Positions 1-64,000 of a stretch of 64,000 nucleotides of DNA are shown here, in pieces. The position numbers were made by a program, and so were the translations under genes. Numbering within the stretch: position 1 is the stretch's first letter; each line of letters starts with the position of its first letter. The stretch is from Dyella acidisoli (GTDB lineage Bacteria > Pseudomonadota > Gammaproteobacteria > Xanthomonadales > Rhodanobacteraceae), in assembly GCF_030160295.1 (NCBI RefSeq), contig NZ_BSOB01000006.1, positions 150,767-214,766 of the forward strand, read 5' to 3'. The notes under the pieces were generated by a model. That model saw only the letters and a program-made list of their open reading frames with translations, was not told the DNA's origin and ran no database searches.

Positions 1-45
1 TACCTGATTCTTTCTTGTAAGAGATGAGTTTGACCGCAAGACTGG

Positions 46-118
46 CCCCTCACCCCACCCCTTTCCCCTTGGGGAAAGGGAAAAGAAAGAACGTTCTCCC
101 CAGAGGGGAGAGGGAGCA
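46..118. repeat. C-rich palindromic repeat (family R3), two copies
   Basis: Two adjacent copies of a dispersed repeat of the form CCTCACCC...CTCTCCCC with a loop and a complementary GGGGAGAGGG arm. The same family recurs between genes throughout the window. It is not coding; a short reverse open frame across it has no protein features. Confidence 0.75.
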
Positions 119-176
119 GGTCCTTCGCGCAGTGTAGCCTCTACACTGTCGCCCCCTCCCTGTCCCTACCGTATCA

Positions 177-659
177 ATGGAAAAGCTCGACCCGCACACC
201 GCCGCCCTGGCGTTGGTAACGTTCATCCAAGAAAACATCCCCCTCGCTCACACCATGGGGCTCGAACTGGGTAGCTACGACAGCGAGCGTCTGGTACTGA
301 ACTGCCCGCTCGCGCCCAACGTCAACGACAAGGGCTGCGCGTTCGGTGGCAGCTTGACCAGCCTCATGACGCTCACTGGCTGGGGCTTGGTGGAACTGGC
401 CCTGCGCCAGCGCGGCGAAGATTGCGACGTATATGTAGGCGAATCCACGGTGCGCTACCTCGATCCGGTTTGGGGCGATTTCCAGGCCGAAGCACAGCTG
501 GCTGAAGACGCGAACTGGGAAACCTTCTTCACCACTTTGTCGTCCCGCAAACGCGCACGCATCGCGGTGCGCTGTCAGGTACCCGGCGAGGGTAGCAAAC
601 CGGCTGCCACGCTTGAGGCACAGTTCGTGGCGAAGCGCCGCACAGCTGCGGCAGAATAA
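177..659 (+). CDS. YiiD C-terminal-type hotdog thioesterase
   Basis: A 160-residue protein that matches the thioesterase family built on the YiiD C-terminal domain, a single hotdog fold expected to hydrolyse acyl-CoA or acyl-ACP in the cytoplasm. The recognisable parts are NVNDKGCAFGGSL (residues 48-60), which leads into the central hotdog helix, and YLDPVWGDFQAEA (about 94-106), which forms the strand shared between subunits. The substrate cannot be read from the sequence. A lipoprotein gene follows 25 bases downstream on the same strand, so the two may be cotranscribed. The ATG follows directly after a block of R3 repeats, and I see no strong Shine-Dalgarno sequence before it. Confidence 0.8.
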   Translation: MEKLDPHTAALALVTFIQENIPLAHTMGLELGSYDSERLVLNCPLAPNVNDKGCAFGGSLTSLMTLTGWGLVELALRQRGEDCDVYVGESTVRYLDPVWGDFQAEAQLAEDANWETFFTTLSSRKRARIAVRCQVPGEGSKPAATLEAQFVAKRRTAAAE

Positions 660-684
660 GCCTTCTTTGGAGGGGACTTAAGTT

Positions 685-1101
685 ATGCGCCGTATTGTCG
701 GTCCGATCCTGCTGTCGACCATGCTGCTCTTGTCTGGCTGTGCGACGGACAAGCGTAATGACTCGCTCACCCACACCATGATCGCTTACGCGAACGCGGT
801 GCGCTGGGATGGTTTCGAAGCGGCGGAGCAGTTCGTCGATCCGAAAGTGCGCGACGCACATCCCATCACCGACCTCGACCGCGAGCGCTTCAAGCAGGTG
901 CAGGTCAACGACTACGACGACGGCAACGGCCCGGTGGCCTCGGGCGAAAACGAAGTGCGCCAGAACGTACGCATCAGCGTGACCAACCTGCATACGCAGT
1001 CGGTGCGCAGCATCATCGATCGCCAGGTGTGGCATTACGACTCGGAAAAGAACAAGTGGTGGCTGGAGACGGGGATTCCGAACCTCAATCAGGGGGATTG
1101 A
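685..1101 (+). CDS. Small lipoprotein of unknown function
   Basis: A 138-residue protein with a clear type II signal: a basic start, a hydrophobic core and the lipobox LLSGC, which puts the lipidated cysteine at residue 19. The mature part is hydrophilic, with a run of acidic and tryptophan-containing segments near the end, and resembles no enzyme I know. It should sit on the inner or outer membrane facing the periplasm. A Shine-Dalgarno-like GGAGGGGA lies about ten bases before the ATG. It is placed just after the thioesterase gene, but nothing ties the two functions together. Confidence 0.75.
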   Translation: MRRIVGPILLSTMLLLSGCATDKRNDSLTHTMIAYANAVRWDGFEAAEQFVDPKVRDAHPITDLDRERFKQVQVNDYDDGNGPVASGENEVRQNVRISVTNLHTQSVRSIIDRQVWHYDSEKNKWWLETGIPNLNQGD

Positions 1102-1117
1102 GGGATAACCGCGCCGC

Positions 1118-1139
1118 CATTCCGGCGAAGGCCGGAATG
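1118..1139. repeat. REP-type palindrome (family R4)
   Basis: A perfect inverted repeat, CATTCCGGC / GCCGGAATG around a GAAG loop, just after the lipoprotein gene. This is the classic 'ATTCCGGCGAAGGCCGGAAT' extragenic palindrome of many gammaproteobacteria; a second good copy lies near 52.85 kb. Confidence 0.8.
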
Positions 1140-1248
1140 ACGCCGTGGCGAAATCAAGCCTCCTGAAAAGATGAGCAACCCCAAGTCTTGAGGAACAGGG
1201 GCTATACTTCGCCGTTTATTCGAGCCTATTTGCGCCAGTGGCCCCCAC

Positions 1249-1692
1249 ATGAACGATTTCCTCCACAAGCTGCCCCAGTTCGTGGGCAACCATCTCGCGC
1301 TGTCCCTGCTGTTGGTGGTGCTGGTGATCGCGCTGATCGTCACGCAGATCATGCTGCTGCTGCGCAAATTCACCGAGCTGACGCCGGCCGGCCTGACCCA
1401 GCTGATCAATCGCGACAGCCCGCTGCTGATCGATCTTTCGGCCATCGCCGATTTCGAAAAAATGCACGTCCCGGGCGCCAAGCATGTGGCCATGAGCCAG
1501 TTCGATCCGGAGAACAAGGATCTGGCCAAGGCGCGCGAACTGCCGGTGGTGGTGATGGACAAGGACGGCCGCAACGTTGACGGCGCAGCCCAGCGCCTGG
1601 TCAAGGCAGGCTTCACCCGCGTCTATACGCTGGGTGGCGGTGTGCTGGCGTGGCAGCAGGCGCAGTTGCCGGTGGCGAAGGGAAAGAACTGA
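1249..1692 (+). CDS. yibN: YibN-type membrane-anchored rhodanese-like protein without cysteine
   Basis: A 147-residue protein with one N-terminal membrane helix (about residues 15-38) and a cytoplasmic rhodanese fold (about 42-140). The size and layout match Escherichia coli YibN. The active-site loop reads VVVMDKDGRN (about 100-109), so the usual catalytic cysteine is replaced by aspartate or lysine, and no cysteine occurs anywhere in the protein. It therefore cannot be a sulfurtransferase and is more likely a binding or scaffold domain at the inner membrane. In many relatives yibN is followed by grxC and secB; here a reverse-strand reductase gene follows instead. A TATACT hexamer at 1203-1208 is a possible -10 element. 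Confidence 0.82.
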   Translation: MNDFLHKLPQFVGNHLALSLLLVVLVIALIVTQIMLLLRKFTELTPAGLTQLINRDSPLLIDLSAIADFEKMHVPGAKHVAMSQFDPENKDLAKARELPVVVMDKDGRNVDGAAQRLVKAGFTRVYTLGGGVLAWQQAQLPVAKGKN

Positions 1693-1716
1693 TAACTATC
1701 GCAAGGTGGCTCGCGG

Positions 1717-2778
1717 CTACGCCTGCTCGGCAATACCCGCTCGCCCGGACAGAATCTGCGCCAGCACATCGGGCGCATATTCGAAGGAATCGAAATACAG
1801 CCGCTCTTCCGGCAAGCCGGATTCGATGAACAGCTTGCGGCCGGCATCGACCATCGCCGGCGGTCCGCTCATGTAGACGTCGTGGCCGGAAAGATTCGGG
1901 TGATCATCCAGCACCGCTTCGTGCACCAGTCCTTCGCGCATGCCGGCCATGCGTGCCTGTTCCGGATCGGAAAGCACAGCGTGAAAGCGCAGGCCCGGTG
2001 CCGCTGCCGCCCATTGCTCGGCAAGCGTGTGCAGATACAGATCCGCTGCACTGCGAGCGCCCCAATAGAGATCGATCGTGCGACGCGTGCCCAGCGCCAG
2101 GAAATGCTCAAGGATCGCTTTCACCGGCGCAAAACCGGTGCCGCCGGCCACGAAGATCATGGGCCGCTCCGAATCCTCGCGCGCCACGAAGGTGCCAAGC
2201 GGCCCTTCGATGCGCAGCGTGTCGCCCTCTTTCAGCACGTCGCTCACCCATGAGGTGAAACCACCGCCGGCGACATGGCGCACGTGCATCTCGATCACAC
2301 CGTCCGCCTGCGGACCGTTTGCGATGGAAAACGGGCGGCGGCGACCTTCATCCAGCAGCACATCGAGATACTGGCCCGGCAGCCAATTCAAACGCAGCTC
2401 GCCCGGCGCAGGCTGCAGATGCAAGCCGATCACGTCGGGTGCGAGCTGCCATTTGCGGCTCACTTGCACATTCAGCTGGCGGCGGGCGATGTCTTCGACC
2501 GAAGTGACTTCGCGCGCCTGGACCACCAGATCGCTGGCGGGAACGGCTTGGCACAGCAGCACGGCGTGCTGCACGCGATCATGCACGTCCAGCGCTGTGG
2601 GCGGATTGCGGGGGTATTCGCAACGGCCGTGGATGAGCGCGGCCTTGCAGCTACCGCACACGCCCGCGCGACAGGAGTAAGGCAGCGCAATGCCCGCGCG
2701 CTGTGCCGCTTCCAGCACGGTTTCGCCGGGCAGGACGTCGAAGCGGCGGCCGGAAGTGGTGAGAGTGACGGTAAACAC
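1717..2778 (-). CDS. 2Fe-2S ferredoxin / FAD / NAD reductase fusion (CDP-6-deoxy-delta-3,4-glucoseen reductase type)
   Basis: About 353 residues. An N-terminal plant-type 2Fe-2S ferredoxin domain carries CRAGVCGSC (the Cx4Cx2C motif) and a later LLCQ cysteine. It is followed by an FAD-binding barrel with RPFSIAN and an NAD(P)-binding domain with GGTGFAP. This domain order is that of the AscD/RfbI-like reductases and of oxygenase reductase components; Xanthomonadales genomes usually carry one such orphan gene. No sugar-nucleotide genes are nearby, so the annotated glucoseen activity is doubtful and a general electron-transfer role is as likely. I place the start at a GTG (2778) just before the ferredoxin domain, preceded by AGGT; an upstream in-frame ATG at 2856 would add 26 residues with no family match. 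Confidence 0.8.
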   Translation of the reverse strand: MFTVTLTTSGRRFDVLPGETVLEAAQRAGIALPYSCRAGVCGSCKAALIHGRCEYPRNPPTALDVHDRVQHAVLLCQAVPASDLVVQAREVTSVEDIARRQLNVQVSRKWQLAPDVIGLHLQPAPGELRLNWLPGQYLDVLLDEGRRRPFSIANGPQADGVIEMHVRHVAGGGFTSWVSDVLKEGDTLRIEGPLGTFVAREDSERPMIFVAGGTGFAPVKAILEHFLALGTRRTIDLYWGARSAADLYLHTLAEQWAAAAPGLRFHAVLSDPEQARMAGMREGLVHEAVLDDHPNLSGHDVYMSGPPAMVDAGRKLFIESGLPEERLYFDSFEYAPDVLAQILSGRAGIAEQA

Positions 2779-2861
2779 TTGAGATGACCTGAACGATCCC
2801 GCATTGTCGCCGCTGGGGTGGTCGGCGGACAATGCTGGCTTCTCTCGCGATCTCAATGCCC

Positions 2862-3302
2862 ATGAGCATCTGGAAACAAGACACCCACCTCGAACGCCTC
2901 AACGGCTGGAGCCGCAACACCTTGATGGAGGCGCTGGGCATCCGCCTTACCGCCGTCGGCGAGGATTGGTTGCAAGGCACGATGCCGGTAGATCCGCGCA
3001 CCCACCAACCGTATGGACTGTTGCACGGCGGCGCATCGGTAGCGCTAGCGGAAACACTCGGCAGCACCGCGGCCATGCTCACGCTCGATCCGGAAAAAGA
3101 ACGCGCGGTCGGCTTGGACATCAATGCCAATCACGTACGCGGTGTTACCAGCGGCACCGTAACCGGCACTGCACGTCCGCTGCATCTCGGGCGATCGACG
3201 CAGGTGTGGGAAATCCGCATCGAAGACGACGCCGGCAAGCTGGTGTGCATTTCGCGCCTCACCATGGCGGTGGTGCCGGCGGCAGCGGTGGGTACTCGCT
3301 GA
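2862..3302 (+). CDS. PaaI/YdiI-type hotdog acyl-CoA thioesterase
   Basis: A 146-residue hotdog thioesterase. The motif GLLHGGASVALAETLGS matches the PaaI/YdiI/MenI family, where the HGG turn and the following glutamate form the active site. Such enzymes hydrolyse aromatic or hydroxylated acyl-CoAs in the cytoplasm; the natural substrate is not evident here. It is divergent from the reductase gene, and the kinase gene srkA starts 3 bases after its stop, which suggests one transcript. I prefer the ATG at 2862 (MSIWKQ) because the family usually begins there; an earlier in-frame ATG at 2832 is possible. Confidence 0.85.
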   Translation: MSIWKQDTHLERLNGWSRNTLMEALGIRLTAVGEDWLQGTMPVDPRTHQPYGLLHGGASVALAETLGSTAAMLTLDPEKERAVGLDINANHVRGVTSGTVTGTARPLHLGRSTQVWEIRIEDDAGKLVCISRLTMAVVPAAAVGTR

Positions 3303-3305
3303 TAC

Positions 3306-4253
3306 ATGTCCAACGAGACACCTTACGCGCGCCTAACGCCCGATCTTGTGCTCGATGCTGTTACCGCTTGCGGCTTGTGGCCGGATGGCCGCTTGCTTGC
3401 ATTGAACAGCTACGAAAACCGCGTGTGGCAGGTGGGGCTGGAAGAAGGCTCGCCAGTGGTCGCGAAGTTCTATCGTCCCGGCCGATGGAGCGATGCGGCG
3501 ATTCTGGAAGAGCACGCCTTTGCGCAGGAACTGGCCGAGGCAGAATTGCCCGTCGTGGCGCCGCTGCACTTCGCGGAACGCACGCTGTTGCATCACGATG
3601 GCTATCGTTACGCACTGTCGCCGCGTCATGGTGGTCGCGCCCCTTCGCTGGAATCGGCCGATCAATTGGAATGGCTCGGCCGACTGATCGCGCGCATGCA
3701 TAGCGTCGGCGCACGCGCATCATTCGCGTATCGCGGCAACATCGATCGCACCACGTTGATTGCACAACCGATGCAAGCCGTGCTGTCTTCTTCGCTGCTG
3801 CCTTCTGCATTGCGCGATCGCTATCGCCAAGCTGTCGAACGTGTGAACGGATTGGTCGCTGCACGCTTTGAAAGCGCTGCCCCCTTACGTACGCTGCGTT
3901 TGCATGGCGACTGCCATCCGGGCAACGTACTGTGGACCGATACAGGCCCGCATTTTGTCGATCTCGATGATGCACGCATGGGGCCGGCGGTGCAGGATCT
4001 ATGGATGCTGGCCCACGACGAACGCGCCATGGAGGCATTGCTGGAAGGTTATGCTTCGATGCGTGACTTTGATCACGCAGAACTTATCCTCATTCCCGCC
4101 CTGCGCGCCATGCGACAAGTGCATTATGCGGGTTGGATCGCGGCACGCTGGCACGATCCGGCTTTTCCGGCGGCGTTTCCGTTCGCGGCTGAAGCGCGCT
4201 GGTGGGAACAACACATAACGGACCTGCATGAGCAGGCGGATGAACTTGAATAA
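3306..4253 (+). CDS. srkA: Stress response serine/threonine kinase SrkA (YihE/RdoA)
   Basis: A 315-residue aminoglycoside-phosphotransferase-like kinase. The SrkA family is known to protect cells after oxidative and envelope stress, with Cpx control in enterobacteria. The N-lobe lysine is in VVAKFY (about residue 54). The catalytic loop is LHGDCHPGNVLW with Asp202 and Asn207, and the metal-binding aspartate is in VDLDDA (Asp219). The length is close to the 328 residues of the E. coli protein. It is packed 3 bases behind a hotdog thioesterase and is followed by a small membrane protein gene on the same strand. All key residues are intact. Confidence 0.9.
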   Translation: MSNETPYARLTPDLVLDAVTACGLWPDGRLLALNSYENRVWQVGLEEGSPVVAKFYRPGRWSDAAILEEHAFAQELAEAELPVVAPLHFAERTLLHHDGYRYALSPRHGGRAPSLESADQLEWLGRLIARMHSVGARASFAYRGNIDRTTLIAQPMQAVLSSSLLPSALRDRYRQAVERVNGLVAARFESAAPLRTLRLHGDCHPGNVLWTDTGPHFVDLDDARMGPAVQDLWMLAHDERAMEALLEGYASMRDFDHAELILIPALRAMRQVHYAGWIAARWHDPAFPAAFPFAAEARWWEQHITDLHEQADELE

Positions 4254-4277
4254 TTCGTTCTTTCTTTGGGGTGTTGA

Positions 4278-4709
4278 ATGCGTCAGATCCTGTTTCGCCT
4301 GATCGGTATCCTGGAAGTAGCCGGTGGTTTCTACGGCATGGCCATCGAGCTTCCGCATCTGCTCGCCTCCGGCCCGCTGCACACCGCGGTGATCCAGCTG
4401 ATCGCCTTCGCACTCTATGCATTCGTGCTGGTGTCGGGTGTGCTGTTGCTTGAAAACAGCGAGCGCGGCATTCGTTTGTCCAGCATCGCGCAACTGCTGC
4501 AATTGCCGCTGATTGGCACGCCAATCTTCAGCTATGGGTTGTTTTGCGGCGCTTTCATCAACGTGTTCACCACGATCCACCTTCATCCGGAGGTCACCTG
4601 GCGCTTCGCCAGCCAGGGCTTCAATCTCGCGTTTGGTGGCCCGTCGGTGTCGTACCTGGGTATCAACTTGCTGGCACTGCTGTCCTGGTTGGTTCTCAAG
4701 TTGCGATGA
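4278..4709 (+). CDS. Small multi-pass membrane protein of unknown function
   Basis: A 143-residue hydrophobic protein with about four predicted membrane helices (near residues 5-25, 35-58, 70-92 and 120-140). I do not recognise the family, and no catalytic or metal-binding motif stands out. It starts 25 bases after srkA and may share its transcript. The charged stretch ENSERGIRLS between helices is probably a cytoplasmic loop. Confidence 0.65.
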   Translation: MRQILFRLIGILEVAGGFYGMAIELPHLLASGPLHTAVIQLIAFALYAFVLVSGVLLLENSERGIRLSSIAQLLQLPLIGTPIFSYGLFCGAFINVFTTIHLHPEVTWRFASQGFNLAFGGPSVSYLGINLLALLSWLVLKLR

Positions 4710-4772
4710 ACAGAACATCCTGTCGATAAGGCCGCGGAAAGGTGCTCACTTGCACGCCCTAACGAGTCGAAC

Positions 4773-4801
4773 TTGTTGCGTGATGCGCAACACCGTATCA
4801 T
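4773..4801 (+). promoter_or_regulatory. Promoter and likely operator of higBA
   Basis: A -35-like TTGTTG (4773-4778), a 17-base spacer and a -10-like TATCAT (4796-4801). The spacer contains the perfect inverted repeat GTTGCG-N5-CGCAAC (4775-4791), a good candidate for autoregulation by the HigA antitoxin. The start codon of higB is only 10 bases after the -10 hexamer, so the message would be leaderless or nearly so. Confidence 0.6.
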
Positions 4802-4810
4802 TACGGCGCA

Positions 4811-5089
4811 ATGATCAAATCATTCCGGCACAAGGGATTGCGCAGACTGTTCGAGACAGGCAGCACTTCGGGTGTACAGGCGAGCCATGCAAAACGCCTT
4901 CGAATGCAGCTAGCCGCCTTGGATACCGCACAATCCATCGAGGACATGGAGATCCCTGGCTATCGGTTGCACCCTCTTAAGGGGCAAATGCGCGGACGCT
5001 GGTCCATTTGGGTTAGCGGCAACTGGCGCCTGACGTTCGAATTTCAAAATGGACATGCTTACGTTCTGGATTACGAGGACTATCACTAA
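4811..5089 (+). CDS. higB: HigB-type toxin (RelE/ParE superfamily mRNA interferase)
   Basis: A 92-residue protein of the HigB branch of the RelE/ParE fold. It begins with the typical MIKSFRHKGLRRLFE and carries LHPLKGQMRGRWSIWVSGNW, the conserved central block of ribosome-dependent HigB toxins, and ends with the VLDYEDYH tail. Family members cut mRNA on the ribosome. Its stop codon overlaps the start of the antitoxin gene by one base, with the toxin first as usual for hig loci. No Shine-Dalgarno sequence precedes the ATG, which lies ten bases from a -10 hexamer. The pair lies between unrelated housekeeping genes, as expected for a mobile module. Confidence 0.93.
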   Translation: MIKSFRHKGLRRLFETGSTSGVQASHAKRLRMQLAALDTAQSIEDMEIPGYRLHPLKGQMRGRWSIWVSGNWRLTFEFQNGHAYVLDYEDYH

Positions 5090-5382
5090 TGGCCATGCAC
5101 AATCCTCCACATCCCGGCGAATTCATCACCGAGGTTTACCTCGATCCTCATGGGATCAGCGGCCGTGAACTCGCTGAAAAGCTGGATGTCGCCCCATCTA
5201 CCCTCAGTCGCGTCCTGAAGGGCACCAGCCGAGTTACCCCGGAGATGGCACTGCGGCTGTCCAAGGCCATCGGCCGTTCTCCAGAAAGCTGGCTAGTCAT
5301 GCAAGATGCCCATGATCTTTGGGTGGCCAGAAAACATGTAAATCTCCAGCGGGTAGGCAAACTCAAACTGGCCGCTGCCTGA
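5089..5382 (+). CDS. higA: HigA-type antitoxin (XRE family)
   Basis: A 97-residue helix-turn-helix protein of the HigA/VapI family. It opens with NPPHPGEFITEVYLDPHGIS, the family hallmark. The HTH lies at about residues 25-65, with LAEKLDVAPSTLSRVLKG as the recognition part, and the family's SPESWLVMQ follows. It should neutralise HigB and repress the operon through the palindrome in the promoter. It overlaps higB by one base (TAATG), which points to coupled translation. A hairpin, CCGCTA-TCAT-TAGCGG, lies between its stop and the next gene. Confidence 0.93.
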   Translation: MAMHNPPHPGEFITEVYLDPHGISGRELAEKLDVAPSTLSRVLKGTSRVTPEMALRLSKAIGRSPESWLVMQDAHDLWVARKHVNLQRVGKLKLAAA

Positions 5383-5389
5383 AGCCAAC

Positions 5390-5405
5390 CCGCTATCATT
5401 AGCGG
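5390..5405 (+). promoter_or_regulatory. Hairpin with -10-like core directly before rlmI
   Basis: The inverted repeat CCGCTA-TCAT-TAGCGG ends at the base before the rlmI ATG. It contains TATCAT, the same -10-like hexamer as in the higB promoter, where it also sits in a small palindrome (CCGTA-TCAT-TACGG, 4794-4807). It may be a promoter giving a leaderless message, or a weak terminator of higBA. Confidence 0.4.
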
Positions 5406-6578
5406 ATGAATGTTCCCGCCTCACTCCCCATCATCCGCCTGAAATCCGACCGCATGCCCGGCCACCCATGGGTGTGGTCGGCGCAGGTGCACAAGCCTGA
5501 ATCACGCATACCGCCGGGCAGCGTGGTGGATGTGATCGATGCCAAGGATCGCTTTGTCGGACGCGGCTTCTGGAACGGGCATGCGCGCATTGCCTTGCGC
5601 CTGCTTACCGGCGACGCAGGCGAATCGATTGACGCGGACTGGATCACTGCACGCATCGATCGCGCCGTGACGTTGCGGCGGGAGTTGCTGCAGCTGGATG
5701 CAGTGACCGATGCGTGGCGCGTCGTGCACAGCGAAGGCGATGGGCTTTCCGGGCTGATCGTGGATCGCTACGCCGACATCCTGGTGATCGAATATTTTGC
5801 CGCTGGCATGTGGAAATTCCGCGATGCCATTCATGCCGCGTTGCTGCGGCAGTTTCCTGGTGCGCGGCTGTATGGGTTCGCCGAAAGCCACGTGCAGAAG
5901 CAAGAATCCTTCGACTGCCGAGTCAACGAAGCGCCCACGCCAGTGGAAGTCCACGAACACGGTTTGCGCTTCCACGCCGCACCGGGGTACGGACACAAGA
6001 CCGGCTTTTTCGCCGACCAGCGCGAAAACCGTCGCCGCTTCGCCGAACTGGCGCGAGGCCGTCGCGTGTTGGATTTGTGCTGCAACGCCGGTGGCTTTGC
6101 CGTACATGCCATGGCCGGCGGCGCGCGCGAAGCCATCGGCGTCGACATGGATGCAGGCATTCTGGAGATTGCCCGCGCCAATGCCGCGGCGAACGATCTT
6201 GCCATCCGCTTCGAACAAGCCGACATCTTTGAATGGCTGCGCCAGGCCGTGGCGAGTGGCGAACGTTATGACGCGGTCATTCTCGATCCCGCCAAGCTGA
6301 CACGTGATCGCACGAAGGTCATGGATGCTCTGAAGAAGTATTTCGCCATGAATCGCTTGGCGCTGGATGTGATTCCACCTGGCGGGCTACTGCTCACCTG
6401 TTCCTGCACAGGTTTGGTCAGCGAAGCGGATTTTCTGGAAATGCTGCGCCGTGTGGCACTCAATGCTGGGCGCGAGATTCAGATTCTGGAAGTGCGCGGT
6501 GCCGGTGCGGATCACCCCGTACGCACCGATGTGCCGGAAAGCCGCTACCTCAAGGCCGTCTTCTGCCGCGTGGATTAA
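5406..6578 (+). CDS. rlmI: 23S rRNA m5C methyltransferase RlmI (class I SAM-dependent)
   Basis: A 390-residue protein matching RlmI (YccW), which methylates C1962 of 23S rRNA. The N-terminal PUA domain (about residues 8-75) includes the typical MPGHPWVWSAQV. The Rossmann methyltransferase core has VLDLCCNAGGFAVHA (221-235) for SAM binding, ILDPAKL (292-298) and TCSCTG (331-336), whose cysteines include the catalytic nucleophile. The length matches the family (about 396). No Shine-Dalgarno sequence precedes the ATG, and a small hairpin abuts it, so translation may be leaderless. An R1 palindrome starts 2 bases after the stop. Confidence 0.93.
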   Translation: MNVPASLPIIRLKSDRMPGHPWVWSAQVHKPESRIPPGSVVDVIDAKDRFVGRGFWNGHARIALRLLTGDAGESIDADWITARIDRAVTLRRELLQLDAVTDAWRVVHSEGDGLSGLIVDRYADILVIEYFAAGMWKFRDAIHAALLRQFPGARLYGFAESHVQKQESFDCRVNEAPTPVEVHEHGLRFHAAPGYGHKTGFFADQRENRRRFAELARGRRVLDLCCNAGGFAVHAMAGGAREAIGVDMDAGILEIARANAAANDLAIRFEQADIFEWLRQAVASGERYDAVILDPAKLTRDRTKVMDALKKYFAMNRLALDVIPPGGLLLTCSCTGLVSEADFLEMLRRVALNAGREIQILEVRGAGADHPVRTDVPESRYLKAVFCRVD

Positions 6579-6579
6579 C

Positions 6580-6655
6580 GTAGGCTGGGTTAGCGTAGCG
6601 TAACCCAACGAATCGCTCCGAAAATGTTGGGTTACGCTGCGCTAACCCAACCTAC
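6580..6655. repeat. Palindromic repeat (family R1)
   Basis: Inverted copies of GTAGGTTGGGTTAGCGCAGCG and its partner around a 20-base centre. It separates convergent rlmI and the Pr6Pr-type gene. The CTA at 6652-6654, inside the terminal CCTAC, is the stop codon of the reverse-strand gene. It may serve as a bidirectional terminator. Confidence 0.85.
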
Positions 6656-7284
6656 GAACGACGCCACAACAACATCAACACATACGACAGCACCAGAAAC
6701 GCCACCCATAGCGCTGCCGCATTGCGTAGCGTGAGCGCATAGCCAAGCTGCGACGCATCGATGAAGTGATATGGATAGCTGCCAATGATCACACCACGCG
6801 CCAGCACGTAGGCGAAATAGATCACCGGATACAAGCTCCACCACAGCGGCGCCGTCCAGCGCAATGCCACTCGATGCAGCGTGAACAAGCTGTACAGCAC
6901 AACCAGCGACGGCACCACGTAGTGCATCAGCACATCCGCCACCAGTTGCAGTCCCTGCGGATTCCAGACGTGCCGCAACAACACAAAATACGAAACGCCC
7001 ACGAACGCAATGCTGGTCGCTACCCAGCCAATGGCCATCGGCTGCACGAAGAACCGCCCCAGCGCTGAAGCAGACAAAACCAACGGCCACGTGGTCGCCA
7101 TGCCGACCAGGATGTTCGTGAGTACGGTGAAATAGCCGAAATAGATGGCCAGCCCTTGTGTCGTGTTCATCCCCATCGAATCGGTCAAGCGCAGCGAGAG
7201 ATAGAGCTGCAACCCCGCCCCAAACCATGCAAGCAGGGCGATCAACACGGCCAGTGGCTTGCCCCGGGCGATGGATGCACTCAT
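6652..7284 (-). CDS. Pr6Pr-family six-helix membrane protein
   Basis: A 210-residue inner-membrane protein with about six helices spread over its length, matching the Pr6Pr (proteobacterial six-helix) family related to FAR-17a/AIG1. The biochemical role of that family in bacteria is not established. Recognisable parts are FGYFTVLTNILV and the histidine-bearing DVLMHYVVPSLVVLY. I take the ATG at 7284 (MSASIARGK), because the longer open frame to 7416 adds 44 residues without membrane or family character. The stop codon is part of the R1 palindrome. It is divergent from rmuC with about 110 bases between the starts. Confidence 0.8.
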   Translation of the reverse strand: MSASIARGKPLAVLIALLAWFGAGLQLYLSLRLTDSMGMNTTQGLAIYFGYFTVLTNILVGMATTWPLVLSASALGRFFVQPMAIGWVATSIAFVGVSYFVLLRHVWNPQGLQLVADVLMHYVVPSLVVLYSLFTLHRVALRWTAPLWWSLYPVIYFAYVLARGVIIGSYPYHFIDASQLGYALTLRNAAALWVAFLVLSYVLMLLWRRS

Positions 7285-7394
7285 GCAGATTCCCGCGAAT
7301 GGCTGGCAATGCGCCGATACTACCCCCCGCGAGGTGATCTCAGGGATTGATACGACTGCGCGTAAACTGTACGTCGATACCATCGGGAATGCCC

Positions 7395-8753
7395 ATGTCT
7401 CTGCTCGATATCTCACTGGCTCTGCTCGTCATTCTGCTTGTGCTGCAGGTGGTCGTACTGCTGCGCGGCCGTAGTGACGGCGGTCTCCAGGCCAAGCTGG
7501 ACAGCTTGAAGGACGACGTGCGCCACCTGCGCGAAGCGCTGGCCCACGAACAACGCGAAGGCCGAAACGAACTGAGCCAATCGCTGATGCAATTCGGCCA
7601 GCGCCTGGATGTACTCACAGAGCGCACGGACAGTGGCCTGCAAGCCCTGTCGCAACGACTGGTCGAGGAAACACGCCGTGGCCGCGAGGAACTCGCGACC
7701 ACACTCAATCAGCTCGGCGGCCAGCAGAAACAACAATTGGCAACGCTCACCGCCGACAACGAAAAACGCCTTGGCGAAGTGCGTACCACGCTCGAAACCA
7801 AACTCACCGCGATCCAGCAGGACAATGCCGCCAAGCTGGAGCAGATGCGCGCCACGGTCGATGAAAAACTGCAATCCACCCTGGAAACGCGCCTCGGCGA
7901 ATCATTCAAGCTGGTGTCCGAGCGATTGGAAGCAGTCCAGCGTGGCCTGGGCGAAATGCAGTCGCTCGCCAGCGGCGTGGGCGATCTCAAGCGCGTGCTA
8001 AGCAATGTGAAAACGCGCGGCATCCTGGGCGAAATGCAACTCGGCGCGTTGTTGGATCAAATGCTCACCCCCGAGCAATACGCGGCCAACATCGCCACCG
8101 TGCCAGGTTCCGACGAACGCGTGGAATTCGCGATCCGTCTACCCGGCGGCGATCGCGATGATCAGGTATGGCTGCCGATCGATGCCAAATTCCCGCGCGA
8201 AGATTACGAACGGCTGCTGGATGCACAGCAACAGGCGGATGTGGAAGCCGTGGAACGCGCCGCTAACGCACTGGAACGTCGCGTGCGCGACGAAGCCAAG
8301 ACCATCCGCGCCAAATACATCGCGCCCCCTGCTACCACCGACTTCGCCATTCTGTTCCTGCCGACGGAAGGCCTTTATGCGGAGATCATCCGTCGCCCTG
8401 GGTTGTTCGACAGTCTGCAGCGCGAACAACGCGTAACCATAGCCGGCCCGACCACGCTTTCAGCGCTGCTCAACAGCTTGCAGATGGGCTTCCGCACACT
8501 GGCGATCCAGAAACGCAGCAGCGAAGTGTGGCAATTGCTCGGCGCGGTGAAGAACGAATTTGGCAAGTTTGGTGATGTGCTGAAAATGGTGCGCAAGAAG
8601 CTGGACGAAGCGGGCAGGCATATCGATGCCACCGCCGTGCGCACGCGTGCGATCGAGCGCAAGCTGCGCGATGTGGAGTCGTTGCCGGGTGAACAAGCGC
8701 AGCAGTTGCTGGGGGAGTCGCTTAATGGCGATGAAGAGGTTGCGGAGGATTGA
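7395..8753 (+). CDS. rmuC: DNA recombination protein RmuC
   Basis: A 452-residue protein with an N-terminal membrane helix (about residues 3-25), a long glutamine-rich coiled coil (about 35-190) and a C-terminal RmuC nuclease-like domain beginning around GDLKRVLSNVKTRGILGE. The family limits recombination between short inverted repeats in E. coli, and its domain belongs to the PD-(D/E)XK superfamily; PIDAKFPREDYERL carries the conserved acidic-lysine core. I chose the ATG at 7395 because GGGA sits at a proper distance; an ATG two codons earlier (7389) is equally open. In a region this rich in inverted repeats the presence of rmuC is notable but not unusual. Confidence 0.92.
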   Translation: MSLLDISLALLVILLVLQVVVLLRGRSDGGLQAKLDSLKDDVRHLREALAHEQREGRNELSQSLMQFGQRLDVLTERTDSGLQALSQRLVEETRRGREELATTLNQLGGQQKQQLATLTADNEKRLGEVRTTLETKLTAIQQDNAAKLEQMRATVDEKLQSTLETRLGESFKLVSERLEAVQRGLGEMQSLASGVGDLKRVLSNVKTRGILGEMQLGALLDQMLTPEQYAANIATVPGSDERVEFAIRLPGGDRDDQVWLPIDAKFPREDYERLLDAQQQADVEAVERAANALERRVRDEAKTIRAKYIAPPATTDFAILFLPTEGLYAEIIRRPGLFDSLQREQRVTIAGPTTLSALLNSLQMGFRTLAIQKRSSEVWQLLGAVKNEFGKFGDVLKMVRKKLDEAGRHIDATAVRTRAIERKLRDVESLPGEQAQQLLGESLNGDEEVAED

Positions 8754-8809
8754 TAAGCCACCCTTCAAGCGTAGGGTTTCTACACAACTTTTCGAGGCGT
8801 TTGATTGCA

Positions 8810-8900
8810 CCTCACCGTCGTCCTGGCGAAGGCCGGGACCCAGCGACTTGTAGCTCATCAAAGTCACTAGGCCACGGCCTTCGCCGGGGCGACGGTGAGG
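8810..8900. repeat. Imperfect long REP hairpin (family R4)
   Basis: Two 40-base arms (8810-8849 and 8861-8900), both beginning or ending in CCTCACCGTCG and carrying the CGGCGAAGGCCG core, pair imperfectly around an 11-base loop. It lies just downstream of rmuC. Confidence 0.8.
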
Positions 8901-8922
8901 AGAAATGTGGTTTTACGAGCGC

Positions 8923-8994
8923 GTAGGTTAGGGCGCAAACCCCAACAACCCCATGCTCACACATTTCGATGTTGGGGTTTGCACCCCAACCTAC
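8923..8994. repeat. Palindromic repeat (family R2)
   Basis: Inverted copies of GTAGGTTGGGGTGCAAACCC around a central AT-richer segment. It is directly adjacent to the R4 hairpin, so the two form a composite extragenic element between convergent rmuC and the shikimate dehydrogenase-like gene. Confidence 0.85.
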
Positions 8995-9016
8995 ACGAGC
9001 TAACCGTCTTCCCGCA

Positions 9017-9832
9017 TTACCCCAACGCATGCGAGGCCGCACGCGCAATCAACGCTTCATTCGGCCGCACGCCGGTATAAAGCACAAACTGCTCCACGGC
9101 CTGCAGCACGATTACTTCAGCGCCTGTAATCACCGGTTTGCCCAACGAACGCGCCAACTTGATCAACGGCGTCTCCGGCGGCAACGCAACCACGTCGAAT
9201 ACGGCTTTTGCCCGCTCCACCGCCTCACGCTCGAAGGCGAGCTGATCTTTTTCGGTACCTTCCATGCCGATCGGCGTAACGTTGATCAGCAGATCCGCTT
9301 GCACGTTCGACATATCCGCAACCCAGCCAAGACCGCTCGTTTCGGCCAATTTTCGGCCCGTCATCTCATTGCGCGCCACGATATACCCGTGCTTGAAACC
9401 GGCATCACGGAACGCGCAGGCCACAGCCTTGGCCATGCCACCGCTACCGCGCAGAGCCAAGCGCATATCGGCATTGAGGTTGTGCAGCTCGATCAAACTG
9501 CGCACGGCGATGTAATCCGTGTTGTACGCATGCAAATGTCCATCGTTGTTGACGATGGTATTGATCGAAGCGATGGCTTGGGCTGAATCGTCAATGCTGT
9601 CGACCAGCGCAATGCACGCTTCCTTGAACGGCATCGACACGGCGCAGCCGCGGATACCGAGTGCACGAATGCCGCCGATCGCCGCGGGCAAGTCACGTGT
9701 AGTGAACGCCTTGTAGACGTAATTCAAATCCAGCGCTTCGTACAGAAAGTTCTGGAAGCGCGTACCGAAATTGCCCGGACGACCGGACAAGGACATGCAA
9801 AGCTGGGTATCGCGATTGATGGAGCGGGTCAT
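9017..9832 (-). CDS. Shikimate dehydrogenase-like protein (SDH-L class)
   Basis: A 271-residue NAD(P)-dependent dehydrogenase of the AroE superfamily. The N-terminal block LCMSLSGRPGNFGTRFQNFL replaces the usual AroE signature and instead matches the SDH-L subclass known from Haemophilus HI0607. The catalytic lysine is in VSMPFKE (Lys70), the partner aspartate in AYNTDY (Asp106), and the dinucleotide loop in GSGGMAKAV (129-137). SDH-L enzymes oxidise shikimate very slowly in vitro, and their true substrate is uncertain. A second, canonical aroE would be expected elsewhere in the genome. No aromatic-pathway gene is adjacent; the gene is convergent with rmuC and divergent from folE. Confidence 0.87.
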   Translation of the reverse strand: MTRSINRDTQLCMSLSGRPGNFGTRFQNFLYEALDLNYVYKAFTTRDLPAAIGGIRALGIRGCAVSMPFKEACIALVDSIDDSAQAIASINTIVNNDGHLHAYNTDYIAVRSLIELHNLNADMRLALRGSGGMAKAVACAFRDAGFKHGYIVARNEMTGRKLAETSGLGWVADMSNVQADLLINVTPIGMEGTEKDQLAFEREAVERAKAVFDVVALPPETPLIKLARSLGKPVITGAEVIVLQAVEQFVLYTGVRPNEALIARAASHALG

Positions 9833-9872
9833 GTCGTAGTGCTTGGGAAACTGGGCGTTCCATCATACCGTC

Positions 9873-9940
9873 GCCCCGGCGAAGGCCGGGGCCCAGTGTC
9901 TTGTGCGTGAAAGTCGCTGGGCCCCGGCCTTCGCCGGGGC
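9873..9940. repeat. Perfect REP hairpin (family R4)
   Basis: Two perfect 24-base arms (9873-9896 and 9917-9940) of GCCCCGGCGAAGGCCGGGGC followed by CCAG, with a 20-base loop. It lies in the divergent gap between the SDH-L gene and folE, so it is not simply a terminator. Confidence 0.88.
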
Positions 9941-10015
9941 AACGGGGAGATGGGGCCTTGACGCGGGCGTTACACTTGCAAGCCTGAACCAGTATCCCTG
10001 TACCAAGGAAGCCGC

Positions 10016-10615
10016 ATGAGCGAGCACAAGCCCACTGAAGTCACCCGCGAACAGGCCGAAGAGGCCGTGCGCACTTTGCTGCGCTGGGCCGGCGAGAATC
10101 CCTCGCGCGAAGGCTTGCTGGATACGCCGCGCCGCGTGGTGAAGGCCTATCGCGACTGGTTCAGCGGCTATCAGATCGATCCGGGCGAATACCTGCGCCG
10201 CACATTCGAGGAAGTCGCCGGCTACGACGAAATGGTGGTGCTGCGCGACATCGAATTCGAAAGCCATTGCGAACACCATATGGCCCCGATCATCGGCCGC
10301 GCACACGTGGGCTACCTGCCCACCCACCGCGTGGTAGGCATCAGCAAGCTGGCGCGCGTGGTGGACGCCTACGCACGCCGCTTCCAGGTGCAAGAAAAAA
10401 TGACCGCGGAGATCGCGCGCTGCATCCAGGAAAACCTGCAGCCGGCCGGCGTGGCTGTGGTCGTCGATGCCAGCCACGAATGCATGACCACGCGCGGCGT
10501 GCACAAGCGCGGCGTATCCATGGTCACCAGCCAGATGCTTGGCGCGTTCCGTGACGACGCACGCACCCGTGCTGAATTCCTGGATTTCATCGGGATCCAT
10601 GGCGGCCGCCGCTGA
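10016..10615 (+). CDS. folE: GTP cyclohydrolase I (FolE)
   Basis: A 199-residue type IA GTP cyclohydrolase, the first enzyme of pterin and folate synthesis, converting GTP to dihydroneopterin triphosphate. Zinc ligands are visible as Cys85 and His88 in [10 protein letters not shown] and Cys156 in [14 protein letters not shown]. The substrate-binding block [17 protein letters not shown] is intact. AAGGAAG precedes the ATG by 4 bases. Its stop overlaps the start of a small EF-hand gene (CTGATG). The later pathway genes folB and folK and a pteridine reductase lie about 43 kb away in this window. Confidence 0.95.
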
Positions 10616-10944
10616 TGCGCATAACCGCTGCGCTCCTTGTGCTTGGGCTGCTACCTGTCGCCGCGCTTGCGCAGAGCACGGCAACCGGCTTGTTCCAGGC
10701 CATGGATACCAATGGCGACGGCCGCATCAGTGAAGCTGAATATGTGGCTTATATGAGCCAAGGTTTTTATCGCCGGGACCTCAACCACGATGGCGTGCTG
10801 GAGCCGGAAGAGCTGCCCGGCGGGCATGGCAAGCCGATAACGCTCAAGGAATGGCAAGACAATTTGCGTCGCGAGTTCCATAAGCTGGATCGCAACCATG
10901 ACGGGTATCTGAGCCCGCAGGAATTGATGCAGCCGCCGCGGTGA
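10615..10944 (+). CDS. Secreted EF-hand protein
   Basis: A 109-residue protein with a cleavable signal peptide (about residues 1-20, ending ALA-Q) and three EF-hand-like calcium loops: DTNGDGRISEAE (about 31-42), DLNHDGVLEPEE (about 57-68) and DRNHDGYLSPQE (about 92-103). It should be periplasmic or secreted and bind calcium; whether it is a sensor or a buffer cannot be read. The ATG overlaps the folE stop codon, so translation is coupled to folE even though no functional link is known. An R3 repeat follows the stop. Confidence 0.82.
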   Translation: MRITAALLVLGLLPVAALAQSTATGLFQAMDTNGDGRISEAEYVAYMSQGFYRRDLNHDGVLEPEELPGGHGKPITLKEWQDNLRREFHKLDRNHDGYLSPQELMQPPR

Positions 10945-10956
10945 CGTTGGCTTTTA

Positions 10957-10991
10957 AGCCCTCTCCCCTCTGGGGAGAGGGTTGGGTGAGA
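10957..10991. repeat. C-rich palindromic repeat (family R3)
   Basis: CTCTCCCCTCTGGGGAGAG hairpin followed by GGTTGGGTGAGAG, just after the EF-hand gene. Confidence 0.78.
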
Positions 10992-11073
10992 GACCACCCT
11001 TGCGAGATATTTTCCCGTTGCGATGCTGTTGCAATGTCTTGCGCTGAGAGAAGCAACCCTCACGCAAGATTGT

Positions 11074-11110
11074 CCCCTCACCCTAACCCTCTCCCCGAAG
11101 GGGAGAGGGA
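11074..11110. repeat. C-rich palindromic repeat (family R3)
   Basis: A second copy, opposite in orientation to the one at 10957-10991; CCCTCACCCTAACCCTCTCC followed by CCGAAGGGGAGAGGG. The 273 bases between the EF-hand and MFS genes hold little besides this pair. Confidence 0.82.
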
Positions 11111-11217
11111 ACTAAAAGCCGCGACATTTTCTGCACACTCCAGCCCATGCCAAGCCACGCCGCATCGGCTATCGTTGCGCCTTTGGCCCTACCCGTTCCG
11201 TGGCTATCCGCGCTCGC

Positions 11218-12567
11218 ATGGACTCTGCACCCACCGCCCCTTCCTCACGCCAAACTGCTGCATTCGCCTTCATCTTCGTCACGGTGATGGTGGACATGCT
11301 GGCGTTCGGCATCATCATCCCGGTGTTGCCGCATCTGATCGTGGAACTCAGTGGTGGCAGCATCGCGCAGGCGGCGGTGTGGTCGAGTGCGTTCGGCACG
11401 GTGTTCATGCTGATGCAGTTCGTGTTTTCGCCGGTGCAAGGCACGTTGTCGGATCGTTTCGGTCGCCGTACCGTGATCCTGATTTCCAGCTTTGGATTAG
11501 GTGTCGACTTCATCGTGATGGCGCTCGCGCCAGCAGTGTGGCTGCTCTTCATCGGCCGTATCGTGGCAGGCATCTGTGCGGCAAGTTTCACCACGGCCAA
11601 TGCCTACATCGCCGATATCGTGCCGAAGGAAAAACGCACTGCGGCCTATGGTGCAATGGGCGCGGCGTTCGCCATCGGCTTCGTAGTCGGTCCGGCATTG
11701 GGCGGCTTCCTGGGGCACTTCAGCATCCGACTGCCGTTCTGGGTGGCAGCTGTGCTGTCGTTGATCAACTTCTGCTACGGCTTCTTCGTGCTGCCGGAAT
11801 CGCTGGCACCCGAACGGCGCAGCAAGCGCTTCGAATGGAGCCACGCCAACCCCTTCGGCGCGCTGGTGCTATTGCGCCGCTATCCGCAGGTGTTTGCACT
11901 CGCCAGCGTGTACTTCCTGATCAGCCTGGCGCAGTTCTCGCTCAACGCCACTTACGTGCTCTACACCGACTACCGTTACGGCTGGGGTGCGCAGGCGGTG
12001 GGCTATACGCTGGCACTGGTCGGGCTGTGCAGTGGCTTCGTGCAGGCCGTGCTGGTGCGGAGGCTGATGCCGAAGCTGGGCGAGAAGCGCCTGATCATCA
12101 TCGGCTTGCTGCTCTGCGTGGTCGGCCACTTGTTCTTCGGCTTTTCTTCGGTGTCGTGGATGTTCCTGCTTGGCATCCCATTCCTGTGCCTGGGCGGACT
12201 CTCCGGGCCACCTACCCAGACGTTGATGACGCAGCAGGTGGACCCGCACGAGCAAGGGCGTCTGCAAGGTGCGTTGAGCAGCCTGGCCAGTCTGGCCGGC
12301 ATCTTCGGGCCCGCGCTGTTTGCCAATCTGTTCGCCTTGTTCATCAGCGATCACGCCCCCATGCATCTGCCCGGTATCGCCTTCGTGCTGGCGGCACTGC
12401 TGCTTGTCGTCGCTACCGGTATCGCCAGCTATGCGGTACGACACGTGCACGCGGTGCCATCCGCCGATAGACATCCGACAACACCGCCGCATGGCGAACT
12501 TTCGCCCATTGCGGATGTGATTACCCACGAGTCCCTTCCTCATCATCACTCGGAGTCATCCCCATGA
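11218..12567 (+). CDS. MFS drug efflux transporter, TetA/TCR type
   Basis: A 449-residue major facilitator with 12 membrane helices, closest to the Tet(A/C) group of 12-helix drug/proton antiporters. Motif A is GTLSDRFGRRTVIL after helix 2, and the second-half counterpart is the loop after VQAVLVRRLMPKLGEKR. DMLAFGIIIPVLPHLIVEL in helix 1 matches the TetA start. It lacks enough detail to call tetracycline resistance; chromosomal copies of this type in Xanthomonadales are usually of unknown specificity. The C-terminal tail is hydrophilic and histidine-rich (HHHSESSP). Its stop overlaps the next start by four bases (ATGA). I use the ATG at 11218; an alternative at 11200 adds six residues. Confidence 0.88.
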   Translation: MDSAPTAPSSRQTAAFAFIFVTVMVDMLAFGIIIPVLPHLIVELSGGSIAQAAVWSSAFGTVFMLMQFVFSPVQGTLSDRFGRRTVILISSFGLGVDFIVMALAPAVWLLFIGRIVAGICAASFTTANAYIADIVPKEKRTAAYGAMGAAFAIGFVVGPALGGFLGHFSIRLPFWVAAVLSLINFCYGFFVLPESLAPERRSKRFEWSHANPFGALVLLRRYPQVFALASVYFLISLAQFSLNATYVLYTDYRYGWGAQAVGYTLALVGLCSGFVQAVLVRRLMPKLGEKRLIIIGLLLCVVGHLFFGFSSVSWMFLLGIPFLCLGGLSGPPTQTLMTQQVDPHEQGRLQGALSSLASLAGIFGPALFANLFALFISDHAPMHLPGIAFVLAALLLVVATGIASYAVRHVHAVPSADRHPTTPPHGELSPIADVITHESLPHHHSESSP

Positions 12568-13070
12568 GTCTCTCGATGTACCAAGCCTCAGTACCGCTGT
12601 TCCTGCGCGCACTGACCAACCTGCATCACGTACTCAAGCTCGGTGAAAAGCACGCCAACGAAAAAAGCGTAGAAGGTTCGGTGATGTTGCATACCCGCCT
12701 CATCCCCGACATGCTGCCGCTGGTCAAGCAGGTGCAGATCGCCACCGACATGGCCAAGAACGGCGCCGCACGCTTGGCCGGCGTCGATCCACTGAAGTTC
12801 GAAGACAACGAAACTTCGTTCGACGAACTGTATCAACGCATTGAACGCGCCATCGAATACATCAAGAGCTTCAAGCCCGAACAGATCGACGGCAGCGAAA
12901 CACGCACCATCACGCTGAAGATGCGCCGCGGCGACATGAACTTCGAAGGCCAGGCCTATCTGCTGCACTTCGTCATTCCCAACCTGTTCTTCCATTGCAC
13001 CACGACGTACGACATTTTGCGTGCAGCTGGTACGAATATCGGCAAGGAAGATTTCATCGGCAAGGCGTAA
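12564..13070 (+). CDS. DUF1993 family protein
   Basis: A 168-residue protein matching DUF1993, a family with a DinB-like four-helix bundle and no defined activity. The typical start MSLSMYQASVPLFLRALTN and the HTRLIPDMLPL segment are present; the histidine there and others along the chain could bind metal as in DinB proteins, but that is inference. It overlaps the upstream MFS gene by four bases, so the two are probably translated together. A strong hairpin follows 15 bases after the stop. Confidence 0.85.
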   Translation: MSLSMYQASVPLFLRALTNLHHVLKLGEKHANEKSVEGSVMLHTRLIPDMLPLVKQVQIATDMAKNGAARLAGVDPLKFEDNETSFDELYQRIERAIEYIKSFKPEQIDGSETRTITLKMRRGDMNFEGQAYLLHFVIPNLFFHCTTTYDILRAAGTNIGKEDFIGKA

Positions 13071-13457
13071 GCCCATTTGCTTCCCTGCGCAGGGCGATGC
13101 TTTCGCCCTGCGCATTGTCCATCGAGTTGATGGATTTTCACTGCATCACGATTCGCATCTAGCCATCCGCGCACGGCAAGTTCTCGTACAAATCCGTAGC
13201 CGCGTCGACGAACACCCCTCTTTCCTGAGTCGCAACGACTCGCCCTACATCAAATTGGGCGAACTCCGATTGTTGCAAAAACGTTAGTGGCTTATTTGAT
13301 CACTACGGTTTGCAACATCTTCCTTTTAGGGGTTGGACCGTAAGACCGCGATTGTCGCCTTCAAGCCATCTAATCGGCTTCGGAAACCTTTCGCCTTTTA
13401 TCAGATGTCGCTTGTTGCTACGCAAGCAACGAGCAGCGACTCCAGGGAGAGATCACC
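13071..13457. other. Gene-free stretch before the first receptor gene
   Basis: 387 bases without a supported gene. It contains a hairpin at 13086-13114 and, nearer the receptor, a second inverted repeat (GTTGCT-ACGCA-AGCAAC, about 13413-13429) close to the Shine-Dalgarno AGGGAGAGA before the ATG. The composition is less G+C rich than its left neighbour. I find no Fur box or riboswitch signature here. Confidence 0.5.
13086..13114 (+). terminator. Terminator-like hairpin after the DUF1993 gene
   Basis: A perfect 12-base stem, TGCGCAGGGCGA / TCGCCCTGCGCA, with a 5-base loop. There is no run of T after it, so it may stop transcription weakly or act as a 3' end stabiliser. Confidence 0.5.
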
Positions 13458-16259
13458 TTGAAAACAGGAAACACTTTTAATTACTCATTGCTGTCGTTGG
13501 CATGTGTTGCCGCGTTGGCAAGCACGGGCGTGTTTGCTCAAGACAATCAAACAAACTCCAATACTCCAAGCCCAAAGAAACTTGAGGCTGTTACCGTCAC
13601 TGGCTCTTTAATTCCCCAGACTCAGATTGAGACGTTTACTCCGACGACCACCATCACCTCTCAGGAGCTTAAGGCCAGAGGTTTTTCGTCGGTTGCAGAC
13701 GCGCTTCAGCAGATGACGTTCTCTACCGGAAGCGTTCAGAACTCGCAGACGACCAATACCTTCACGCCAGGGGCAAAAACCCTGAGCCTGTTTGGTCTTC
13801 CAGTGGGTTACGTGAAGTACCTGATCGATGGCCGCCCGATGTCGAGCTTCTCTGCGCTTTACAACAGCACTGACGTCTTCACCAACCTCAATACGATTCC
13901 GACCGACCTTGTTGATCACATTGACATCCTTCCAGGCGGACAGTCCACGCTGTACGGATCTGATGCCATCGCTGGCGTCGTTAACATTGTGATGAAAAAG
14001 AAGATCGATGCGCCCGTCATCGACGTGCGGTACGGCTGGGACCAGCAAGGTGGTGGCGCAAGCCGCCACATCAGCTTTGCCGATGGCTTCAGCTTCGGCA
14101 AGCTCAATCTGCTGGTGGGCGCACAGTTTGAAAATACTCAGCCTGTGTGGTCCAAGGATCGTTCACTTACCTCCCACTTCTTCGAAAACGGCACATCCCC
14201 GGCTACTGCGAGCCGTGACTACCTCGTGTACAACAGCGACACGAGGAACAACTACTTGATGATGGATCCCAATCATTGCGCATTGACCACCGGTCAATTC
14301 AACGGCACCGAGGGCCTGCGCAATCGCGAAAGATTTGGCGAATACTGCGGTTCGTTCTATTCCCCAGGTCAGTCCACGCTGTCAAACGGCAGCAAAACGG
14401 CGAATGTCTATACTCATGCGACGTTTGACGTGAACGACAATGTTCAGCTGTACAGCGACGTCATGCTGAACTTCGATCGCGAAAAATATAGCCCTGGTTC
14501 GTCGGTTCTCTGGTGGGGAACAAACTCGAAGTACGGCTATATCTATGACCCGAACCTCGATGACTTCATCAACTTCCAGAAGGCCTTCAGCCCTGAGGAA
14601 GCCGGCGGGTTCCAAAACATCATGTACAAGACCTACGAGCGTAACTACACGTTTACGTTCGGCGCCAAGGGCGCACTCGGTGCCTCCAACTGGGAATATG
14701 ACGCCTTTGCCATGCACGCGGAGGACAAGCTGAACGAAATGAACTTCGCTCGATTTACCGAGCCGATGGAGGCTTTCTTCGCTAATCGCGTGCTTGGCCC
14801 CGATCTCGGCCCGGATCCTTATGGTTTTGGTTTCAGCACGTTCCAGCCAAACTACGCAGCGTTTTATACGCCGATTTCCAACGCCGACTTTCGGACCTTC
14901 ACCGGCTACACCTCCACACAAAGCAAGACGTGGCAAAACGTTGGACGCGTTACTCTGACTAATCCATCGTTGTTCCAGATGCCAGGCGGGGACGCGGGCG
15001 TAGCCTTCCTCTTGGAAGGTGGCAACGAAGGCTGGGACTACTCCCCCGATTCTCGCCTGCTGAGTGGTGACGTATGGGGCGCCTCTGCCGTACAAGGTGC
15101 GGGCCATCGCTCTCGCTACGCCGCAGCGACCGAATGGCGATTACCACTGCTATCGCAGCTGACAATGAGCGCTTCAGCTCGCTACGATGCATTCAACGTC
15201 GCTGGCGCCACGGTGAGCAAACCTACATACAGCGTGGGTCTTGAGTACCGCCCGTTCGACATGCTGCTGCTGCGTGCTCGCTATGGCACATCTTTCAAAG
15301 CCCCGACGCTGGCTGATGAGTTCCAGGGCGAAAGCAGCTCCTACGTGTCCCCCACCGACTACTACAACTGCGCAAAGCTGGGTTACGACGCAGCCGTCGC
15401 TCCCATTTCGTGCCCGGCAAAATACAACGGAGCCTCTGTGATTGCCGTGCAATCAGGCAATCCTTCCTTGAAGCCGATTTCTGCCTCCAATTGGAGCGCG
15501 GGCCTGGTGTTTTCACCCGTGTCGCGGATGGCCCTTTCGATGGATTTCTATCACTGGAACATCAAAGATGAAGTCAGTGCCCAAAATCCCGATCAAATTC
15601 TGCTACAGGAAGCTGCATGCCGACTGGGCCAGCTTGATATCAATTCGCCAAGCTGCGTAGCAGCCATCAACCAGGTCACGCGAAATGCGAAGGGTGACAT
15701 CACTGAGATTTACACCCCCAAGGTCAACGTGTCCAACGAAGTGCTCGACGCTATCAGTGCGGGCTTCAACTATTCTTTCGGTATTGGTCGTTTCGGCGAA
15801 TTGAATACGAACCTGGCATATACCGATATCCTGCAGCACAAGCAGCAGATGTATGCAGGCGATCCCTATGTCGACCTGCTGCGCTCGCCGTACTACAGCA
15901 CGGACTTCAAAACCAAGTTGAATGCTTCGTTGACCTGGAAACTGGACGACTGGAGCGCCACGTTGTACGCCACCCGCTATGGCAAGTCGCCCAACTATCT
16001 GGCAACCCTTGACCTTGCCACCCCGTACCAACAACCGGGGGAAGGCACGCTACCGGCATGGGTTATCTACAACGCCAGCGTCTCCTATAGCCCGATCTCC
16101 AACCTGAAGCTGTCCTTCGTCGTTGACAATCTGTTCAACACAATGCCGCCCGCGGACAACAGCTATCCAGGTACATCACTCTCCCCGTACAACCAGTACA
16201 ACTACAACGTGTTCGGGCGCACGTTCTTCTTGGAAGCCAACTACAAGTTCGGCAAATAA
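13458..16259 (+). CDS. TonB-dependent outer-membrane receptor 1
   Basis: A 933-residue receptor. A signal peptide (about residues 1-28, ending FAQ) precedes a short linker, the plug domain (about 45-190) with VTVTGSLIPQ and STLYGSDAIAGVVNIVMKK, and a 22-strand barrel. The plug resembles the large FecA/CirA-like receptors expanded in Xanthomonadales, whose substrates are mostly unknown. The chain ends in NYKFGK, so the last residue is lysine, not the aromatic residue usual for barrel assembly. Its codons and base composition look less G+C rich than neighbouring genes. It stands alone, with a terminator behind it and no transporter genes nearby, so its substrate cannot be inferred. Confidence 0.92.
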   Translation: MKTGNTFNYSLLSLACVAALASTGVFAQDNQTNSNTPSPKKLEAVTVTGSLIPQTQIETFTPTTTITSQELKARGFSSVADALQQMTFSTGSVQNSQTTNTFTPGAKTLSLFGLPVGYVKYLIDGRPMSSFSALYNSTDVFTNLNTIPTDLVDHIDILPGGQSTLYGSDAIAGVVNIVMKKKIDAPVIDVRYGWDQQGGGASRHISFADGFSFGKLNLLVGAQFENTQPVWSKDRSLTSHFFENGTSPATASRDYLVYNSDTRNNYLMMDPNHCALTTGQFNGTEGLRNRERFGEYCGSFYSPGQSTLSNGSKTANVYTHATFDVNDNVQLYSDVMLNFDREKYSPGSSVLWWGTNSKYGYIYDPNLDDFINFQKAFSPEEAGGFQNIMYKTYERNYTFTFGAKGALGASNWEYDAFAMHAEDKLNEMNFARFTEPMEAFFANRVLGPDLGPDPYGFGFSTFQPNYAAFYTPISNADFRTFTGYTSTQSKTWQNVGRVTLTNPSLFQMPGGDAGVAFLLEGGNEGWDYSPDSRLLSGDVWGASAVQGAGHRSRYAAATEWRLPLLSQLTMSASARYDAFNVAGATVSKPTYSVGLEYRPFDMLLLRARYGTSFKAPTLADEFQGESSSYVSPTDYYNCAKLGYDAAVAPISCPAKYNGASVIAVQSGNPSLKPISASNWSAGLVFSPVSRMALSMDFYHWNIKDEVSAQNPDQILLQEAACRLGQLDINSPSCVAAINQVTRNAKGDITEIYTPKVNVSNEVLDAISAGFNYSFGIGRFGELNTNLAYTDILQHKQQMYAGDPYVDLLRSPYYSTDFKTKLNASLTWKLDDWSATLYATRYGKSPNYLATLDLATPYQQPGEGTLPAWVIYNASVSYSPISNLKLSFVVDNLFNTMPPADNSYPGTSLSPYNQYNYNVFGRTFFLEANYKFGK

Positions 16260-16279
16260 GCGCATATTGCTTGCCTACT

Positions 16280-16309
16280 AGCCCTGCATTCTCTTGCAGG
16301 GCTTTTTTT
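16280..16309 (+). terminator. Rho-independent terminator of receptor 1
   Basis: AGCCCTGCA-TTCTCT-TGCAGGGCT stem-loop followed by TTTTTTTC, 20 bases after the receptor stop. A textbook intrinsic terminator on the forward strand. Confidence 0.9.
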
Positions 16310-16359
16310 CGTGTTTGACCATATTCCACCACACGATGTCACATTGAATCGACCGGACC

Positions 16360-17061
16360 ATGCCCCCACCAAAGCGGAACCAGCAGAACCCGCAAGGGGT
16401 TATCGTCGTGACCAACCTGCCTCAAGTAAAAATCGACTTCGTCTCCGACGTCGTCTGCCCCTGGTGCGCCATCGGCCTGAAATCGCTCGAACAGGCGCTT
16501 CAGAAGCTGGATGGGGAAGTGACGGCGGAATTGCACTTTCGCCCTTTTGAATTGAATCCGCAGATGCCGCCGGAAGGCGAGGATGTGGCCGAGCATCTGG
16601 CGCACAAATACGGCAGCACGCCGGAGCAGATGTCCAAGAACCAGGAAGCCATCCGCCAGCGTGGTGCATCCGTGGGCTTTACCTTCAACATGGACAAGCG
16701 CAGCCGCATCTACAACACTTTCGATGCGCATCGGTTGCTGCATTGGGCAGAGCTGCAGGGACAGCAGCCGGCGCTGAAGATGGCTTTGCTGGAGGCCTAT
16801 TTCGGTCACGGCGAAGACGTCAGCTCGCATGATGTACTGACTCGGGTAGCTGGCGAGGTGGGGCTGGATGCCGCCGCAGCGCGCGAGGTGCTGGGCAGCG
16901 GTCGCTACGCGGACGAGGTTCGCCAGGAGGAGCGCCTCTACCAGCAGCAAGGTATACGCGCCGTGCCGTCGGTGATCGTCAATGGCAAGTACCTGATTCA
17001 AGGCGGCCAGCCACCTGAAATGTTCGAGCAGACCTTGCGCAAGATCGTGGCGGAGGTTTGA
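16360..17061 (+). CDS. DsbA-family oxidoreductase, FrnE type
   Basis: A 233-residue thioredoxin-fold protein of the cytoplasmic FrnE/DsbA-like family. The active site is CPWC (residues 33-36 from this start), and the cis-proline region is AVPSVIVNGKYLI with GGQPPEMF after it. FrnE-type proteins are two-cysteine disulfide oxidoreductases or isomerases linked to oxidative-stress tolerance. No signal peptide is present. The start is uncertain: the ATG at 16360 is open, but a GTG at 16408 has AAGGGG eight bases upstream and removes a 16-residue leader that lacks family character. Confidence 0.87.
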   Translation: MPPPKRNQQNPQGVIVVTNLPQVKIDFVSDVVCPWCAIGLKSLEQALQKLDGEVTAELHFRPFELNPQMPPEGEDVAEHLAHKYGSTPEQMSKNQEAIRQRGASVGFTFNMDKRSRIYNTFDAHRLLHWAELQGQQPALKMALLEAYFGHGEDVSSHDVLTRVAGEVGLDAAAAREVLGSGRYADEVRQEERLYQQQGIRAVPSVIVNGKYLIQGGQPPEMFEQTLRKIVAEV

Positions 17062-17064
17062 GTC

Positions 17065-17137
17065 AGGTTGGCGGTGAACACCCCAACACGGCAATGACGC
17101 ATGCCATGGTGATGTTGGAGTTTTTACCCCGACTTAC
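17065..17137. repeat. Degenerate palindromic repeat (family R2)
   Basis: A decayed copy of the R2 palindrome: CAGGTTGGCGGTGAACACC on one side and GATGTTGGAGTTTTTACCCC on the other. The decay shows that copies are not all recent. Confidence 0.55.
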
Positions 17138-17158
17138 TTCAGTTTGAGGCGAGGTTGG

Positions 17159-17195
17159 CCCCTCACCCCAACCCTCTCCCCGGAGGGGAGAGGGA
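17159..17195. repeat. C-rich palindromic repeat (family R3)
   Basis: CCCCTCACCCCAACCCTCTC followed by CCCGGAGGGGAGAGGG, between the FrnE-type gene and the FAD oxidoreductase gene. Confidence 0.82.
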
Positions 17196-17246
17196 GAATG
17201 TGGGGCGACGTGAGAGAATACCGCTCCCGCTCAGCCTCATTTTGCA

Positions 17247-18968
17247 ATGCTGCGACTCACCGACATCAAGCTCCCCCTGGACCATCCCGAGGAAGCGCTC
17301 ACCGCTGCCATTCGCGCCAAGTTGCATGTCGGCGCCTCGGCCATTCGCGGCTATTCGGTGTTTCGCCGCGGCTATGACGCCCGCAAGCGCGGGGCGATCC
17401 AGTTGATCTACACGCTGGACGTGGATGTCGCCGACGAAGACAAGCTGCTGGTGCGTTTCGCGGATGATCCGCACGTGCGCCAAACGCCGGATACGAACTA
17501 CCAATTCGTTGCGAAAGCCCCATCGGTATTTTCACGTGACATCCCTGTCACGGAGAGCGAAAGTCAAAAATCGGCCATCCATGGCCGAACTCCTCAAAAA
17601 CACCCACACCGCCCCGTTGTCATCGGCCTGGGCCCATGCGGCTTGTTCGCTGGCTTATTACTGGCACAGATGGGCTTCCGACCCATCATCCTTGAGCGCG
17701 GCAAGGCGGTGCGCGAGCGCACCAAGGACACCTGGGATCTTTGGCGCAAGCGCAATCTGCATCCGGAATCGAACGTGCAGTTCGGCGAAGGTGGTGCGGG
17801 TACGTTTTCGGACGGCAAGCTTTACAGCCAGATTTCCGATCCCAAGCATTACGGCCGCAAAGTGCTTACGGAATTTGTGAAAGCCGGTGCTCCGGAAGAA
17901 ATCATCTATGTGAGCAAGCCGCATATCGGCACCTTCCGCCTGGTGACGATGGTGGAGAACATGCGCAACACCATCGAAGCCTTGGGTGGCGAAATTCGCT
18001 TCGAGCATCGCGTCGACGACCTGCAGGTTGAAACCGACGCCGACGGTGTTCGCTACGTTCGCGGCGTAACGTTGGCGAACGGCGAGCAGATACGTACGGA
18101 TCATGTGGTACTGGCGCTAGGCCACAGTGCGCGCGATACGGTTGCCATGCTGCATCAACGCGACGTGTATCTGGAAGCCAAGCCCTTTTCGATCGGTTTT
18201 CGTGTGGAGCATCCGCAGTCGATGGTCGACCGCGATCGCTTCGGCTCACAGGCAGGTCATCCGCTGCTTGGGGCGGCGGATTACAAATTGGTGCATCACT
18301 GCCGCAACGGCCGTTCGGTCTACAGCTTCTGCATGTGCCCAGGCGGGACAGTGGTTGCTGCCACCAGTGAACCCGGCCGCGTGGTGACCAACGGCATGAG
18401 CCAATATTCGCGCAATGAACGCAACGCGAATGCGGCCATTGTGGTGGGTATCGAGCCCAACGACTTCGCTCCCTATGACAGCAGTGGCAGTCCGCTGGCC
18501 GGCATCGCTTTGCAGCGCGAGCTGGAAAGCCGTGCATTCGACCTCGGTGGCGGAACCTATGAAGCACCGGGCCAGCTCATTGGAGACTTTCTCGCCGGCA
18601 AGGCATCAACCGTGCTTGGCGACATCATGCCTTCCTACAAGCCCGGCGTGCACCTCACCGATCTATCGACAGCACTGCCGGACTATGCCGTGGAAGCCAT
18701 TCGCGAGGCGATGCCCGCGTTCGATCGCAAGATAAAAGGTTTCGCACGAGCAGATGCTATTTTCACCGGCGTAGAAACGCGCACCTCTTCGCCAGTTCGC
18801 ATACGCCGCAATGACGATGATCTGCAGAGCCTCAACACACGCGGGTTGTTTCCGGCCGGTGAAGGTGCTGGCTACGCAGGCGGCATTCTCTCCGCGGGCG
18901 TGGACGGTATTCGCGTAGCTGAAGCCGTAGCGCTAAGCATCACACAGCAAGAAGTGCATGCTTACTGA
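17247..18968 (+). CDS. NAD(P)/FAD-dependent oxidoreductase (COG2509 type)
   Basis: A 573-residue flavoprotein. An N-terminal extension of about 110 residues, unlike simple dehydrogenases, precedes the FAD-binding Rossmann fold VVIGLGPCGLFAGLLLA (about 124-140) and the ILERG end of its second strand. The C-terminal FAD block is LFPAGEGAGYAGGILSAGVD. The family is widespread, is often annotated as uncharacterised FAD-dependent dehydrogenase, and has no agreed reaction. The last 11 bases overlap dinG, which in turn overlaps hutD, so the three are almost certainly one transcript. Confidence 0.85.
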   Translation: MLRLTDIKLPLDHPEEALTAAIRAKLHVGASAIRGYSVFRRGYDARKRGAIQLIYTLDVDVADEDKLLVRFADDPHVRQTPDTNYQFVAKAPSVFSRDIPVTESESQKSAIHGRTPQKHPHRPVVIGLGPCGLFAGLLLAQMGFRPIILERGKAVRERTKDTWDLWRKRNLHPESNVQFGEGGAGTFSDGKLYSQISDPKHYGRKVLTEFVKAGAPEEIIYVSKPHIGTFRLVTMVENMRNTIEALGGEIRFEHRVDDLQVETDADGVRYVRGVTLANGEQIRTDHVVLALGHSARDTVAMLHQRDVYLEAKPFSIGFRVEHPQSMVDRDRFGSQAGHPLLGAADYKLVHHCRNGRSVYSFCMCPGGTVVAATSEPGRVVTNGMSQYSRNERNANAAIVVGIEPNDFAPYDSSGSPLAGIALQRELESRAFDLGGGTYEAPGQLIGDFLAGKASTVLGDIMPSYKPGVHLTDLSTALPDYAVEAIREAMPAFDRKIKGFARADAIFTGVETRTSSPVRIRRNDDDLQSLNTRGLFPAGEGAGYAGGILSAGVDGIRVAEAVALSITQQEVHAY

Positions 18969-21060
18969 CGCAACCAAAGACAGTATTCGCGAAGCCTATG
19001 CGCGAGTGAAAGACGGCTTACCCGGTTTCCGCGCACGTGCGGCGCAAACGCGCATGATTGCAGAAGTGGCCAAGGCACTGGCGCAAGGTGGCGGCGCGGC
19101 GGTGATCGAAGCGCCGACTGGCACCGGCAAATCCATGGCGTATTTGATTGCCGGTGTGGAAGCGGCGCGTGCGCTCAAGAAGAAGCTGCTGATCGCCACC
19201 GCAACCGTCGCTTTGCAAGAACAGTTGGTGGAGCGCGATATCCCGCTGTACTTGAAACTCAACGGTTGCGAACTGAAAGTGGCGCTTGCCAAAGGACGCG
19301 GCCGTTATCTTTGCCCACGCAATCTACGCATGGCCGGCAACAGTCTTGCCGAAAGCGCGCAGATGGGCCTTGGGCTGGATGCGGATCTCGCGTTATGGAG
19401 CAAACCTCCGGCAGAACGCGACAAGCAGGTACTGCGCAAACTCGCCGACACCTTCGACCGCAACGAGTGGAACGGTGACATGGATGCCGCGCCTGAAACG
19501 CCCGGCGACATGCTGCGCGCGATGATCACCACCAGCACCGGCGGCTGCACCGCCCGCCGCTGCGCGTACTTCATGCAATGCCCGTTTTTCGCCGCGCGCC
19601 GCGCTGCGGCTGATGCGGACATCATTGTCGCCAATCAGGATCTGGTGCTTTCCGATCTCACCTTGTCCAGCGGCGAGGAAAGTTGGGGCGGCGTTTTTCT
19701 GCCCAAGCCGGAAGAAACGCTGTATGTGTTCGACGAAGCGCATCACATGCCCAGCAAGACCATCGACCGCGGCGCCGCCGATGTCATGCTCGGCACAGCG
19801 GTTCGGCAGATCAGCCGCCTTGGCCGCCAGGTGCATGCAGCCTATTCGCTTACCGACAAAGAAGTTATCGGCAAGCTCACACTCGACGCAGGCGATCAAA
19901 AACTGCAGGAGCTGAGCGACGCACTAGAGGCATTGGAAAAGGAAATCCGCCAATCGTGGATGCCGGACCCAGCAGAAACCGAACCGGTGTATCGCGGCTC
20001 GCTGGGGCAACTGCCCGACAACTGGGTCCAACAGGCCACTTTCCTCTACATTGCGGCTTCTGAAGTGCAACGCTGGCTCACCGCAGTGCGCCGCACCGTC
20101 ACTGAGATGAGCGAGGGTGGCCCCACGCAGGAAGCCTTGGCGCGCGAACTAGGCATGGCGCTGGAACGCATCGATCGCCAGGTGCGCACGTGGCGCGCGT
20201 GGTCCAGCGATGATCCGGAACATGCGCCGCCGCTCGCTCGTTGGGTCACGCTATCTAACGACCAGCAACTGGTTTGCCACGCCTCCGCGGTTTCTGCAGG
20301 CGCACTGCTGCGCAATATTCTCTGGGACAACGCCAGCGCCGTGGTGATGACGTCGGCCACGTTGAGCGTGGGCGGCAATTTCCGCGGTTTTGCCGATGCA
20401 GTGGGTTTGCCGGATGATGCGGTTACCGTAAGCCTGCCTTCGCCCTTCGATCTTGGTGCGCAAGCGCGCCTGGAAATACCCGCGGTATCCGCGCTGCCCG
20501 ACGCACGCGAACAACACGCACAGGAAATCACCGAGTGGCTGGCCGAGCATCTTGACTGGGACGCCGGCAACCTGGTGCTGTTCACCTCACGCGCGAAACT
20601 GGAACGCGTGTTGCAGCGCCTGCCGATCGACAAGGTACGCAAGGTGCGCGCGCAGGGCTCACTGGGCAAAACGCAATTGATCGCCGAGCACGTTGCGGCG
20701 ATCGAAGCCGGCAAGGGCAGCACACTGTTCGGACTGGCATCATTTGGTGAAGGTCTGGATCTACCCGGCAAGCTGTGCGAAACGGTCGTGATCACGCAAT
20801 TGCCGTTCGCCGTGCCGACCGATCCCGTCGGCGCCACCTACGCCGAATGGCTGGAATCGCGCGGACGCAATCCCTTCATGGAAGTCGCCGTACCGGAAGC
20901 CACCCGTTTGCTGATCCAATACTGCGGCCGCCTGATTCGCAGCGAGACCGACCGCGGCCGCATCGTGCTGCTGGATCGACGCGTCATCACGCGGCAATAC
21001 GGCAGCCAGATGCTAAAAGCCCTGCCACCGTTCCAGCGTGTGATCGAGCGTACTGCATGA
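18958..21060 (+). CDS. dinG: ATP-dependent DNA helicase DinG
   Basis: A 700-residue XPD-like superfamily 2 helicase. Walker A is APTGTGKS (about 52-59) and the DEAH box is at 259-262. The iron-sulfur cluster cysteines are Cys119 (RYLCP), Cys197, Cys202 and Cys208 (CTARRC...QCP), the four-cysteine pattern of DinG. The C-terminal motif VI region is QYCGRLIRSETDRGRI. DinG unwinds R-loops and D-loops and is linked to damage repair and replication-transcription conflicts. The gene begins inside the end of the FAD oxidoreductase gene and its stop overlaps the hutD start (ATGA). Confidence 0.95.
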   Translation: MLTDATKDSIREAYARVKDGLPGFRARAAQTRMIAEVAKALAQGGGAAVIEAPTGTGKSMAYLIAGVEAARALKKKLLIATATVALQEQLVERDIPLYLKLNGCELKVALAKGRGRYLCPRNLRMAGNSLAESAQMGLGLDADLALWSKPPAERDKQVLRKLADTFDRNEWNGDMDAAPETPGDMLRAMITTSTGGCTARRCAYFMQCPFFAARRAAADADIIVANQDLVLSDLTLSSGEESWGGVFLPKPEETLYVFDEAHHMPSKTIDRGAADVMLGTAVRQISRLGRQVHAAYSLTDKEVIGKLTLDAGDQKLQELSDALEALEKEIRQSWMPDPAETEPVYRGSLGQLPDNWVQQATFLYIAASEVQRWLTAVRRTVTEMSEGGPTQEALARELGMALERIDRQVRTWRAWSSDDPEHAPPLARWVTLSNDQQLVCHASAVSAGALLRNILWDNASAVVMTSATLSVGGNFRGFADAVGLPDDAVTVSLPSPFDLGAQARLEIPAVSALPDAREQHAQEITEWLAEHLDWDAGNLVLFTSRAKLERVLQRLPIDKVRKVRAQGSLGKTQLIAEHVAAIEAGKGSTLFGLASFGEGLDLPGKLCETVVITQLPFAVPTDPVGATYAEWLESRGRNPFMEVAVPEATRLLIQYCGRLIRSETDRGRIVLLDRRVITRQYGSQMLKALPPFQRVIERTA

Positions 21061-21617
21061 GCATCATCCGCCTGCGCGATTGTCCTGCCGTGCCATGGAA
21101 GAACGGCATGGGACGCACACGTGAATTGGCTATCCATCCTGCCGGAGCCGGCATGGGGGATTTCATCTGGCGAGTGAGCGTGGCTGAAGTGGATAGCGCG
21201 GCGCCGTTTTCTTCGTTCGAGGGCGTCGATCGCTACATCGCGCTGTTGGAAGGCGCAGGTTTTACGATGACGCTGGATGATGGTCGCAGTCATGCTCTCA
21301 CTGAACCTTTCTCGCCTTTTGCATTTCCGGGTGAAGCGAAAGTGACGATTGCGCTGCAAGGCGGCTCCACGCGCGATTTCAACCTGATGTTGCGTCGCTC
21401 GAAAGCACGCGGCGAGCTGGTGACTTGGGAAGATCCAGGCCGGCAGGTGGTCGACGATGCGGTTGCGCTGATCTACTGCGCACGCGGGCATGTCGATACG
21501 TCCGATGGGCGCCTGCAGCCTGGGGATGCGTGGTTGCCTACGCCTTCAACGGGGCGCGTTGCGCTGGATCGCGGGACGTTGGCACTTGTCGCGCGGGTGG
21601 AATTGCTGGGTAATTAG
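21057..21617 (+). CDS. HutD/Ves family cupin protein
   Basis: A 186-residue protein of the HutD (Ves) family, a double-cupin fold. It starts MSIIRLRDCPAVPWKNGMGR and continues with FIWRVSVAEVDSAAPFSSFEGVDRYIALLEG, both typical for the family. HutD is often found with histidine-utilisation genes, where it may act as a regulator or scavenger, and Ves in E. coli is cold-inducible; no hut gene is nearby. The ATG overlaps the dinG stop by four bases, so the longer open frame is not needed. A large nested hairpin begins 13 bases after the stop. Confidence 0.88.
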   Translation: MSIIRLRDCPAVPWKNGMGRTRELAIHPAGAGMGDFIWRVSVAEVDSAAPFSSFEGVDRYIALLEGAGFTMTLDDGRSHALTEPFSPFAFPGEAKVTIALQGGSTRDFNLMLRRSKARGELVTWEDPGRQVVDDAVALIYCARGHVDTSDGRLQPGDAWLPTPSTGRVALDRGTLALVARVELLGN

Positions 21618-21630
21618 TAGTCGGCATCGT

Positions 21631-21812
21631 CGTCATTGACCAGCTTCGCTGTTGTAAAGCGCCTCGGCGAAGAAGGGCGTAGGTTGGGTTAGCGCAGCGT
21701 AACCCAACAGGTCTTGCCAAACGCGATGGAATCGTTGGGTTACGCTAGCGCTAACCCAACCTACTCCGGCCTTCGCCGAGGCGCTTTACAACAGCGAAGC
21801 TGGTCAATGACG
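21631..21812. repeat. 182-base nested hairpin enclosing an R1 repeat
   Basis: Perfect 42-base outer arms (21631-21672 and 21771-21812) enclose an R1 palindrome (arms 21679-21708 and 21734-21764). Apart from a small internal loop, nearly the whole element folds back on itself. The outer arm includes TTCGCTGTTGTAAAGCGCC and the REP core CGGCGAAG. It lies between hutD and nnrU, both on the forward strand. Confidence 0.92.
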
Positions 21813-21872
21813 GTGAGGTAGTTGTAAGGCATTTCGGCTAGATCCCGCTCCCTTGCGCTTGAGGTTCCCACC

Positions 21873-22451
21873 ATGCTCGTGCTGATCCTCGGTCTTATTA
21901 TTTTCATCGGCTTGCATTCCATCCGCATCGTCGCCAACGACTGGCGCACGCAGCAGATCGAGCGTATCGGCCTCAATCGGTGGAAGGCCATTTACTCCAT
22001 CGTTGCAGCGGTTGGTCTCGTGCTAATCGTCGTCGGCTTCATCATGGCAAAGCGGCATATTGTGCCGTTGTATGTGCCACCGGCATGGTTACGGCATCTC
22101 AACGGCTTGTTCATGCTGATCGCACTGATCCTGTTTCCCGCTGCACGCGTGCCGAACAACTCCATCAAGGCCAGGCTGCATCATCCGCAGGTGCTGGCAG
22201 TGAAAACCTGGTCGTTCGGCCACCTGCTCGCTACCGGCATGCTGCATGACGTGGTGTTGTTCGGTGCATTCTTCGTTTGGTCTGTGGTTTTATTTGCAGC
22301 TTCGCGCCGGCGCGACCGGCTCAACGGCACGGCCTATCCCCCCGGAACGGTGAAGGGCACCGTGATAGCCGTCGTGGCAGGCATTGTGCTCTGGACCTTG
22401 TTCGCGTTCGGGCTGCATAACTTCCTGTTTGGCGTGAACCCGATGGCGTGA
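21873..22451 (+). CDS. NnrU family membrane protein
   Basis: A 192-residue integral membrane protein with five to six helices, matching NnrU. It starts with MLVLILGLIIFIGLHSIRI, and LHHPQVLAVKTWSFGHLLATG is the conserved central block. NnrU is named from denitrification regulons in alphaproteobacteria and is related to plant zeta-carotene isomerase (Z-ISO), a haem-using membrane enzyme; the histidines in GLHS, LHHPQ and FGHLL could be haem ligands. No denitrification genes are in the window, so the role is open. Confidence 0.87.
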   Translation: MLVLILGLIIFIGLHSIRIVANDWRTQQIERIGLNRWKAIYSIVAAVGLVLIVVGFIMAKRHIVPLYVPPAWLRHLNGLFMLIALILFPAARVPNNSIKARLHHPQVLAVKTWSFGHLLATGMLHDVVLFGAFFVWSVVLFAASRRRDRLNGTAYPPGTVKGTVIAVVAGIVLWTLFAFGLHNFLFGVNPMA

Positions 22452-22528
22452 CAGGTGCCGATGGTCATCTACGCCGGCATGCCGGGCAGCGTTATAGTCG
22501 TGCCGTCCAATAGATGGAGGTGACGCCC

Positions 22529-22723
22529 ATGGTTGGCTTTCTGCTCTGGTTGGTGCTGCTGGTGTTCTGCTGGCCGCTCGCGCTGCTTGCGCTGGTGCTG
22601 TACCCCATCGTGTGGCTGCTGTTGCTGCCGTTCCGGTTGGTTGGTATCACGATGAATGCCGTGTTCGCCTTTCTAAAAGCGCTACTGATGCTGCCTGCGC
22701 GGGTATTACGCGGGCCGGCATAA
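22529..22723 (+). CDS. Small hydrophobic membrane protein
   Basis: A 64-residue protein that is almost wholly hydrophobic, with two helices (about residues 2-33 and 35-55). A very good Shine-Dalgarno, GGAGGTGACGCCC, precedes the ATG at 22529, which supports real translation; the open frame also allows an ATG at 22514 but that would put the Shine-Dalgarno inside the gene. I do not recognise the family. An R3-type repeat begins right after its stop. Confidence 0.6.
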   Translation: MVGFLLWLVLLVFCWPLALLALVLYPIVWLLLLPFRLVGITMNAVFAFLKALLMLPARVLRGPA

Positions 22724-22724
22724 G

Positions 22725-22850
22725 CTCCCTCCCCTGCGTGCAGGGGAAGGCCGGGGTGGGGTTGCACGAGCTTGCCGCATAGATTGAATTCATCGCGAGG
22801 TTGCTCCACCCCACCCCAACCCTCCCCTACTGCACGTAGGGGAGGGAGCC
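22725..22850. repeat. Long divergent R3-type palindrome
   Basis: CTCCCTCCCCTGCGTGCAGGGG at one end and the inverted CCCCTACTGCACGTAGGGGA at the other, with internal GGTGGGG / CCCCACC arms. It is a larger variant of R3 and lies between the small membrane protein gene and the convergent ester hydrolase gene. Confidence 0.78.
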
Positions 22851-22873
22851 GGTTTTGGACGAGCTGAATCCTC

Positions 22874-24799
22874 TTACTGCACCGACACCACCGGCAAGCT
22901 GACAAAGCTCGCATGTTCCGGCGTATGCCACACGCGCTGCGTGGCCTTCACGTAATCACTCGACTTCGCATCGAAGATATTCGGCACAAAGGTTTGCGGA
23001 TTGCGGTCGTAAAGCGGGAACAAGCTGGATTGCACCTGCACCATGATGCGGTGGCCTGGTTCGAATACGTGGTTCACCGTGGGCAGACGGAAACTGTATG
23101 CCAGCGGTGTATTTGCTTCAATCGCCTGCGGATGCTCAAAGCTGGTGCGATAACGGCCGCGGAAAATATCCAGCGAAATCGGCAGCTCGTAACCACCCAT
23201 GCCAGGGTTCGAAGGCACGGTGTCGGGATAGACATCGATGATCTTCACCACCCAATCGCTATCCGTGCCGCTGGTCGACGCCACCAGATTCACTTGCGGC
23301 GCACCACTGACGCGTACGGGTGAATTCAGCGTCTCGCTCACGTAGGTGAGCACATCCGGACGGTCATCGACGAAGCGTTGATCGTTAAGCAGCCAGCGCG
23401 TCCATGCTTCATGATCGGAGCCCACCACCGGCCGTGGCTGATACGGCACCGGCTTGGCCGGATCGGAAACGTACTCATCGTAGTTTGCATCGCCGGCTTT
23501 TGGCGCGTCGAACGAAACGCGGCCATTCGCCAGCAGGTAAAGCGGCTTGGCCGTGGCATCGCAACCCTGATCGCACGAGAGCGGCCAATGCGTGAAACGA
23601 TCCCAATGATTCTCGCCGGTGTTGTAGATCAGCACGGGCGGGGTATCGGCTTTCGGTGCGCCATCCTTGAGATATTGATTGAAGAACGGCAACAACACAT
23701 CACGCCGGAATTGCAGTGCGGTGTCGCCATCCCATTTCATCGGCCCGAGTTCGCTGCCGTCGTAATTCACCTGGCTGTGGCGCCATGGACCCATCACCAG
23801 GTAATTCATGGTGTTGCTGCTGTCTTTCGGCTCCATCGCCTCGTAACTGTGAATAGCGCCATACATGTCCTCCTGATCCCACAGGCCCTGGATCCACATG
23901 GTGGGCACTTTGAGCGGCTGTTGCGCCATGGTTTTATCGAGCGCCTGCGCCGACCAGAACTGCGTATAGGCCGCGTTTTCGTGAATCTTGCGCCAGAACG
24001 GTAATCCATCCAGTCCATGGTGGCGTGCGTAATCACCCGCCGAGCCTGCGCGCAGGAAATTGCCGTAATCGTCGTGCCCCTGGCGCGGAATGATGTAGCC
24101 CTTGGCACGCACAGTTGTCTGGGCGGTGATGTAGTCGAAATTGGTCTGACGGAAAGCGCCGTAATGGAACCAGTCGTCGCCCATCCAGCCATCCACCATC
24201 GGGCTTTCCGGCGCAGCGACCTTCAGGGCGGGATGCGGATCGACCAGCGCCATCACCACCGTGAAGCCTTCGTACGATGAACCGAGCATGCCGACTTTGC
24301 CGTTCGATTCGGGAATGTTCTTCGACAGCCATGCGATGGTGTCATAGGCATCGGTGGATTCATCCACCTTGCCGTGATTGAGCGGGCCACGCAGCGGCAA
24401 GGTCATCACGTACGTGCCTTCGGAACCGTATTTGCCGCGGATGTCCTGGAACACGCGGATGTAACCGGCTTTGACGAACACCTCATCGCCTTGTGGCAGC
24501 AAATCCAGCATGTGCGAAGAGTTCGTGCGCTCGGTGCGTCCATCCGCGTTGTACGGCGTGCGCGTGAGCAGGATCGGCGCGTTATTTGCGCCCTTCGGAA
24601 TCACGATCACGGTGTGCAACTTCACACCGTCGCGCATCGGGACCATCACTACGCGCTTGATGTAATCGTTGGCGTTGGTTGGCGCGGTGAAGTTGGGCGG
24701 AATGTCCGGCGTCATCGACGCCGTCTGCGCATGCACGCCGGCGGCCATCAAACCCATGGCAAGCGCCGCGCACGAAAACAGGGAACGAATCGGGTGCAT
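22874..24799 (-). CDS. Alpha-amino acid ester hydrolase (CocE/NonD family)
   Basis: A 641-residue secreted hydrolase with a signal peptide (about 1-24, ending VHA-Q). The nucleophile motif is GSSYEG with Ser175, and the other triad members are Asp308 (GLWDQED) and His341 (GPWRHSQ). The acidic 'carboxylate cluster' that defines alpha-amino acid ester hydrolases is present as Asp209, Glu310 and Asp311. These positions are all one off from those I recall for the Xanthomonas citri enzyme. Such enzymes take amino-acid esters and beta-lactam side chains such as ampicillin's. The C-terminal jellyroll (from about 430) is typical. It is periplasmic, alone and convergent with a small membrane protein gene. 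Confidence 0.9.
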   Translation of the reverse strand: MHPIRSLFSCAALAMGLMAAGVHAQTASMTPDIPPNFTAPTNANDYIKRVVMVPMRDGVKLHTVIVIPKGANNAPILLTRTPYNADGRTERTNSSHMLDLLPQGDEVFVKAGYIRVFQDIRGKYGSEGTYVMTLPLRGPLNHGKVDESTDAYDTIAWLSKNIPESNGKVGMLGSSYEGFTVVMALVDPHPALKVAAPESPMVDGWMGDDWFHYGAFRQTNFDYITAQTTVRAKGYIIPRQGHDDYGNFLRAGSAGDYARHHGLDGLPFWRKIHENAAYTQFWSAQALDKTMAQQPLKVPTMWIQGLWDQEDMYGAIHSYEAMEPKDSSNTMNYLVMGPWRHSQVNYDGSELGPMKWDGDTALQFRRDVLLPFFNQYLKDGAPKADTPPVLIYNTGENHWDRFTHWPLSCDQGCDATAKPLYLLANGRVSFDAPKAGDANYDEYVSDPAKPVPYQPRPVVGSDHEAWTRWLLNDQRFVDDRPDVLTYVSETLNSPVRVSGAPQVNLVASTSGTDSDWVVKIIDVYPDTVPSNPGMGGYELPISLDIFRGRYRTSFEHPQAIEANTPLAYSFRLPTVNHVFEPGHRIMVQVQSSLFPLYDRNPQTFVPNIFDAKSSDYVKATQRVWHTPEHASFVSLPVVSVQ

Positions 24800-24913
24800 G
24801 AAAATCTCCGCGGCATCAGCCGCCCATACCCTGACGGCTGATGCATTCGATGTGGGGAATGCTGCTCTCCCGGCAGCACCCAGACTTTAGGCCATCCCGC
24901 CCACCACGCGTGC

Positions 24914-25390
24914 ATGACTTCCTGCACTACCTCTTGCAATTACGTGCCGCCGGAGCAGGATGTAAGCCTGAGTTACCGCTGGACCAGTACCTTGCAAGCC
25001 GTCGACACCCTCACGCCCTGCCCTTGCGGCCATCACACCAGTTACACGCGTTGCTGCGGTCCGCTGCACGATGGCGCCATCGCAAGCACGGCCGAGGCGC
25101 TGATGCGATCGCGCTATAGCGCCTATGTGCTCAAACGCGAAGATTATCTGCTGGCAACCTGGCACCCCAGCACACGGCCGGCCAGCCTGAAGCTGGCAGC
25201 GCAGCAACCCTCACCCACCTGGCTGGGGCTGGACGTAAAGCAGCATAAACAGGATGGCGAGCACGCCACGGTGGAATTCATTGCACGCCTGCGCTACGGC
25301 GGCGGCAAGGCGCAGCGCATGCACGAGATCAGCCGCTTCGTGCGTGACCAGGGGCGCTGGTATTACGTGGATGGGCAGTTTCCGGAGTAG
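24914..25390 (+). CDS. ychJ: YchJ family SEC-C motif protein
   Basis: A 158-residue protein with the YchJ layout: an N-terminal zinc-binding SEC-C-like motif CPCGHHTSYTRCC (about 36-48) and the following domain RSRYSAYVLKREDYLLATWH with the C-terminal NTF2-like part ending in WYYVDGQF. The family's function is unknown. The first 30 residues have no family match; a later start (GTG near 24944 or TTG just before the CPCG motif) is likely, since YchJ normally begins within a few residues of the cysteine motif. The stop codon TAG lies in the R2 palindrome shared with the convergent NRDE gene. Confidence 0.82.
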   Translation: MTSCTTSCNYVPPEQDVSLSYRWTSTLQAVDTLTPCPCGHHTSYTRCCGPLHDGAIASTAEALMRSRYSAYVLKREDYLLATWHPSTRPASLKLAAQQPSPTWLGLDVKQHKQDGEHATVEFIARLRYGGGKAQRMHEISRFVRDQGRWYYVDGQFPE

Positions 25391-25414
25391 GTTGGGATGC
25401 AAACCCAAACCTAC
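25387..25414. repeat. Short R2 palindrome supplying two stop codons
   Basis: GTAGGTTGGGATGC followed by AAACCCAAACCTAC, a compact form of R2. The TAG at 25388-25390 ends ychJ, and the CTA at 25411-25413 is the reverse-strand stop of the NRDE gene. Only 20 bases separate the two stops. Confidence 0.85.
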
Positions 25415-26172
25415 GTGCTGATCGACAGCTCGCTCTCGCCTTCGAAGTGTCCGTTCGGCCCGAAGCGGCGTTCGATGATCAGCCCCTTGCCGTCATAACC
25501 CATCGCCACGATGGTGCTGGCGCGCGTACCGTATGCTTCGCCGCGAATGAAAGCAGAAGACAGCCAGCGCTCGCGCTCCACTCCCACACCCGTATCGGGC
25601 AACAACTCATCCGGCGCTTGGCGCTCATCGGCCAGCGCACGGAACAGCGGCGCGAAATCCACTTCGTGACCCGCATCCATCCATGCCTGCAAGCGTTGCA
25701 TCAGCGCGCGCGTCTTGGGCCACGGCGTGTTGAAGTCGGCATTGGAAAGGCCATGCACGCCGGGATCGATAAGCTGCGCCCGCGATGAAGGCCGGTTGCT
25801 GATGTAAAAACCGTGCTCGACGTCGAAAGTAAGCAAGTTGAAGGGACGATAGCTGGATGCGGTGGCGACAAGTTTCTGCGCATGCTCCACCGCATCGTCG
25901 GTACCGGTGAGGTAATCGGTGGCAAGCAGTCCGCGCGACACGCCATGCTGCGGGTCGCGTGGGTCGCGCACGTTGGTGACCACACAGCATCGACCTGTCG
26001 GTGTAACGCCCAGCCAGGTGCCGCCTGCTTCGAGATCGCGTCCGCCGACAATCCGCGCATCGTTCCAGCGCGACAACGGTGCACTGGGCCGCGCATGAAA
26101 TTCATCGCGATTGCCAGCCAGCAATAAACGCCAGCGGGGATGTACTTGCCAAGCGAAGGTGATCAGGCACAT
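25411..26172 (-). CDS. NRDE family protein (TANGO2-like)
   Basis: A 253-residue protein that starts MCLITFAWQ and carries AGNRDEFHARP, the NRDE signature of the TANGO2/T10 family. The fold is related to Ntn hydrolases, and Cys2 is in the position of a possible nucleophile after removal of methionine. Eukaryotic TANGO2 has been linked to haem or lipid handling; the bacterial role is unsettled. The family GGTWLGVT block is present. I use the ATG at 26172; the upstream open frame to 26259 is only read-through of an R3 repeat. The stop is inside the R2 palindrome. Confidence 0.88.
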   Translation of the reverse strand: MCLITFAWQVHPRWRLLLAGNRDEFHARPSAPLSRWNDARIVGGRDLEAGGTWLGVTPTGRCCVVTNVRDPRDPQHGVSRGLLATDYLTGTDDAVEHAQKLVATASSYRPFNLLTFDVEHGFYISNRPSSRAQLIDPGVHGLSNADFNTPWPKTRALMQRLQAWMDAGHEVDFAPLFRALADERQAPDELLPDTGVGVERERWLSSAFIRGEAYGTRASTIVAMGYDGKGLIIERRFGPNGHFEGESELSIST

Positions 26173-26185
26173 GACGACACCATAA

Positions 26186-26222
26186 CTCCCTCTCCCCCTC
26201 GGGGAGAGGGTTGGGGTGAGGG
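26186..26222. repeat. C-rich palindromic repeat (family R3)
   Basis: CTCCCTCTCCCCCTCGGGGA stem followed by GAGGGTTGGGGTGAGG, directly upstream of the NRDE gene start. Confidence 0.82.
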
Positions 26223-26309
26223 GGCACGCTTGCCGTGGTGTACACACCTGACACCACAAGCGGCACTCATATTTTGCATGCTTGGAAGTGAGCTTGGTCG
26301 CAAGATTGT

Positions 26310-26345
26310 CCCCTCACCCTAGCCCTCTCCCCGTAGGGGAGAGGG
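26310..26345. repeat. R3 repeat overlapping the end of the methylglyoxal synthase gene
   Basis: CCCCTCACCCTAGCCCTCTC followed by CCCGTAGGGGAGAGGG. Read on the reverse strand it encodes the last residues (VPSPLRGEG) and the TAG stop (26319-26321) of the neighbouring gene. Confidence 0.85.
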
Positions 26346-27218
26346 AACCAAAGTCGCACGCTTTCGCGCAGCATCGGCCCAGCGTGCAGCAACGCGTGGC
26401 GATGTCATGCACACCGCACCGTCAGTCACCGTGGTTACCGCGCGTTCCAACAACTGGATATCGGCTTCGTGCTGGCGCGCGACGTGCGGGTCTTCAAAGA
26501 AAATGGCGCGCTGACAGCGCCGCTCCAGCACCAGATCGGCAATCTGCGCATCACCACCCATCGGTCCGCTTTGAAAGCGCTCCACCCAGTTCTCGCCTTG
26601 CGGCCACCCGCGACTCCACGCCAACTCGTTCAACTGCTGACCTGTCGTTCCCGTGGCGACGCGACGCGCAAAACGCGCAAGCACATCGAAGTGATCGGAT
26701 GCGTACGCCATCATCTGCGGCTTCATCGCATCATGTGCAATCAATGCAAGCGTGTGTGTTTCAAGCGCATGCAAATCATCGGCACCGGCGTCGGGCACCA
26801 TGCTGGCCTGGATACGCTCCATCTCGATCCAATCGCGCGCGGAGGCCACAGTGGAAATAAACGGCTTCTGGTGAATTACGCATTGGCGCTTCAACGCTAC
26901 CGCTTCGGGAAAGATGGACGACGGATCGACCGGGTCGATCAAATAAATCGCGCCATCCAACGTGCGGCCCGGCCCATGCATGCCGACTATCTCGGCCACC
27001 AGCTTCATGAGCCCGCCTTCGCGGCCATACGGATAGCGCGCCAGGCCGGGGTAATCGCTGAGATAACCGCTCCGCTCGATGGCGGCATGCGTACGTCCCA
27101 CCGCGTGCAGGTGCAGATTCAACTCACGAATGCCTTGCTCGCACGCACGCAACCAACGGAACAGCGCCGCGTCGTCGTGATCGTGATGAAGCGCGTTGGC
27201 GGCAAGACCCATCCGCAT
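26319..27218 (-). CDS. mgsA: Two-domain methylglyoxal synthase
   Basis: A 299-residue protein, about twice the usual 150. The C-terminal half (about 148-290) is a full methylglyoxal synthase, which turns dihydroxyacetone phosphate into methylglyoxal. It has ALIAHDAMK (catalytic His-Asp pair), ATGTTG (phosphate), SGPMGGDAQIADL (catalytic Asp), IFFEDP and the QHEAD site, all matching residues known in E. coli MgsA. The N-terminal half (1-140) aligns with the same fold: GREGGLMKLVAEIV, IYLIDPVDPSSIFPEAVALKR and FISTVASA. There the catalytic Asp of GGD is Leu and the HDPD-type histidine is lost. It looks like an internal duplication with one inactive copy. The last nine residues come from an R3 repeat. 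Confidence 0.87.
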   Translation of the reverse strand: MRMGLAANALHHDHDDAALFRWLRACEQGIRELNLHLHAVGRTHAAIERSGYLSDYPGLARYPYGREGGLMKLVAEIVGMHGPGRTLDGAIYLIDPVDPSSIFPEAVALKRQCVIHQKPFISTVASARDWIEMERIQASMVPDAGADDLHALETHTLALIAHDAMKPQMMAYASDHFDVLARFARRVATGTTGQQLNELAWSRGWPQGENWVERFQSGPMGGDAQIADLVLERRCQRAIFFEDPHVARQHEADIQLLERAVTTVTDGAVCMTSPRVAARWADAARKRATLVPSPLRGEG

Positions 27219-27393
27219 GTTGCTTTTCCCCTTGTTTGAAAGTTCAGCTAAAGAACCAGTGACACGCCCTGATGGACACCGGCACGCCGGCCAGGTCCAT
27301 CAACAAGGCACAGCCTACCGTATACCGTACGCGTCATAGCTGCATTGTCCATGACAACGCATATGCCATCTCGACTTAAGCAAGAAAAGAAAA

Positions 27394-27419
27394 AGGCGCG
27401 CCGATTAACCGGCGCGCCT
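27394..27419 (-). terminator. Rho-independent terminator of receptor 2
   Basis: AGGCGCGCCG-ATTAAC-CGGCGCGCCT hairpin; read on the reverse strand it is followed by a run of T (TTTTTCTTTTC). It lies 35 bases after the receptor stop. Confidence 0.88.
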
Positions 27420-27454
27420 CACGTAACACTTGGAAGATGTCTTGCCTGACAGCC

Positions 27455-30250
27455 TTAGAACTTCACCTTCACACCGACGTTCCAGAAGCGGCCGATGATG
27501 CCGGCGTAGTCGTAGGTAGGGTTGTAGAAATTAGCCGCATAGTTCAGCGGAGCAAGCGGCGGCTTGCGGTCCGTCACGTTGTCCACCGAGGCTGTGAGCG
27601 TGATGTGATCATTCAACTTGTAGCTGCCCACGAGATTGCCGTAGGTGAACGAGGACATCGTACAGTTGCCGGCCAGCGGCCCGCCGCCGGGACCTAGAGC
27701 ATCGAAGCATGCCGTGGTGCCGGTGACGTCCTGCGCCGACTCGTATTCCTTGCTGACGAAGTAGATCGTGCCCGTCAGGCTGAGCGGACCCCACTCGATG
27801 GTGTTTGCCCAGTTGCCACGAGTACGTGGCGTACCCGCACCGGAGGACAGGTTGAACGGACCCTGCGTACCGACGTAGCTCTGGATCTGCCCGGCGGAGT
27901 CCTGCTTCCACTGGAAGATCTGCGTGCCCTGCAGTTCGCTGATGTACGTGATGCCATTGCTGAACTGGAAGTGCACCTGCATGTCCAGATCGACACCCGT
28001 CGTCTCCAGCCAATTACCGTTGACGTAATCGGCACCCACGAAGATCGGACGCAGCGGCGCAGTCGGATGCGCCGGATCGGGTATATCGAAGGTCATCGTG
28101 TAGCCCGGCAATACCGTGCCGGTGTTGTAATAGTTCAACAACGCAACACCCGGGTTCGCCGGCACGATCACGTTGCTCTTCCTGATGTTGTAATAGTCGA
28201 TCGAAGCGTTGAACCAGCTGACCGGTTGCACTACTACACCGAAGGTGAAGCTCCGCGATTTCTCAGGCTTCAGGTTGGGATTACCCGAGCTGCCCTCTTC
28301 GAGCGCGTAGGGCACAGTCACGTAATTCGAATTGCCGTGCGCTGCCAGGAACGACGCCGGTGCACCCTGACCCGCGACCGAATTGGCGACGAAGCCTGCA
28401 CTGAAGCTGCCGGGGCCCTCGCCAAATTGCGGAGCGCGGAATCCCTTCGAGTAAGTAGCACGCAGCGCGACCCAATCCAGCGGCTTCCACTTCAGGCCGA
28501 CTTTTGGCGAGAAATTGTTGCCGACACGCGGGTAATGGTCGAAGCGGCCAGAGACGTCGACTTCCAGACTCTCCAGCAGCGGCGCATCGAACTCGGTGTA
28601 CATACCGCTTACGTTACGAGAGCCGGTAATGAAGGTGTTACCCAACCCTTGATAGATACCGCCCGGATTGAGCTGCTCCTGTAGCTGTCCTTCATGACGG
28701 AACTGGAGACCGGCAGCGAAGCCCGTTGGGCCACCTGGCAAGTCGAACAGTTGACGGTTCACAGTGAAGTCGAACACGTCCATGTCCGAGTGATTTTGTG
28801 CGATATCGGGTGGCGCAATCTGATTGCGAATGGCCGCACTGTTTGCCGACGGATTGACGAAGTTGTACGTGCCGTTCGCAACGGCGTTGAGCAAGGCCTG
28901 ATAGCTGAGAAAGCCCAGGTTTTCGTAGCCCTGCCACTCATGGTTGCCCACTACCGACGCTTCGTAATTCCAGTCGCCGAAGGTGCCTTGTATATCGAGT
29001 ACGGCGCGCAGGTTATGGGTGTCGACGTTTGTTCCGCCCGGAATATCACCGAACAAATAGTTGATGTACGCATACTGGCCCGGGAACGGGTTGGACGGAT
29101 TTCCAGGCGGCAACTGAATGTTGTCGGTGTTGTTCGGTACGCTGGATTGGATCTGAGGCGGCGTCCCAAGCTCATGAACCACGGACTGGTAATAGCTCAC
29201 CGCGGCATAGGCCTTGGTGGTGTCGTTGAACTTGTAAGTGAAGCGGCCATAGAGGCCATCCTTGTTCGAGTACTGCTGTGCATGTCCGTATTGATAGGCG
29301 GCATCTTGTGCGCAGTACGAGCCCGCGGCATTCGTCTCGAGCTGGGTACCGCCGGTGCAAGGACCCAGCGGCTGGCTTGGGCCGGTAGCCGCACCGCCTG
29401 GAGTCGGCCCGGCCGGTGTTACGGAGCCGACCGAGGAACCGTTGAAGTTCGCCGGATTGCCGATGCGAAGATCCGGGCCGCCGATGGAGGTGAGATTCGT
29501 GCTGTTGAAGGGAAAGCTGCGATCCTTCAAGGGAATCGCCTGATCCTGCTCCCATTCCGCGCTGAAGTAGGCGTTGTAGCGATCCGTGTTCAAATCACCG
29601 TAACCCGCCACCAATGACGCATGTTTGTGGAAGCCGCCACCGTGCTGCGAATTGCCGACTTCAGCCGTGCCTTCCACGCCCTGGAATGTAGGCTTGAGAA
29701 TGATGTTGACCACGCCGGCGATCGCGTCGGAACCATAGATCGACGAGGCGCCATCTTTCAGTACTTCGATGCGCTCGATGGCAGCCAGCGGAAGCGTCTG
29801 CAGGTCGACGAACGAACGAATGCCGTCGTCCACCAGCGGGTAGCTTGCCGAACGCTTGCCATCGACCAGTACCAGTGTTGAGTTCACCGTCAGGCCGCGC
29901 AGCGCGACACCCGAAGAACCTGTCGCGAAGCCGGCATAAAACGCGGGCGGGATGGTACCGCTGTTGTCAGCGGAAATCGCACGCACCACATCGGATACGT
30001 TGGTGAAACCGGAACGTGCAATGTCCTGCGCAGTAATCACCGTGACGGGTGATGGTGTTTCAGTATCGACGCGTGGCAACGCAGAACCCGTAACGGTGAT
30101 GGTCTGCAATTGCTTTGCGCTGGATGGCGCGGGTTGCTGTGATTGTGCAGATTGCTGGTCTTGCGGGGCAGTGCTTTGTGCAAAAACCGCTCCGGAAGCA
30201 GGCGCTAGCAACAAACCTGCAAGCGAAAGCGCAAGTTGATTACGTTTCAT
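27455..30250 (-). CDS. TonB-dependent outer-membrane receptor 2
   Basis: A 931-residue receptor with a signal peptide (about 1-25, ending FAQS), a linker rich in Gln/Ala/Pro, and the TonB box-like block LQTITVTGSALPRVDTETPS. The plug (about 50-190) has GVALRGLTVNSTLVLVDGKR and SSIYGSDAIAGVVNIILK, and the barrel ends in the expected aromatic VKVKF. It is a close paralogue of receptor 3 just upstream, from start to end. The ATG at 30250 follows GGAGGGG by six bases; a TTG five codons earlier would swallow that Shine-Dalgarno. The substrate is unknown; large Xanthomonadales receptors of this form are often tied to plant or polymer-derived carbohydrates. Confidence 0.93.
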   Translation of the reverse strand: MKRNQLALSLAGLLLAPASGAVFAQSTAPQDQQSAQSQQPAPSSAKQLQTITVTGSALPRVDTETPSPVTVITAQDIARSGFTNVSDVVRAISADNSGTIPPAFYAGFATGSSGVALRGLTVNSTLVLVDGKRSASYPLVDDGIRSFVDLQTLPLAAIERIEVLKDGASSIYGSDAIAGVVNIILKPTFQGVEGTAEVGNSQHGGGFHKHASLVAGYGDLNTDRYNAYFSAEWEQDQAIPLKDRSFPFNSTNLTSIGGPDLRIGNPANFNGSSVGSVTPAGPTPGGAATGPSQPLGPCTGGTQLETNAAGSYCAQDAAYQYGHAQQYSNKDGLYGRFTYKFNDTTKAYAAVSYYQSVVHELGTPPQIQSSVPNNTDNIQLPPGNPSNPFPGQYAYINYLFGDIPGGTNVDTHNLRAVLDIQGTFGDWNYEASVVGNHEWQGYENLGFLSYQALLNAVANGTYNFVNPSANSAAIRNQIAPPDIAQNHSDMDVFDFTVNRQLFDLPGGPTGFAAGLQFRHEGQLQEQLNPGGIYQGLGNTFITGSRNVSGMYTEFDAPLLESLEVDVSGRFDHYPRVGNNFSPKVGLKWKPLDWVALRATYSKGFRAPQFGEGPGSFSAGFVANSVAGQGAPASFLAAHGNSNYVTVPYALEEGSSGNPNLKPEKSRSFTFGVVVQPVSWFNASIDYYNIRKSNVIVPANPGVALLNYYNTGTVLPGYTMTFDIPDPAHPTAPLRPIFVGADYVNGNWLETTGVDLDMQVHFQFSNGITYISELQGTQIFQWKQDSAGQIQSYVGTQGPFNLSSGAGTPRTRGNWANTIEWGPLSLTGTIYFVSKEYESAQDVTGTTACFDALGPGGGPLAGNCTMSSFTYGNLVGSYKLNDHITLTASVDNVTDRKPPLAPLNYAANFYNPTYDYAGIIGRFWNVGVKVKF

Positions 30251-30372
30251 TTGGAACCCCTCCAAGGTTTAACCGGTTATATGGGTGTAACCGCTTGTGA
30301 GTTGCCCAATCGATCCGCTGGATGACAAGTAGTAAGGAATCCCTCCAGACCCCGAGCCGGATCTACCACAGT

Positions 30373-30410
30373 AAGGCTTTATGGACAAGCCATTAACAAT
30401 GGCAATTATT
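30373..30410 (-). promoter_or_regulatory. Block shared with the receptor 3 upstream region
   Basis: AAGGCTTTATGGACAAGCCA followed by TTAACAATGGCAATTATT aligns with 33548-33584 (GACAAG, CTTAACA, TTATT at matching spacing). It lies about 125-160 bases before the ATG. It may be a promoter or operator kept after duplication; the exact -35/-10 is not clear. Confidence 0.4.
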
Positions 30411-30589
30411 TACGAAACCGCTTTGCAGAAATGCCGATATTTCTTGGAAAGATGAGCACAACTGCCTATCTGTGGCCGCTTAAACGATTACAAAGCGGCG
30501 TCGTTTTTGCGTAATTACTTACGAATTCACTTAATTTTGAAGTGATATAACGCGTTTCAACAGTCAGCTAACTTTTCACCTTCGCAAAA

Positions 30590-30623
30590 ATAACGGCGCG
30601 TCGAAAACGACGCGCCGTTATTG
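30590..30623 (-). terminator. Rho-independent terminator of receptor 3
   Basis: Perfect 15-base stem AATAACGGCGCGTCG / CGACGCGCCGTTATT with an AAAA loop, 66 bases beyond the receptor 3 stop on the reverse strand. Confidence 0.88.
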
Positions 30624-30688
30624 AAAACAACAATCCGGTTTAGTCGTGATGCATGACGCGGATAACGTCATGCATCACGTTTCGGATC

Positions 30689-33436
30689 TTAGAACTTCAC
30701 CTTCACGCCAACATTCCAGAAACGACCGATAACACCAGACTGCGTGTAGGTCGGGTTGTAGTTGTTGCCGGCGTAGTTGGCCGGATCGAACGGTGCCTTG
30801 CGATCAAACACGTTCATCAACGAAGCAGTCACAGCGATGTGCTCGTTGATGTCATAGCTGCCAGTGAGGTCGAAGTCGTAGAACGAACCGACGTGGCAGC
30901 TCCCCGGCTGGAACGCGGTACCGGCGCCGTTGAGGGTCAAGCAGGAGCCCGGACCCACACCAACGTCTTCGGCGATTTCCTGGTAACCGCTGGTGTAGTA
31001 CAGCGTGCCGGTCACGGTCAGCGGTCCGTACATGACGGTGTTGGACCACGAACCCTTGTTGCGCGGCGTACCTGCGCCGGACGACAGGTTGTACGGCCCC
31101 TGCGTACCAACGTAGCTCTGCACGATACCGCCCGGCAGGATCATCTTCCATTCGAAGATCTGCGTGCCCTGCAGCTCGCTGATGTACTTCACGCTGCCGA
31201 AGTCCCAATGACCCTGGATATCCACATCCACGCCAGTGGTCTTGAGCGAGTTGGCGTTGGTGTACTCACCCGTAAGCAAGGCTGGACGCGCCAGTGCGGT
31301 CGGGTGTTGCGGATCAGCCAAGTCTGGCGTAATCGTCACGCCCGGCACAGTGCCACCGTTGGCCCAGTAGGCGGCGAGCGCGCTACCGTAGTCAGGCGTA
31401 ACAATGACGTTGCTCTTGCGGATGTTGTAGTAGTCCACCGAGGCATTCAGCCAGCTGGTCGGCTGCACGACCACGCCGAAGGTAAAGCTGTTCGCTTTTT
31501 CCGGCTTGATGTTGCGATTGGCCAGCGTGTACTCGGAGATCGCGTACGGCGAGGAACTGTAAGCGTTGCCGCCATGCAGTGCCTGGAAGCTAGCCGGCGG
31601 CGTGACGGTGACGAAACCCTGCGCGGAGCTGGAACCGTTTTCGGCGAAGCTCGGTGCACGGAAGCCCTTCGAGTACGTACCGCGAACCGCAACCCAGTCC
31701 AACGGCTTCCACTTCAGGCCAATCTTCGGCGAGAAGTTGTTGCCCACGTCGGAGTAATGGTCAAAGCGGCCGGAGACGTCAGCTTCCAGTGACTCCAGCA
31801 GCGGCAAGTCGAACTCGCCATACACACCGGCAACGTCGCGGCTGCCCTTGGTCGTGGCATTGCCCAGGCCCTGGAATTCGAAGTTCGGGTTGAGCGTCGG
31901 GTCATTCTGCGCTTCGTGGCGCACCTGCGCACCCACGGCCAGACCGGCTGAGCCGCCCGGCAGATCAAACAGGCTGCGGCTGGCATTGAAGTCCAGCGAA
32001 TCCAGGTCGGACGTGGACGTCTTGGCATAGCCCGGCGCCAGCGACGCGCGCACAGCCGCCGAATTCGACGACGGATTGGCGAAGTTGTAGGTGCCGTTGT
32101 TGATCGCGTTGACCAGCGCCTGATAGTTGATGAAACCGAACTGGTTTGTATCAAGCGAGGTATGGTTGATCACCGCAGTGGTGTTGTAGTTCCACTCACC
32201 GATGGTGCCCTGGACACCACCCACCAAGCGCATGTTGTGATTGGTGTAGTTGTTACCCTGCGGAATGTCGCCGAACGCGTAGTTGATCGGCGCAGGCGCA
32301 TTGAACGGGTTGGACGGATTGCCCACCGGCAACGTGATGTTGGTCGTGTTGACTGGCGTGGTGACCTGAATCTGCGCCGGCGTGTTCACCGACCAGGTCT
32401 TGGACTGCATGTAGCTGGCCGACAGGTAGGCCTTGGTGGTGTCGTTGATCTTCACCGTGATGCGGCCGTAGATGCCGCCCTGCTCCATCTGCGGAGCCAC
32501 CAGCGTGTACTGATTGATCAGATCCTGGTAGCAATAGCTGCCGGCGCTGCTGGTGACCAGCTGGGTACCGGGCGTGCAGTTGCGTAGCGGCTGCAGCAGG
32601 CCAGTGGCCGGGTTGGTGATCGAACCTACCGTGGAGCCAACGTTGTTACCCGGCACGCCCGGATTCGGACCACCGATCGAGCTGAGATTGTTGGTGTTGT
32701 AAGGGAACTCGCGATCACGACTCCAGATCGGGTTGTCCTTCTCGTACTGCACGCTGAAGTAAGCGTTGTAGCGATCCTTGTCCAGATCGCCAGCACCGGC
32801 CAGGAAGGTGGCCTTCTTGGTGAAGCCACCGCCATGCTGCGAGTTGCCGACGTCGGCCGTGCCCTCGATGCCCTTGAAGTTGGGACGCAGGATGATGTTG
32901 ACCACGCCCGCGATTGCGTCAGCGCCGTACAGGGACGAAGCACCGTCCTTCAGCACTTCGATACGCTCGACGGCTGCGAGCGGAATGGTGTTGAGGTCGA
33001 CGAAGGAGCGCTGACCGTCATCCGACACCGCATAGTTGGCGGCACGCTGACCATCGATCAGCACCAGGGTCGAGTTCACGGTGAGGCCGCGCAGCGCCAC
33101 ACCCGAAGAACCGGCCGCAAAGCCAGCGGTGAAAGCGTTGGGGATCGAACCGGAGTTGTCCGCCGAGATCGAGCGAACCACATCGGAGATGGTGGTGTAA
33201 CCGCTACGTGCGATCTGCTGTGCAGTAATCACGGTCACCGGCGACGGCGTTTCCGTGTCCACGCGCGGCAGTGCCGAACCGGTCACCGTAATGGTCTGCA
33301 GTTGCTTGGCGTTACCCTGGCTCGGGGCAGCCTGGGATTGATCCTGCGTAGCCGGGGCGCTCTGGGCAAAAGAGGTTCCGGCAATCGGGGCAAGCAGAAG
33401 GCCCGCCAACGAAAGCGCAAGCTTATTACGAGTCAT
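30689..33436 (-). CDS. TonB-dependent outer-membrane receptor 3
   Basis: A 915-residue paralogue of receptor 2. The signal peptide MTRNKLALSLAGLLLAP (cleavage near FAQS), the block LQTITVTGSALPRVDTETPS and the C-terminal GRFWNVGVKVKF are nearly the same in both. The plug has SSLYGADAIAGVVNIILRP. Differences cluster in extracellular loops, which suggests divergence in the ligand. It lies directly upstream of receptor 2 on the same strand but has its own terminator and promoter region, so each is probably transcribed alone. No TonB, ExbB or inner-membrane transporter gene is nearby. Confidence 0.93.
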   Translation of the reverse strand: MTRNKLALSLAGLLLAPIAGTSFAQSAPATQDQSQAAPSQGNAKQLQTITVTGSALPRVDTETPSPVTVITAQQIARSGYTTISDVVRSISADNSGSIPNAFTAGFAAGSSGVALRGLTVNSTLVLIDGQRAANYAVSDDGQRSFVDLNTIPLAAVERIEVLKDGASSLYGADAIAGVVNIILRPNFKGIEGTADVGNSQHGGGFTKKATFLAGAGDLDKDRYNAYFSVQYEKDNPIWSRDREFPYNTNNLSSIGGPNPGVPGNNVGSTVGSITNPATGLLQPLRNCTPGTQLVTSSAGSYCYQDLINQYTLVAPQMEQGGIYGRITVKINDTTKAYLSASYMQSKTWSVNTPAQIQVTTPVNTTNITLPVGNPSNPFNAPAPINYAFGDIPQGNNYTNHNMRLVGGVQGTIGEWNYNTTAVINHTSLDTNQFGFINYQALVNAINNGTYNFANPSSNSAAVRASLAPGYAKTSTSDLDSLDFNASRSLFDLPGGSAGLAVGAQVRHEAQNDPTLNPNFEFQGLGNATTKGSRDVAGVYGEFDLPLLESLEADVSGRFDHYSDVGNNFSPKIGLKWKPLDWVAVRGTYSKGFRAPSFAENGSSSAQGFVTVTPPASFQALHGGNAYSSSPYAISEYTLANRNIKPEKANSFTFGVVVQPTSWLNASVDYYNIRKSNVIVTPDYGSALAAYWANGGTVPGVTITPDLADPQHPTALARPALLTGEYTNANSLKTTGVDVDIQGHWDFGSVKYISELQGTQIFEWKMILPGGIVQSYVGTQGPYNLSSGAGTPRNKGSWSNTVMYGPLTVTGTLYYTSGYQEIAEDVGVGPGSCLTLNGAGTAFQPGSCHVGSFYDFDLTGSYDINEHIAVTASLMNVFDRKAPFDPANYAGNNYNPTYTQSGVIGRFWNVGVKVKF

Positions 33437-33547
33437 TTTTCATACCCTCCAAGGTACAGCTGATTGTGATTCGCCCAACTAGGGGTTGTTGCGGGTAGGG
33501 GGAAGTTGGGCGTGTGGGGACACGACGCCGAAGTCTTCCACACCCTT

Positions 33548-33584
33548 TAGCCTTCAGACAAGTCCTTAACATTGCGAAAGTTAT
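33548..33584 (-). promoter_or_regulatory. Block shared with the receptor 2 upstream region
   Basis: TAGCCTTCAGACAAGTCCTT followed by AACATTGCGAAAGTTATT aligns with 30373-30410 upstream of the paralogue. It lies about 110-150 bases before the receptor 3 ATG. Confidence 0.4.
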
Positions 33585-33952
33585 TGCGATGCCGGTGGCC
33601 GGCATTGATCGCAAAAATTTGCCAGCCTTTCCCCTGCTCGCCAACTACTCCCTCACGCGTTACGCATGAGCCAAACCGAGGGATACGCAAGATATTGCTT
33701 GTTCAAACAAGTATATGGATCGCCGTGCGGGTATACCCCTACACGCAAATATGGCCCTTAAAGACAAGCAAAAAGCAAAGCTTTTGCCCTGCATCAACAC
33801 AACTGTTGCGCGGTAGCGCCCCGAGCTAGTTCCGTCGATTTCGTAATTTCATGCAAAGACGTAGAACTCGTTCAAGCGTCAGGAAAGGCCCTTAGAAAAT
33901 TACGTAGCTGCCTATGTTTTCTCGCGGAAATGGACGAAGAACTCGTAAGTTC

Positions 33953-33981
33953 TTGACTGGCGCAATTTCTTCCGTTAAACA
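33953..33981 (+). promoter_or_regulatory. Possible promoter of receptor 4
   Basis: TTGACT (33953-33958), a 17-base spacer and TAAACA (33976-33981), about 80 bases before the receptor 4 ATG. The -35 is good, the -10 weak. Confidence 0.35.
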
Positions 33982-34062
33982 AAGATTAGCGGGCATGGCG
34001 GGGGAACCAATCAAATCCCATGCCCGAGCGCAGTAAAACCATTGTTATCGGGGAAAAAAGCT

Positions 34063-37000
34063 ATGAAGAATTACTTGGGCGGCTATCGGCCGCACCGTAA
34101 GGCGCTTGCTGTCGCGTTGGGCATGAGCCTGGCCGGCGTGGCCATGGCGCAGTCCACTACCGGCACATTTGTGGGCCAGGCGCCGGTCGGCGATTCGGTT
34201 ACGGTCGTGAGTGCAACCGGCCTTACCCGCGAAGCACCGGTCGACAGCTCCGGCCACTACCGCATTGCCAACATGCCGGTCGGCACCTACACGGTGCAGC
34301 TGAAGAAAGACGGTTCGGTGGTCGACAGCCGCGACAACGTGACGCTCGCCGTAGGCATCAGCACTGAAATTTCCTTCGCAGCCAAAACGCTGAGCACCGT
34401 TACGGTGAATGCGAATGCGCTGCCACAGATTGACGTTGCATCGGTGGATTCGCGCTCGGTCATCACGTCCAAGGATCTGGAGCGTCTGCCGCTTGGCCGT
34501 TCGGCCGAAGCCATCGCGCTGCTGGCGCCAGGCGTTGTGCAAGGCAGTGGTTACTTCAACAACTCGCTCTCCTTCGGTGGCGGCAGCCCCAGCGAGAACG
34601 CGTATTACATAAACGGTTTCAGCAGCTCCGATCCGCTGTCCAATCTGGGCGGCGTGGGCCTGCCCTACGGCTCGATCGATCAGCAGGAAACCTACATCGG
34701 CGGTTACAGCGCGAAGTACGGCCGCTCGGACGGCGGCGTCATCAACCAGATCGGTAAGCGTGGTACCAACGAGTGGCATTTTGGTGGCCAGATGCTTTGG
34801 GAACCGCGTTTCCTGGAATCCGATCCGCAGAACCGCTACTACCCCAACATGGCGCTGCCTTCGGGCTACAGCTATGCCAAATCGAACCTGCCGGGCACGC
34901 TCTATCAGTACCGCAAGGGCGATAAGCAATGGCGCACGGTGTATGACGCTTACGTGGGCGGCCCGCTGATCAAGGACAAGCTGTTCTTCTTCCTGTCGGC
35001 CGAAGCGGAGAAGGTGGAAGGTCGCAGTACCAATACGGTGGATGCTTCGCAGGCGGCTTATCTCAAGTACATCAACAAGCTGCAGAAGTTCTACGGCAAG
35101 ATCGACTGGAACATCACCGACAACCATCTGCTGGAACTCACGCACATCGTGAACAAGCAGCCTGCCGATGCAGGCGCGAGTGATCCACTGAAGCCGAGCT
35201 CCGGCGAATACTACGCCTTCAACTACGCCAACCTCGGTACCGGTGGTGCGAAGGGTCTGTACCCGGTGTGGTCCAAGGACTCCACCACGCTAGACATCAT
35301 CAAGTACACCGGCTACATCACGCAGGACTTGACGGTGAGCGCGACCTACGGTCGCAACAAGGTGACGAACTTCACCCAGATTCCAGGCCAGAATGACACC
35401 GACCCGTTCATCGCCAACCCGCTCAACCAAAATCCCGCATATACCGGCGGCGGCACGATCACCAACGGCAACACCGTTCGCCTGATCAATTCGCCAGACG
35501 CCCAGACCCGTACGCACGGTCTGCGTTTGGACGTCGATTACCACCTGGGTAGCCATGATCTGTCGGTGGGTATCGACAACATGTACTACCACGCTGCCGA
35601 TCAGGGCCAGGTCACCAGCGGCCCCGGCTACGCTTGGTATTACTTCATCACCAAGACCCCGAACAGCCCCATCAACAGCTACTCCGCTGCACCGGGCACT
35701 CCGTACTACGTGCGGCAGCGCATTTTCCACGACGCCACCAGCATGTCCGTGGCGCAGAAGGCGTACTACCTGGAAGACAAGTGGCAGGTCACCGACCGCT
35801 GGATGGTGGACGTTGGTTTGCGCAACGACAAGTTCACCAACTACAACAATAGCGAGCAGCCTTATGTCCGCAGCGGCAATCAATGGGCACCGCGCCTGGG
35901 CGCGAGTTGGGATGTGTTCGGCGATGCCAGCCTGAAGCTATACGCCAACCTTGGCCGTTACTACCTCGCGCTGCCGAGCAGCGTGGCCATCCGCGGCGCT
36001 TCGGCATCGACGTATACGGATCAATACTTCACCTACACAGGTATCGCCGCGAACGGTGCACCTACCGGCGTAGCCGCTCTTGGTCCGGCTCACTCGGCAG
36101 ACAACGAATACGGCGTCACGCCCGATCCGAAGACCTTCACCGCCACCAACCTGCGTTCGGAATACCAGGATGAGCTGATCCTCGGTTTCGACAAGACGCT
36201 TGGCCCGAGCTGGACCACCGGCGCGAAGTTCACGCTGCGTAAGTTGGAAAGTGCGATCGACGACGTCTGCGACATGGACAAGTTGGCGGCCAAGATGCAA
36301 TCGATGGGTTTGGATCCCTCGTTGTACAACACCACTCAGCCGGGTTGCCGTCTGATCAATCCGGGCCAGAGCAACGACTTCCTGGTGTCGCGCATCGACG
36401 GCAGCGGCTACAGCAAGGTGACGATGACCAAGAGCGACTGGGGCTTCACCGATGGTGCGAAGCGCAAGTACTACGCGCTGAACATGTACCTGGAGCACCC
36501 GTTCGATGGTAAGTGGCAGGGTCGCCTGGATTACACGTTCTCGCGTAGCTATGGCAACACCGAAGGTCAGGTGCGTTCGGACATCGGCCAGACCGACGTC
36601 AGCAAGACCGAGGACTGGGACTTCGCGTCGATCATGGCGAACAGTAACGGTGTGCTGTTCAACGATCGTACGCACCAGATCAAAGCTTACGGTGCTTACG
36701 CGGTGACGCCGGAGTGGATGGTGTCGGCCCGCGTGTTGCTGACCTCGGGTGCACCGAAGAGCTGTCTCGGCTACTACCCTGCACCGGACACCGATCCGTC
36801 GGGATATGGTTCGGCCTATCACTACTGCTTTGCCCAGGCTTCGGCTCCGGGTGCAGTGGGCCGCATGCCCTGGAACCAACGCCTGGATCTGGGCGTGAAC
36901 TATCGCCCGATGTTCGCGCAGCAGAAGCTGGCCTTCGGCCTGGATGTGTTCAACGTGTTGAACCGTCAGGTGCCGACTCAGTGGAGTGCCACCAGCGAAT

Positions 37001-37095
37001 CCGCGTCGCCTGGCACAGTGCTCAATACGTACGGCATCGGCATGTACTACACGCAGCCGCGTTACGTACGTCTGTCGGTGTCTTACGACTACTGA
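34063..37095 (+). CDS. Oar-like TonB-dependent receptor 4 with carboxypeptidase regulatory-like domain
   Basis: A 1010-residue receptor of the Oar/SusC-like kind. After the signal peptide (about 1-31, ending AMAQ) comes a carboxypeptidase-regulatory-like beta-sandwich of about 85 residues (SGHYRIANMPVGTYTVQLKKDG), then a plug (about 115-235, SAKYGRSDGGVINQIGKRG) and a very long barrel that ends in VSYDY. Oar-type receptors are known in Myxococcus and Xanthomonas and take up large substrates or protein ligands. The ATG at 34063 is preceded by GGGGAAAA; an earlier TTG at 34042 is less likely. It is divergent from receptor 3. Confidence 0.92.
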   Translation: MKNYLGGYRPHRKALAVALGMSLAGVAMAQSTTGTFVGQAPVGDSVTVVSATGLTREAPVDSSGHYRIANMPVGTYTVQLKKDGSVVDSRDNVTLAVGISTEISFAAKTLSTVTVNANALPQIDVASVDSRSVITSKDLERLPLGRSAEAIALLAPGVVQGSGYFNNSLSFGGGSPSENAYYINGFSSSDPLSNLGGVGLPYGSIDQQETYIGGYSAKYGRSDGGVINQIGKRGTNEWHFGGQMLWEPRFLESDPQNRYYPNMALPSGYSYAKSNLPGTLYQYRKGDKQWRTVYDAYVGGPLIKDKLFFFLSAEAEKVEGRSTNTVDASQAAYLKYINKLQKFYGKIDWNITDNHLLELTHIVNKQPADAGASDPLKPSSGEYYAFNYANLGTGGAKGLYPVWSKDSTTLDIIKYTGYITQDLTVSATYGRNKVTNFTQIPGQNDTDPFIANPLNQNPAYTGGGTITNGNTVRLINSPDAQTRTHGLRLDVDYHLGSHDLSVGIDNMYYHAADQGQVTSGPGYAWYYFITKTPNSPINSYSAAPGTPYYVRQRIFHDATSMSVAQKAYYLEDKWQVTDRWMVDVGLRNDKFTNYNNSEQPYVRSGNQWAPRLGASWDVFGDASLKLYANLGRYYLALPSSVAIRGASASTYTDQYFTYTGIAANGAPTGVAALGPAHSADNEYGVTPDPKTFTATNLRSEYQDELILGFDKTLGPSWTTGAKFTLRKLESAIDDVCDMDKLAAKMQSMGLDPSLYNTTQPGCRLINPGQSNDFLVSRIDGSGYSKVTMTKSDWGFTDGAKRKYYALNMYLEHPFDGKWQGRLDYTFSRSYGNTEGQVRSDIGQTDVSKTEDWDFASIMANSNGVLFNDRTHQIKAYGAYAVTPEWMVSARVLLTSGAPKSCLGYYPAPDTDPSGYGSAYHYCFAQASAPGAVGRMPWNQRLDLGVNYRPMFAQQKLAFGLDVFNVLNRQVPTQWSATSESASPGTVLNTYGIGMYYTQPRYVRLSVSYDY

Positions 37096-37143
37096 TAGCA
37101 AGTTCGGTAATGGGCGTTCTTCCCAGAGACGTCCACTTCCCCG

Positions 37144-37176
37144 CTCGCCCCGGTTTACGCCGGGGCGAGTTTTTTT
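37144..37176 (+). terminator. Rho-independent terminator of receptor 4
   Basis: CTCGCCCCGG-TTTACG-CCGGGGCGAG stem followed by TTTTTTT, about 50 bases beyond the receptor 4 stop. Confidence 0.9.
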
Positions 37177-37236
37177 CGGCTGCCCGGGAAAAGGTCACGT
37201 AAGTTGGGGCGCTATTTTCATCGATCTTCGTAAAAC

Positions 37237-37270
37237 AAAACGGCGCGCCGATCACTCGACGCGCCGTTTT
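37237..37270 (-). terminator. Terminator of receptor 5
   Basis: AAAACGGCGCGCCG / CGACGCGCCGTTTT with one G-T pair and a short loop, followed by T residues when read on the reverse strand. The same stem sequence (CGGCGCG) is used in the terminators of receptors 2 and 3. Confidence 0.8.
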
Positions 37271-37317
37271 CACATCAACTGCATCGCCATGACGCGATAC
37301 AGCCTTTCAACCACTGC

Positions 37318-40095
37318 TTACTCGAACGTGTACTTCGCACCCACCGTGAAATAACGGCCGATGGCGCCGGTGGAATCCAACGGGTTGTAGTTCATCGCGC
37401 CGTAGGTCGTCGGGTCGAGCGGAGCAATTTCGTCGGTCACGTTCTGGATCGAACCGAACACTTCGAAGTTGTTCGCGAAGTGATAACGAGCCGAGAGATC
37501 CACTGTGGTGAACGACGGAATGCGGCAATGCTCCGGTGCGTCCGTGCCATCGGCAAACGACGTGTTGCACGGAGCGCCCGCATAAGGCACGTTCTTGAAC
37601 GCGCTGCGATAGTTCACTGTGGCACCCAACGAGAAGTTGTTGATGTCCCAGCCGGCAGTGATCTGTGCACGATGGCGCGGCGTACCGATACAGTTGGTGG
37701 TATCGCAGTTGCCGTGCGTGCCCGCGTACTGCACGGTGCCACTGGCGTCCTCACGTGCATACGAGATCAAACGCGTAGCATTCAGATCGAAGTTCAACCT
37801 GCCGTACGTGCCCAGGTCGAAGCGCTGCGTGAAATCCAGATCGACGCCACGCACCGAGGTCGCTGCGGAGTTGATGTAGCTACCTTCCGCTGCCAGCAGC
37901 GTACCGCTGTTGGGGATGCCGGGCAGATTGTTGTCCGAGCGGATCACGTTGCCCGCGGCGATTGCCGAAGCGGCCGTGCTCTGATTGATTTCATCGGTAC
38001 GACGAATGCGCCAGTAATCGACGGTCAACGACGTATCCGCAGTCGGTGCCAACACGATGCCGCCGGTGTAGCTGCGCGAACGCTCCGGCTTCAGATGTGC
38101 ATTCGGCCCAGTGATGATGGCAATAGCGGCATTGCAGTCCGCCTGCGAAGCACCCGGCAACGGAGCGCCGTTCGGGCAACGCACTGGATCGGGAGCATTG
38201 GTGAACGCGGCCAGGCGGCCACCGGTTTCAGCCGGGTTCGGTGCACGGAAACCACCTGCGAACGTGCCGCGCAGCGACAGCCATGGCGTTGGCGACCACT
38301 TGAGGCCGAACTTCGGTGTGACCGCGGTGCTGCCGGATTTGTAGCTATCCACGCGGCCCGCAGCCGAGACTTCCAACGTGCTCAGCACCGGTGCATCCAA
38401 TTCGAAATAGCCGGCCGCCACGGATTGCGAGCCCTTATAGGCCGAGTAACCCAGACCGATGATGTCGCCCGTGTCGGTATACGTGGTTGGCGTGAGCGAC
38501 ACGGCCGTGCGGCGATATTCAGCGCCAAGTGCCAAGCCGAGCGGACCGCCAGGCAGATCAAACAGAGTGCGCGTGACCTTGGCGTCGATCGAGTCGAGCA
38601 CACTGCTGGCGTCCGCGTGCAGCGTCGGCGAGATGTAGTTGTAGATACCCGGGTTGTTCAAACCGGAGTTCTCACCGATGCGCCAGTAGCCGAACGGACT
38701 GTTGGGATTGGTGAGCGCATCGCGCACCGCGCTGTAACGCAGATAGCCCCAGCGCGAGCTGGTGAGATCGGTGCCCGAATGCATGTACGCGGCATCGTAA
38801 TCCCACGAACCAAAGGTGCCCTTCACGCCGACCAGGAAGCGATAGAAGTCATTGTCGGTGCGCGTCACGCGCGGACCGACATCCCACGCGGAGTAACGCA
38901 GACGTGCGTTCGTGCCGTAGGGATTGTCGGGATCGCCAGGTCCAAGCACCACGGCGCCTGCGCCGCTGCTGGCATTGACCGGGCCGCCCGGATAACCCCA
39001 GGCACCGGAGACGCCCGACGGTGTGGTCTGGAACTTGGAAACCTTGTTCGAGTAGCCAAATTCGCTATACACCTGCGTGTCGTCGGATACCTTGTAGGTG
39101 CCGCGCACGAACAAGTTGATCGAGCGATCGCTCGGCGTGATCCAGCGGAACTTCGCCGTATCCCACAAGCAGCCGCCACCGCCGCCAGCCTGCGAAATGT
39201 TGGAGAACTGTCCGCAGCCAGGCAGCGACGTGTAGAGACCCGTAGCCGGATCGCGCACCGCACCCGTCGGCGAACTGCCTGCCACGGCGCCACCGCTGGT
39301 GATCGCACCGCCGAGGAACTGGCTGCCTGTCGCGCTGTAACCCCACGGACGCAGATCGCCCGTACCAATCCATTTGCGATCGCTGCGATCGGTCGCGAGG
39401 ATCGCGTCGTCCTTGATGCCTTCCAGGTTGAACAGGATGTTGTAGCGATCCTTGTTGAGGTCGCCCGTACCTGCCGTCAGCGAGGCCTTGTAACGATTGC
39501 CGTCGCCGTTGCCGGAAACACCGGTCGAAACTTTGGCCACTGCGCCGTGGAAGTCGCTTCTCAAGATGATGTTGACCACGCCGGCGATGGCGTCGGAACC
39601 GTAAATAGCGGATGCACCGTCCTTCAGCACTTCGATGCGTTCCACTGCTTCCATCGGGATGGTGCTGAGGTCGGTGAAGACTTTCTGGCCGTCATCGGCC
39701 AAGCCGAACGACGCCATGCGGCGACCATTGAGCAGCACCAGCGTGGAACCAGCACCGAGGCCGCGCAGCGAAACGCCGGTGGCGCCGCTGGCAAAGCCGT
39801 TGCCAAACGTGGAAGGAATCGAGCCGGCACCATCAACAGTCAGGCGCTGCAGGAAGTCGGCAACCGTCGGCAGGCCGCTCGCCTGCAGATCCTTGGCAGT
39901 GATGACTTGCACCGGCGAAGCGGTTTCCAGGTCGGTACGCGGAATGCTGGAACCGGTCACCACGACCTTCTCCAGCGTCTTCGTGGATTGCGTTGCGTCT
40001 TGCGATTGCGCGTTCGCCGCGAATGCAAAACCGGCGGAACCCGCGAACAAGGTCCACACGATAGCGTCGCGCAGCCGTGTCGTTCTCATACGCAT
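37318..40095 (-). CDS. TonB-dependent outer-membrane receptor 5
   Basis: A 925-residue receptor of the same broad class as receptors 2 and 3 but clearly more distant. The signal peptide ends near NAQS (about residue 30). LEKVVVTGSSIPRTDLETAS leads into the plug, with GVSLRGLGAGSTLVLLNGRR and SAIYGSDAIAGVVNIILRS. A glycine-rich surface loop (QAGGGGGCLWDT, about 309-320) is unusual. The chain ends KYTFE, with the aromatic residue one before the end. It is convergent with receptor 4, each with its own terminator. Confidence 0.92.
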   Translation of the reverse strand: MRMRTTRLRDAIVWTLFAGSAGFAFAANAQSQDATQSTKTLEKVVVTGSSIPRTDLETASPVQVITAKDLQASGLPTVADFLQRLTVDGAGSIPSTFGNGFASGATGVSLRGLGAGSTLVLLNGRRMASFGLADDGQKVFTDLSTIPMEAVERIEVLKDGASAIYGSDAIAGVVNIILRSDFHGAVAKVSTGVSGNGDGNRYKASLTAGTGDLNKDRYNILFNLEGIKDDAILATDRSDRKWIGTGDLRPWGYSATGSQFLGGAITSGGAVAGSSPTGAVRDPATGLYTSLPGCGQFSNISQAGGGGGCLWDTAKFRWITPSDRSINLFVRGTYKVSDDTQVYSEFGYSNKVSKFQTTPSGVSGAWGYPGGPVNASSGAGAVVLGPGDPDNPYGTNARLRYSAWDVGPRVTRTDNDFYRFLVGVKGTFGSWDYDAAYMHSGTDLTSSRWGYLRYSAVRDALTNPNSPFGYWRIGENSGLNNPGIYNYISPTLHADASSVLDSIDAKVTRTLFDLPGGPLGLALGAEYRRTAVSLTPTTYTDTGDIIGLGYSAYKGSQSVAAGYFELDAPVLSTLEVSAAGRVDSYKSGSTAVTPKFGLKWSPTPWLSLRGTFAGGFRAPNPAETGGRLAAFTNAPDPVRCPNGAPLPGASQADCNAAIAIITGPNAHLKPERSRSYTGGIVLAPTADTSLTVDYWRIRRTDEINQSTAASAIAAGNVIRSDNNLPGIPNSGTLLAAEGSYINSAATSVRGVDLDFTQRFDLGTYGRLNFDLNATRLISYAREDASGTVQYAGTHGNCDTTNCIGTPRHRAQITAGWDINNFSLGATVNYRSAFKNVPYAGAPCNTSFADGTDAPEHCRIPSFTTVDLSARYHFANNFEVFGSIQNVTDEIAPLDPTTYGAMNYNPLDSTGAIGRYFTVGAKYTFE

Positions 40096-40531
40096 GAATG
40101 AAATCTCCCTCGTTTCGGCAGCAGATGTGGGGTATGGGTAGGGCTCTGCTGACTCCCCTAGCGCATAAACCTACGTCGTAAGAAGATGCGCATTTCAGGA
40201 TAGTACCCACACTTCGCAAGAAATTAACAGTACCGCTTGGCCCAAGAAGACGGCTTAAATGGCCTCATTTGGCTCGAAAAATTTCTTAAATCTTTGAACT
40301 ATAAGGGTCAGCGCATACGACTGTCGCGCATGTGCAATCGCAGCATTTTGCGATTCCACATGACGTGTTTGGACAAATTCGTAGGTGCGATCGAATGATT
40401 TCGAGCTCGCGTCGTGCGTGGGTCGCACCCCAACCCCTAAAACATCCTGGCCATGCAGATCGCGGCAATAAAAAAAGCGGCGCATTGAACATGCGCCGCT
40501 TTTTTGAGCCGAACTTGGTTGCGCGTATGGG
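40096..40531. other. Gap between receptor 5 and gltD
   Basis: 436 bases without a gene. It holds the promoter region of receptor 5, a decayed R2-like fragment (about 40421-40440, GTCGCACCCCAACCCC) and the gltD terminator. Confidence 0.55.
40471..40505 (-). terminator. Rho-independent terminator of gltBD
   Basis: AAAAAAGCGGCGCAT-TGAAC-ATGCGCCGCTTTTTT, a near-perfect stem flanked by A and T runs, so it works in both directions. It lies 27 bases after the gltD stop. Confidence 0.92.
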
Positions 40532-46407
<5,876 letters not shown>

Positions 46408-46434
46408 GAGTTTTCTTCCTCCCGGCTCGCTAGG

Positions 46435-46490
46435 GCGCAAAAAGCCCGCCGCCGAGGAGGCGGCAAGCTGCATGCGAATAAGGCTTGCAA
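46435..46490 (-). promoter_or_regulatory. Terminator-like hairpin and alternative stem in the gltB leader
   Basis: Read on the reverse strand: GCCGCC-TCCTC-GGCGGC (46448-46464) followed by GGGCTTTTT, an intrinsic-terminator shape, ends about 30 bases before the gltB ATG. Just upstream, GCAAGC (46483-46488) can pair with GCTTGC (46463-46468), which overlaps the terminator stem by two bases. This is the layout of an attenuator with competing stems. Confidence 0.45.
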
Positions 46491-46671
46491 CCCGACTTTA
46501 AGCACAACTTGTGCGTCGCGTCAAAGCCGGCTAGACGTCCAAATGAAAAATGGTCGTTAGGCGTAACAGTGCGCGCTAACAGACCAGTCCCGTGCGCTCG
46601 CCCCCAAAGGCGCAACGGAGCGCCGTTTACGGCGTCTCGCGAGAACAGTCCAGCTCATAGATAATTCGCGC

Positions 46672-47871
46672 ATGCTCATACATCTCCGCGCCTCCCGCCC
46701 GCTCGCTTTCATCCTGATCGCCATTGCGATCGCCCTTTCTTCCAGCTTTCCCGTCAGCGCCGCACAGGACAACAAGGCCGAAGCCGAACAGGCCCAGACC
46801 AAGCAGCAGCTGACAGACCTGCGCGCCAAGATGCAGGCGTTGGCCAAAGAGCAGGCCGACACCGCCGCCAAGCGCGACAGTGCGAACGCCGAGCTGGCCA
46901 AGCAATCCGATGCTGTGGCCACCGCTGCCAAGCTGGTACGCGACACCGACGCCCAGATCGCCGCCAAGCAGCAGCAACTCGATCAGTTACAAACGCAACG
47001 ATCGGTACTCAACCAGAGCCTCAGCAGTCAGCGCGCCGCGATTGCCGATTTGCTGCGCGCCACCTACGCCGTCGGTCACGGCTCGGATCTGCGCCTATTG
47101 CTGGGCGACGAAGACATCGCGCGCATCGCCCGTTCGCTGGCGTATTCCAAATATTTCCAGCAAGACCGCATGCAGAAAGTGCAGCAGCTGATGACCGAAC
47201 TGGCCAAACTGCAGGATCTGGAAAACCAGATCACTACCGAGCAGCAGGCGCTGGAAGCCACCCGCACAGAGCGCCAGCAACAGGCCTCGACGCTGCAACA
47301 GCAACGCAAACAACAGCAGCAGCTCGCCAGCCAGATCGACGCACAATATAAGAATCAGGCGCAGAAGCTTGCGACGATGAAGCAGAACGAGCAATCGCTC
47401 AACGATCTGCTGACGAAATTGCAGAAGGCCATCGACGACGCGGCCCGCGAAGCGGAGCGCAAGGCCCACGCCAATCCCACTGTTCCCAGTGGCAGCACCG
47501 GCAAGGCGATGGCCAACATCCGTGGCAACCTGCCTTGGCCGGCGCCCGGGCCCGTGCATACGTTTGGTAACGGCGTGCTGATCGGCGCGCCACGCGGCGC
47601 AGATGTGAAAGCTGTGGCGCGCGGACGAGTGGTGTACGCGCACTTTCTGCGCGGCTACGGGCAACTTATCATTCTCAGTCACGGCAATGGCTGGCTGAGC
47701 ATGTACGGGAACAACGAAACCCTGCTGCACGGCGTGGGCGACGATGTCGCAGCGGGCGAAGCACTGGGCACCGCCATGCTGAGCACTGGCGACAACACCG
47801 GGGTGTATTTCGAGCTGCGGCAAAACGGGAAACCGATGGATCCGCGGACTTGGTTGAATCAGAAGCGCTAA
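46672..47871 (+). CDS. envC: EnvC-like murein hydrolase activator
   Basis: A 399-residue periplasmic protein. The signal peptide (about 1-27) is followed by a long coiled coil (about 30-265, rich in Gln, Lys and Ala) and a C-terminal LytM/M23-type domain from about 285 (GVLIGAPRGADVKAVARGRVVYAH). EnvC uses its degenerate LytM domain to switch on cell-wall amidases at the division septum, and the coiled coil binds FtsEX. The zinc-binding histidines of active M23 peptidases are not all in place, in line with an activator. A ctpA-type protease gene follows, as is common in gammaproteobacteria. A TAGATAAT close to the ATG suggests a very short leader. Confidence 0.9.
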   Translation: MLIHLRASRPLAFILIAIAIALSSSFPVSAAQDNKAEAEQAQTKQQLTDLRAKMQALAKEQADTAAKRDSANAELAKQSDAVATAAKLVRDTDAQIAAKQQQLDQLQTQRSVLNQSLSSQRAAIADLLRATYAVGHGSDLRLLLGDEDIARIARSLAYSKYFQQDRMQKVQQLMTELAKLQDLENQITTEQQALEATRTERQQQASTLQQQRKQQQQLASQIDAQYKNQAQKLATMKQNEQSLNDLLTKLQKAIDDAAREAERKAHANPTVPSGSTGKAMANIRGNLPWPAPGPVHTFGNGVLIGAPRGADVKAVARGRVVYAHFLRGYGQLIILSHGNGWLSMYGNNETLLHGVGDDVAAGEALGTAMLSTGDNTGVYFELRQNGKPMDPRTWLNQKR

Positions 47872-47887
47872 CGCTTGTGACGCCATG

Positions 47888-47960
47888 CCCCCTCTCCCCG
47901 CCGGGGAAAACATTTCTTCCTTTCTCTTTCCCCAAGGGGAAACGAGGTGGGGTGAGGGGC
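47888..47960. repeat. C-rich palindromic repeat (family R3), long form
   Basis: CCCCTCTCCCCGCCGGGG and an inverted CTTTCCCCAAGGGGAAACGA with GGTGGGGTGAGGGG. It matches the double-copy layout at the left end of the window. Confidence 0.78.
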
Positions 47961-48044
47961 TGAGCTTGCCCGAAACTTGTTCTAGCCTGCGAACATTTTC
48001 ACAAATCATTTCGCGCAGCGGAGCAAGCCGCGCGGCAAGATTTG

Positions 48045-48083
48045 CCCCTCACCCCGGCCCTCTCCCCGGAGGGGAGAGGGAGT
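48045..48083. repeat. C-rich palindromic repeat (family R3)
   Basis: CCCCTCACCCCGGCCCTCTC followed by CCCGGAGGGGAGAGGGA, upstream of ctpA. Confidence 0.82.
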
Positions 48084-48188
48084 AGAGATATTTGAAGCCC
48101 ACTTCGGCGTATGCTTTCAGCATGAATTTCGACGGCCCCGAGCGGTCTCAACGAGGTCGTCACATCACTTCTTGTGGAGTTTTGCCCC

Positions 48189-49550
48189 ATGCGTTTCCCC
48201 CGCTCCTGCCTGCTCGCCCTGTTGCTGGCGACGCCCCTGTTGCACGCGCAGGCGGCGCCTGATGCGGCGCCCGCCGCCAGCGATCCCGCCCCCGCCAAGG
48301 CGACGAGCAGCGCGGCACCGGCAGACCAGGTAAACATGGATGACGTGCGCAACTTCGCTCACGTCTACCAGATCATCCGCCAGGCTTACGTCGAAAAGGT
48401 CGACAGCAAGACCCTGATGAACGATGCGATCAAGGGTATGCTCGCCGGCCTCGATCCGCACAGCGCCTATCTCGACAAAGAGGGTCTGCAGGAACTCAAC
48501 GAGGACACCACCGGCCAGTACGGCGGCTTAGGTATCGAGGTCATGCAGGACAACGGCATGCTGAAGATCGTCTCGCCGATCGACGACACGCCTGCTTCGC
48601 GCGCCGGCATCAAGCCGGGCGACGTGATCACCTCGGTCAACGGCAAAGTGATCACGCCTGACAACATCGACAGCATGTTCGACGCGCTACGTGGTGATCC
48701 GGGCAGCAAGATCACGCTGGGCATCCTGCATGAAAAGGCCGACCAGCCGGTCAATATGACGCTCACCCGCGAGCGCATCTCCATGACCAGCGTGAAAGTG
48801 CGCGAACTCGAACCCGGCTACGCCTATATCCGCATCAGCCAGTTCCAGGACGACACGGCCAGCGATCTGGAAAAGAAACTGGGTGCACTGACCCAGAAGA
48901 ACGGCGCACAGAAGGGTGCGATCCTGGATCTGCGCTCCAACCCAGGCGGTCTGCTCACGGCGGCGGTATCGGTGAGCGATGACTTCCTCGACTCCGGCAA
49001 CATTGTTACCACGCGTGGCCGCCTGCCCGACTCCAACCTCACCTTCGCCGCGCATCCCGGTGACTTGTTGAACGGCGCGCCGATGGTGCTGCTGGCCGAC
49101 AACGGCACTGCCTCTGCGGCAGAGATCGTGGCCGGTGCGCTCAAGGACAACCATCGTGCGTTGATCGTCGGTCGCCGCACCTTCGGCAAGGGTGTGGTGC
49201 AGACCGTGCTGCCGCTCGACAGCGATCATGCGGTAAAGCTCACCACGGCGCGCTACTACACGCCCAACGGCACGTCGATCCAGGCCGAAGGGATCAAGCC
49301 GGACATCCCGCTTGCCGACCTCACCGTGGCCAAGGTGGACGATACGCAGAACCCGATCAGCTCCGAAGCTGACTTGCCGCATCACCTGGCCAATGAAGCC
49401 AATGCGAACAGTGACGGCATCAATAACGATGGTAGTGCGGAGAATGCAAAGCTGGCGACCAGCGACTATGCGCTGTCGCAGGCATTGAACATTCTGAAGG
49501 GCCTGGCGCTGCGCAAGGATGGCGGGCAGTCGGCGGCGTCGGCTCACTGA
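48189..49550 (+). CDS. ctpA: Carboxy-terminal processing protease CtpA (S41 family)
   Basis: A 453-residue periplasmic serine protease. A signal peptide (about 1-20) and an Ala/Pro-rich linker precede the N-terminal cap, the PDZ domain (about 108-190, QYGGLGIEV onwards) and the catalytic core. The Ser-Lys dyad is Ser309 (NGTASAAEI) and Lys334 (RTFGKGVVQ), with Gln338 in the usual supporting place. Such proteases trim or degrade envelope proteins, including cell-wall hydrolases, which fits the adjacent envC. The ATG at 48189 is preceded by GTGGAG, which an alternative GTG start at 48174 would include. It is convergent with receptor 6 across R3 repeats. Confidence 0.93.
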   Translation: MRFPRSCLLALLLATPLLHAQAAPDAAPAASDPAPAKATSSAAPADQVNMDDVRNFAHVYQIIRQAYVEKVDSKTLMNDAIKGMLAGLDPHSAYLDKEGLQELNEDTTGQYGGLGIEVMQDNGMLKIVSPIDDTPASRAGIKPGDVITSVNGKVITPDNIDSMFDALRGDPGSKITLGILHEKADQPVNMTLTRERISMTSVKVRELEPGYAYIRISQFQDDTASDLEKKLGALTQKNGAQKGAILDLRSNPGGLLTAAVSVSDDFLDSGNIVTTRGRLPDSNLTFAAHPGDLLNGAPMVLLADNGTASAAEIVAGALKDNHRALIVGRRTFGKGVVQTVLPLDSDHAVKLTTARYYTPNGTSIQAEGIKPDIPLADLTVAKVDDTQNPISSEADLPHHLANEANANSDGINNDGSAENAKLATSDYALSQALNILKGLALRKDGGQSAASAH

Positions 49551-49555
49551 TAAAT

Positions 49556-49592
49556 CCCCCTCTCCCTCCGGGAGAGGGGTTAGGGTGAGGGT
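49556..49592. repeat. C-rich palindromic repeat (family R3)
   Basis: CCCCCTCTCCCTCCGGGAGA followed by GGGGTTAGGGTGAGGG directly after ctpA. Confidence 0.82.
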
Positions 49593-49650
49593 GCAATCGG
49601 CGCGCGATCGCAACGACTTGCGTGAGAGGTTGGCATCGCGCTTCGCCCGA

Positions 49651-49693
49651 ACCCTCACCCGCCTCTCGGCACCCTCCCCCGAAGGGAGAGGGT
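49651..49693. repeat. C-rich palindromic repeat (family R3), variant
   Basis: ACCCTCACCCGCCTCTCGGC followed by ACCCTCCCCCGAAGGGAGAGGG. With the previous copy it fills the gap between the convergent ctpA and receptor 6 genes. Confidence 0.75.
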
Positions 49694-49716
49694 TCACTAA
49701 GGTGGATCTGGCCGAA

Positions 49717-51930
49717 TTAGAAATCGAACGGCTTTTCCAGCGTCAGAAACACACCACGACGCGGCCCATACTGCGGCGCACCCACGCCGACACCGGTGCC
49801 GCTACGCAGCCGGTACGAACGATCCAGCGCATTGATCAGCGCAAGCTGCGTGTGCACCTTGCCGATGCTTTCGAAGTCGAAATCATGTGACACGTTGAAG
49901 TTGAGCTGGAAGTAGTACGGCAGCGAAAGGCCATTCGGCACCAAGCCCGCCTGACGCAAACCGCTACCGAACAGATAATCGGCGCCGACCTTGGTGGTAT
50001 CGGTGATGGCGTAAGTAACACCACCCGATGAAGCCAGCTTCTGATCGTGATCGAGGTGAATAAAGTTGTTGGTGATGTAGGCCAGTTCATCCACACCGAA
50101 GTTGTACTGGCCGGTGATCACGTCCTTGCCCATCGCACGGCTGTACGCGGCGTTGAAATACGCGGACAGCGGGCCATGGTTATACGAAAGCGTGAACTCG
50201 GTACCACGCACGCGGCCGTACTTGTAGTTGAACGTGGAGTACACCAACGCGGTACCGAACTGCCCAAGATCCTGCAGGCGCTCCACCTTGCGATAGTAGG
50301 CATCCAGACCCAGCGTCCAATCCGAGCCGATGTTCTGCTGTACGCCCGCGTCGAAGTAGTTGGAACGTTCTGTCAGCGGCGTGTTGTTGCCGTAGTTTTT
50401 CACCGCATTGGTGGTGTTGGCGAACGCGTCGATGTTCTCACTGGAGATCAGCTCCGTCTGCGGCGGCGTGAAGTAACGCGAATAGCCGGCATGGAACGTG
50501 GTGCTGTCGGTGGCCTGCCACAGCATCCCTACGCGCGGACTGAGCTGACTTTCTTCACGGAACGCCGTGTAACGGTCGCCGCGCAAGCCGTAGTTGAGGG
50601 TAAAGGTGTCGGTGATGTCCCATTCGTCCTGCAGATAGATCGCCGCCGTCTTCGCGAGAATGCGATCGCCCGAGAAGATATTGAACGGTACCGTGCTGGC
50701 TTGGCTGCCATCCGGGTTGGTCGGGAACACCAACGAATTGGTGTTGGTCATGGCGCGATCGAATTCGTAATAAACACCGTAGCGCAGCGTGTGCGAACCA
50801 CCCCACGGCGTGGCGAAATCCGCCTGCAGCGTCGATGCGCGGTCGTTCTGGTTGATCTGACCCGCGACGCCGTTGAACATCAGATCGCCGATGTCATCGG
50901 GGTAATACTGCAATCCGCTGTAACGCTGGCCGATCGACACCTGATAGGTGGTATCACCGAGTTTCCCCTGCAGCGCCAGCATGCCGAAGCGCGTCTGTTC
51001 GTTCTGGCGCTCGTTTAAGTTGGCGGAGTTGAAATCAGTCTGGTCCAGATAGCCGAACTGCGGCGTCTGGCTTGGATTGTTCGGAATCTGGAAGCGGTTG
51101 TTGGTCACGCCAAACAGGAAACTCAGACGCGTGTCGTTGTTGATCAGATAGGTGATGTCGCCGAAACCCTTCACCTGATTCGTGTGGTCATGGATCGGAT
51201 CGCGGCTACGCGTCGGGTTTTCGATGCCGACGTTGTTCTCCAGATAATTGCCGGTGAAGAAGTAGCTCCAGTTACCGCTGTGCCCCCAGATCGACGCATA
51301 CGGATTGACGGTGCCGAACGTTCCGCCGGTGATGCCGACCACACCACCGTTGCTGAGGTCCGTACCATTCTTGGTAGTGATGTCTACGACCGCAGCTGTG
51401 CGCTCGCCGTATTGCGCTGGCAGCGCACCGTCGAGCAGTTTCACGCTCTGGATGGTGCGCGCATCAATGGTTTGTCCGAAGCCGGCAATCGATTCCGGCA
51501 GCATGACGCCGTTGATGCGGTACTGCAGATTGGCGTGATCACCGCGCACGTGCAGCTGACCGTAGGAATCCTGCACCACGCCCGGCGCTTGCAGCAGCAC
51601 CTGATTGAGCGGCGTGGAGGCACCCAGCGGCAGAGCCTGGATGTCCTGGGCGTTGATCACATACTCACTGCTACCCGTATCCGGCGACAGGTTGTTGCGC
51701 GCCACGTCCAGTGCCGCGGTGACGTTTACCGCACCGAGCTGCTTTGCCTTGGTGGCGCGACGGTTGCGTGACGCCTGGTCGGCGGTATCGCCCGAGGTAT
51801 CGTCGCCAGCCGGCGGCTGCGCCGTCGCGGCGGGAGGCTGGGTGGGCGCCTGACCAGTAACGGACTCGGCGTAACTGGCGGAGGCATACAGCGCGAGGCA
51901 AAGGCCTAAGGCAAGCGGAGACACTTTCAT
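49717..51930 (-). CDS. TonB-dependent outer-membrane receptor 6, possibly for zinc
   Basis: A 737-residue receptor, shorter than the other five. The signal peptide (about 1-21, ending SYA) is followed by a Pro/Ala/Asp linker, a plug (about 75-205, with LNQVLLQAPGVVQDSYGQLHVRG split over the TonB-plug start) and a barrel that ends KPFDF. The plug belongs to a different group from receptors 1-3 and 5. The promoter region holds an 18-base perfect palindrome that resembles a Zur box, so zinc uptake under zinc limitation is a reasonable guess. Histidines occur in surface segments (DPIHDHTNQV, about 242-251), but there is no long His-rich loop as in ZnuD. No transporter genes are adjacent. Confidence 0.9.
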   Translation of the reverse strand: MKVSPLALGLCLALYASASYAESVTGQAPTQPPAATAQPPAGDDTSGDTADQASRNRRATKAKQLGAVNVTAALDVARNNLSPDTGSSEYVINAQDIQALPLGASTPLNQVLLQAPGVVQDSYGQLHVRGDHANLQYRINGVMLPESIAGFGQTIDARTIQSVKLLDGALPAQYGERTAAVVDITTKNGTDLSNGGVVGITGGTFGTVNPYASIWGHSGNWSYFFTGNYLENNVGIENPTRSRDPIHDHTNQVKGFGDITYLINNDTRLSFLFGVTNNRFQIPNNPSQTPQFGYLDQTDFNSANLNERQNEQTRFGMLALQGKLGDTTYQVSIGQRYSGLQYYPDDIGDLMFNGVAGQINQNDRASTLQADFATPWGGSHTLRYGVYYEFDRAMTNTNSLVFPTNPDGSQASTVPFNIFSGDRILAKTAAIYLQDEWDITDTFTLNYGLRGDRYTAFREESQLSPRVGMLWQATDSTTFHAGYSRYFTPPQTELISSENIDAFANTTNAVKNYGNNTPLTERSNYFDAGVQQNIGSDWTLGLDAYYRKVERLQDLGQFGTALVYSTFNYKYGRVRGTEFTLSYNHGPLSAYFNAAYSRAMGKDVITGQYNFGVDELAYITNNFIHLDHDQKLASSGGVTYAITDTTKVGADYLFGSGLRQAGLVPNGLSLPYYFQLNFNVSHDFDFESIGKVHTQLALINALDRSYRLRSGTGVGVGAPQYGPRRGVFLTLEKPFDF

Positions 51931-51976
51931 GCAGGGGAATCCGGGCGGTTGTTGTTAGACGGAAAGGAAGCAGACT

Positions 51977-51994
51977 GAAATGTTATAACATTTC
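51977..51994 (-). promoter_or_regulatory. Zur-box-like palindrome upstream of receptor 6
   Basis: The perfect 18-base palindrome GAAATGTTATAACATTTC lies 47-64 bases before the ATG and includes a -10-like TATAAC. It shares the half-site GAAATGTTATA with the known gammaproteobacterial Zur operator, but with a shorter centre, closer to the form I recall from alphaproteobacteria. A bound repressor would block the promoter. Confidence 0.55.
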
Positions 51995-52119
51995 CATTAC
52001 GCCGAACGAACGCCCCAGAAGTCATGCCCAGTGACATAAGGGGTTCATGCCGCCCTCATCAGCCGTGCACATGGGCGGTCTATGATCGCCCGGTCTGATA
52101 TTTCCCCACGGAGCGCGGC

Positions 52120-52800
52120 ATGACCGAGCCCAACGGCACGCAAACCACCCCCAACCTGCCTGCAGTAGTCACTCAGGATGAGGCAAGCAGCCGGGTGACC
52201 CGGGCGATTCTGGATTTCATCAGCCAGATTCCCGACAGCAAGGTGCACAGTCAGAGCAATCCGGACGCTGAGGCGCGCCGGCTTGCCAGCCGCGCCGCCC
52301 AACGCGCAGCGCTGACTGCCGGCACGCTAGCCTTGCCGCCCGGCCCGCTCGGCTGGCTCACCATCCTGCCGGAACTGATTTCGATCTGGAAAATCCAGGC
52401 GCAACTGGTCAGCGACATCGCCGCGGCTTACGGCAAGCATGCGGAATTGGGCCGCGAACAAATGTTGTGGTGCCTGTTCCGGCACACCTCCGCACAGGCA
52501 TTTCGCGACTTGGTCGTGCGGCTAGGCGATCGCCTGATCTTCCGGCGCGTCTCCTATGGCGTGATCGAACGCGTTGCCAAACAGATCGGCGTGAAAGTGA
52601 CGCAGCGTGCGCTGGGCGAAGGGCTCTCACGCTGGATGCCGGTGATCGGTGCCATTGGCGTAGGCGGTTATGCCTACTACGACACTCGACAGGTGGCGGC
52701 GACCGCCATTGCGATGCTGAAGAGCGAGATTGGGACAGCCGACAGCGAAGACAGCGCGAACACGGTGACGCAGGAAGTGCAGGCGACGCGGATGCATTAG
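52120..52800 (+). CDS. EcsC family protein
   Basis: A 226-residue protein matching the EcsC family, named from a Bacillus operon for an ABC exporter but widespread with no defined role. The central hydrophobic stretch AALTAGTLALPPGPLGWLTILPEL (starts about residue 63) and the amphipathic segment ending in GAIGVGGYAYYDTRQV match the family pattern. It is probably membrane-associated. It is divergent from receptor 6, and the 189-base gap contains the Zur-like palindrome, which could affect both genes. A REP palindrome follows 43 bases after its stop. Confidence 0.85.
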   Translation: MTEPNGTQTTPNLPAVVTQDEASSRVTRAILDFISQIPDSKVHSQSNPDAEARRLASRAAQRAALTAGTLALPPGPLGWLTILPELISIWKIQAQLVSDIAAAYGKHAELGREQMLWCLFRHTSAQAFRDLVVRLGDRLIFRRVSYGVIERVAKQIGVKVTQRALGEGLSRWMPVIGAIGVGGYAYYDTRQVAATAIAMLKSEIGTADSEDSANTVTQEVQATRMH

Positions 52801-52842
52801 ATTTAGCAACGCAATAGCTCGGCAAATCCCCCTATTTCCTCA

Positions 52843-52872
52843 GCGTCATTCCGGCGACGGCCGGAATGACGC
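52843..52872. repeat. REP-type palindrome (family R4)
   Basis: GCGTCATTCCGGC-GACG-GCCGGAATGACGC, a perfect 13-base stem, between ecsC and the pteridine reductase gene. Confidence 0.85.
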
Positions 52873-52902
52873 CAAGGCTAGATCGCGCATAACCATAGGA
52901 AC

Positions 52903-53655
52903 ATGCATATGGATTCGTCCAAACCGCGCCCGGTCGCACTGATCACTGGTGGCGCCAAGCGCGTAGGTGCCGTGATCGCGCGCACCCTGCATGCCGCCGG
53001 GTACGACCTCGCCTTGCACTGTCGCCATTCGAGAACAGACGCGGATGCGCTTGCTGACGAACTTTCCGCGCAGCGCGCCAACAGCGCGCTAGTCGTGCAA
53101 GCGGATCTTGCGGACCTACCGGCACTGCCGAATCTGGTCGACACAACGGTTTCACGTTTCGGTCGTCTCGACGCACTGGTCAACAACGCCTCCGCGTTTT
53201 ATCCCACGCCGTTGGAAACGGCCACGTTGACGCAATGGAACGAGTTGTTCGCATCCAACGCGCAAGCGCCCTTCTTTCTTGCACAAGCCGCGCTGCCGGC
53301 ATTACGTGAAGCGCGCGGCGCTATCGTCAATCTCGTGGACATCTACGCCGAGCGTGCGCTGGCGCAACATCCCATCTACGTGATGGCAAAAGCGGCATTG
53401 GCGGCGATGACGCGCTCACTGGCGCTCGATCTCGGCCCGGACATCCGCGTCAACGGCGTCGCACCCGGCGCGGTCATGTGGCCAAGCGATGGCAAACCGT
53501 ACAGCGATCAGGAAGCCATGCTGGCGCGCACACCGCTCAAGCGTGCCGGAGCGCCGGAAGATGTGGCCAGCGCCGTGTTGTGGCTGTTGCGCGATGCGCC
53601 GTTTGTCACCGGCCAGATCATTCGCGTGGATGGCGGGCGCAGCGTATCGGTCTAG
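52903..53655 (+). CDS. Pteridine reductase (short-chain dehydrogenase, FolM-like)
   Basis: A 250-residue short-chain dehydrogenase. TGGAKRVG (15-22) is the NADPH motif with arginine, typical of pteridine reductases such as PTR1 and FolM, which reduce dihydrobiopterin, dihydrofolate or related pterins. NNAS, the catalytic serine region and YVMAK (the Tyr-Lys pair) are present, and the C-terminal end GQIIRVDGGRSVSV is normal. Its stop shares the bases CTAG with the stop of folK on the other strand, so the folate-related genes meet tail to tail. A start two codons later (ATG at 52909) is possible. Confidence 0.9.
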   Translation: MHMDSSKPRPVALITGGAKRVGAVIARTLHAAGYDLALHCRHSRTDADALADELSAQRANSALVVQADLADLPALPNLVDTTVSRFGRLDALVNNASAFYPTPLETATLTQWNELFASNAQAPFFLAQAALPALREARGAIVNLVDIYAERALAQHPIYVMAKAALAAMTRSLALDLGPDIRVNGVAPGAVMWPSDGKPYSDQEAMLARTPLKRAGAPEDVASAVLWLLRDAPFVTGQIIRVDGGRSVSV

Positions 53656-54134
53656 AGTTGCTCGATGATGAGCGGCTCGCTTTCAACCGGAAATGCCGCC
53701 CACAGCTCAGCCATAGTGCGTCCGTTGACCGGGTGACGCATCTCCGGCGCGATATCGGCGATCGGCTTCAGCACAAACGCATGCTTCAGTTCCTTGCGCG
53801 GAATATCCAGATGCCCCGGCCCCTGCGTAACGAGGTCGTCGTAAAGCACGATATCCACATCCAGCGTGCGGTCGGCGTAACGCGGCACATCGCGGCGACG
53901 GCCATGGCGATCTTCCAGCGCATGCAGCCAATCGTTGAGTTCGTTGGGCGAAAGCTCTGTATCCAAGCCCACGGCGAGATTGATGAAATCCGCACCGTCG
54001 AAGCCGACCGCGGCACTGCGATAGGCAGGCGATACGTCGATATCGCCGAAGTGCGCACGCAACTCGTTCAGCGCGGCGCGCAGATAGCGATGCGGCTCCT
54101 GATTGGAGCCAAGACTCAAGTAAACGCGCGCCAT
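53652..54134 (-). CDS. folK: HPPK, 2-amino-4-hydroxy-6-hydroxymethyldihydropteridine diphosphokinase
   Basis: A 160-residue kinase that moves pyrophosphate from ATP to 6-hydroxymethyl-7,8-dihydropterin in folate synthesis. It begins MARVYLSLGSNQEPHRYLRAA and contains the HPPK signature RYADRTLDVDIVLYDD with the two metal-binding aspartates, plus LDIPRKEL and FVLKPIADIAP. The length is normal. The ATG at 54134 matches the family start; the open frame runs further upstream only because the structured element there has no stop codons. The nearest Shine-Dalgarno-like GGAG (54147-54150) lies inside the outer stem of that element. It follows folB on the reverse strand. Confidence 0.95.
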   Translation of the reverse strand: MARVYLSLGSNQEPHRYLRAALNELRAHFGDIDVSPAYRSAAVGFDGADFINLAVGLDTELSPNELNDWLHALEDRHGRRRDVPRYADRTLDVDIVLYDDLVTQGPGHLDIPRKELKHAFVLKPIADIAPEMRHPVNGRTMAELWAAFPVESEPLIIEQL

Positions 54135-54140
54135 GTCTAT

Positions 54141-54409
54141 GGGATGCTCCGATCCATTCTGCGTGGGCGTCACCGGCTCTGTCCGTTCGCAGGCCACAGG
54201 GCCATCGGCGAAGGCAGACTGGCCGTCTGTCGAGGCGATGGACCGAAGGCATGCGGACGGACAGAACCGGCCCGAAGGGTGATGTCCAGAAGGCTCGCAG
54301 GCTGCGCCGCGCGACTTGAAAAGACGGCCAGTCTTCCCTGCGCCGCGCAACACAGCCTGCGAGCCTTCTGGACATCATGCCGCCTACGCAGAATGGATCG
54401 AAGCATCCC
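54141..54409. repeat. Multi-branched palindromic element filling the folB-folK gap
   Basis: Imperfect 27-base ends (54141-54167 and 54383-54409, GGGATGCTYCGATCCATTCT onward) pair and enclose two further hairpins. Hairpin A (about 54173-54271) has arms GGCTCTGTCCG / CGGACAGAACC. Hairpin B has perfect 23-base arms (54280-54302 and 54355-54377, GATGTCCAGAAGGCTCGCAG). The inner tips of A and B carry mutually complementary AGACTGGCCGTCT-type sequences. The element begins at the folB stop codon and ends ten bases before folK's ATG. Confidence 0.88.
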
Positions 54410-54765
54410 TAGGGCCGCTTCCCGCGCTCAATGCGTACACCGACGGCTTTCGCACCGCGCACCGCGCCGGGCTTGGACAGTTTCAGCCGCACCCACACCA
54501 CGCCGAATTCCTCGCGAATGATCGCGACGCAACGCTCGGCCAGCGTTTCGACCAAGCCGAATTTCGATTCACTCACGTAAGCGATGAGCCGCTTGGACAC
54601 ATCTTTGTAATTGAGTGTGTCGGTGATGTCGTCGCTGGCGGCGGGCACGGTGTTGTCGAACGCCATCTCGATGTCGAACGACAAGGTCTGGCGCACGCGG
54701 CGCTCCCAGTCGTAGATGCCGATGACGGTGTCGATGCGCAGATCTTCGATGAAAACTATGTCCAT
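54409..54765 (-). CDS. folB: Dihydroneopterin aldolase
   Basis: A 118-residue enzyme that splits dihydroneopterin to hydroxymethyldihydropterin and glycolaldehyde, the step before HPPK. MDIVFIEDLRIDTVIGIYDWER is the family start, with the catalytic-site glutamate in the helix; LNYKDVSKRL and VETLAERCV are the other conserved parts, and KLSKPGAVRGAKAVGVRIER holds the C-terminal catalytic lysine region. The ATG at 54765 is chosen by alignment. It lies 32 bases after tsaD on the reverse strand; folK follows beyond a 274-base structured gap. Confidence 0.94.
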   Translation of the reverse strand: MDIVFIEDLRIDTVIGIYDWERRVRQTLSFDIEMAFDNTVPAASDDITDTLNYKDVSKRLIAYVSESKFGLVETLAERCVAIIREEFGVVWVRLKLSKPGAVRGAKAVGVRIERGKRP

Positions 54766-54797
54766 GCGTGCAAGCGTCGCGGATGCGAGCGATACGA

Positions 54798-55865
54798 TCA
54801 AGCGGCGGGCGGCAGGGTCTGCAGATCCCAGCGCGGAAAGACCTGCACGGATTCATCCTGGTGCTGGCCATGCGCCAGCCGGATCGCACCGGCCAGCGCG
54901 ATCATTGCGCCATTGTCGGTACAGAACTGCAGGCGCGGAAAATACGTTCTGAAGCCATCTTTTGCGCCGGCGGCAGCGAGCTCTTCGCGCAGACGGCGGT
55001 TGGCGCCGACACCACCGGCAATCACCAACCGATGCGCGCCGGTTTCGGCAAGGGCACGACGGCATTTGATCAGCAGCGTATCGACGATCGCTTCCTCGAA
55101 CGCGCGAGCGATGTCGGCACGCGTTTGTTCGCTCTGATCGGATTGCTGCCAAGCCAGCAGCACCTGCGTCTTCAGTCCGGAGAAGCTGAAATCGAGCCCG
55201 GGACGATCGGTCATCGGACGCGAAAAACGGAACACCCCCGGCCGCCCCTGGCCCGCCAAAGCCGCCAGTGCGGGACCACCCGGATATGGCAAACCCATCA
55301 TCTTGGCGGTCTTGTCGAAGGCTTCGCCGGCGGCGTCGTCCAACGTGTCGCCCAGGATGCGGTAATGGCCGATGGCCTCCACCTCTACCAACATCGAATG
55401 ACCGCCGGACACCAGCAGAGCCACAAATGGCGGCGCGGGCGGATCGTCTTCAAGCAGGGGCGCGAGCAGATGTCCTTCCATATGATGGACACCGATCGCA
55501 GGCACGCCCAAGGCCCAGGCCATTGCCCGGCCTGTGGCTGCGCCCACCAACAATGCGCCGACCAGGCCAGGTCCGGCGGTGTAAGCTACGCCGCCGAGAT
55601 CCGCGGGAGTCAGTCCGGCCTCCTTAAGAGCTTCACGCACCAGCGGCAACAGCTTGCGCACGTGATCGCGGCTGGCGAGTTCTGGCACCACGCCACCGTA
55701 GTCGGCATGCAGCTTCACCTGGGTGTACAGGGTGTGTGCCAGCAGCCCATGTCCTGGCGCCTGCGGCTCCCAGCGCAGCAGGGCGACGCCGGTCTCATCG
55801 CAGGACGTTTCGATGCCCAGCACGGGGCGGGGAACGGGGGATGGGGAATGGGGAACAGAAGACAT
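54798..55865 (-). CDS. tsaD: tRNA threonylcarbamoyladenosine synthesis protein TsaD
   Basis: A 355-residue ASKHA-fold protein that, with TsaB and TsaE, adds threonylcarbamoyl to A37 of tRNAs reading ANN codons. It has [12 protein letters not shown] near the start, the metal-binding [12 protein letters not shown] (HxxxH histidines), and SGGHSMLV and [14 protein letters not shown] for nucleotide binding. The start is uncertain. The ATG at 55865 gives a Pro/Ser-rich leader ([13 protein letters not shown]) encoded by short G-rich repeats, and a GTG just before LGIETS would remove it. It is divergent from rpsU, the usual neighbour. Confidence 0.95.
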
Positions 55866-55967
55866 CTCGATAGGTACCGTCATCAGCGCCAAATGGCATT
55901 TTGCCGATGCAGCCCGCCTTGCGATACCTTTCCACGCCCTCGCCACCTAATTTCTGTCGCCCGCTCT

Positions 55968-55997
55968 TTGAATTTTTCACCCACACCAGCGTATACT
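55968..55997 (+). promoter_or_regulatory. Promoter of rpsU
   Basis: TTGAAT (55968-55973), an 18-base spacer and TATACT (55992-55997), about 48 bases before the rpsU ATG. The sequence ATTTTTCACCCA occurs at the -35 (55971 onward) and again about 50 bases further on. Confidence 0.6.
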
Positions 55998-56044
55998 TGG
56001 CGGCTCGCCGTATTTTTCACCCAATTCACCATCCCGGAGTTTCC

Positions 56045-56260
56045 ATGCCCAGCGTAAAAGTCCGCGAGAACGAGCCATTCGAACTCGCCCTGCGTCGCTT
56101 CAAGCGCACCTGCGAAAAGGCCGGCATCCTCGCCGAGACCCGCAAGCGCGAGTTCTATGAAAAGCCGACCCAGGAACGCAAGCGCAAGCGCGCCGCTGCT
56201 GTGAAGCGTCATCTGCGCCGTCTGTCGCGCGACGTTTCGCGCAAGACCCGCCTGTACTGA
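56045..56260 (+). CDS. rpsU: 30S ribosomal protein S21
   Basis: A 71-residue protein that matches S21 over its whole length: [20 protein letters not shown], the central [13 protein letters not shown] and the basic end. S21 helps mRNA start-site recognition on the 30S subunit. CGGAG precedes the ATG. In E. coli rpsU heads the macromolecular synthesis operon with dnaG and rpoD; here yqeY lies between rpsU and dnaG. Confidence 0.97.
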
Positions 56261-56387
56261 GCCTGCCCTTAGCGGGAGTGTTCCGCTTCGGCGGGGATTG
56301 AGGTCCTGGCGCGCCTCGCGCCGCACTCGTTCAGCGCTCGCAGCTGGCGCGTCCATTCGCAGCCACTGCCTGCAAGGCACTTGCACT

Positions 56388-56423
56388 AGCCGACGTTGCT
56401 CCGCAACGTCGGCTTTGTGCTTT
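56388..56423 (+). terminator. Hairpin between rpsU and yqeY
   Basis: Perfect 12-base stem AGCCGACGTTGC-TCC-GCAACGTCGGCT followed by TTGTGCTTT. It can end most rpsU messages early, giving more S21 than YqeY and DnaG. Confidence 0.75.
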
Positions 56424-56439
56424 CCGAAGGAGTCATTCC

Positions 56440-56886
56440 ATGACACTAAAGCAGCAAATTACGGAAGACATGAAAGCCGCCATGCGAGGCGGCGACAAGC
56501 ACCGCCTCGGCGTGATCCGCCTGATCCTGGCTGCCGTGAAGCAGCGCGAAGTGGACGAACGGATCGAGCTGGACGACACCCAGACCCTCGCCGTGCTGGA
56601 GAAAATGCTCAAGCAGCGCAAGGATTCCGTCAGCCAGTACGCTGCCGCCGGCCGCGAAGATCTTGCCGACGTAGAGCGCGCCGAGATGGCGGTGATCGAA
56701 GGTTATCTACCCGCCAAGCTCAGCGAGGCCGAAATCGATGGCCTGATCGACGCTGCCATCGCCGAAACCGGCGCCAGCGGCGCGCGTGACATGGGCAAGG
56801 TGGTGGCAGCAGTGAAGGCCAAGGCCGCTGGCCGTGCCGACATGGGCCAAGTTTCGGCCCGCATCAAGACTCGCCTGGGCGGCTGA
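56440..56886 (+). CDS. yqeY: GatB/YqeY domain protein
   Basis: A 148-residue protein of the YqeY family, related to the tail domain of the GatB amidotransferase subunit, which binds tRNA. MTLKQQITEDMKAAMRGGDK and the C-terminal GARDMGKVVAAVKAKAAGRADMG are typical. Its own role is not settled; a tRNA-linked function is a guess from the domain. It lies between rpsU and dnaG, as in many proteobacteria. AAGGAG precedes the ATG. Confidence 0.92.
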   Translation: MTLKQQITEDMKAAMRGGDKHRLGVIRLILAAVKQREVDERIELDDTQTLAVLEKMLKQRKDSVSQYAAAGREDLADVERAEMAVIEGYLPAKLSEAEIDGLIDAAIAETGASGARDMGKVVAAVKAKAAGRADMGQVSARIKTRLGG

Positions 56887-56888
56887 TC

Positions 56889-56962
56889 GTAGGTTGGGGT
56901 GCAAACCCCAACATGGCCATATCAATCAGGATCGCGATGTTGGGGCTTGCACCCCAACCTAC
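56889..56962. repeat. Palindromic repeat (family R2)
   Basis: GTAGGTTGGGGTGCAAACCC and inverted GGGGCTTGCACCCCAACCTAC around an AT-rich centre, two bases after the yqeY stop and 60 bases before the dnaG start. Confidence 0.88.
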
Positions 56963-57021
56963 ACCTGCGAACAGATATCCCTGGGCAGCGGAACGAAGCA
57001 GAAACGCTAGACTATCCGCTT

Positions 57022-58758
57022 ATGCGCGGCCGCATCCCTGACAGCTTCATCGACGAACTGCTTGCCCGCGTCGACATCGTCGACGTGATCGAGCGGCGCG
57101 TGCCGTTGAAGAAAGCCGGACGCGAATGGACCGCCTGCTGCCCGTTTCATAACGAACGCACACCCTCGTTCTACGTAAGCCCCGCCAAGCAGTTCTTCCA
57201 CTGCTTCGGCTGCGGCGCGCATGGCAGCGCCATCAAATTTTTGATGGATTACGAGCGACTGGAATTTCCGGACGCGGTGGAGGAACTGGCGCAATCGGTG
57301 GGATTGAAAGTCCCCTATGAAGGTGCACGCGACAACGCGCCACGCGAAGACAAAACCGATCTTTACGTCGTGCTCGACGCTTCCGCGCGCTGGTACGAAG
57401 GCGAATTGCCGAAAAGCGCCGATGCCAAGGCGTATTGCGCCAAACGCGGCCTGGACGCAGACACCATCGCGCGTTTTCGCATCGGCTGGGCGCCGGCCGG
57501 TTTCGACGGTGTGATCCGCCATCTTGGCACCACCGAAAAGCGCATGCAGCTGCTGACCGAAGCAGGCATGGTCGCCAACAACGAACGCGGCAACAAATAC
57601 GACCGCTTTCGCGAACGCCTTATGTTTCCGATCATGGATCGCCGCGGCCGTGTGATTGCCTTCGGCGGCCGCGTACTGAAATCGGAGCAAAGCCCCAAGT
57701 ACCTCAACTCTCCGGAAACGCCTCTATTCCATAAAGGCCGCGAACTATTTGCGCTGTGGCAGGTAAAGCAAGCCAACAGCAACCTCGCGCGCATCGTGGT
57801 GGTGGAAGGCTACATGGATGTGATCGCGCTGCATCAAGCAGGTTTGCCGATCGCAGTGGCGACATTGGGCACGGCCACCACGCCTGATCACGCCGAAGTC
57901 CTGTTTCGCGCTGCGCCAGACGTAGTGTTCTGCTTCGACGGCGATCGCGCTGGCCGCTCCGCCGCGTGGAAAGCGCTTGAATCCGCGCTACCGCGTTTGC
58001 GTGATGGGCGTCAAGCGTATTTCCTGTTTTTGCCGGAAGGTGAAGATCCGGACACGCTGGTGCGCAAGGAAGGCAAGGAAGGCTTCGAAAAGCGTCTACG
58101 CGAAGCCACGCCGCTGTCCGAATATTTCTTCAGCGAGCTCTCGCACGAGGTGGACCTGAGCAGTCTTGATGGACGCGCAAGGCTCGCCGAGCGCGCGCGT
58201 CCACTGATCGCGCGCCTGCCGGATGGCGCGTTCCGCGACCTGATGGCACAGGAACTGGAAAAGCGCACGGGCGCACGCGCGGTGCTGGAGGCTGATCCCG
58301 TCGCGCGGCGTCCCATACAACGTCCTGTGGCCGTGCAACGTTCACTCGTGCGCAGTGCCATCGCTCTGCTGCTCGCACAACCCGGGCTCGCCGATGAAGT
58401 GCAGCAACCCTACGCATTTCTGCGCTTGGACAAACCAGGCGTGGAACTGCTCGCCGAATTGATCGACATCGCGCGCTCTCGCCCCGGCATCAACGCCGCA
58501 ATGCTGGTGGAACATTTCACCGACCGACCCGAATACGCCGCATTGCAAAAGTTGATGGCCGCCACCGTGGTCGGCGAACCGGAAATCCAGCGAATAGAAT
58601 TCTTCGACGCTTTGGCACGCATGGAAAAACAGGCCATCGATCAACGGCGCGACACACTCGTCGCCAAGAATCGCGAAGGCACGCTGAGCTCTGCCGAAAA
58701 AGCGGAGTTACGCGAGCTGCTGGCCGCGCGTGTACCGACACCCACGGCCACGTCATGA
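57022..58758 (+). CDS. dnaG: DNA primase
   Basis: A 578-residue primase that lays RNA primers at the replication fork. The N-terminal zinc domain has Cys40, His43, Cys61 and Cys64 (CPFH...HCFGC). The RNA-polymerase core follows, with EGYMDVIAL (Glu262) and FDGDRAG (Asp306, Asp308) as the TOPRIM catalytic residues. The C-terminal helicase-binding domain (from about 440) is present. The ATG at 57022 is the family start. No rpoD follows, unlike the classical operon; a DedA gene comes next. Confidence 0.96.
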   Translation: MRGRIPDSFIDELLARVDIVDVIERRVPLKKAGREWTACCPFHNERTPSFYVSPAKQFFHCFGCGAHGSAIKFLMDYERLEFPDAVEELAQSVGLKVPYEGARDNAPREDKTDLYVVLDASARWYEGELPKSADAKAYCAKRGLDADTIARFRIGWAPAGFDGVIRHLGTTEKRMQLLTEAGMVANNERGNKYDRFRERLMFPIMDRRGRVIAFGGRVLKSEQSPKYLNSPETPLFHKGRELFALWQVKQANSNLARIVVVEGYMDVIALHQAGLPIAVATLGTATTPDHAEVLFRAAPDVVFCFDGDRAGRSAAWKALESALPRLRDGRQAYFLFLPEGEDPDTLVRKEGKEGFEKRLREATPLSEYFFSELSHEVDLSSLDGRARLAERARPLIARLPDGAFRDLMAQELEKRTGARAVLEADPVARRPIQRPVAVQRSLVRSAIALLLAQPGLADEVQQPYAFLRLDKPGVELLAELIDIARSRPGINAAMLVEHFTDRPEYAALQKLMAATVVGEPEIQRIEFFDALARMEKQAIDQRRDTLVAKNREGTLSSAEKAELRELLAARVPTPTATS

Positions 58759-58785
58759 CCCGCCGCTCGACAACAAGGAACGTCG

Positions 58786-59400
58786 ATGGATTTGCTTGAA
58801 CGCCTGATCACCTTTTTCGCCGAACACGGCTATGTGGCCGTGTTCATGGCGCTGCTGCTGTGCGGTGCCGGCCTGCCCCTGCCGGAAGACATCACTCTGG
58901 TCGCAGGCGGCGTCATCGCCGGCCTGGATTACGTCAACGTGCACACCATGGTTGCAGTCACCATGGTCGGCGTGTTGGCGGGCGATGCGGGCATGTTCCT
59001 GCTCGGCCATCATTACGGTGTGCATATGCTGCAGTGGAAACCCATCGCCTTGCTGATGCCGCCGCGCCGCTACGCACAGATGCAAGATAAATTCACGCGC
59101 TACGGCAATCGCCTGATGTTCTTCGCGCGTTTCCTGCCAGGTATGCGCACGGCCGTGTACATCACGGCTGGCGCCACGCATCGCGTGAGCTTCTGGCGCT
59201 TCCTGCTGCTGGACGGTATGGCTGCGTTGTTGAGCGTGCCGTTCTGGGTGTATCTCGGTTATTTCGGCGCCAATCGACGCGAGTGGCTGGGCATGTGGAT
59301 ACGGCGGGGACAGAACAGCCTATGGTTGCTCGCCGGCGCGGTCCTGGTGGTGGCGCTGGTGTTGTGGTGGCGCCAGCGTCGGCGAAATACTGCGCAATGA
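58786..59400 (+). CDS. DedA family membrane protein
   Basis: A 204-residue DedA (SNARE-associated/VTT) protein with membrane helices and re-entrant loops. MFLLGHHYG and the arginine-rich signature FFARFLPGMRTAVYITAG are the family's conserved core. DedA proteins are proton-dependent flippases or recyclers of lipid carriers such as undecaprenyl phosphate. The C-terminal tail is basic. It starts 27 bases after dnaG, so it may be cotranscribed. Its last codons form the left arm of the terminator that follows. Confidence 0.9.
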   Translation: MDLLERLITFFAEHGYVAVFMALLLCGAGLPLPEDITLVAGGVIAGLDYVNVHTMVAVTMVGVLAGDAGMFLLGHHYGVHMLQWKPIALLMPPRRYAQMQDKFTRYGNRLMFFARFLPGMRTAVYITAGATHRVSFWRFLLLDGMAALLSVPFWVYLGYFGANRREWLGMWIRRGQNSLWLLAGAVLVVALVLWWRQRRRNTAQ

Positions 59401-59416
59401 CTTATTGCGCTTTTTT
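59392..59416 (+). terminator. Rho-independent terminator overlapping the end of dedA
   Basis: GCGCAAT-GACTT-ATTGCGC followed by TTTTTT. The left arm is inside the last codons of the DedA gene and the loop contains its stop. Confidence 0.82.
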
Positions 59417-59462
59417 ATTGTTGGCGGCAAACGCAGCATTTTTGCGATAGCGGCGTAGCTGC

Positions 59463-59547
59463 GTAGGTTGGGTTAGCGCAGCGTAACCCAACAATGCCAT
59501 CGCGTTTGGCTGGATCTGTTGGGTTACGCTGCGCTAACCCAACCTAC
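59463..59547. repeat. Palindromic repeat (family R1)
   Basis: GTAGGTTGGGTTAGCGCAGC and its complement GTTACGCTGCGCTAACCC with CTAC end, around a 25-base centre, between the convergent dedA and DUF4239-type genes. A remnant of the REP core (GCCGGCCTTCGCC) follows. Confidence 0.88.
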
Positions 59548-59591
59548 GCCGCGCCGGCCTTCGCCAAAATGACGGTGGAAGAACGGTCGAT

Positions 59592-60383
59592 TCACGACCC
59601 AGCCTTACCCGGTGCAGCAATCTGCATATGCAACTGGTCGCTCAAGGTCTGCATGCTTTGCTGACTGACTTGGATCAGCCCATTTACCGGCGAATCGAGA
59701 TCCGCGATCAAGCTCACCGCGATCGCCACCATCAACACCGGTACAAAGGTAGCAAGCGCGGCACGATGACGCTGGCCATAGCCGATGATCACTGAAGTCA
59801 TCACCGATAGCGCCGCCAATAGCATCCAAATATCCAGCGGCACACGGTTGAGTCGCCCTGCCACGCGCTTGCCGTCCAGATCGATCATGTCATTCAACGC
59901 CGACACATAGAGCGCCGTGACCGGTGTAGGCGCTTGCTGCGCTGCCGTTGCAGCGTCGCTCCAAAGCTCGTTTTGAATCTGCATGGCACGCTTGGCGGCG
60001 TTGCTACGCGCGTCCTCTTCCGATGCATTGCCAAAAATGGCGAGACGCGAATCCACGTACTCGCGCAGCAAAACCGGCGCCTTGCTGCGCACCGGCTCGA
60101 CCTGCATGGTCGCGCGCAAATACACCGTACCGATGGCGTTGGCTTCATCGATCACTAGATGTTTGCGCTCATCGAAACGTGCCAGCGCCATGCTCATGGT
60201 AAAGCCGAGCAGAAGGCTGAGCAGCACGGCGATCTGATTACGCGTCTCGTGGACCTGTTTCTCCCAGTCCTGCTCTTCGCGATGCTTTGCCAATGCGCGC
60301 AGGCGGAAGCCCGCCTCGTGCGCCAGCAGCAGGACGGCCACCGCCACTGCGAACAGCGAAATTGGGTGATCCAGCAAATACAT
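59592..60383 (-). CDS. DUF4239 (bestrophin-like) membrane protein
   Basis: A 263-residue membrane protein with an N-terminal helix (about 5-25), a second (about 48-68) and two near the C-terminus (about 185-230). LLGFTMSMALARFDERKHLVIDEANAIGTVYLRA is the conserved block of the DUF4239 family, which is now described as bestrophin-like. Channel activity has not been shown for bacterial members of this branch to my knowledge. It is convergent with dedA and lies downstream of the efflux operon on the same strand, about 106 bases after the outer-membrane factor gene, so a shared transcript is possible. Confidence 0.82.
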   Translation of the reverse strand: MYLLDHPISLFAVAVAVLLLAHEAGFRLRALAKHREEQDWEKQVHETRNQIAVLLSLLLGFTMSMALARFDERKHLVIDEANAIGTVYLRATMQVEPVRSKAPVLLREYVDSRLAIFGNASEEDARSNAAKRAMQIQNELWSDAATAAQQAPTPVTALYVSALNDMIDLDGKRVAGRLNRVPLDIWMLLAALSVMTSVIIGYGQRHRAALATFVPVLMVAIAVSLIADLDSPVNGLIQVSQQSMQTLSDQLHMQIAAPGKAGS

Positions 60384-60489
60384 CGTCGCATCCTTACCGA
60401 GCCATGTGCGCGGATTCTAGCTCAGCACTTTGGGTTTGCACGCCCGCTGCACCGGGCGTGCAAAACGTCCGGACGATCTGCGGACCAAG

Positions 60490-61983
60490 TCAGTGGCTGG
60501 TAACTGCCACATCGTTGCGGTTCCACCAACCGCCGCCCAGCGCCTGGAACAGAGCCACCGTGTCGGCATACCGCGCCGCGCGTGCCTGGATCAGGCTCAA
60601 CTCCGCCTGACGGTACGTGACCTGCGCATTGAGCAGCGCCACCATGCTGATATCACCTAACGCATGCTGCTTCTGCGCGATGGCATAGCTGTGTGCGGCC
60701 GCCTGTTCGGCGCGCGCGGCCGCACGCATCGCATCTGCGTCGGATTGCAGGGCGTGCAGGGTATCAGCCACGTTCTGCAGGGCCGATAGCACCGTGCTGC
60801 GGTACTGCTCTGCAGCTTGTTTGTAGGTCGCCTCTGCAGCGCGCTGCTTGTGCTTGAGCGTGCCGCCATCAAACAGCGGCATGGTGATCGCGGTACCGAT
60901 ATTCCAGAAGCCGGTACCGGAACCGAACAGCGTGTGCTTCTCGTCTGTGGCGCTGCCCCAGGCGGCGCTGACGTTGATGTTCGGCAAGCGGGCGGCGACG
61001 GCCACGCCCACTTGTGCGCACGCCGCGTGATACTGCGCATCGGCCATGCGCACATCGGGGCGCTGTTCGACCAGCCGTGCAGGGAGGCTCAACGGGAGGT
61101 CTTGTGGCAATTGCAGGCTATCCAGATTGAAACGCGCGGAAACGTCCTGGTCAGGCGTGTGTCCCGTCAGTACGGCTAGCACGTCGCGCTGTTGCGCCAG
61201 CTGTTTGTGCAAGGGCGGCAAGCTGGCACGCGTCTGCTCCAGCGTGGCCTCCTGTGCGGCGATGTCGGCTTCCGAAGCATCGCCCAAAGCCAGCTGCTTT
61301 TTATTGGCCTCCAGAATCTTCGATTGGCTGTCGATCATGTCTTCGGTGGCGGCGATCTGCCCGCGCAATGCAGCCTCCTGCACTGCTGCGTTGACGAGGT
61401 TGGAGGTAAGCGTGAGGTAGGTCGCTTCCAACTGGAAACGCTGTGCATCGGCCTGCGCCACCAGCGATTCCACGGCGCGCCGGTTCGCGCCCCAGACGTC
61501 GGGCGAGTAAGACACGCTCACCTGAGCAGTCGTAAGGTCGTAGAACGACGCGCCTGACGAAGCGGGGCTGGCCAGCGTGCCGGCAATTTTCTGTCGCGTT
61601 GGATCAACGCTCGCGTCGAGCGTTGGCCAATAGAAACCGCGCTGCGCGTAGACATTTTCCCACGCCGCCTTTAAGGCCGCCTGCGCTGCCGCCGCATCGG
61701 GATTGATCTTTAGCGCATCATCGATCAGAACGTTCAAGGGATCGGAGTGGAACAGCGTCCACCATTGGCCGGGGATATCTATGTCCGTTTTGAAGTGCTG
61801 CGCCTGCCCGTCCGCGCCCGGCGCGGAAGCTGTAGTCGATTGCGCGCCCTCTTCCATGTAGCCCTGCGCGGTGGGTGATGTGGGTCGGTGGTAGTCCGGC
61901 CCGACCGCGCAAGCGCCAAGCGCAAGGCTCACGCCCAGCATGAGTAAGTGGCGATGCAGTTTGAAAAGACGATTCGTAGCCAT
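60490..61983 (-). CDS. Outer-membrane efflux lipoprotein, NodT/OprM family
   Basis: A 497-residue outer-membrane factor with a lipobox LGAC (Cys25) followed by AVGPDYHRP, the usual start of NodT-type channels. The two TolC-like repeats of long helices and short barrel strands are visible (for instance from about 85 and about 300), with FNLDSLQLPQDLPLSLPARL in the second half. It forms the exit duct of a tripartite pump. It starts 2 bases after the stop of the RND permease gene, so it belongs to the same operon. Confidence 0.92.
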   Translation of the reverse strand: MATNRLFKLHRHLLMLGVSLALGACAVGPDYHRPTSPTAQGYMEEGAQSTTASAPGADGQAQHFKTDIDIPGQWWTLFHSDPLNVLIDDALKINPDAAAAQAALKAAWENVYAQRGFYWPTLDASVDPTRQKIAGTLASPASSGASFYDLTTAQVSVSYSPDVWGANRRAVESLVAQADAQRFQLEATYLTLTSNLVNAAVQEAALRGQIAATEDMIDSQSKILEANKKQLALGDASEADIAAQEATLEQTRASLPPLHKQLAQQRDVLAVLTGHTPDQDVSARFNLDSLQLPQDLPLSLPARLVEQRPDVRMADAQYHAACAQVGVAVAARLPNINVSAAWGSATDEKHTLFGSGTGFWNIGTAITMPLFDGGTLKHKQRAAEATYKQAAEQYRSTVLSALQNVADTLHALQSDADAMRAAARAEQAAAHSYAIAQKQHALGDISMVALLNAQVTYRQAELSLIQARAARYADTVALFQALGGGWWNRNDVAVTSH

Positions 61984-61985
61984 GA

Positions 61986-64000
61986 TCAGATCTCCACCTC
62001 GCCCGGCGCATGTCCCCAGCGCTGCTTGATGAAGTTTTCCATCCCGTAATAAAGACTCGGCAGGATGAACAACGTAAGCAGCGTGGCAATCGGCAGACCG
62101 CCGACAACCACCGTGGCCAGCCCGCGCTGCACGTCAGTGCCAACACCTGTCGCCAATGCAGCGGGCAACATACCGATGCTGGCCACGGTCGCAGTCATCA
62201 GCACTGGTCGGAAGCGTTCCGTGGCACCGACCACCACGGCCTCGAACAACGACAGCCCTTCCTTACGCACGCGGTTGATGTTCGACACCATGATGATGCC
62301 GTTTTGCACTGCCACGCCAAACAGAGCAATAAAGCCCACTGCGGTAGCGATGTTCAGCGTTTCGCCGCGTATGTGCAGCGCAATCAGGCCACCCACAGTG
62401 GCCAACGGCACTACGCCGAGCACCAGCAGCGCCTGATGCAGTTTGCCGAATTCGGCGAACAGCAGCACTGCCATGATGGCAAGCACCATGCCCATCACCA
62501 CGGTCAAGCGTGCCTCGGCGCGCTGTTCGTTCTGGAAATTGCCCGCCCATTCCAGGTTGTATTTCTGCTTGTCGAAATGAACCTTCGCATCGATCTGCTG
62601 CTGCGCATCGGCCAGATACTCCGAAAGCGCACGATCGCGGTTGTCGATGCGGATGGTAAGTTCGCGCTGACCATGTTCGTGCGCGATCGTGCTCTCGCCC
62701 ATGGCCAGCTTAATGTCCGCCACCTGTTTGAGTGGCACCTGCGCGCCACTGGCGGACGTGAGCGGCAACTCGCTCACCGCTTGCAAGCTGTTGGCGACAT
62801 CGTTGGATGTGCGGGCAGTTACGTTATAGATACGATCAGCCACATATACCTGCGTAATAGGTGCGCCGCCGATGGTCGTCTGAATCAGATTGGTGATGTC
62901 ACCCACGTTGATGCCATAGCGCGCCGCTGCATCACGGTCCGTAGTGATCGACAGTTGCGGAATCGGCGACTCTTGGAAGATCGACGCGTCAGCCGTACCA
63001 CGTATACCGCGCAGCACATCCACGATCTGATTGCCGATCTGTCGCAGTTCATGGAAATCGTCGCCATAGATGCGCAGCACCAGCGGACTGTGCGCACCGC
63101 CGATCATGTCGTTTTCGCCGTCGATGATCGGTTGGCTGATACCCACCGTGATACCAGGTATCTGCTGCATGCGTGCGTTGAACTTGCGCAGGAATTCCGC
63201 TTTGGTCTCACCGTTCGCCCACGTGCTGTATGGCTTCAAGCCTACGCCAGCTTCCACGTGCGAAGGTGTCCAGGGGTCTGAGCCGGTATCATTGCGACCG
63301 AGCTGCGTCACGATGTAGGACACTTCAGGAAACTCGCGCACGACTTTGCGCAACTGAGACGTCATCTGGCTGGCCTTATCCAATGACAGGCCAGTAGGCA
63401 TCTGCACCTGCAACCACAGCGCGCCTTCGTCTAGATCGGGCAGGAATTCACGGCCAATCGTTGCGCCGAAAATCAGCACACCACAGAACGCAATACCTGC
63501 GATCGAATAGGCAACGGGAAGCCGATGCAGCAATCGGCCGAGGGTATGTGTGAAGCCTGCCTGCAGACGTTCCAGCGGCTTGTTGTGGAAAATTTTGCGC
63601 GGCTTGCGCAACCCCAGATAGGCCAACGCGGGCGTCAACGTGACGGTACACAGCAGTGCGGCGAGCAAGGCGTAGCCCACGGTAAAAGCCATGGGGCGGA
63701 ACAGCTTGCCTTCCGCATGCTCGAACGCGAACAGCGGCAAGTAGGCGGTAATGATGATCAGAGTGGCGAAGAAGATCGACCGCCCTACGTGGCCGGTCAC
63801 TTCCATCACATCGTCTTCGGTCAGCACTTCGGTTGGCTTGTGCTCGCGCTTGCGAAGAATCGCCTCGGTCACCACGATGGCACCATCCACGATCACACCG
63901 AAGTCGATCGCGCCAAGCGAAAACAAATTCGCCGACATGCGCGTGAACTGCATCAGGATGAACACCGTCACCAGCGACATCGGAATCGCCACGGCAGCGA
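61986..64000 (-). CDS. RND heavy-metal efflux permease, CzcA/CusA type (partial)
   Basis: The C-terminal 670 or so residues of an inner-membrane RND pump; the N-terminal third lies beyond the right edge. Visible are the central helices with LFSLGAIDFGVIVDGAIVVTE, whose acidic residue is in the proton-relay helix of the heavy-metal branch, the second periplasmic loop (DLDEGALWLQVQMPTG), and the helix pair ending in FGVAVQNGIIM and AGLATVVVGG-type segments. It exports metal ions such as Cu, Ag, Co, Zn or Cd; which metal is not clear from this part. The outer-membrane factor gene follows directly, and the membrane-fusion gene is expected upstream, outside the window. Confidence 0.92.
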   Translation of the reverse strand, partial: AAVAIPMSLVTVFILMQFTRMSANLFSLGAIDFGVIVDGAIVVTEAILRKREHKPTEVLTEDDVMEVTGHVGRSIFFATLIIITAYLPLFAFEHAEGKLFRPMAFTVGYALLAALLCTVTLTPALAYLGLRKPRKIFHNKPLERLQAGFTHTLGRLLHRLPVAYSIAGIAFCGVLIFGATIGREFLPDLDEGALWLQVQMPTGLSLDKASQMTSQLRKVVREFPEVSYIVTQLGRNDTGSDPWTPSHVEAGVGLKPYSTWANGETKAEFLRKFNARMQQIPGITVGISQPIIDGENDMIGGAHSPLVLRIYGDDFHELRQIGNQIVDVLRGIRGTADASIFQESPIPQLSITTDRDAAARYGINVGDITNLIQTTIGGAPITQVYVADRIYNVTARTSNDVANSLQAVSELPLTSASGAQVPLKQVADIKLAMGESTIAHEHGQRELTIRIDNRDRALSEYLADAQQQIDAKVHFDKQKYNLEWAGNFQNEQRAEARLTVVMGMVLAIMAVLLFAEFGKLHQALLVLGVVPLATVGGLIALHIRGETLNIATAVGFIALFGVAVQNGIIMVSNINRVRKEGLSLFEAVVVGATERFRPVLMTATVASIGMLPAALATGVGTDVQRGLATVVVGGLPIATLLTLFILPSLYYGMENFIKQRWGHAPGEVEI

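What the first reader, a model, noticed from the sequence alone, without database searches (positions are those of the whole stretch)
54135..54409. Multi-branched element that spans the whole folB-folK gap
On the reverse strand the element starts at the folB stop codon and runs to ten bases before the folK ATG. Its ends pair (27 bases, two mismatches), and inside are two separate hairpins, one with perfect 23-base arms. The tips of the two hairpins are complementary to each other (AGACTGGCCGTCT against AGACGGCCAGTCT), so a loop-loop contact is possible. The only Shine-Dalgarno-like GGAG for folK is in the outer stem, so folding would hide it. Either this is a cis-acting RNA that sets folK translation within the tsaD-folB-folK transcript, perhaps sensing a pterin or folate, or it is a MITE-like insertion that has been tolerated there. 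Seen: all pairings. Inferred: regulation.
Basis: partly seen in the sequence, partly recalled or inferred. Interest (0 to 1): 0.78.

Follow-up and report, generated by a model that had tools for sequence, protein, structure and literature searches.

The report
Jumping palindrome between two folate genes
The elaborate hairpin between the folate genes folB and folK is one of about thirty copies of a small jumping DNA element in this bacterium, most likely moved by a transposon enzyme of a known family, and not a folate-sensing switch; its oddities are that its paired arms differ between copies yet match within each copy, and that copies mostly sit in front of genes.

Summary
The structure is real: 27-base outer arms (25 Watson-Crick pairs), two hairpins, RNA fold z -15. 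It is not a folK-specific RNA: 29 places in the same genome were examined, and all 15 sampled congeners match (one weakly), but 0 of 24 genomes of other families. An IS5-family insertion sequence of Rhodanobacter has the same ends and a YTAR duplication, so this is an IS5-derived MITE, core 54142-54408 (minus strand). Among 60 relatives with adjacent folB-folK, 55 have gaps of 31 nt or less; D. monticola keeps a 40-nt remnant, D. tabacisoli an opposite copy, one Rhodanobacter a sister element with other ends but the same design. Arms co-vary (4% mismatch within, 25% between copies) without consistent G-U preference, yet orthologous copies decay mostly one side at a time (22 against 6 paired changes). 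Copies avoid convergent gaps (4 of 96 against 42 of 231) and 42 of 57 in same-strand gaps point with transcription; the sister family repeats this, 15 of 17. The loop-loop contact is not conserved. Effects on folK are untested.

The parts
54142..54408 (-). IS5-derived MITE, two-hairpin form (267 bp), order hairpin A then hairpin B toward folK
   Evidence: Ends from comparison of copies and from the IS5-family parent
54382..54408 (-). left terminal inverted repeat, 27 bp
   Evidence: pairs with 54142-54168: 25 Watson-Crick, 1 G.T, 1 A.C
54142..54168 (-). right terminal inverted repeat, 27 bp; holds the GGAG nearest folK (54150-54147)
54280..54377 (-). hairpin A, 98 bp, tip AGACTGGCCGTCT
   Evidence: 24 of 24 pairs in the scored arm; helices 2-3
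54173..54270 (-). hairpin B, about 98 bp, tip AGACGGCCAGTCT
   Evidence: helices 4-6; MFE structure
54409..54412 (-). left copy of the target site, CTAG (holds the folB stop TAG)
   Evidence: YTAR consensus of flanks
54137..54141 (-). right target-site remnant, CATAG (imperfect copy of CTAG)
53652..54134 (-). folK (HPPK), intact
   Evidence: PF01288, 98 bits
54409..54765 (-). folB (dihydroneopterin aldolase)
   Evidence: PF02152, 109 bits; gene call 54409-54765

Best explanation
The element is a non-autonomous miniature transposon (MITE) of the IS5 family that inserted into a YTAR (CTAG) target at the folB stop codon. It has no transposase gene and would be moved in trans by an IS5-type DDE transposase that recognises GGATGCTCTGATC-type ends (shown: shared ends, target duplication, dispersed copies; inferred: trans-mobilisation). 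The two arms of a copy are matched when it lands and then decay mostly one side at a time; the strong co-variation between copies is therefore laid down mainly in the source lineages or during mobilisation, probably by copying one arm from the other on a folded strand (template switching), with occasional paired changes in place (inferred). At folB-folK it separated two genes whose reading frames overlap or nearly touch in most relatives; folK now probably starts from the GGAG in the element's right end, which the outer stem can cover, so a mild effect on folK translation is plausible but untested.
For: Dispersed copies: 62 match rows in the own genome, many of them hairpins matching themselves in reverse, at 29 examined places of which 20 are full two-hairpin copies. 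In a 61-genome set: own genome, 15 of 15 congeners (one, G007, by a single weak match), 9 of 21 genomes of other genera of the family, 0 of 24 of other families. Parent: an intact IS5-family transposase (DUF772, DDE_Tnp_1) between GGATGCTCTGAT ends with TTAG on both sides on a Rhodanobacter denitrificans plasmid; L203 of G032 is the same insertion read on the other strand. Broken or partial relatives with the same or nearly the same ends lie in G003, G004 and G038. Target: identical 4-bp flanks in 16 of 99 copies against 5.2 shuffled, 0 of 2000 shuffles as high. Site: 55 of 60 adjacent folB-folK pairs in relatives have gaps of 31 nt or less; the D. tabacisoli copy is opposite and, of the 99 compared, closest to another copy of its own genome. 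Arms: 4.2% mismatch within against 24.7% between 99 copies; the separately fetched 39 alone give 4.3% and 26.5%; 56 of 99 pairs changed on both sides against 26.3 shuffled. Outer-arm mismatches 45 G.T and 51 A.C.
Against: No transposase with these ends was found in the window's own genome: its two matches share 38-42% identity with the parent and no such ends were seen beside them, though two of the copies are cut by contig ends. Only one intact parent locus with exact ends was seen; intact relatives of the transposase in G030, G039 and G050 lack these ends within two mismatches. The target duplication at folB-folK is imperfect. Template switching is not shown: in orthologous copies one-sided changes outnumber paired ones 22 to 6, and the 6 include shared events; a G.G and three T.G pairs in hairpin A and a C.A pair in hairpin B stay mispaired in most copies. 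By stem the G.T:A.C balance differs (outer 16:19, A 30:12, B 10:29), so an RNA-level role of single stems is not excluded.
Confidence: 0.9

Rival explanations
1. A cis-acting RNA at folB-folK that senses a pterin or folate and sets folK translation by hiding the Shine-Dalgarno sequence.
For: Very stable fold; GGAG in the outer stem; strong co-variation; a sister element in the same gap of a Rhodanobacter.
Against: Copies at many other loci; gaps of 31 nt or less in 55 of 60 adjacent folB-folK pairs; opposite orientation in D. tabacisoli; no Rfam match at the gathering threshold; tips do not co-vary; no consistent wobble preference.
Confidence: 0.02
2. A mobile element in origin that is kept as a portable 5' leader: transcribed in the A-to-B direction, it modulates the gene behind it by cleavage, mRNA protection or start-site occlusion.
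For: 4 of 96 copies between convergent genes against 42 of 231 background gaps (Fisher p 0.0007); 42 of 57 copies in same-strand gaps in sense orientation (p 0.0005), 37 of 45 in subfamily I; sister family 15 of 17, or 13 of 15 with orthologues counted once (collapsed by hand); B end within 20 nt of a called start in 36 of 77 copies with a start on that side.
Against: Subfamily II shows no bias (5 against 7); the second Dyella sample alone is not significant (14 against 7, p 0.19); outer arms of orthologous sister copies decay mostly one side at a time, so their pairing is not strongly kept after insertion; no expression data; an insertion preference or loss of harmful insertions could give the same picture.
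Confidence: 0.25
3. A REPIN-like element moved by a RAYT (Y1) transposase as folded single-stranded DNA.
For: Arms with compensatory changes, as reported for REPINs (PMC3116915, passages); four Y1_Tnp genes in the own genome, two of them about 2-3 kb from a copy or a decayed copy (coordinates).
Against: YTAR target duplications and ends shared with an IS5-family element; the end motif and hairpin B tip were not found within two mismatches in the 3.2-3.3 kb around each Y1 gene.
Confidence: 0.05

Closest known systems
IS5-family insertion sequence with transposase WP_007509076.1, Rhodanobacter denitrificans plasmid NZ_CP088981.1
   Same: GGATGCTCTGAT at both ends and a YTAR duplication (TTAG)
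   Different: about 1.19 kb with a transposase; the inverted-repeat scan (14 nt or more) found only its ends, no hairpins A or B
Correia elements of Neisseria (MITEs)
   Same: short, mobile, mostly immediately upstream of genes (as stated in PMC10969869, passages)
   Different: no sequence relation tested; some carry promoters (same passages), whereas the consensus scan of the window copy found none
BOX, RUP and SPRITE repeats of Streptococcus pneumoniae
   Same: small repeats, BOX modular with stem-loops (part recalled, part passages of PMC3049150)
   Different: those are over-represented between convergent genes (same passages); this one is depleted there
REPINs of Pseudomonas
   Same: inverted arms with common compensatory changes (PMC3116915, passages)
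   Different: REPINs associate with RAYT transposases; this one shares its ends with an IS5 DDE element

Membership tests
MITE | short, without a transposase gene, many dispersed copies | tested here: met
   265-290 bp in most of 99 copies; 29 places in own genome
MITE | terminal inverted repeats shared with an autonomous transposon | tested here: met
   GGATGCTCTGAT at both ends of the IS5-family element L202 (= L203)
MITE | target-site duplication | tested here: met
   16 of 99 identical 4-mers against 5.2 shuffled; imperfect at folB-folK
IS5 family, YTAR group | target YTAR | tested here: met
   left flank YTAR in 40 of 99, right in 33, both in 20; IS5 motif YTAR stated in PMC10359306 (passages)
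IS5 family, YTAR group | mobilisation by the IS5 transposase | not testable with these tools
   needs a transposition assay
REPIN/RAYT | Y1 transposase gene flanked by the same repeats | tested here: not met
   two Y1 genes lie 2-3 kb from a copy, outside the scanned flanks
riboswitch or folK leader RNA | conserved at orthologous sites of one gene or pathway | tested here: not met
riboswitch or folK leader RNA | match to a described RNA family | tested here: not met
   gathering threshold, whole window
riboswitch or folK leader RNA | ligand binding | not testable with these tools
   needs probing

The most novel reading that the evidence does not exclude
A three-way palindromic body that is inherited as a shape and travels under different transposon ends (GGATGCTC in Dyella-type genomes, AGAGCCTG in Rhodanobacter): its arms are rewritten to match each other as DNA while the sequence drifts, and hosts keep copies as sense-oriented 5' leaders that set a coverable ribosome-binding sequence in front of the next gene in many operons.
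Probability: 0.18. Interest if true: 0.72.

Novelty: new variant of a known kind. Interest (0 to 1): 0.46.

Why it matters
A striking, strongly co-varying RNA structure inside an operon turns out to be a transposon scar, so fold stability and co-variation alone do not prove an RNA regulator. The copies form a natural series for asking how inverted arms come to match, by template switching or by selection, a question raised for RNA genes in PMC8794818 (abstract, opening text and one section read). The bias toward gene fronts and sense orientation, opposite to what PMC3049150 (passages) reports for pneumococcal repeats and seen again in a sister family, is directly testable.

Tried and rejected
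RNA-regulator reading: rejected on dispersal, absence at most orthologous sites and tip statistics. Rfam: nothing at the gathering threshold. RAYT mobilisation: see rivals. Own-genome DDE_Tnp_1 genes as parent: ends not seen (the boundary script gave no usable ends). A pair of ends 1-3 kb apart in four congeners with the exact motif GGRTGCTCTGATC: none in the list, which missed the G003 insertion sequences found later because one of their ends differs. Solo ends as transposase remnants: no tblastn match of the parent in 30 loci. GGAG enriched beside start codons: 3 of 4 against 32 of 95, p 0.13, not supported. Wobble test oriented by transcription: sense copies 24 G.T and 29 A.C, antisense 4 and 10, divergent 15 and 19, after setting aside the inherited C.A pair of hairpin B (18, 1 and 10 cells more of A.C); no RNA signature in sense copies. 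The two Dyella loci with opposite or paired insertions were separate insertions or unresolved. No promoter or terminator by consensus scan. Literature, in the held library only: no paper with both Dyella and 'miniature inverted-repeat'; three with Rhodanobacteraceae and MITE, by listing about ticks, fungi and ants; titles listed for Rhodanobacter with repeat words not to the point (15 of 4,114 listed).

Rows dropped: of 81 placements, 66 with an outer-arm score of 20 or more went into the context count and 61 full-length ones into; L183 was then left out for mis-anchoring; L267 was dropped; 3 of 99 copies lacked a called neighbour. L038 and L039 were fetched but not examined. In the sister set 28 loci were examined and one duplicate dropped; 13 further loci with weak or partial matches were not examined. 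One search scored at most 12 candidates per genome. One search kept the best 80 of 548 relatives.

L203 had been taken for a second parent locus but is the same insertion as L202. The short hairpin is 28 bp, not 29.

Full report
Observation. The folB-folK gap on the minus strand holds a three-part palindromic structure as described: outer arms of 27 pairs with two mismatches, hairpin A with 24 of 24 pairs in the scored stretch, and hairpin B. The RNA fold is 15 standard deviations below shuffled sequence. FolB, FolK and TsaD match their Pfam families. The element proper is 54142-54408.

It is a dispersed repeat. Searching the own genome with the element gave 62 match rows; many are the hairpins matching themselves in reverse, so rows are not copies. 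Thirty-one places were fetched and 29 read: 20 are full two-hairpin copies, six are one-hairpin forms of 159-229 bp, and three are deleted or partial. Shorter forms also occur: a 28-bp hairpin in the own genome and end pairs spanning 56, 90 and 147 bp in a congener. In a 61-genome sample 25 had a match: the own genome, 15 of 15 congeners (G007 by one weak match only), 9 of 21 genomes of other genera of the family (some weak), and 0 of 24 from other families. Equal contig lengths suggest that G010 is D. dinghuensis, G004 D. monticola and G017 D. tabacisoli, so the host is a Dyella-type member of the Rhodanobacteraceae.

Who moves it. A plasmid of Rhodanobacter denitrificans carries an IS5-family transposase bounded by GGATGCTCTGAT ends and flanked by TTAG on both sides; the protein has DUF772 and DDE_Tnp_1 domains. 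A search with it gave matches at E up to 1e-30 in 14 of 61 genomes. The one in G032 is the same insertion read on the other strand. Copies in G003 have the ends exactly or with one or two changes and YTAR flanks, but their genes are broken or partial; those of G004 and G038 have up to two changes per end and also contain stops. Intact relatives of the transposase in G030, G039 and G050 do not have these ends. One G003 end reads GGATGCTCTGATTTATTCCACGT, against GGATGCTCTGATCTATTCCACGT in a common arm of the MITE. MITE copies carry the same target signature: identical 4-bp flanks in 16 of 99 against 5.2 in shuffles, CTAG the commonest. IS5 is stated to use YTAR in PMC10359306 (passages). In the own genome no transposase with these ends was found, so its copies may be stranded; the assembly has 64 contigs, so absence is not certain.

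The folB-folK site (corrected count). All 80 relatives kept have folK downstream on the same strand: 60 directly, 20 at 1.25-2.1 kb. Of the 60, 55 have gaps of 31 nt or less, 29 of them overlapping; D. monticola has a 40-nt remnant with both ends of the element; two MAGs have a different palindromic repeat of about 100 nt; D. tabacisoli has a 293-nt insert, the same family in opposite orientation, closest (92%) to another copy of its own genome and so a separate insertion; and Rhodanobacter sp. FW104-R8 has a 270-nt insert, described below. A further copy lies just before folB in G006. D. monticola shares the folB stop position with the window, consistent with one old insertion followed by deletion there.

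A sister family. The FW104-R8 insert folds into the same three-way design (z -18.4) and matches the Dyella queries only over 26 bases at the foot of hairpin B; by eye, longer copies of both families also share an insert inside hairpin B (CTCGCTCCTCAAAGCC...). Its ends are AGAGCCTG/CAGGCTCT. It is dispersed: six places in that genome and matches in 19 of 41 genomes sampled around it. The transposon behind these ends was not sought.

Arm co-variation. In the 99 Dyella-set copies the two arms of a copy differ at 4.2% of positions, left arms of different copies at 24.7%; the first 61 and the later 39 give the same picture. In an alignment of 36 copies, 95.7% of cells are paired (G-U counted), 56 of 99 pairs have a change on both sides (shuffled 26.3) and 282 cells are doubly changed (shuffled 69; slid controls 13-45). 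In 26 sister copies the figures are 6.8% within and 29.7% between, 40% over the inner 19 positions. If RNA folding were the target, G.U should exceed A.C; outer arms show 45 and 51, the sister family 20 and 26. By stem the balance differs: outer 16:19, A 30:12, B 10:29. This speaks for matching at the DNA level, though related copies are not independent events.

When the arms are matched. Five orthologous pairs of sister copies, in three groups, can be compared: 131 of 160 arm pairs are unchanged, 22 changed on one side, 6 on both sides with pairing kept, 1 on both without. Independent one-sided change at that rate would give less than one double change (my arithmetic), and two of the paired changes are adjacent, as template switching would make them; but they are shared between two of the comparisons, and one-sided decay dominates. 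So arms are matched mainly at or before insertion and are not strongly maintained afterwards. Template switching is known to homogenise inverted arms (PMC8794818, abstract and section 8). Against a complete reset, a C.A, a G.G and three T.G pairs stay mispaired in most of the 36 aligned copies, although the C.A is found resolved to T-A in 8 and to C-G in 5.

The kissing tips. Of 85 copies with both tips recognised, 40 have complementary 5-base loops; dealing the tips out at random gives 37.9 (646 of 2000 shuffles as high), so the contact is not a conserved feature.

Gene context. Genes were called with a simple codon model trained on the window, so labels are approximate; re-calling background gaps from short flanks changed the class of 3 of 231 and left 7 uncalled. 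First 66 copies: 31 sense and 8 antisense in same-strand gaps, 23 divergent, 1 convergent, 3 undetermined. Second set of 39: 14, 7, 15 and 3. Over the 99 full copies: 42, 15, 35 and 4, with 3 undetermined. Background gaps: 151 same-strand, 38 divergent, 42 convergent. The orientation bias is confined to subfamily I (37:8) and absent in II (5:7), a split made after seeing the data. The sister family, found after the hypothesis was formed, gave 15 sense, 2 antisense, 8 divergent, 1 convergent and 1 undetermined (p 0.002); with orthologues counted once, 13 to 2. Pneumococcal BOX, RUP and SPRITE repeats show the opposite trend, over-representation between convergent genes (PMC3049150, passages); Correia elements lie mostly upstream of genes (PMC10969869, passages).

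Effect on folK. The insertion removes the near-contact of folB and folK seen in most relatives and leaves a GGAG, 12 nt before the ATG and inside the outer stem. Reduced or conditional folK translation is possible; nothing here tests it.

Verdict. An IS5-derived MITE with two properties worth following: a palindromic body whose arms match as DNA and which recurs under different ends, and a preference for gene fronts in sense orientation.

Noticed in passing
L112 and L113, folB-folK gap: Two MAGs carry a different palindromic repeat (about 100 nt, CCGGCAGGGA / TCCCTGCCGG type) in the same gap.
   Followed up: no
L091, folB-folK gap: Rhodanobacter thiooxydans has AGCCTCTTCAAT after the folB stop, resembling the outer arm of the FW104-R8 sister element: a deletion remnant, or host sequence that became the arm.
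   Followed up: no
window 53652-54353 (-): The folK frame is open upstream through most of the element (233 aa from a GTG), so automatic annotation may give FolK a false N-terminal extension.
   Followed up: no
L020, L036, L037, L152; L274, L277, L278: Some copies of both families carry a similar extra insert of about 45 bp inside hairpin B.
   Followed up: no
L126, L128, L129, L130, L135, L136: Solo ends (often CTAG then GGATGCTCTGATCTAT) with no second end nearby; no transposase fragment beside them.
   Followed up: partly
L201:1341-1418: A Y1 (RAYT-like) transposase gene with a 31-nt inverted repeat just upstream, probably a separate REP system.
   Followed up: no
L238 and L266: Two genomes carry the element at the same locus in opposite orientation, each more like other copies than like one another.
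   Followed up: partly
L240: In a congener (G006) a copy lies immediately before folB in the same operon.
   Followed up: partly
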